DNA of 20,430 nucleotides. Origin: a virus. Positions 1 through 20,430 of the stretch are shown piece by piece. Within the stretch, counting starts at the first letter, position 1. Every line of letters begins with the position of its first letter. The translations under genes and the position numbers were made by a program. The notes under the pieces are model-generated. The model ran no database searches. It had not been told where the DNA came from and saw only the letters and a list, made by a program, of their open reading frames with translations. The stretch covers positions 1 through 20,430 of IMG/VR virus record IMGVR_UViG_3300013093_000346. The stretch is one strand, 5' to 3'.

Positions 1-1
1 A

Positions 2-367
2 AAGATTGCGGCAGCACCTGCACCAGCGGCGACTGGTAGTGCAGCTTTAGATGGAACTAAGCCAGGTGCAAATCCAGCTACAACAATTCCAGGTGGGCCA
101 CAGACAGCGGCAGGAGCACCAGCGGCGGCACCAGCGGCGGGTGCTGGCGCACAGACAGCAGGCCCGGCACCAGGCACTGTTGGAACAGGTGCTGGCGGAC
201 AATTGGTAGATGGTAGCGGTAAACCAGTTCAACAAGGAAGTGCCGCAAATAGACCAGATTTGTATGCCCCACAAGTTGGAGAAAGTTATTTGCCAAGCGG
301 TCAAAAAGTTTACTCAGAAGATCAAGCGTTGGCGAGGATTGTTCAATTATCCAAGCATGGTAGATAA
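2..367 (+). CDS. C-terminal part of an Ala/Pro/Gly-rich virion-type protein (5' partial)
   Basis: The frame is open from the left window edge to TAA at 365-367, giving about 121 residues of an unfinished protein. Most of it is low-complexity Ala, Pro, Gly, Thr and Gln (for example APAAAPAAGAGAQTAG), which looks like a flexible linker or disordered tail. It ends in a compact charged segment, QALARIVQLSKHGR. That ending resembles the end of the next protein (ELAEMLKIAGLK), so the two may share a short C-terminal docking or assembly motif; this is inference. The stop lies two bases before the next ATG, so both genes are probably cotranscribed. I cannot name the protein because its folded part lies outside the window. 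Opposite-strand open frames here follow from the skewed composition and were not called. Confidence 0.85.
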   Translation, partial: KIAAAPAPAATGSAALDGTKPGANPATTIPGGPQTAAGAPAAAPAAGAGAQTAGPAPGTVGTGAGGQLVDGSGKPVQQGSAANRPDLYAPQVGESYLPSGQKVYSEDQALARIVQLSKHGR

Positions 368-369
368 AA

Positions 370-1500
370 ATGAAGTCGGTTGAAGTTAGATTAAAAAAAT
401 CTGTAGAAAGATTGCAACAGTATTTGACTGAAACAACTTGGCATGATATCTACAATCTTAATAAAGATATTATTAAAAATCCTAACTTAATTTATCCTAA
501 TCAACAATTAAAGATGCCAGATGGCAGTACTTATACTGTCAAACCTGGCGATAATTTAACTAAAATTGCGGCGATGCCAACCACATCTCCGAAAACAACT
601 ACACCAGCAACATCAACGACACCTCCAAGTCCGGATGCAAGCGGGCAAAAAGTAGACGAACCCACAACTGTAAAAGATACTCCAAAAGATACTAAACAAG
701 ATAAAGATAAGACGTCTACAAATTCAACTAATGATCCATCTAGCGCGGATTATAAAAATAATATGGACATTCAAAGCGACAACGCAACCGCAAAGAATCA
801 ATACGATGGAAACTACGATTTAGATGTAGCTAAATTCAATTGGCTAGTTGCCAAAGCCAAAGGCTATGCACAAAATCCAAATGAGTTGATGCAAACTTCG
901 AAAGGAATAATGGCTCCTAATGGGTTTGTTGCACAAAGTGTGGCAGCTCGTCATGCGGCTGATTCGAAATTGTCACAAAATACTGCTGATGAAATGCAAC
1001 GTTCCGAAAAGTTTGCAAACCGCAGGCAAGCTAAAATTGAAGCTGATTTAGCGGCTAAAAAAGGATTATGGACAGACGACAAACAGAAGGTAAGAGATTG
1101 GTTAGAAGATCATGACGATAAATCAGTGGATGACGCGATTAAAGAATTAAATCTAAAATTACACGAAAGTATTCGTTCTATTATTGATACGTTGATTAGT
1201 ATTGACGAAGGTACAGATACTAAAATAGATCCAGAGAAAGCTCTACCACATTTGACTCCTCAAGATCAATTTACTCTTGAAATGTTAGTAAAAAAATTAA
1301 CACCCTTTATAGGCAAAGATGACCACTTGGATAAAATATTTGCCGAATATAATAAACTACCGGACATCCGCAAATCGACTCCTACGGCTCCTGCTGGACA
1401 ACAACCTCCCGTTCCTGGAGCTAAATGGACTGGATCATATTGGCAATTACCTGAACAGACAGAATTAGCAGAGATGCTTAAAATTGCCGGTTTAAAATAA
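370..1500 (+). CDS. LysM-like motif protein, probable virion or cell-wall-associated component
   Basis: A 376-residue protein. Residues about 27-50 (IYNLNKDIIKNPNLIYPNQQ, then LKMP) match the second half of a LysM peptidoglycan-binding repeat. Residues about 55-67 (YTVKPGDNLTKIA) match the first half of another. Thr/Pro/Ser/Asp/Lys-rich linker follows to about residue 150, then a mainly helical, charged region rich in Lys, Asp and Ala. A Pro-rich stretch (APAGQQPPVPG) precedes the C-terminal ELAEMLKIAGLK, similar to the tail of the upstream protein. An in-frame stop lies just upstream of ATG 370, so the start cannot be much earlier. LysM domains bind peptidoglycan, which would fit a tail or baseplate part touching the cell wall, but no lytic enzyme domain is visible. 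A strong terminator follows. The existence of the gene is near certain; the role is a guess. Confidence 0.85.
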   Translation: MKSVEVRLKKSVERLQQYLTETTWHDIYNLNKDIIKNPNLIYPNQQLKMPDGSTYTVKPGDNLTKIAAMPTTSPKTTTPATSTTPPSPDASGQKVDEPTTVKDTPKDTKQDKDKTSTNSTNDPSSADYKNNMDIQSDNATAKNQYDGNYDLDVAKFNWLVAKAKGYAQNPNELMQTSKGIMAPNGFVAQSVAARHAADSKLSQNTADEMQRSEKFANRRQAKIEADLAAKKGLWTDDKQKVRDWLEDHDDKSVDDAIKELNLKLHESIRSIIDTLISIDEGTDTKIDPEKALPHLTPQDQFTLEMLVKKLTPFIGKDDHLDKIFAEYNKLPDIRKSTPTAPAGQQPPVPGAKWTGSYWQLPEQTELAEMLKIAGLK

Positions 1501-1536
1501 TCGAGCAAAATAATCATATTATAAACAAGATTTCTC

Positions 1537-1565
1537 TTGCAATGCTAAATAAAAGTGCGTATACT
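1537..1565 (+). promoter_or_regulatory. sigma70-like promoter of gene 32
   Basis: TTGCAA at 1537-1542, then exactly 17 bases, then TATACT at 1560-1565. The predicted start is near 1572, giving a leader of about 80 bases before the gene 32 ATG. The -10 element lies inside the 5' arm of the terminator hairpin, so transcripts starting here lack the complete hairpin. The call rests on the match and spacing alone. Confidence 0.55.
1543..1550 (+). promoter_or_regulatory. candidate T4-type late promoter box before gene 32
   Basis: GCTAAATA matches 6-7 of 8 positions of the T4 late consensus TATAAATA and resembles other boxes in this window. It lies in the spacer of the sigma70-like promoter. T4 gene 32 itself is transcribed from more than one promoter class, so a second, late promoter is plausible. 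Such boxes are frequent by chance in AT-rich DNA, hence moderate confidence. Confidence 0.4.
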
Positions 1566-1590
1566 ACAAAGTATATGCACTTTTTGTTTT
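1551..1590 (+). terminator. Rho-independent terminator after the LysM gene
   Basis: A 15-base-pair stem (1551-1565 with 1570-1584, one G-U pair) encloses the four-base loop ACAA and is followed by TTTTTGTTTT. It ends the upstream virion-type operon and overlaps the gene 32 promoter. The A-run on the 5' side makes it potentially active on the other strand too. Confidence 0.8.
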
Positions 1591-1652
1591 ACAGGACGTA
1601 AAACATACAGGCAAATAAAAAGCAAACAAAGGCATATTAAAGGAGAAATATT
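1585..1652 (+). promoter_or_regulatory. gene 32 leader with hairpin, A-rich stretch and strong SD (candidate autoregulatory operator)
   Basis: An 8-base-pair hairpin (1585-1592 with 1598-1605, loop AGGAC) is followed by about 35 bases of A-rich, apparently unpaired sequence and then TAAAGGAG at 1638-1645, seven bases before ATG. In T4, gp32 represses its own mRNA by binding a structured 5' element and spreading over an unstructured A/U-rich ribosome-binding region. The layout here is analogous. I found no downstream partner for the loop, so a pseudoknot is not shown. Confidence 0.5.
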
Positions 1653-2636
1653 ATGGCAACTTTGGCAGAAATTAGAGCAAAACTTAAGGCATCCGAATCA
1701 AAAGGATCAGATGGAAATAGAACAGGCGGAGATAAATCAATTTATCCGTTCTGGAACTTAAAAGAAGGTAACGAATCCGTAATGCGATTTTTACCAGACG
1801 GCAACACAGATAATACTTTTTTCTGGGTTGAACGTGCAATGATCAAACTTCCCTTTGCAGGTATCAAAGGCGAATCAGAAAGCAAAAACATCACAGTACA
1901 AGTACCATGCGTAGAAATGTATGGCGACACATGTCCTATTCTTTCAGAAGTACGTGCGTGGTTTAAAGACCCAGCATTGGAAGATATGGGTCGTAAATAC
2001 TGGAAAAAGCGTTCTTACATTTTCCAAGGTTTCGTTGTTGAAGACGGACTAGGCGAAAAGAGTGATGAACAACCTGAAAATCCAATCCGTAGATTTATCA
2101 TCGGACCTCAAATCTTTACATCAATTCGTGCGGCACTTGTCGATCCAGAATTGGAAGATTTGCCAACTGACTATGTACATGGTTTAGACTATCGTATGAA
2201 GAAAGGTTCAAAAGGTGGTTACGCAGACTACTCAACATCAAGTTGGGCACGTCGTGAGCGTCCATTGAGTGATGCTGAACAAGCGGCTATTCAACAATAT
2301 GGCTTGTTTAACTTGACAGACTTTTTGCCTAAGAAACCAGGCGAAGTAGAATTGAAAGTTATGAAGGAAATGTTTGAAGCATCAGTCGATGGCGAACCAT
2401 ATGATATGGAACGTTGGGGACAATATTTCAAACCAGCAGGGATGAGCCAAAATACTGGCGATCCTGTGAAGTCAACTCCTAAAGCATCTGCACCAGTAGA
2501 TGATATCGATGAAGATGAGGCACCAGCACCGGTGGCCAAGTCTACTCCTGCTCCAGCACCAAAAGCTGAAGCAAGTGCCGGTGGCGATAGTCGTGCCCAA
2601 GACATCTTGGCAATGATTCGTAATCGTCAAAAGTAA
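1653..2636 (+). CDS. 32: Single-stranded DNA-binding protein gp32
   Basis: Coats single-stranded DNA during replication and recombination and cooperates with UvsX/UvsY and the replisome. It has 327 residues (T4 gp32 has 301). The basic N-terminus LAEIRAKLKASE corresponds to the cooperativity region. The DNA-binding core runs from about residue 30 to 240, with conserved blocks SIYPFWNLKEGNESVMRFLP, RKYWKKRSYIFQGFV and NPIRRFIIGPQIF. A Pro/Ala/acidic linker with DDIDEDE precedes a conserved C-terminal tip, AQDILAMIRNRQK, equivalent to the partner-binding tail. In the zinc region only C86 and C94 remain in VPCVEMYGDTCPIL; the last T4 zinc cysteine is Leu97. I recall the same CPIL in cyanophage gp32, so this looks like a family variant rather than damage. 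A strong SD supports ATG 1653; an overlapping ORF from 1555 is a shadow. Confidence 0.97.
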   Translation: MATLAEIRAKLKASESKGSDGNRTGGDKSIYPFWNLKEGNESVMRFLPDGNTDNTFFWVERAMIKLPFAGIKGESESKNITVQVPCVEMYGDTCPILSEVRAWFKDPALEDMGRKYWKKRSYIFQGFVVEDGLGEKSDEQPENPIRRFIIGPQIFTSIRAALVDPELEDLPTDYVHGLDYRMKKGSKGGYADYSTSSWARRERPLSDAEQAAIQQYGLFNLTDFLPKKPGEVELKVMKEMFEASVDGEPYDMERWGQYFKPAGMSQNTGDPVKSTPKASAPVDDIDEDEAPAPVAKSTPAPAPKAEASAGGDSRAQDILAMIRNRQK

Positions 2637-2701
2637 TAAGCACACGGCTCGGGCCACTGCAACCTAGTTGTACGCGCGGGTTATCTTTTTAGGAGAAATA
2701 T
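2637..2701 (+). other. GC-rich, possibly structured leader between gene 32 and uvsX
   Basis: This 65-base gap is far richer in G+C than its surroundings, especially 2640-2681. It offers several short pairings: GGC/GCC around TCGG, TGCAAC with GTTGTA, and AACC with GGTT. It ends with TTTTT directly before AGGAG (2691-2695), six bases from the uvsX ATG. It could be an attenuator or a translational control element. I recognise no known riboswitch consensus and no promoter. Confidence 0.35.
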
Positions 2702-3757
2702 ATGGCTACAAAAGCCTTTGATTTATCAAAGTTTAGAAAAACATTGACCAAGAGTATTGATGGTCTAGGTGTAGGATTTAATGATCCTACAGATTGGGTT
2801 AGTACAGGCAACTATACGCTTAACTATCTAATCAGCGGTGATTTCCACAAAGGTATTCCGTTAGGTAAAGTTACTGTCTTTGCCGGTGAATCTGGTGCAG
2901 GTAAATCATTTATCTGTTCAGGTAATTTAGTACGAAATGCACAACAACAAGGAATTTATGTTATCTTAATCGATAGCGAAAATGCACTTGATGAAAAATG
3001 GTTACATGACTTAGGTGTCGATACCAGTGAAGATAAACTGCTTAAACTCAACATGGCAATGATCGATGACGTTGCTAAAACCATTCACGAATTCATGAAA
3101 GAATACAAGGAAATGACTGACCGTCCGAAGGTCCTCTTTGTTATAGACAGCCTTGGTATGCTTTTAACACCTACTGATATTAATCAGTTTGAAGCGGGTG
3201 ATTTGAAAGGTGACATGGGTCGTAAGCCTAAAGCATTGACAGCACTTGTTCGTAACTGTGTTAACATGTTTGGTAATTACAATGTAGGTATGGTTTGTAC
3301 CAATCATACATACGCAAGCCAAGACATGTTCGATCCAGATGACAAGATCTCAGGCGGACAAGGCTTCGTTTATGCAAGTTCTATCGTAGTTGCTATGAAG
3401 AAATTGAAGTTGAAAGAAGACGAAGATGGCAACAAAGTATCAGATGTAATGGGCATTCGTGCTAGTTGCAAGATTATGAAAACACGTTATAGCAAGCCTT
3501 TTGAAACTGTACAAATTAAGATTCCATATGAAACTGGTATGAATCCTTATAGCGGTATGGTCGATATGTTGGAGAAACAAGGTATACTTGTTCAGCAAGG
3601 TAATCGTTTAAAGTATGTAGACCCTACTACTGGAGAAGAACACTTATTCTACCGAAAAGAATGGAAAGAAGATAAATTAGATATGATAATGGCAAATTAT
3701 CATATTAAAACTTTAACAACTACTATTCCTGAGGAGACAGAAGAAAATGTTGAATGA
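2702..3757 (+). CDS. uvsX: RecA-like recombinase UvsX
   Basis: ATP-dependent strand-exchange protein that forms filaments on single-stranded DNA and drives recombination-dependent replication and repair, helped by UvsY and gp32. It has 351 residues (T4 UvsX has 391). The Walker A loop GESGAGKS is at 62-69. A RecA-type catalytic glutamate sits in LIDSENALD (E93). Walker B, VLFVID, is at 144-149 and is followed by SLGMLL. The glycine-rich segment KISGGQGFVYASS matches the DNA-binding L2 region. The C-terminus is rich in Glu and Thr (TIPEETEENVE). SD AGGAG is six bases upstream. The last 11 bases overlap the next gene. All key residues are present, so it should be active. Confidence 0.96.
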   Translation: MATKAFDLSKFRKTLTKSIDGLGVGFNDPTDWVSTGNYTLNYLISGDFHKGIPLGKVTVFAGESGAGKSFICSGNLVRNAQQQGIYVILIDSENALDEKWLHDLGVDTSEDKLLKLNMAMIDDVAKTIHEFMKEYKEMTDRPKVLFVIDSLGMLLTPTDINQFEAGDLKGDMGRKPKALTALVRNCVNMFGNYNVGMVCTNHTYASQDMFDPDDKISGGQGFVYASSIVVAMKKLKLKEDEDGNKVSDVMGIRASCKIMKTRYSKPFETVQIKIPYETGMNPYSGMVDMLEKQGILVQQGNRLKYVDPTTGEEHLFYRKEWKEDKLDMIMANYHIKTLTTTIPEETEENVE

Positions 3758-3992
3758 GACACAAATCGGTGACATCTGGTTGCTATTCGCAGATTATATT
3801 GATAAGAAAGTTATTGACAGTGTAGCTGAACGTTACGTCGATTTATTAGCTGACTTTGGCACAAGCGATCGAGTAATGCAAAGTGCAACCGGTGTTGATG
3901 GTGTTTTAGATTCTGCAATCGAGTATTATCTTGATGAAGAGTCTGATGAAGCAGAAGAAGAAAATTACAACGACGAAGACGAGGATTATTAA
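3747..3992 (+). CDS. Small acidic conserved protein between uvsX and uvsY
   Basis: An 81-residue protein with a compact helical N-terminal part (IGDIWLLFADYIDKKVIDSV and AERYVDLLADFG) and a strongly acidic C-terminus (EESDEAEEENYNDEDEDY). It overlaps uvsX by 11 bases and its TAA shares one base with the uvsY ATG, so translation is coupled. GAGGAG at 3731-3736 serves as SD. From memory, similar short proteins sit beside recombination genes in marine T4-like phages without a known function. The acidic tail mimics DNA charge and might contact UvsX, UvsY or gp32; that is inference. Confidence 0.85.
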   Translation: MLNETQIGDIWLLFADYIDKKVIDSVAERYVDLLADFGTSDRVMQSATGVDGVLDSAIEYYLDEESDEAEEENYNDEDEDY

Positions 3993-4447
3993 TGGGTTGG
4001 TATTCTAAAGTTGCCAAGGACATTTCTAATATTCCCGAAGCGGCAGAATATTTTGAAGCTGAATTATTAGAAGCTAAAAAAGAATGTCGTATTGGCGGAA
4101 ATGTAGAACGTGCCGCGGCTTCAATGCCTGGAGTAGTCGAACAACGTTTTGCTCAACTACAAGAAATCGAGGCAATACTAGAATACCTTAACATTGAATT
4201 ACGTCGTCTTAAAAGCCAACATTTTCGAAAATATTTAGAAAACTATCAACGTGCTCTAAGTAGTAGGGATTGTGAACGTTTTTGCGAAGGTGAAGCAGAT
4301 GTAGTTGATTTTGAAAAAATCATCAACGAATTTGCTTTGCTACGTAACAAGTGGTTGGGTATTACTAAAGCACTTGATCAAAAACAATGGCAAATTACAA
4401 ACATTGTAAAACTACGTGTTGCCGGTATGGAAGACGCAACATTATAA
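3992..4447 (+). CDS. uvsY: Recombination mediator UvsY
   Basis: Loads UvsX on gp32-coated single-stranded DNA. It has 151 residues (T4 UvsY has 137). It is mostly helical and charged. A central basic block, LRRLKSQHFRKYLENYQRAL, resembles the DNA-binding part. The C-terminal half, with VVDFEKIINEFALLRNKWLG and WQITNIVKLRVAGMEDA, matches the wording I recall from cyanophage-type UvsY proteins. Its place right after uvsX and the acidic protein, with a one-base stop/start overlap, supports the call. A strong terminator lies 23 bases after the stop and closes the 32-uvsX-uvsY unit. Confidence 0.9.
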   Translation: MGWYSKVAKDISNIPEAAEYFEAELLEAKKECRIGGNVERAAASMPGVVEQRFAQLQEIEAILEYLNIELRRLKSQHFRKYLENYQRALSSRDCERFCEGEADVVDFEKIINEFALLRNKWLGITKALDQKQWQITNIVKLRVAGMEDATL

Positions 4448-4470
4448 TCAATTCGCCCAAAAGATAATGG

Positions 4471-4504
4471 ATAGGCCTTAAATAATATTGAGGCCTATTT
4501 TTTT
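4471..4504 (+). terminator. Rho-independent terminator after uvsY
   Basis: Perfect 8-base-pair stem ATAGGCCT (4471-4478) with AGGCCTAT (4491-4498), a 12-base A/T loop, then an uninterrupted T run through 4504. It separates the 32-uvsX-uvsY unit from the next promoter, whose -35 box begins eight bases later. Confidence 0.88.
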
Positions 4505-4512
4505 CTAAAAGA

Positions 4513-4541
4513 TTGATTTATTGAAAAAGTGAGTGTATACT
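4513..4541 (+). promoter_or_regulatory. sigma70-like promoter heading the uvsW operon
   Basis: TTGATT (4513-4518), exactly 17 bases, TATACT (4536-4541). Seven bases separate the -10 box from ATG 4549, so the predicted transcript begins at or next to the start codon. It follows directly on the uvsY terminator, as expected for the head of a new operon. Confidence 0.65.
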
Positions 4542-4548
4542 TAATTAT

Positions 4549-5745
4549 ATGACAACAGTAGATAATTTATTAATAAAAATTGTGAATTTTTCTTCTCCTT
4601 CCATAGAAGAAAAAATACCTACCCGAGATAGTAGAGTCTTAAGAAGCCTTGTATCATCATTATCCAACAAGTTATTTGTAACTGAAAATCAAAGTAAATT
4701 ATTAATCAAAATTCTTCGGGAAAACTGCGAAAAATTATCTGATTTTTCCGAAGATATTAAGACTGCTCTAGTTAATCCGACATGGAGCCATCCTTTTAGA
4801 TACATAGAACAAATAAAGAAAGTATACATAGTAAAAAATCATGATGGCGATTCTTCTATTATTTTAGAAACAAACTATGTGTCAGAAACCCGAAAAATCT
4901 TGCAAGATATAGAAAAAAAATGCGAAGGCGTTCAAACATTGTTGCCTGGCAAGAAATTCGTTGTGGACCTTACTGAAAAAAATATAGTCACTGTGGTAGA
5001 CACACTTTTACCATTAGAATTTGAAATTGATGAAAAAATACAAGATTATTATGATACAATAAAATCTTGGTCAAAACCAGATGTTCAAGCACAATTTTTA
5101 ATTAGCAACATAGAACATAAAAACTTTCAAAAACACATAACAGATGATCTCGGAATAGAAACATCCATTAATAGAAATATTATTCATGACAGAAGTGTCC
5201 GTTATCAATACTTTACTGAAACTGAAAAAACTGCCGGCGAAACGTTGACAGAAGTTATTGCTAACAGACAAAAAACAAGAATATATGTTGATAAAAAACA
5301 ACATACAGTTTCAGATATTATGAAATCATTGATCGAGCTACGAAGATTTCCATTGTTAGTTGTGTTTGATACTTTTGTGAATAGTAAGTATCTTGAAAAC
5401 TTGCAGATTCTTTCAGCGGCCTTAGAAGATAACGGGATTACTGATAAAATTGGAATATATTTTAGATTACCTAACGATGATATTGGATTACAATTTAATC
5501 AATTAATTAAAGATAAAAACTATAATAGTAACTTAGATGCTGACACAAAGGTAGCAGTAGTAATGAGTGGTAAACTACCTAAATTCTTTTTAAAGAATGC
5601 CTGGCAACCTATGAGTGTGTTATCATTAGATACTAAAATGGGTTTACGTCATGGAAAAACTAGTGTATACTCTAATTGTTGTGATTGTATTGTAGAGTGG
5701 TCCGATGAGCCAGTTACAATGGAAATTAAGGCTGTTTTAAAATGA
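4549..5745 (+). CDS. Conserved unknown, first gene of the uvsW operon
   Basis: A 398-residue soluble protein without signal peptide or membrane segment. I recognise no nucleotide-binding loop or catalytic motif. The N-terminal half is Lys/Glu-rich and helical. A central stretch carries HDRSVRYQYFTE and a hydrophobic beta-like block, RRFPLLVVFDTFV. The C-terminal part has distinctive conserved-looking blocks, KLPKFFLKNAWQPMSVLSLD and GLRHGKTSVYSNCCDCIVEW, with three close cysteines. The alternation of beta-like and helical blocks in the second half recalls a RecA-like or helicase-C fold lacking its motifs, which is speculative. Its stop overlaps the uvsW start by four bases (ATGA), so the two products are made together and could act on the same DNA structures. 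No SD is seen; the promoter predicts a leaderless mRNA. Confidence 0.85.
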   Translation: MTTVDNLLIKIVNFSSPSIEEKIPTRDSRVLRSLVSSLSNKLFVTENQSKLLIKILRENCEKLSDFSEDIKTALVNPTWSHPFRYIEQIKKVYIVKNHDGDSSIILETNYVSETRKILQDIEKKCEGVQTLLPGKKFVVDLTEKNIVTVVDTLLPLEFEIDEKIQDYYDTIKSWSKPDVQAQFLISNIEHKNFQKHITDDLGIETSINRNIIHDRSVRYQYFTETEKTAGETLTEVIANRQKTRIYVDKKQHTVSDIMKSLIELRRFPLLVVFDTFVNSKYLENLQILSAALEDNGITDKIGIYFRLPNDDIGLQFNQLIKDKNYNSNLDADTKVAVVMSGKLPKFFLKNAWQPMSVLSLDTKMGLRHGKTSVYSNCCDCIVEWSDEPVTMEIKAVLK

Positions 5746-7208
5746 CTGTAAAATTAGTAATCCGTGACGAAGTGAATATTAAAATCGAAGGCCTACCATT
5801 AGAGGCCCGTAAAAAACTGGCTAATACTTTTAAATATGTGGACCCAACCGCCCGATATCGTCCTGCATTTAAACTAGGTCGTTGGGACGGTAAGGTAAGT
5901 ATGTTTGGCTTAGGCGGTAATGGATATCTTAGTCAATTAGAACGTGTATTATCTATATTATCGGATATGAATATAGATATAGATGAATTAGAAGATTTGC
6001 GTACAACATCTAAAATTGAATTTACACCTGTCACAGAAACTTATTGGGCTGACCAAGGAAAAGTATGGCCCAAAGGTCATCAACAAGAAGGCAAGCCTAT
6101 TATGCTACGTGATTATCAGGTAGACGCAATTAATAGATTCTTCGAGAATACACAAAGTCTGCAAGAAATTGCAACAGGTGCCGGAAAAACTATTACTACT
6201 GCTACATTGAGTCATTGTGCTGAAAAATATGGTAGGACAATTACTATTGTTCCAAATAAAAGTTTAGTTGAACAGACCGAAGAAGATTTTATTAATGTTG
6301 GGTTAGATGTCGGTGTTTATTATGGTGACCGAAAAGATTTAAACAAAACACATACAATTTGTACTTGGCAAAGTCTTAATATTCTAGATAAGAAAAGTAA
6401 AAATCACGAATACGATATTGTATCATTAGCAGAATTTTTAGACGGAGTTAGAACTGTTATAGTCGATGAAGTCCATATGGCAAAGGCCGATGTTCTTAAG
6501 AATTTGCTCACACAAAACTTGTGTAATGCTCCTATACGTTGGGGATTAACTGGCACAGTACCTAAAGGAGATTTTGAAGCCGAACCTATTTTTGCTAGTA
6601 TTGGACCAGTTATCGGCGGAATTAAAGCTCACGAATTACAAGAAATGGGTGTACTATCTAACTGTCACGTTAACGTAGTCCAGATGATAGATTTACCAGA
6701 GTTTAAGACATATCCCGAAGAATTAAAGTATCTTGTCACAGACGAAGACAGAATGATTTACATCAGTAAATTAATTAATAAAATATCACAATCAGGCAAC
6801 ACATTAGTTTTAGTTAACAGAATAGATTCAGGCAAGTTTTTAGTAAATGAAATACCCGATTCAGTGTTTATATCAGGTGCGGTAAAAACAACGGACAGAA
6901 AAGAAGAATATGACGAAATTAAAACAAGTGATAATAAAGTTATTGTGGCTACCTTTGGTGTTGCCGCTGTGGGCATTAATATCCCTAGGATTTTTAATTT
7001 GGTTTTGTTGGAACCCGGGAAAAGTTTTGTCCGTGTTATCCAAAGTATTGGCCGAGGTATAAGAAAAGCTGAAGATAAAGATTTTGTACAAATCTGGGAT
7101 TTAACAAGTACGTGTAAGTGGGCTAAACGACATCTTACAGAGAGAAAAAAATATTACAAGGAAGCCAAATATCCGTTTACTTTAGATAAAGTGGACTGGC
7201 AAAAATAA
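5742..7208 (+). CDS. uvsW: DNA/RNA helicase UvsW
   Basis: Superfamily 2 helicase that remodels branched DNA and R-loops and helps switch from origin- to recombination-dependent replication. It has 488 residues (T4 UvsW has 503). The N-terminal RPAFKLGRWDGKVSMF block is typical of the family's DNA-binding domain. LRDYQVDAI (122-130) is the Q-like motif, ATGAGKT (144-150) motif I, DEVH (242-245) motif II, LTGT (269-272) motif III, NTLVLVN (353-359) motif IV, and QSIGRGIRK (434-442) motif VI with arginine fingers. All look intact. The start overlaps the previous stop by four bases. Six bases separate its stop from the next start. Confidence 0.95.
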   Translation: MTVKLVIRDEVNIKIEGLPLEARKKLANTFKYVDPTARYRPAFKLGRWDGKVSMFGLGGNGYLSQLERVLSILSDMNIDIDELEDLRTTSKIEFTPVTETYWADQGKVWPKGHQQEGKPIMLRDYQVDAINRFFENTQSLQEIATGAGKTITTATLSHCAEKYGRTITIVPNKSLVEQTEEDFINVGLDVGVYYGDRKDLNKTHTICTWQSLNILDKKSKNHEYDIVSLAEFLDGVRTVIVDEVHMAKADVLKNLLTQNLCNAPIRWGLTGTVPKGDFEAEPIFASIGPVIGGIKAHELQEMGVLSNCHVNVVQMIDLPEFKTYPEELKYLVTDEDRMIYISKLINKISQSGNTLVLVNRIDSGKFLVNEIPDSVFISGAVKTTDRKEEYDEIKTSDNKVIVATFGVAAVGINIPRIFNLVLLEPGKSFVRVIQSIGRGIRKAEDKDFVQIWDLTSTCKWAKRHLTERKKYYKEAKYPFTLDKVDWQK

Positions 7209-7214
7209 GGAATT

Positions 7215-7721
7215 ATGCAAATATTAACATTAGAAGATAAAACTTTCTCATTGAATAACTTACCAGAGGAAGTAGATGAAAATACAAGGTTCGCAGTCTT
7301 AGATAACAGCACACCGGCGGAACCAGATTTCTTTTTCATGCCACTAATTTTCTTGGAAAGTTTCAATGCTCCAGCAATAGTACTAAGAATAGGAGACGAT
7401 GAAATAGCAATGCCGGTAGACTGGAGTATAGCAGTAGGGGATAGTACTAGCAGTTGCGATATAGAAGTATTGCCACTAACTAGCCTAAATGACCGCGGAT
7501 TTGAAGCATTAATTTTTAATCCGCTAAGTAGCTTTAGAGTCGAATTTAAAAAAATAGAAATCATAAACTTTTATAATGATGTGAAATGGTATTTTCCTAA
7601 AATGAAAAACGGGCAACTACTTGCAACACCTACCAGATTCGGGAATAAACCTCCTTGTGCATATTTTGTAAAAGAAATATCAAAACAACAAGAATTAATT
7701 CAACTGGATAAATTATTATGA
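7215..7721 (+). CDS. Conserved phage protein of unknown function after uvsW
   Basis: A 168-residue, mostly beta-rich protein with no export signal. Blocks such as FFFMPLIFLESFNAPAIVLR and DVKWYFPKMKNGQLLATPTR, and the ending CAYFVKEISKQQ, match the wording of a conserved T4-like cyanophage family that I recall only as hypothetical. TAAGGA at 7205-7210 acts as SD, and the stop overlaps the oxygenase start by four bases. The position between a helicase and an oxygenase suggests a DNA-metabolism or control role, but nothing in the sequence states it. Confidence 0.85.
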   Translation: MQILTLEDKTFSLNNLPEEVDENTRFAVLDNSTPAEPDFFFMPLIFLESFNAPAIVLRIGDDEIAMPVDWSIAVGDSTSSCDIEVLPLTSLNDRGFEALIFNPLSSFRVEFKKIEIINFYNDVKWYFPKMKNGQLLATPTRFGNKPPCAYFVKEISKQQELIQLDKLL

Positions 7722-8338
7722 CATTAAAAGTAGCTTATTTCCAACCAACCGTAATAGCAATGGACAGCATTCCTCCCGTAGAATTCAGTCGAATTTATAG
7801 TTTGGCCGAAACCCTACATACACGCACTGATTTAAATGATGCTAACAATGCAATAAGTCTCCGGGGAGGTCAACAAATTCAAGTGTATCCAAACAATCTA
7901 GGGTTAGACGTTAGTTGGTTAGTACGATGGCTAGAATCCATTGCTAACGGGTACATGGAATTAATTTCACAACAAAGCGGTACTGAAGAATTAAAATATT
8001 GTAAACCTGAAGTAGTCAGTGTGTGGACTATTCGACAAACTCAGGGCGATTATCAAGAGATGCATACACATCCTGCCGGACATTTGAGTGGAAACATTTA
8101 TATTAGTGCTCCTGAATTACAAGACTCTAGTCCGCCTAGCGATAGCCAAATATTATTTAGATTGCCCCACACAAAAGACATAACCAAGTTTATTATGAAT
8201 GATACTTGGAAATATACCCCTACTCCTGGCACAGTGATACTTTTTCCTAGTCAATTACCTCATACAGTTTATCCATGGAAAGGCGTTGGAACTAGGACTG
8301 TGATGGCATTTGATATTAGATTACTGCCAAAGGATTGA
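7718..8338 (+). CDS. 2-oxoglutarate/Fe(II)-dependent oxygenase (2OG-FeII_Oxy_5 type)
   Basis: A 206-residue cupin-fold enzyme predicted to hydroxylate a substrate using O2, Fe(II) and 2-oxoglutarate. The signature of the family is visible: SVWTIRQTQGDYQEMHTHPA with H116-x-H118, followed by LSGNIYISAPE. Later comes PGTVILFPSQLPHTVYP with H182, and R193 in GTRTVMAF as the likely 2-oxoglutarate anchor. The iron triad would be H116, H118 (in place of the usual Asp) and H182. The family is common in marine T4-like phages and its substrate is unknown. Here it lies inside a replication operon, overlapping its upstream neighbour by four bases, which would fit action on a nucleotide, DNA or replication protein; that is inference. 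Confidence 0.88.
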   Translation: MTLKVAYFQPTVIAMDSIPPVEFSRIYSLAETLHTRTDLNDANNAISLRGGQQIQVYPNNLGLDVSWLVRWLESIANGYMELISQQSGTEELKYCKPEVVSVWTIRQTQGDYQEMHTHPAGHLSGNIYISAPELQDSSPPSDSQILFRLPHTKDITKFIMNDTWKYTPTPGTVILFPSQLPHTVYPWKGVGTRTVMAFDIRLLPKD

Positions 8339-8339
8339 T

Positions 8340-8645
8340 ATGGGAACACTTAAACCTGGTGCAAAATACATATACGAAAGAAACGACAATGTTGTCTATG
8401 CTAGAGAGTTTGGAGCCACTGAGAGGACTCCAATTGGTTGGGATTACGATCCTGTTAGCGGACACACGACCGATGAATCACATAGGTTCGATCCTAGAAC
8501 TCCAGATGGAAAACCGTTGCACGAACATTTAAAAGAAGCGGACTTATGGGGTAAAATACGCCGAGAAGCTAAAACCAATATTACTTTACAAAAGGCATTA
8601 GATCGTGCTATAATGATATACAAACTAAGCAAAGATAAAGTATGA
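8340..8645 (+). CDS. Small conserved phage protein (MGTLKPGAKYIYER family)
   Basis: A 101-residue protein starting at ATG 8340, one base after the oxygenase stop; an earlier TTG at 8310 would lie inside the oxygenase gene and is rejected. It begins MGTLKPGAKYIYERNDNVVY, carries a central IGWDYDPVSGHTTDES segment, and ends in a helical LWGKIRREAKTNITLQKALD block. I recall this wording from T4-like cyanophage genomes, where it is unassigned. No catalytic motif is seen. The stop overlaps the next start by four bases, so it is made together with its neighbours. Confidence 0.85.
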   Translation: MGTLKPGAKYIYERNDNVVYAREFGATERTPIGWDYDPVSGHTTDESHRFDPRTPDGKPLHEHLKEADLWGKIRREAKTNITLQKALDRAIMIYKLSKDKV

Positions 8646-9121
8646 GTGAAAAAGTTGAGTTAAAAGAAAAATTAACAGCCGTTGATCAAAATATTCGTGA
8701 GCTATGGGATGCTATGGATACAGATCAACAAAAAGCTCTGAAGAATGAATTTTACATACTTAATAGGTATGTCAGTAATGTTGCTGGACAAAAGAGAGAA
8801 ATTCAAGAACACTTTGTTTTAACAGTTAATGAATATTTTAACAAAAATTGGAATAGCTTACAAAAACATCCTAAATTAATGTGGATGCTATTGTGTATGT
8901 GTAATTGGAATGGTGAGAAAACATTTTTCCACGAATGGATTGGTTATAAAAAGAAATCAGGTTCAAATAGCAAGAAAGTTAATTTCTTAGCAGAATTGTA
9001 CCCTAATAAAAAAATGGACGAAATTGAATTGATGGCATCAATTAACTCCGATAAAGAAATTAAAGAGTTAGCTAAATCTTATGGTATGGATGATGCTACT
9101 ATTGCTAAGAAATTAAAATGA
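8642..9121 (+). CDS. Conserved unknown, helical protein upstream of the zinc-finger gene
   Basis: A 159-residue, largely helical, charged protein. The middle part, KLMWMLLCMCNWNGEKTFFH, is hydrophobic and rich in Met and Cys but is not a membrane span in context. The C-terminal helix pair (EIKELAKSYGMDDATIAKKL) resembles a helix-turn-helix or protein-binding tail. I considered the clamp-loader small subunit gp62, because the overall size and helical ending are similar, but found no convincing shared motif. Four-base overlaps on both sides place it firmly in the operon. Function not recognised. Confidence 0.82.
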   Translation: MSEKVELKEKLTAVDQNIRELWDAMDTDQQKALKNEFYILNRYVSNVAGQKREIQEHFVLTVNEYFNKNWNSLQKHPKLMWMLLCMCNWNGEKTFFHEWIGYKKKSGSNSKKVNFLAELYPNKKMDEIELMASINSDKEIKELAKSYGMDDATIAKKLK

Positions 9122-9813
9122 TGGCGTTAATTAGTCAACCTTATAATTGCAGTTATTGCGGAAAAGGTTTCATGCAAGAAAAAACTTTGTTTGTGCATGT
9201 GTGCGAACAAAAACGTCGAGCATTAGCACGGTCGGATAAACATGTAATACTTGGTTTTGATACTTTTCAAAAGTTTTATAAATTAGCCCAACCTAACAGC
9301 AAGCAGGAAAAAACTTATGAAGATTTTTGTAAAAGCAGTTACTATAATGCTTTTGTTAAGTTTGGCAGTTTTGTCAGTAATGTTAATCCTCTCTACCCGG
9401 AAAGATTTATCGACTACGTTGTCCGCTCCGGTATCAAACTTGACCACTGGTGCAGAGACGAACTCTACGACGAATACGTCTTCGACCTTATTAGAAAAGA
9501 AACCGCGGAAACCGCACTCCAAAGATCGATAGGAACAATGATGGACTGGGCTGATCTCCATAACGCTCAATGGAATCATTATTTTCTGTACGTTAGTCTG
9601 AGTCGGGCATGCTACGATATAAAAGACGGAAAAATAAGTCCTTGGCTACTATTGAACAGTAGCAATGGTAAAGATATGCTTAAAAAATTCAATGATGAAC
9701 AATTGAATCATATACAAAAAATTATCGATTTACCATTTTGGATTAATAAGTTTAAAAAATTACCAGAAGATGTTAAACTTGTTAAAGATGTAGTAAAGGA
9801 AAGTAATATATAA
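9118..9813 (+). CDS. C2HC zinc-finger protein next to the DnaE-like gene
   Basis: A 231-residue protein with an N-terminal zinc finger: C11-x2-C14 in YNCSYCGKGF, then H27-x-C29 in FVHVCEQKRR, followed by a basic stretch. The remainder is helical with well-defined blocks: KSSYYNAFVKFGSFVSNVNP, RFIDYVVRSGIKLDHWCRDE and DIKDGKISPWLLLNS. I recall close relatives in T4-like cyanophages with no assigned function. The finger and basic patch suggest nucleic-acid or protein binding. The gene begins inside the stop of its predecessor and ends one base into the start of the DnaE-like gene, so the zinc-finger and palm-like proteins should be made in step and may form one unit. An internal ORF in another frame (9317-9532) is treated as a shadow. 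Confidence 0.88.
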   Translation: MMALISQPYNCSYCGKGFMQEKTLFVHVCEQKRRALARSDKHVILGFDTFQKFYKLAQPNSKQEKTYEDFCKSSYYNAFVKFGSFVSNVNPLYPERFIDYVVRSGIKLDHWCRDELYDEYVFDLIRKETAETALQRSIGTMMDWADLHNAQWNHYFLYVSLSRACYDIKDGKISPWLLLNSSNGKDMLKKFNDEQLNHIQKIIDLPFWINKFKKLPEDVKLVKDVVKESNI

Positions 9814-10391
9814 TGCCTGATATCGATATTGACTTTGCAGATAGAACTAAAGCCTTAGCCATATTAAAGCATATAGACGCACGACTCGATACTGATAAAA
9901 AACACAATACTGGTGTATATTGCACTTCTATCCCGCACAATCCTGTAACTAATATCAGTACATTAGATTACAAAGATGCCGAATCCAGAGGGTATTTTAA
10001 GATTGATTTTTTAAACGTTAGTGTGTATGATGGTGTTAAAACTAAAGAACATTTAACGCAATTATTAGACAAAGAACCTATTTGGGAACTATTAGAAGAG
10101 AAAGATTTTTGTGATAAAATATTCCATGTAAATGGCTATCATAATTTAATCTCTAAACTAAAACCGAGAAGTGTAGAACAATTAGCTATGTTCCTCGCTT
10201 TGATCAGACCGGGGAAGAAACATCTCATCCCAATATGCGAGAAGAATGGCTTCAAGTCTATTAAAGATGATATTTGGCAAAAAACTGAAGAATCCTACTT
10301 CTTTAAAAAATCCCATGCTACTTCCTATGCTTGTGTTATTGTTGTACAGATGAATTTAATTTGCGAACAACTAACGGACCTTACGGACTAA
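9813..10391 (+). CDS. Miniature DnaE-like (DNA polymerase III alpha) palm protein
   Basis: A 192-residue protein whose blocks follow the order of the palm and inner fingers of bacterial DNA polymerase III alpha. PDIDIDFADR at the N-terminus matches PDFDVDF, giving D3 and D5 for E. coli D401 and D403. HNTGVYCTSIP resembles the AGGVVIAP strand. YFKIDFLNV gives D65 for E. coli D555. YHNLISKLKPRSVEQLAMFL with ALIRPG matches the DLIKRLKP...ALFRPG segment. YFFKKSHATSYACV (162-174) matches the YGFNKSHSAAYALV block. All three catalytic aspartates are kept, while the PHP domain, most of the fingers, the beta-binding region and the OB fold are missing; bacterial DnaE has about 1,160 residues. It overlaps the zinc-finger gene by one base and converges with a minus-strand gene by 21 bases. 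It may be a catalytic subunit, a structural relic recruited for another task, or a decoy for host Pol III; the sequence does not decide. Confidence 0.85.
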   Translation: MPDIDIDFADRTKALAILKHIDARLDTDKKHNTGVYCTSIPHNPVTNISTLDYKDAESRGYFKIDFLNVSVYDGVKTKEHLTQLLDKEPIWELLEEKDFCDKIFHVNGYHNLISKLKPRSVEQLAMFLALIRPGKKHLIPICEKNGFKSIKDDIWQKTEESYFFKKSHATSYACVIVVQMNLICEQLTDLTD

Positions 10392-10745
10392 TTGTACACT
10401 TTTTCTTTTAACACGTTTAAGTGTGAGATTCATTAAGTTTACTACTGGCCCTAAAACAATTCTAGTGTCTTTACTATTAAATGTTTTTATTGCGTATGAA
10501 AATGGGCCTATTTCTTCTTTGCAAAATATATTGATAGGAAATTGACGGTTGCTTTCCCACCACCATATCTCGCCTACTTCTAGGAATTTTGTTCGTTCTT
10601 CCGGTGTTTTTAACGCATTAAGATCGTAAAAACTGGTTACAAATTGATCTTGATTAATTATAATTCCGACATACTCGTTTTCACCGTAATTAATTACGCT
10701 GATAAAAGGTAGATTTTGTTCTATATTGTCTCTTAGTTTTGCCAT
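10371..10745 (-). CDS. Conserved small phage protein with WWWESNR motif
   Basis: A 124-residue minus-strand protein starting at ATG 10745 (MAKLRDNIEQNLPFISVINY); an upstream in-frame ATG at 10799 would run through the divergent gene and its promoter and is rejected. The distinctive block is VGEIWWWESNRQFPINIFCK, then KDTRIVLGPVVNLMNLTL and a very basic end, KRVKRKSVQLVRKVR. I recall this family from T4-like cyanophages, unassigned. The C-terminus could bind nucleic acid. Its 3' end overlaps the DnaE-like gene by 21 bases tail to tail. The late promoter of the divergent virion gene begins in its start codon, so late transcription to the right may exclude its expression. Confidence 0.82.
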   Translation of the reverse strand: MAKLRDNIEQNLPFISVINYGENEYVGIIINQDQFVTSFYDLNALKTPEERTKFLEVGEIWWWESNRQFPINIFCKEEIGPFSYAIKTFNSKDTRIVLGPVVNLMNLTLKRVKRKSVQLVRKVR

Positions 10746-10750
10746 AAATA
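10743..10750 (+). promoter_or_regulatory. T4-type late promoter for the 363-residue virion gene
   Basis: CATAAATA matches the T4 late consensus TATAAATA at seven of eight positions. Eighteen bases lie between it and ATG 10769, leaving a leader of about 12 bases containing AAAGG. Its CAT is the complement of the start codon of the divergent gene. Confidence 0.65.
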
Positions 10751-10768
10751 GTATAAAGGTCCTGCCAA

Positions 10769-11860
10769 ATGCAAAAAATTCAAAGTTATTTATATCCAAA
10801 TAGGATTATACTACTAGCCGATGTGGCAGGCTTCACTGTGGAGAATAAAGTCGTGTACGCAAGAACAATTAAAATATATCAAGGCATCGATAATGTCGTT
10901 GAATTCGACATACAAAATGCTGATCAAAAACGTATAGACTTAACTACTCTATCTAATATACAAGTAAATGTCATGGACGCAAGTGGTAACGCACTACCAT
11001 CGAGTCCGTATACTGTAAACTTATTATCTGTAGCTACTGCTACTAATGCCACAACTGTGGCAACTGTTGGACAAGCTACAACTACAACTATTACAATTCC
11101 AACAGCACATGTAACTGGAACTTTTAGTGTCGGGTATCAACTAACTGGAACAAACATAATCGGGCCTGTATTTGTAAGTAGCATAAATTCTGATATAGAT
11201 AGCGCAACTACAACACTAACTGTTACTTTTCAAAATCAAACAGTAGCCTTGGCAACTAATCAAAGTTTATCGAATATAGTTAAAGGATTAGCATCGATTA
11301 CTATTCCAAAAACTGATTTATGGGATTTAAAATCACAATATTTAAAATATAGTGTAACTGCTACTCAACTAGGAAACACTGTAGTTTTGTATACAGATAG
11401 TCAATTTGGCGCTTTGGGAACTTTAGAATTGGTAGGAAGTGCTACTCCTATATGTCGTAAAGATGTAATCTATGATAAATTCGTAGGTGAAATTAATTAT
11501 ATAGGTAATGTTATCAATCACACTCCGGCTATACCTTGCAAATTCTACGAAGCAACACCTACAGAATATATGAGTTTTAGTGTAGTTTTAAATAACTTTG
11601 TTGGAACAATCTATGTAGAAGCTACGGAAGATATGACTATTTCGGTTGGATCGTTTTTAAATGCACCGCAGTTACAATCATTTACTTGTACTACGGCAAC
11701 ATCCACAACTATAACTTTTAGTAATGTTCCTGTAGCAAGCGCCGGAGGTCGATATAACTACATGCGTATAAGTTGGTTATATCCAGATGTTTGGCAGTAC
11801 GGTGGACAAGATCCAACTTTAATGTACGGATCGATAACCAAAGTCATTGCATCATCATAA
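10769..11860 (+). CDS. Virion structural protein, beta-rich, probable neck or tail component
   Basis: A 363-residue protein starting MQKIQSYLYPNRIILLADVA. The N-terminal block VYARTIKIYQGIDNVVEFDI and the later DVIYDKFVGEINYIGNVINH, AIPCKFYEATPTEYMSFSVV and TIYVEATEDMTISVGSF are well ordered beta-strand blocks. A Thr/Ala-rich inserted region spans about residues 85-165 (ATATNATTVATVGQATTTTI). Composition, lack of enzyme motifs and a late promoter point to a virion part. I recall related proteins as virion structural in T4-like marine phages but cannot place it on the particle. The minus-strand neighbour overlaps only if its rejected upstream start is used. Confidence 0.8.
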   Translation: MQKIQSYLYPNRIILLADVAGFTVENKVVYARTIKIYQGIDNVVEFDIQNADQKRIDLTTLSNIQVNVMDASGNALPSSPYTVNLLSVATATNATTVATVGQATTTTITIPTAHVTGTFSVGYQLTGTNIIGPVFVSSINSDIDSATTTLTVTFQNQTVALATNQSLSNIVKGLASITIPKTDLWDLKSQYLKYSVTATQLGNTVVLYTDSQFGALGTLELVGSATPICRKDVIYDKFVGEINYIGNVINHTPAIPCKFYEATPTEYMSFSVVLNNFVGTIYVEATEDMTISVGSFLNAPQLQSFTCTTATSTTITFSNVPVASAGGRYNYMRISWLYPDVWQYGGQDPTLMYGSITKVIASS

Positions 11861-11875
11861 AAAACCTGCTATAAT
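11847..11875 (+). promoter_or_regulatory. sigma70-like promoter of the primase operon
   Basis: TTGCAT (11847-11852), exactly 17 bases, perfect TATAAT (11870-11875). Only five bases lie before ATG 11881, so the predicted +1 coincides with the start codon. Its -35 box lies in the end of the upstream virion gene. Confidence 0.75.
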
Positions 11876-11880
11876 TAGAC

Positions 11881-12870
11881 ATGAGTCTAATAGCAGATAC
11901 ACTTTTAACATACTTACCCGGAAAGCGTAAACACACTCCAAGCGGTTGGATTGGGTTTAATGCTGTCTGCTGTGACGACAAAAGACAACGTGGCGGATTT
12001 ATTATCAATGGCGGTGATGCAGTTAGCTATCATTGTTTCAATTGTGGATTCAAATGCAGTTGGCAACCGGGCAGACATATCAGTCAAAAAATGAATAAGT
12101 TCATGCGGGATTTAAATATCCCCGATGATGTCATTTCACAGTTACGATTAGAAGCACTTAAATTAGATAATAATAATACGACAGAAATACGAAGTATCAT
12201 TCCAAAGTTTGATATTAGAGCATTGCCTATGGATTCTAAAGGGTTTGCTGAATGGGACACTTGGCTGCATGTTAGTGGCCCAGAGTTTGCTCCTGAAGGT
12301 CTAGCTAAGGTAGTTAACTATGTTAATGACCGAGGTATACATCCTCTTAGCTATCCATTTTATTATTCAAATAAAGTTGGATTTACTAACAGGATTATTA
12401 TTCCTTTCTTGTACAAAGGAGAGATCGTAGGTTGGACCGCCCGGGCAATTAATGATGCTCAACCTAAATATCTGTCGGAACAACAACCTGGTTATGTGTT
12501 TAATCTAGATAATCAACAGGATGATAGAACGTTCGTAATTGTTAGCGAAGGTCCGTTTGATGCGCTAAGTATTGATGGCTGTGCATTACTCGGAGCAGAA
12601 ATTAAAGACAGCCAAAATTGGCTATTAAAACAATTAGGCAAAGAGCTTGTGCTAGTTCCCGATAGAGATCATGAAGGTCCAAAAACGGTAGAACGTGCAA
12701 TAGAATTAGGGTGGAGTGTTAGTATGCCCGACTGGCCTAATGATGTTAAAGATATAAATGATGCTGTAATTAAACTAGGTCGACTGGCAACAATGTGGTT
12801 GATTGTTAGTGCAAAAGAATCTAACAGTCTTAAAATACAATTAAGAGCAAAAAAATGGTTCAAAGAATAA
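11881..12870 (+). CDS. 61: DNA primase gp61
   Basis: Makes RNA primers for lagging-strand synthesis together with helicase gp41. It has 329 residues (T4 gp61 has 342). The N-terminal zinc site is C30-C31 with H51-C52-x2-C55 (YHCFNCGFKC), in the CC variant I recall from cyanophage primases. The catalytic core shows VGFTNRIIIPFLYKGEIVGW and then a Toprim domain: E223 in VIVSEGPFDALS and D261/D263 in LVPDRDHEG, the metal-binding acidic residues. PKYLSE near 196 is a further conserved segment. No SD precedes the ATG; the promoter predicts a leaderless transcript. The last 16 bases overlap a 38-residue gene. Confidence 0.93.
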   Translation: MSLIADTLLTYLPGKRKHTPSGWIGFNAVCCDDKRQRGGFIINGGDAVSYHCFNCGFKCSWQPGRHISQKMNKFMRDLNIPDDVISQLRLEALKLDNNNTTEIRSIIPKFDIRALPMDSKGFAEWDTWLHVSGPEFAPEGLAKVVNYVNDRGIHPLSYPFYYSNKVGFTNRIIIPFLYKGEIVGWTARAINDAQPKYLSEQQPGYVFNLDNQQDDRTFVIVSEGPFDALSIDGCALLGAEIKDSQNWLLKQLGKELVLVPDRDHEGPKTVERAIELGWSVSMPDWPNDVKDINDAVIKLGRLATMWLIVSAKESNSLKIQLRAKKWFKE

Positions 12871-12971
12871 TCAATTTTATTTTATCTCCTATACGAAAAT
12901 ATAAAGAGAAACAAGCATTTAAGAAAAAATTAGAAGAGATGCGTAAACGCGATCCTTTCATTTACAAATGA
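12855..12971 (+). CDS. 38-residue basic protein between primase and carbamoyltransferase
   Basis: ATG 12855 to TGA 12969-12971. It reads MVQRIINFILSPIRKYKEKQ followed by a Lys/Arg/Glu-rich helix and the ending RKRDPFIYK. It has an amphipathic, hydrophobic N-terminal turn and a net strongly positive helix, so it could sit on a membrane surface or bind nucleic acid. It overlaps the primase by 16 bases and the carbamoyltransferase start by four (ATGA), exactly the coupling seen across this genome, and it fills an otherwise empty gap. I recall similar short ORFs ending in RDPFIY downstream of cyanophage primases. Function unknown. Confidence 0.75.
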   Translation: MVQRIINFILSPIRKYKEKQAFKKKLEEMRKRDPFIYK

Positions 12972-13909
12972 TACACTGGGGAATTAACGCACTTAATCAT
13001 GGCAGTAGTCTTGCTGTTTTTAAAAACGGCAAGCTATGGTCCAATACTGTTAACACCAGTGTTAGTTTAAATGCCGAAACTATTCGTCAAGCATTACATC
13101 AAGGTGCACCTGATCGTATATTTTGGTACGAACGCCCTTGGATTAAAAAAGCAAGACAACTATATGCCGGACAATATAAGACGGCATTAGATATGTCTAC
13201 ATTACCGAAACGACATTTAATGCAATTTAAATATGCACCTATTACATATAGTCCTCACCATGGGAGTCATGCTGCCGCTGGGTATTATACTAGTCCGTTT
13301 AATCACTGTGCAGTTGTTGTACTTGATGCGATTGGAGAATTCGAATGTGCCACCATCTGGGAAGCAAAACACGGAGAATTGAAAAAAATGTGGAGCAGAA
13401 GTTATCCACATAGTTTAGGATTATTTTATAGCGCATTTACACAACTGTGCGGACTTACTCCTATTAGAGATGAATATCTATTGCAACAAATGGCCGATCA
13501 AGGCGATAAACAACGGTATTTTAAAGAAATTAATGGCTATATCAGCAATACACTACAATTGAAATATAATTTACATAGAGGGGTACAAAACTGGCCTTAC
13601 CCTATTAATAATTTACAAGATCAATGCGATATTGCCGCGGCGGTGCAAGATGCGTTTGAAGGACAAATTGGTATGGTAATGATGGAAGCTAGAAAATTAA
13701 CCAATACTGATTGTCTAGTTTATATGGGCGGTTGTGCTATGAATTCAGCGGCCAATAAAAGATTTGTCGAGCCCATGTTTAAGTATCGTTGGAGTTTACC
13801 TAATCCCGGCGATCCAAGCAGTAGTATAGGTGCAGTACTGTATCATACCAAACAACGAGTATGGGATTACAAGTGGGATATTGTCAAACACATTGAGATT
13901 AATGTTTAA
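12968..13909 (+). CDS. NodU/CmcH-family carbamoyltransferase, Kae1-like domain only
   Basis: Predicted to transfer a carbamoyl group from carbamoyl-adenylate to a hydroxyl. The 313 residues correspond to the N-terminal Kae1/TsaD-like domain. IHWGINALNHGSSLAV opens the ASKHA fold. SPHHGSHAAAGYY carries the HxxxH metal pair (H97/H101). VVVLDAIGEF (D120) and LVYMGGCAMNSAANKR are the later nucleotide-site blocks. Full-length NodU, CmcH and TobZ proteins are near 550-600 residues and carry a second, YrdC-like domain that makes carbamoyl-adenylate; it is missing here. Short forms are, as I recall, usual in T4-like cyanophages. A phage family of this kind has been reported to carbamoylate 5-hydroxymethylcytosine, so DNA modification is a real possibility. 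The start overlaps the 38-residue gene by four bases. Confidence 0.88.
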   Translation: MIHWGINALNHGSSLAVFKNGKLWSNTVNTSVSLNAETIRQALHQGAPDRIFWYERPWIKKARQLYAGQYKTALDMSTLPKRHLMQFKYAPITYSPHHGSHAAAGYYTSPFNHCAVVVLDAIGEFECATIWEAKHGELKKMWSRSYPHSLGLFYSAFTQLCGLTPIRDEYLLQQMADQGDKQRYFKEINGYISNTLQLKYNLHRGVQNWPYPINNLQDQCDIAAAVQDAFEGQIGMVMMEARKLTNTDCLVYMGGCAMNSAANKRFVEPMFKYRWSLPNPGDPSSSIGAVLYHTKQRVWDYKWDIVKHIEINV

Positions 13910-13921
13910 AGAAAGTATAAT
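13893..13921 (+). promoter_or_regulatory. sigma70-like promoter of gene 41
   Basis: TTGAGA (13893-13898), exactly 17 bases, perfect TATAAT (13916-13921), then six bases to ATG 13928. The predicted +1 is the A of the start codon. The -35 element lies at the end of the carbamoyltransferase gene. Confidence 0.75.
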
Positions 13922-13927
13922 ATATAC

Positions 13928-15358
13928 ATGACACAAAATACAAATTACGGATACGATATACAAAAACTATACATCGAAATGATGTTGAATGATGCAGAAT
14001 CTTTTGTGAGATGTCAAAGCATTTTTGATCCATCATTGTTTGATCGCAAACTACAGACTAGTGCGGAATTCTTGGCAAAATATGTAGAAGAATATAATAG
14101 TTTGCCCACACTAGATATTATAAATGCGGCAACTGATTCATCTTTTAAACAGTTAACTGATGTTAAAGAAAATGATTACGATTGGCTACTAAATGAATTT
14201 GAAACTTTTATCAGACATAAAGGACTCGAACGAGCAATCTTAGAATCAGCCGATTTACTAGAAAAAGGTGAGTACGGCCCTGTAGAAGAAAAAATTAAAC
14301 AAGCAGTTCAAATTGGTTTGCAGAAAGATATGGGTACTGATTACTTTGAAGATCCCCGTGCTAGACTATTAAGGATTAAAGATAAAAATGGACAAATATC
14401 AACAGGATGGAAATCTATCGACGATAAACTTTATGGCGGTTTTAATCGCGGGGAACTTAATATCTGGGCTGGCGGTAGTGGTGCTGGCAAAAGTTTGTTC
14501 TTGGCTAACCTAGGCGTTAATTATTCTCTTGCTGGACTCAATGTATTATATCTTACATTAGAACTTAGCGAAGACTTAGTCTGTATGCGTGTTGACGCAA
14601 TGACTACCGGTATACCAACAAGAGAGATTTTTAAAAATATCGATGATGTTGAAATGAAAGTTAAAGTTATTGGTAAAAAATCTGGAAATCTACAAGTAAA
14701 ATACATGCCAAGCGGTAAAACATGTAATGACATTCGTGCATACTTGAAAGAATATGAAGTTAAAATGGGACATAAAGTCGATGTATTACTAGTAGATTAT
14801 ATGGACTTGTTGATGCCATTGAGTAAAAAAATTAGTGCAGAAAACTTGTTTGTTAAAGACAAGTATGTAAGTGAAGAGATGCGTAATTTGGCAGTGGAAA
14901 AAAACTGTGTTTGTGTAACTGCGGCACAGTTAAATCGTGGTGCAGTTGAAGAAGTGGAGTTTGATCACAGTCATATTTCAGGCGGACTATCTAAGATTCA
15001 GACAGCTGATAATGTGTTTGGTATCTTTACAAGTCGTGCTATGCGTGAGCGTGGACGTTATCAAATTCAGTTAATGAAGACACGTTCTAGTTCAGGTGTT
15101 GGTATGAAAATTGATTTAGATTTTAATATCGATACATTGAGAATTAGTGATTTAGATGAACAAGATGGATATGGAAATGGCGCACCAAGCGCAGGATCCA
15201 CATTGTTAAATTCTATTAAACAAAGACAGACAGTTAACACATCTACAGGAGAAATTACAGACCCTGGTAACGGAATAGCATTACCTAAAGTTAAAGCAGA
15301 AGTGGCTAGCAGTAAGTTGAGAGAACTATTGAATAATTTACCGGGAGATGATGTATAA
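13928..15358 (+). CDS. 41: Replicative DNA helicase gp41
   Basis: Hexameric DnaB-type helicase that opens the replication fork and partners primase gp61. It has 476 residues (T4 gp41 has 475). The helical N-terminal domain spans roughly residues 1-130. The RecA-like core begins near STGWKSIDDKLYGGFNRGEL. Walker A GGSGAGKS is at 182-189, the catalytic Glu212 is in YLTLELSED, Walker B VLLVDYMD starts at 286, and the sensor Gln334 is in TAAQLNR. SHISGGLSKIQTADNVFGIF follows as the DNA-binding loop region. The C-terminal tail (after about 415) is polar. No SD is evident; its own promoter predicts a leaderless mRNA. No terminator is obvious downstream. Confidence 0.95.
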   Translation: MTQNTNYGYDIQKLYIEMMLNDAESFVRCQSIFDPSLFDRKLQTSAEFLAKYVEEYNSLPTLDIINAATDSSFKQLTDVKENDYDWLLNEFETFIRHKGLERAILESADLLEKGEYGPVEEKIKQAVQIGLQKDMGTDYFEDPRARLLRIKDKNGQISTGWKSIDDKLYGGFNRGELNIWAGGSGAGKSLFLANLGVNYSLAGLNVLYLTLELSEDLVCMRVDAMTTGIPTREIFKNIDDVEMKVKVIGKKSGNLQVKYMPSGKTCNDIRAYLKEYEVKMGHKVDVLLVDYMDLLMPLSKKISAENLFVKDKYVSEEMRNLAVEKNCVCVTAAQLNRGAVEEVEFDHSHISGGLSKIQTADNVFGIFTSRAMRERGRYQIQLMKTRSSSGVGMKIDLDFNIDTLRISDLDEQDGYGNGAPSAGSTLLNSIKQRQTVNTSTGEITDPGNGIALPKVKAEVASSKLRELLNNLPGDDV

Positions 15359-15423
15359 TCCGTTATAACACATTTTTTAAGTCGAAGAGATAAGTACGTA
15401 TATAAAAGCACTGGAAACTCCCT

Positions 15424-15867
15424 ATGGAACTGCACCACATTAGAGATATTACTGACCCGTTAGTAAGAATCATCAAAGATGATCCCGTACGTCCTCATAT
15501 ACCTCTTGAACAACGTATAAATGAGGCTGCCGAAATTCTTATACTTAGAGCAGGAGAAGAAATACTTGCGGCAACTTGTATGCAATGGTTAGATCAAATT
15601 CCGGAAACAGAAGAAGATTTAATCAACATGGGCAAAGATAAAGATGTTGCCGTATTTTATACTATCTGGAGTTATGCTCCAGGTGCTGGTGCTAAACTAC
15701 TGCAAGAAGCCGCAAGTTGGTTAAAAAGTGAATATAAAGACTTAAAAGGCATAGTTACACTAAGCCCGCAAACTCCTATGGCACGTAGATTCCATTTAAA
15801 AAATGGCGCAAAAGTACGCAAAGAAAACGCTACATCAGTAAACTACGAGTATTACTTTAAAGAATAA
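15424..15867 (+). CDS. GNAT-like N-acetyltransferase domain protein
   Basis: A 147-residue protein shaped like a compact GNAT fold. The strand VAVFYTIWSYAPGAGAKLL (residues 75-93) is followed by a helix; PGAGAKLL occupies the place of the acetyl-CoA pyrophosphate loop (Q/R-x-x-G-x-G/A). The next strand, GIVTLSPQTPMARRFHLKNG (109-128), is the usual C-terminal GNAT pair. I recall related proteins in T4-like phages annotated as acetyltransferases with unknown substrate. The gap before it (15359-15423) holds TATATAAAAG about 20 bases upstream of the ATG but no promoter I would call with confidence. A late promoter and the fibre gene follow six bases after its stop. Confidence 0.78.
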   Translation: MELHHIRDITDPLVRIIKDDPVRPHIPLEQRINEAAEILILRAGEEILAATCMQWLDQIPETEEDLINMGKDKDVAVFYTIWSYAPGAGAKLLQEAASWLKSEYKDLKGIVTLSPQTPMARRFHLKNGAKVRKENATSVNYEYYFKE

Positions 15868-15872
15868 GCTCT

Positions 15873-15880
15873 GATAAATA
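15873..15880 (+). promoter_or_regulatory. T4-type late promoter of the fibre gene
   Basis: GATAAATA matches TATAAATA at seven of eight positions. With T4 late geometry transcription would start near 15886, inside the loop of the hairpin described at 15879-15900, leaving a leader of roughly 19 bases with TAAGGA. Confidence 0.7.
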
Positions 15881-15900
15881 CTAGTGATTAAGGACTAGTA
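15879..15900 (+). promoter_or_regulatory. Hairpin holding the fibre-gene ribosome-binding site
   Basis: TACTAGT (15879-15885) pairs with ACTAGTA (15894-15900) around the loop GATTAAGG, which contains most of the SD TAAGGA (15889-15894), ten bases before ATG 15905. Read-through RNA can form it; RNA started at the late promoter lacks the 5' arm. Confidence 0.55.
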
Positions 15901-15904
15901 TCCA

Positions 15905-18652
15905 ATGAGCACAGTACATTCAGTTAAATTAATAGCGTACGATTATGTAGATATCGCGAGCGTAAGTTATAATAATGGTGACGTAATCTACGACGGCACA
16001 AATGTCACATTACGAGTTATGGACGGTCATACTGTCGGTGGCTGGCCCCTTGCTACCCAATCATGGGTTAATCAAAATGCATTGACTGTCTCTTCTTTAG
16101 CTCCTGCCGTTTCTGCCGCGCTAAGTACCCAATTAGTTAACTATTCAACTTCTGCACAGATCGCAGGAACTTATGCAACACAGGCACAACTAAGTGCCGC
16201 AGTAGCTGGAATTATTACAGTTATACCCACAGCAGGTACCGGCCCATCTGGTACATTAGGCGGGGTCAGAGTAGATGGTACTTCAATTACAATTAACCCA
16301 TCAACTGGTGTTATTAGCGGTGCTAACCAATATCAACTACCCAAAGCCGTAGCTCAATCAGGTGGAGCAGGCGGAACATTAGGAGGTGTTATCCCCGATG
16401 GCACTAGCATTGTAATTAATGCGTTGACTGGTGTTATTAGTGGCGCTAATCAATACGTTCTTCCTGCGGCTGGGACAACAACCATAGGCGGGGTTAGTGT
16501 AGCAACCAATAATGGATTGACTTTAAATACTTCATCCGGAGCTTTGAGTCTTACTATCGCTATAGCTCAATCCGGCGGCACAGGAGGAACATTAGGTGGT
16601 GTTATTCCTGACGGTACTACTATTACAATTAATAATGGAGTAATAAGCGGCTATGCTGGCTACACATTGTCAGCAACTACCACTACGACACTAGGTGGTG
16701 TTATTATTCCAGTAACTGCTAACTCAGGTCTTACTAATAGCAGTGGAACAATACGTTTGGCTACAGCAAGTACTACTCAACTTGGTGGCGTTAAAGTTGA
16801 CGGTAGCACAATTATTATTAACGGCAGCGGAGTTATATCAGCACAGATTACTGGTGCGATTATCTTCCAAGGCGGCTGGGATGCAAGTACAAATACACCA
16901 TTCTTGACTAATGGTGTTGGAACAAACGGATTTGAATATGTAGTTACTAAAGCAGGTACTGTTAGTTTTGGCGCTGGCCCTATTACATTTACAATTGGTG
17001 ATAACGTAATTTATAACGGTACTATTTGGGTGCGTGTTCCTATCGGAGCAAGTGCTGGTACAGTTAATAATTTATTAACATTCAATAATTCAGGAACAGG
17101 ATCTTCAAGCCCTTCAAGTTTCAATGGTAGTAGTGCTGTAACTATTTCTTACAATAGTATTGGAGCTGAACCAGCTGGTGGTAGTTCAGATATAACTACT
17201 GTAGGAACAATTACTTCGGGTACATGGAACGGTACATTAATTGGATCACAATACGGCGGAACTGGCGTTAATAATAGCCCTTATACAATTACAGTAACTG
17301 GGGCTAGTCAAACATTAAATCAAAGTGTGGCTAGCGGCTCGGCTCCTACATTCCTTGGCACAAACTTTACCAGCATTCCTAACACAGCATTAGCCAGTAG
17401 CAGTATAACATTTGGAACTACATCACAGGCATTAGGTTCAACTATAACAAATATTAACGGCGTTAATGTCGGACCTACTACTCCTGGTACTGGTGCATTT
17501 ACTACATTATCAGCAACTGGCGCAATTACTCATAATACTACAACCAATAGTCAAAGTTATACTACTACAAGTACTGGTACTATAACAATTACTTCGGGTA
17601 CAGCAGGCAATATTAATAATATGAATATTGGTGCTACTACTCCTGGTACTGGTGCATTTACTACATTATCAGCAACTGGCGCAATTACTCATAATACTAC
17701 AACCAATAGTCAAAGTTATACTACTACAAGTACTGGTACTATAACAATTACTTCAGGTACAGTTGGTGCTATTAATAATATGAGCATTGGCGGTACTACT
17801 GCGGCCGCCGGCACGTTTACCGGACTGACAGTTAATAGTACAACTAACACTCCAACTTTAGCTACTACCACTACTGCTATATCTTCTACTGCTTGGACTA
17901 CTACTGGAATAAACTTTAGAATTCAGGCAAGAACATATACGGATACCACTAGTGCTAGCGGTACAGTTGCCGCTAGTTATATTAATGCATTGTCGGCACC
18001 TACACTAGCATCATCTAATACTATTACAATAACAGACGCGGCTAACTTGTATGTTGCGGCACCTGTGAACGGTACGGGTACATCTTTTACTAATGCTAGT
18101 GCTATTTTAACTAACGGTGTGATAAAATCAACAGTGGCAACTGGCACGGCACCGTTTGTTGTTGCAAGTACAACTGTAGTTGCTAACTTGAACGCAAATT
18201 ATTTAAACGGTGCATCATTTGCTTCTCCTGGTACATTAGGCAGCAGTACTCCAGGACAGGTTAATGCTACTAATATAGTTCAATCAAGCGCCGGCGTACA
18301 TTATTTCCAACAACCTAGCCCTACGGCATTGGTTACTGCGGGTGCTACTACTTTAACTATTGCCCAAATGCTAACTTTGATAATAACTTATAATGCTACC
18401 GGTACGGCAACTTGGACATTACCAACAGGTGCATTAACTGACGCTGGTATATTGTCAGGCGCTTTAGTTGTAAATGGATCGTTTGAATGGTATATTATTA
18501 ATCTTGCAACAGGGGCAAATACTGTTACTTTGGCCGCGGCAGCTACCGGACATACTATTGTGGGTAATACTACTGTGGCAATATCATCACAGGCAGCATT
18601 TAGAACTGTTAAAACTGCTACCAGTACTTACATAACTTATAGAATTAGTTAA
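15905..18652 (+). CDS. Large repeat-rich tail fibre or virion surface protein
   Basis: A 915-residue, Thr/Ser/Gly/Ala/Asn-rich beta-structured protein with very few charged residues, as expected for a trimeric fibre. The N-terminus (1-100) contains DVIYDGTNVTLRVMDG and a helical heptad-like stretch that may attach it to the virion. Residues about 110-320 carry at least four diverged repeats of the type LGGVxxDGTxIxIN...GVISG. The middle has GTITSGTWNGTLIGSQYGGT, and then two almost identical 53-residue units follow (about 520-626) plus a diverged third. The C-terminal head region includes ATWTLPTGALTDAGILSGAL and ends TSTYITYRIS. It probably recognises the host surface. No chaperone-type autoprocessing motif is recognised. 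The stop overlaps a minus-strand gene by four bases. Confidence 0.88.
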   Translation: MSTVHSVKLIAYDYVDIASVSYNNGDVIYDGTNVTLRVMDGHTVGGWPLATQSWVNQNALTVSSLAPAVSAALSTQLVNYSTSAQIAGTYATQAQLSAAVAGIITVIPTAGTGPSGTLGGVRVDGTSITINPSTGVISGANQYQLPKAVAQSGGAGGTLGGVIPDGTSIVINALTGVISGANQYVLPAAGTTTIGGVSVATNNGLTLNTSSGALSLTIAIAQSGGTGGTLGGVIPDGTTITINNGVISGYAGYTLSATTTTTLGGVIIPVTANSGLTNSSGTIRLATASTTQLGGVKVDGSTIIINGSGVISAQITGAIIFQGGWDASTNTPFLTNGVGTNGFEYVVTKAGTVSFGAGPITFTIGDNVIYNGTIWVRVPIGASAGTVNNLLTFNNSGTGSSSPSSFNGSSAVTISYNSIGAEPAGGSSDITTVGTITSGTWNGTLIGSQYGGTGVNNSPYTITVTGASQTLNQSVASGSAPTFLGTNFTSIPNTALASSSITFGTTSQALGSTITNINGVNVGPTTPGTGAFTTLSATGAITHNTTTNSQSYTTTSTGTITITSGTAGNINNMNIGATTPGTGAFTTLSATGAITHNTTTNSQSYTTTSTGTITITSGTVGAINNMSIGGTTAAAGTFTGLTVNSTTNTPTLATTTTAISSTAWTTTGINFRIQARTYTDTTSASGTVAASYINALSAPTLASSNTITITDAANLYVAAPVNGTGTSFTNASAILTNGVIKSTVATGTAPFVVASTTVVANLNANYLNGASFASPGTLGSSTPGQVNATNIVQSSAGVHYFQQPSPTALVTAGATTLTIAQMLTLIITYNATGTATWTLPTGALTDAGILSGALVVNGSFEWYIINLATGANTVTLAAAATGHTIVGNTTVAISSQAAFRTVKTATSTYITYRIS
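17475..17762 (+). repeat. Two near-identical 129-base direct repeats, 159-base period, in the fibre gene
   Basis: Copy 1 at 17475-17603 and copy 2 at 17634-17762 differ at a single base (17596 G, 17755 A), a synonymous change. The 159-base period equals 53 residues, so the frame is kept. A third unit starting near 17775 is clearly diverged. Such identity implies recent duplication or gene conversion. Confidence 0.95.
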
Positions 18653-18804
18653 GTTCTAGGACAATTGGTGAACCACTGACACCAAGTCCACATATACCCC
18701 AGTTCTAAAGATAAAAAAATAAACGCTATACCATAATAGATCCACTCGGCACGAGTTAACGGTTCTGGATCCATTTCCGGATTGTGCTCAAAATCATCTT
18801 TCAT
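18649..18804 (-). CDS. 51-residue single-span membrane protein
   Basis: Minus-strand ORF from ATG 18804 to TAA at 18651-18649. It begins MKDDFEHNPEMDPEPLTRAE, an acidic exposed N-terminus. A single hydrophobic segment follows, WIYYGIAFIFLSLELGYMW, and it ends TWCQWFTNCPRT with two cysteines. The topology suggests an inner-membrane protein; whether the N-terminus is inside is not certain. It fills the gap behind the fibre gene, overlaps its stop by four bases, and has a late-type box (ACTAAATA on its strand) five bases before its ATG. Possible roles include lysis or exclusion of other phages; no family is recognised. No SD is seen. Confidence 0.68.
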   Translation of the reverse strand: MKDDFEHNPEMDPEPLTRAEWIYYGIAFIFLSLELGYMWTWCQWFTNCPRT

Positions 18805-18809
18805 AAAAA

Positions 18810-18822
18810 TATTTAGTAAATA
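18810..18822. promoter_or_regulatory. Palindromic bidirectional late promoter
   Basis: TATTTAGTAAATA is a 13-base palindrome around a central G. Read on the plus strand it gives AGTAAATA, four bases before ATG 18827. Read on the minus strand it gives ACTAAATA, five bases before ATG 18804. One site would serve both divergent genes, each apparently leaderless. Confidence 0.55.
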
Positions 18823-18826
18823 CTAT

Positions 18827-19087
18827 ATGCCCAATGGAGTTTTTTATCTTCCAGAATATCATTCATTTGAGTATATAGCTAGGGCACCTTGGCCTCATAT
18901 CTATCACAACTATCAACAAGATTGGATCGATGCTGTGACAGAATTAGAAAACTGGTTGAATCGATATGCAGGACCACACTTTGCTGAGTGGGCTTTTAGT
19001 CAGCAACAAGATCAAGAATATTGGCATGCATGTGTGGCGTTTAAAAGAGAACGTAATAAAACACTGTTTTTACTCACGTGGAGCTGA
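18827..19087 (+). CDS. Small conserved phage protein, 86 residues
   Basis: The chosen start is ATG 18827 (MPNGVFYLPEYHSFEYIARA); an upstream in-frame start at 18782 would run through the divergent gene and the shared promoter. The protein is aromatic-rich and soluble: WIDAVTELENWLNRYAGPHF, then YWHACVAFKRERNKTLFLLT. The C-terminal CVAFKRERNKTLFLL is likely a beta hairpin and recalls small cyanophage proteins of unknown role. The late-type box AGTAAATA lies four bases before the ATG and no SD is present. The stop TGA lies in the late box of the next gene. Confidence 0.75.
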   Translation: MPNGVFYLPEYHSFEYIARAPWPHIYHNYQQDWIDAVTELENWLNRYAGPHFAEWAFSQQQDQEYWHACVAFKRERNKTLFLLTWS

Positions 19088-19093
19088 TAAATA
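19086..19093 (+). promoter_or_regulatory. T4-type late promoter of the 132-residue gene
   Basis: GATAAATA, identical to the fibre-gene box, overlapping the TGA of the preceding gene and ending four bases before ATG 19098. The predicted transcript would start within the start codon. Confidence 0.6.
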
Positions 19094-19097
19094 CACC

Positions 19098-19496
19098 ATG
19101 AAAATTATAGAAATTATCCGGGAAAACTGGATTACTAATCAGCAAATGGGGCTGGGCAGTGAACGCCCTGCTGATCAATCTGTTATGGAATTAGGCAGCG
19201 ATAAACCACATCTGCTGGGTAAACTGGAAAAAACTGGCCAAGTGGTACGTATACTAAAACGTGTTAAACATGTACAGTTCAGCGACCAAACTGATTGGCT
19301 ATTGATTGATCTAGATCTTACCGAAAAAGGTAAAGAACTAAAATGGCTTCCAGGCACAACTAAATTCTCCTGGGTTAAAGAATTTAGTCGCGAAGAAATT
19401 GAAAATGAGAATACCGGAGACAGTATAGGTATGGGCCCACCCCCAGCACCTTGGGGACCTAGCCCTGTGGGCAACTATCCAATAAAACAACAATAA
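19098..19496 (+). CDS. Phage protein of unknown function with Pro/Gly-rich C-terminus
   Basis: A 132-residue protein starting at ATG 19098 (MKIIEIIRENWITNQQMGLG); the in-frame ATG at 18966 lies inside the preceding gene and is rejected. The centre has beta-like blocks (QVVRILKRVKHVQF, DWLLIDLDLTEKGKELKWLP). The C-terminus is Pro/Gly-rich: IGMGPPPAPWGPSPVGNY. That ending looks like a flexible or polyproline binding tail. The stop abuts the stop of the convergent gene with no gap. A late box precedes it, suggesting a virion or late function. No family recognised. Confidence 0.75.
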   Translation: MKIIEIIRENWITNQQMGLGSERPADQSVMELGSDKPHLLGKLEKTGQVVRILKRVKHVQFSDQTDWLLIDLDLTEKGKELKWLPGTTKFSWVKEFSREEIENENTGDSIGMGPPPAPWGPSPVGNYPIKQQ

Positions 19497-19793
19497 TTAA
19501 AGTTTCGGCTCAACTCGGTCGGTTAATTGACTAGTATGTAGTGCAACTTTCTCAGCGGCGGCACGAGCTTCAATTGCTAATTCTTCCGCGGCTTTCTTGG
19601 CCTGAGCGGCTGCGGCTTCAGCATGCTGTTGAACTTCCTGTGCGGCACGTATCGCTTCTTCTTTGGCAGATTCCAATTCAGCTTCCAATTGCTGAACACG
19701 GGTAGAGGCTAATACACTGGTCTTCTTGGCGGCTGAAAATAATTTGGCAACATCAGCATCAATTATGTTATGTAACTTGTCTAGTATACTCAT
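19497..19793 (-). CDS. Alanine-rich coiled-coil protein
   Basis: A 98-residue minus-strand protein. After MSILDKLHNIIDADVAKLFS it is one long Ala/Glu/Lys/Gln helix with heptad spacing (VQQLEAELESAKEEAIRAAQ, then repeated AAAQAKKAAEELAIEARAAA). No signal peptide or membrane span. It begins after a textbook late promoter and SD AAGGAG (19802-19807) eight bases upstream of its ATG, so it should be strongly made late. A structural rod, scaffold or assembly factor is plausible. Composition is more GC-rich than the neighbours because of the Ala codons. Confidence 0.85.
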   Translation of the reverse strand: MSILDKLHNIIDADVAKLFSAAKKTSVLASTRVQQLEAELESAKEEAIRAAQEVQQHAEAAAAQAKKAAEELAIEARAAAEKVALHTSQLTDRVEPKL

Positions 19794-19817
19794 AGAGCAT
19801 TCTCCTTAATGTACGCA

Positions 19818-19825
19818 TATTTATA
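19818..19825 (-). promoter_or_regulatory. Perfect T4-type late promoter of the coiled-coil gene
   Basis: On the minus strand the site reads TATAAATA, the exact T4 late consensus, 24 bases before ATG 19793. The resulting leader of about 19 bases carries AAGGAG. This is the clearest late promoter in the window and anchors the reading of the weaker boxes. Confidence 0.8.
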
Positions 19826-19865
19826 GTGGCCGAAGGTGGCGCAGAAAATTATCTATCGCGAAGCG

Positions 19866-19897
19866 AAAAGCGGAAAACGCGAAATTCAGCGTTCCGC
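19866..19897 (-). terminator. Probable terminator of the exported Cys-rich gene
   Basis: On the minus strand GCGGAACGC (19897-19889) pairs with GCGTTTTCCGC (19880-19870) apart from a two-base bulge, around an eight-base loop, followed by TTTT. It lies seven bases after the stop of the 19904-20140 gene. The short T run keeps confidence moderate. Confidence 0.5.
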
Positions 19898-19903
19898 ACT
19901 CAG

Positions 19904-20140
19904 CTACCTCTTAATGTCCTCCCGGGGTATACGTAATACTCTACGCTGTTCCTCAACTACTAACCTGGTACAGTTTTCACGCTGGGTTAAACTTGCCATG
20001 CTTTCACACTTTTTTATATCCAACTTAGCCACAGCCAAACACAAATCCTGCTCATATCCACGCAATCTGGCACAATCGTTGATACTCTCAGCCGAACTGT
20101 GCAAGCTAATAACAGCTAGTATTACTAAAATGTAACGCAT
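19904..20140 (-). CDS. Small exported four-cysteine protein
   Basis: A 78-residue minus-strand protein. MRYILVILAVISLHSSAES is a good signal peptide with likely cleavage after SSA. The mature part has four cysteines spaced INDCARLRGYEQDLCLAVAK, KKCESMASL and RENCTRLV, suggesting two disulfides in the periplasm, and a basic end, RRVLRIPREDIKR. The ATG at 20140 is preferred over the TTG codon just upstream. The late-type box AGTAAATA lies four bases before it and a hairpin follows the stop. Similar four-Cys exported proteins occur in proteobacteria, so it may come from a host, but I cannot name a family. A periplasmic role in lysis or exclusion is conceivable. Confidence 0.78.
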   Translation of the reverse strand: MRYILVILAVISLHSSAESINDCARLRGYEQDLCLAVAKLDIKKCESMASLTQRENCTRLVVEEQRRVLRIPREDIKR

Positions 20141-20144
20141 CAAG

Positions 20145-20152
20145 TATTTACT
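20145..20152 (-). promoter_or_regulatory. Late-type box of the exported Cys-rich gene
   Basis: On the minus strand it reads AGTAAATA, the same box as at 18815-18822, and it ends four bases before ATG 20140, the same distance as at 18827 and 19098. No SD is present. Confidence 0.5.
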
Positions 20153-20167
20153 CTTACTAGTTTGTAA

Positions 20168-20196
20168 CTGAAATCAGTAGTAGCGCGGAGTATACT
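20168..20196 (+). promoter_or_regulatory. Possible sigma70-like promoter of the 60-residue gene
   Basis: CTGAAA (20168-20173), 17 bases, TATACT (20191-20196), then nine bases to ATG 20206. The -35 match is only four of six. The predicted +1 is two or three bases before the ATG. Confidence 0.4.
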
Positions 20197-20205
20197 ATAA
20201 CTATT

Positions 20206-20388
20206 ATGCTAAACACTATTATACTTGCCACTTGCCAATTAATCTCTTTCGCTCCTGATCAAGGCCTACATGTGTGCAAGTACACATGCGACCAAGGTCC
20301 TAAAACTGTAATCAACGTGGTCAGCAACAACAGCAACTATATTTGCCAACGACAAATCACAGTTAACCGTTGGCTGCATAATCGTTAA
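20206..20388 (+). CDS. Small Cys-containing, possibly exported protein
   Basis: A 60-residue protein: MLNTIILATCQLISFAPDQG is a short hydrophobic leader that could be a signal peptide, though it lacks a clear positive start. CKYTCDQG, then NYICQRQITVNRW, give three further cysteines. C-x-Y-x-C-D-x-G is reminiscent of small exported host proteins. No SD is visible, and the promoter is weak. It is divergent from the other Cys-rich exported gene, with 65 bases between their starts, which suggests a pair with related envelope roles. The gene is likely but not certain. Confidence 0.55.
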   Translation: MLNTIILATCQLISFAPDQGLHVCKYTCDQGPKTVINVVSNNSNYICQRQITVNRWLHNR

Positions 20389-20391
20389 AAA

Positions 20392-20430
20392 TCAGTCTAT
20401 TTCAAGCGTAATCATACTGTAATCTATAAA
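20392..20430 (-). CDS. Possible C-terminus of a minus-strand gene entering from the right edge
   Basis: On the minus strand a frame is open from the window edge to TGA at 20394-20392 and would end FIDYSMITLEID. It stops three bases from the stop of the convergent 60-residue gene, as is common in this compact genome. Only 12 residues are visible, so it may be chance. Confidence 0.35.
   Translation of the reverse strand, partial: FIDYSMITLEID

Follow-up and report, generated by a model that had tools for sequence, protein, structure and literature searches.

T4-like and jumbo phages of a large environmental family place host-type sigma70 promoters directly against the start codons of a set of replication genes, a feature that is real, conserved and widespread. 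Leaderless genes as such are known; what is new is a class of replication genes with this geometry in T4-like and jumbo phages that have Shine-Dalgarno (SD) sequences elsewhere. Judged from promoter position, sigma70 transcription starting at or near the start codon would give leaderless or near-leaderless mRNAs for the primase, the helicase and an open reading frame linked to uvsW, a reading to which we assign a probability of about 0.82. Most Proteobacteria have few leaderless mRNAs, but this phage clade apparently uses them for core replication enzymes.

The stretch analysed, hereafter the window, is the 20,430-base IMG/VR virus fragment IMGVR_UViG_3300013093_000346. It encodes gp32, uvsX, uvsY, ORF 4549 and then uvsW, a gp61-like primase, a carbamoyltransferase-like gene and a DnaB-like helicase, whose closest named relatives are in PA5oct-like Pseudomonas jumbo phages (~50% identity). 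The promoters, the hairpin and the predicted leaderless genes described next lie on the plus strand, as do uvsW, gp32 and uvsX. The predicted leaderless primase (11881..12870; PHROG 47, E 7.6e-41; Toprim_2) is preceded by a -35 element TTGCAT at 11847..11852, within the 3' end of the upstream ORF (10769-11860), and by TATAAT at 11870..11875, 5 bases before its ATG. The T4 gp41-like helicase (13928..15358; PHROG 19, E 1.5e-72), also predicted leaderless, has TTGAGA at 13893..13898, within the 3' end of the carbamoyltransferase-like gene, and TATAAT at 13916..13921, 6 bases before its ATG. The third promoter, TTGATT at 4513..4518 with TATACT at 4536..4541, ends 7 bases before ORF 4549 (4549..5745, 398 aa), the first and predicted leaderless gene of the uvsW operon, and an intrinsic-terminator-like hairpin (4469..4500; 13-pair stem, T-rich tail) lies between uvsY and this promoter. 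The uvsW-like helicase (5742..7208; PHROG 16 DNA helicase, E 1.6e-74) is second in the operon, not first, its start overlapping the ORF 4549 stop as ATGA at 5742. Each of the three ATGs is the earliest start codon of its own frame.

These promoters have the sigma70 hallmarks of a TTGACA-like -35, a 17 ± 1 spacer and TATAAT, the window primase -35 being weak (3/6 consensus match) and most relatives carrying TTGACA/TTGATC-type elements. The sequence-only reading had described 17-base spacers and distances of 5, 6 and 7 bases to the ATG, and all three promoters are as described. The pattern TTG-N20-TATA(A/C)T-N5-7 is matched by exactly three of the window's 21 gene starts, those of the primase, the helicase and ORF 4549; among 20,000 sets of resampled upstream regions, 19,958 held no match, 42 held one and none held two or more, so the arrangement exceeds chance. 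A generic sigma70 scan fails to pick the three promoters out (94 promoter-like sites in the window against 73 ± 9 in shuffles); the signal is the geometry. The SD contrast drawn by the same reading also stands: the three genes lack an SD, whereas the gp32-like ssDNA-binding protein (1653..2636; PHROG 1192) has AAGGAG and the UvsX-like recombinase (2702..3757; PHROG 97) has AGGAG. A weaker promoter that it had placed before 20206 is rejected; TATACT there is 9 bases off, has no -35 and is not conserved, and the one relative of this 60-aa ORF (97% identical) likewise lacks a -35.

Comparison of the upstream geometry in relatives, which had been suggested as a check, shows the 5-7 base spacing to be conserved. 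The comparison drew on 80 IMG/VR relatives; the -10 box lies 4-9 bases before the helicase start in 63 of 85 loci, and the actual distances are always 5-7. The letters between the -10 box and the ATG vary while the spacing stays, even in divergent helicases, and where a helicase is extended at its N-terminus, the -10 box has shifted along with the new ATG. For the ORF 4549 family the geometry is found in 31 of 37 members, down to ~21% protein identity. The primase was called with the geometry in 74 of 82 loci, of which five are false calls, leaving about 69 of 82. Those five (L054, L056, L058, L059 and L061) keep the promoter ahead of a ~25-base leader without an SD; their upstream regions, as we read them, represent an intermediate state, and they indicate that leaderlessness is not obligatory.

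Most helicase exceptions (19) have an SD-like match, and about 12 of these have a primase directly upstream, where C-terminal motifs served as a rough guide to the identity of the upstream gene. The relation between helicase architecture and SD is not significant after tree correction, with at least eight changes and five independent supported pairs, which are too few. In the window the carbamoyltransferase-like gene (12968-13909) separates primase from helicase; elsewhere among the relatives the two are parted by another insert or by nothing, and the signal at the helicase start tends to vary accordingly.

Whole-contig reading of eight of the longer relative contigs (81-364 kb) revealed two promoter classes in the same genomes. 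The TATAAT-to-ATG distance has two peaks, at 5-7 and at about 29-34 bases. A promoter matrix trained on leadered promoters only, then run over all sequences, found 577 promoters with a start codon within 60 bases: the start lies 5-8 bases after the -10 box in 125 (the short class), 9-12 bases in two, and 22-36 bases in 299 (the leadered class). Promoter scores are equal in the two classes, and the -35 hexamer sits at 17 bases in both. An SD of at least five letters precedes 2% of short-class starts against 65% of leadered ones, and a pyrimidine occupies position -1 of the ATG in 89% against 49%, an excess predicted by a transcription start on the A of ATG. With one member per family, SD frequencies are 0% and 51%, and the -1 pyrimidine stands at 90% in the short class. 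The two classes thus form a clean natural contrast, the same sigma70 signals with or without a leader.

T4 has its own phage-specific promoters. Its middle promoters carry a MotA box near -30, with core TGCTT, together with TATAAT, and its gp55-dependent late promoters consist of TATAAATA without a -35. Both identities were rejected for the short class, in which the TGCTT core and TATAAATA each occur in 0 of 27 promoters; T4 middle or late signals were found in neither the short nor the leadered class. Some short-class members are single genes from one phage. One short-class gene, at 165532 of contig G001, was considered as a sliding clamp, an identity left unsupported by its match to PHROG 12062 (unknown) and by the lack of a convincing PDB match.

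Sigma70 polymerase initiates ~7 bases past the -10 hexamer and favours a purine after a pyrimidine. In the window, the -10 boxes would put +1 at the start codon (5, 6 and 7 bases) and an SD is absent. At these host sigma70-type promoters, transcription would begin at the first base of the start codon or within ~1 base of it, and the primase, the helicase and the uvsW-linked ORF would come from leaderless or nearly leaderless mRNAs. We infer that translation of an RNA beginning at AUG would do without an SD and proceed chiefly through leaderless initiation of the 70S type; it is mainly 70S ribosomes that bind leaderless mRNAs, at a 5'-terminal AUG (PMC9031893). That messages for primase, helicase and the uvsW operon are leaderless, as the earlier reading had proposed, is well supported by the conserved spacing, the missing SD, the -1 pyrimidine and the existence of a separate leadered class, its promoter at 20206 excepted. 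The genomes are AT-rich (about 60%), and TATAAT could accordingly be a coincidental part of an AT-rich, unstructured translation-initiation region, or transcription could start further upstream. We consider this very unlikely, given a -35 exactly 17 bases off, a sharp peak at 5-8, a near-empty zone at 9-12 and the -1 pyrimidine.

The short geometry extends past the relatives of the window and is enriched in replication and nucleotide genes. We scanned IMG/VR with the pattern TTGACA-N17-TATAAT-N6-ATG, using no gene information; all figures refer to the first matches listed. Among these, the ATG opened an ORF of at least 60 aa in 79 of 124 cases at 6 bases against 25 of 116 at 12 (p 4e-11), and an SD of at least four letters was present in 8 of 52 at 6 bases against 53 of 58 at 31 bases. 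Within the same listed matches, a PHROG DNA or nucleotide family was matched by 19 of 30 sampled genes at 6 bases (one of the 19, L241, has an SD too) against 7 of 30 in the 31-base leadered control (p 0.004). The 6-base genes among the matches listed include primases, clamp loader, a 5' exonuclease family, DNA ligase, dCMP deaminase, UvsW, UV endonuclease and other exonucleases.

Precedents exist outside these phages. In Actinobacteria and Deinococcus-Thermus, leaderless genes carry a TANNNT -10 about 12 bp before the start and likewise no SD, with the same spacing logic (PMC3160421, PMC12340547); the phage short class differs in having a full -35/17/-10 sigma70 promoter and in being concentrated in replication genes. 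Among gamma-proteobacterial genomes, only 15 of 239 were found to contain such TANNNT-type leaderless genes. Thermus phage phiYS40 also has genes with leaderless mRNA (PMC3594737), as predicted here, but its gene set is not that of the present phages, and Thermus hosts use leaderless genes widely. T4 genes 61 and 41 encode proteins homologous to the primase and helicase, yet neither has TATAAT beside its start, and gene 41 has TAAGGAG. In the open-access literature that we searched, leaderless replication genes have not been described for T4-like or PA5oct-like phages.

The presence of the geometry in PA5oct-like phages (Wroclawvirus; the group includes Paride) makes it testable, with concrete predictions in cultured Pseudomonas phages. 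The primase promoter region is at least 99% identical across all 11 PA5oct-like records and reads TTGACA-17-TATAAT-GTGCGC-GTG. The annotated primase start is the GTG directly 3' of the -10 box, and a second, in-frame GTG follows 6 bases on. The annotation (NC_071039 145884-145890; L082 6944-6950) is probably 6 bases too early, with the second GTG the true start. The PA5oct exonuclease gp244 also has the short geometry, its ATG 7 bases after the -10 box, and in this family (PHROG 298) the geometry is kept in PA5oct and two other phages at ~39% identity. The genes on either side of gp244 encode structural proteins that mass spectrometry has detected, and another such gene precedes the primase. 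Unlike in the window, the PA5oct-like helicase directly follows the primase and uses an SD. The primases of Atu_ph07, Phosso and XaC1 have an SD, and leadered promoters are visible in Atu_ph07 and XaC1.

What the geometry is for can be approached from genome context. In 65% of short-class families, against 16% of leadered ones, the promoter core lies within an upstream gene that runs in the same direction (p 6e-6). With promoters embedded in the last part of the upstream gene and starts that lack an SD, translation would hinge on transcription from the gene's own promoter. RNA that reads through from upstream, that of virion genes included, should yield little replication protein, since embedding and the SD-less start together predict poor translation, which would tie the protein to its own promoter. 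Helicases directly after the primase usually use an SD instead. Against such gating, a gap of 15-20 bases to the upstream stop could permit termination-reinitiation. Taken alone, promoter-gated translation as the function of the leaderless geometry is a tentative proposal that we hold at somewhat less than even odds. The broader version, in which T4-like and jumbo phages infecting many kinds of aquatic bacteria would possess a dedicated leaderless sigma70 class gating replication, repair and nucleotide genes against late-operon read-through, is doubtful.

Three further explanations are compatible with leaderless mRNA or presuppose it. The geometry may simply be the shortest promoter fit between packed genes, with no regulatory meaning, a possibility we regard with some doubt. 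The 15-20 base intergenic gaps before helicase and primase speak for it, as does the overlap of promoter core and upstream gene in most short-class cases; but the gap before ORF 4549 measures 101 bases and contains a putative terminator, and the gene is nevertheless predicted leaderless in 31 of 37 relatives; upstream genes harbour leadered promoters too (13-24%), and packing alone does not explain the enrichment in replication genes. Leaderless initiation is weak in most Proteobacteria, and the geometry could instead tune expression, with weak initiation for the low-copy catalytic primase and helicase and strong SDs for the stoichiometric gp32 and UvsX. AGGAG-type SDs kept by gp32 in 11 of 11 relatives and by uvsX in 10 of 11, and the scarcity of leaderless mRNAs in enterobacteria (PMC9031893), agree with tuning, which we nonetheless find questionable, the promoters themselves being near consensus in most relatives. 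The sequence-only reading had suggested escape from changes in ribosomes or initiation factors during infection; in a wider form, leaderless messages would stay translatable after ribosomes, S1 or initiation factors have been altered by the phage or by a host defence. Leaderless mRNAs do need initiation factors less (PMC9031893), and phiYS40 offers a precedent, with IF2 reported up and IF3 down (PMC3594737). However, gp32, uvsX and many other genes of the same phage genomes keep SDs, and no ribosome-modifying gene was identified in the present genomes; we regard escape as unlikely. Profile searches for RegB and RegA (SD cutting, translational repression) gave no match, and control searches were silent as well. 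In this genome context, promoter gating inside co-directional gene clusters is no worse a fit than escape from ribosome changes, and the same holds for compaction.

ORF 4549 lies beside uvsW in dozens of relatives. It has no PHROG, Pfam or PDB match by sequence, and its viral matches are uncharacterised phage proteins only, save one marginal low-probability hit. An AlphaFold2 model of good confidence (pLDDT 86, pTM 0.63) gave no fold match to the PDB at E 0.001, and Foldseek linked it to an uncharacterised protein of Atu_ph07.

Two other regions of the window deserve mention. About 70 bases before gp32, a TTGCAA/17/TATACT promoter-like site overlaps a 15-pair hairpin (1551-1584), and the two together (1537-1653) may serve gp32 control as an operator or leader element. 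Downstream of the helicase, positions 15905-18652 hold a long, repetitive, Thr/Ser/Gly-rich ORF that is tail-fibre-like.
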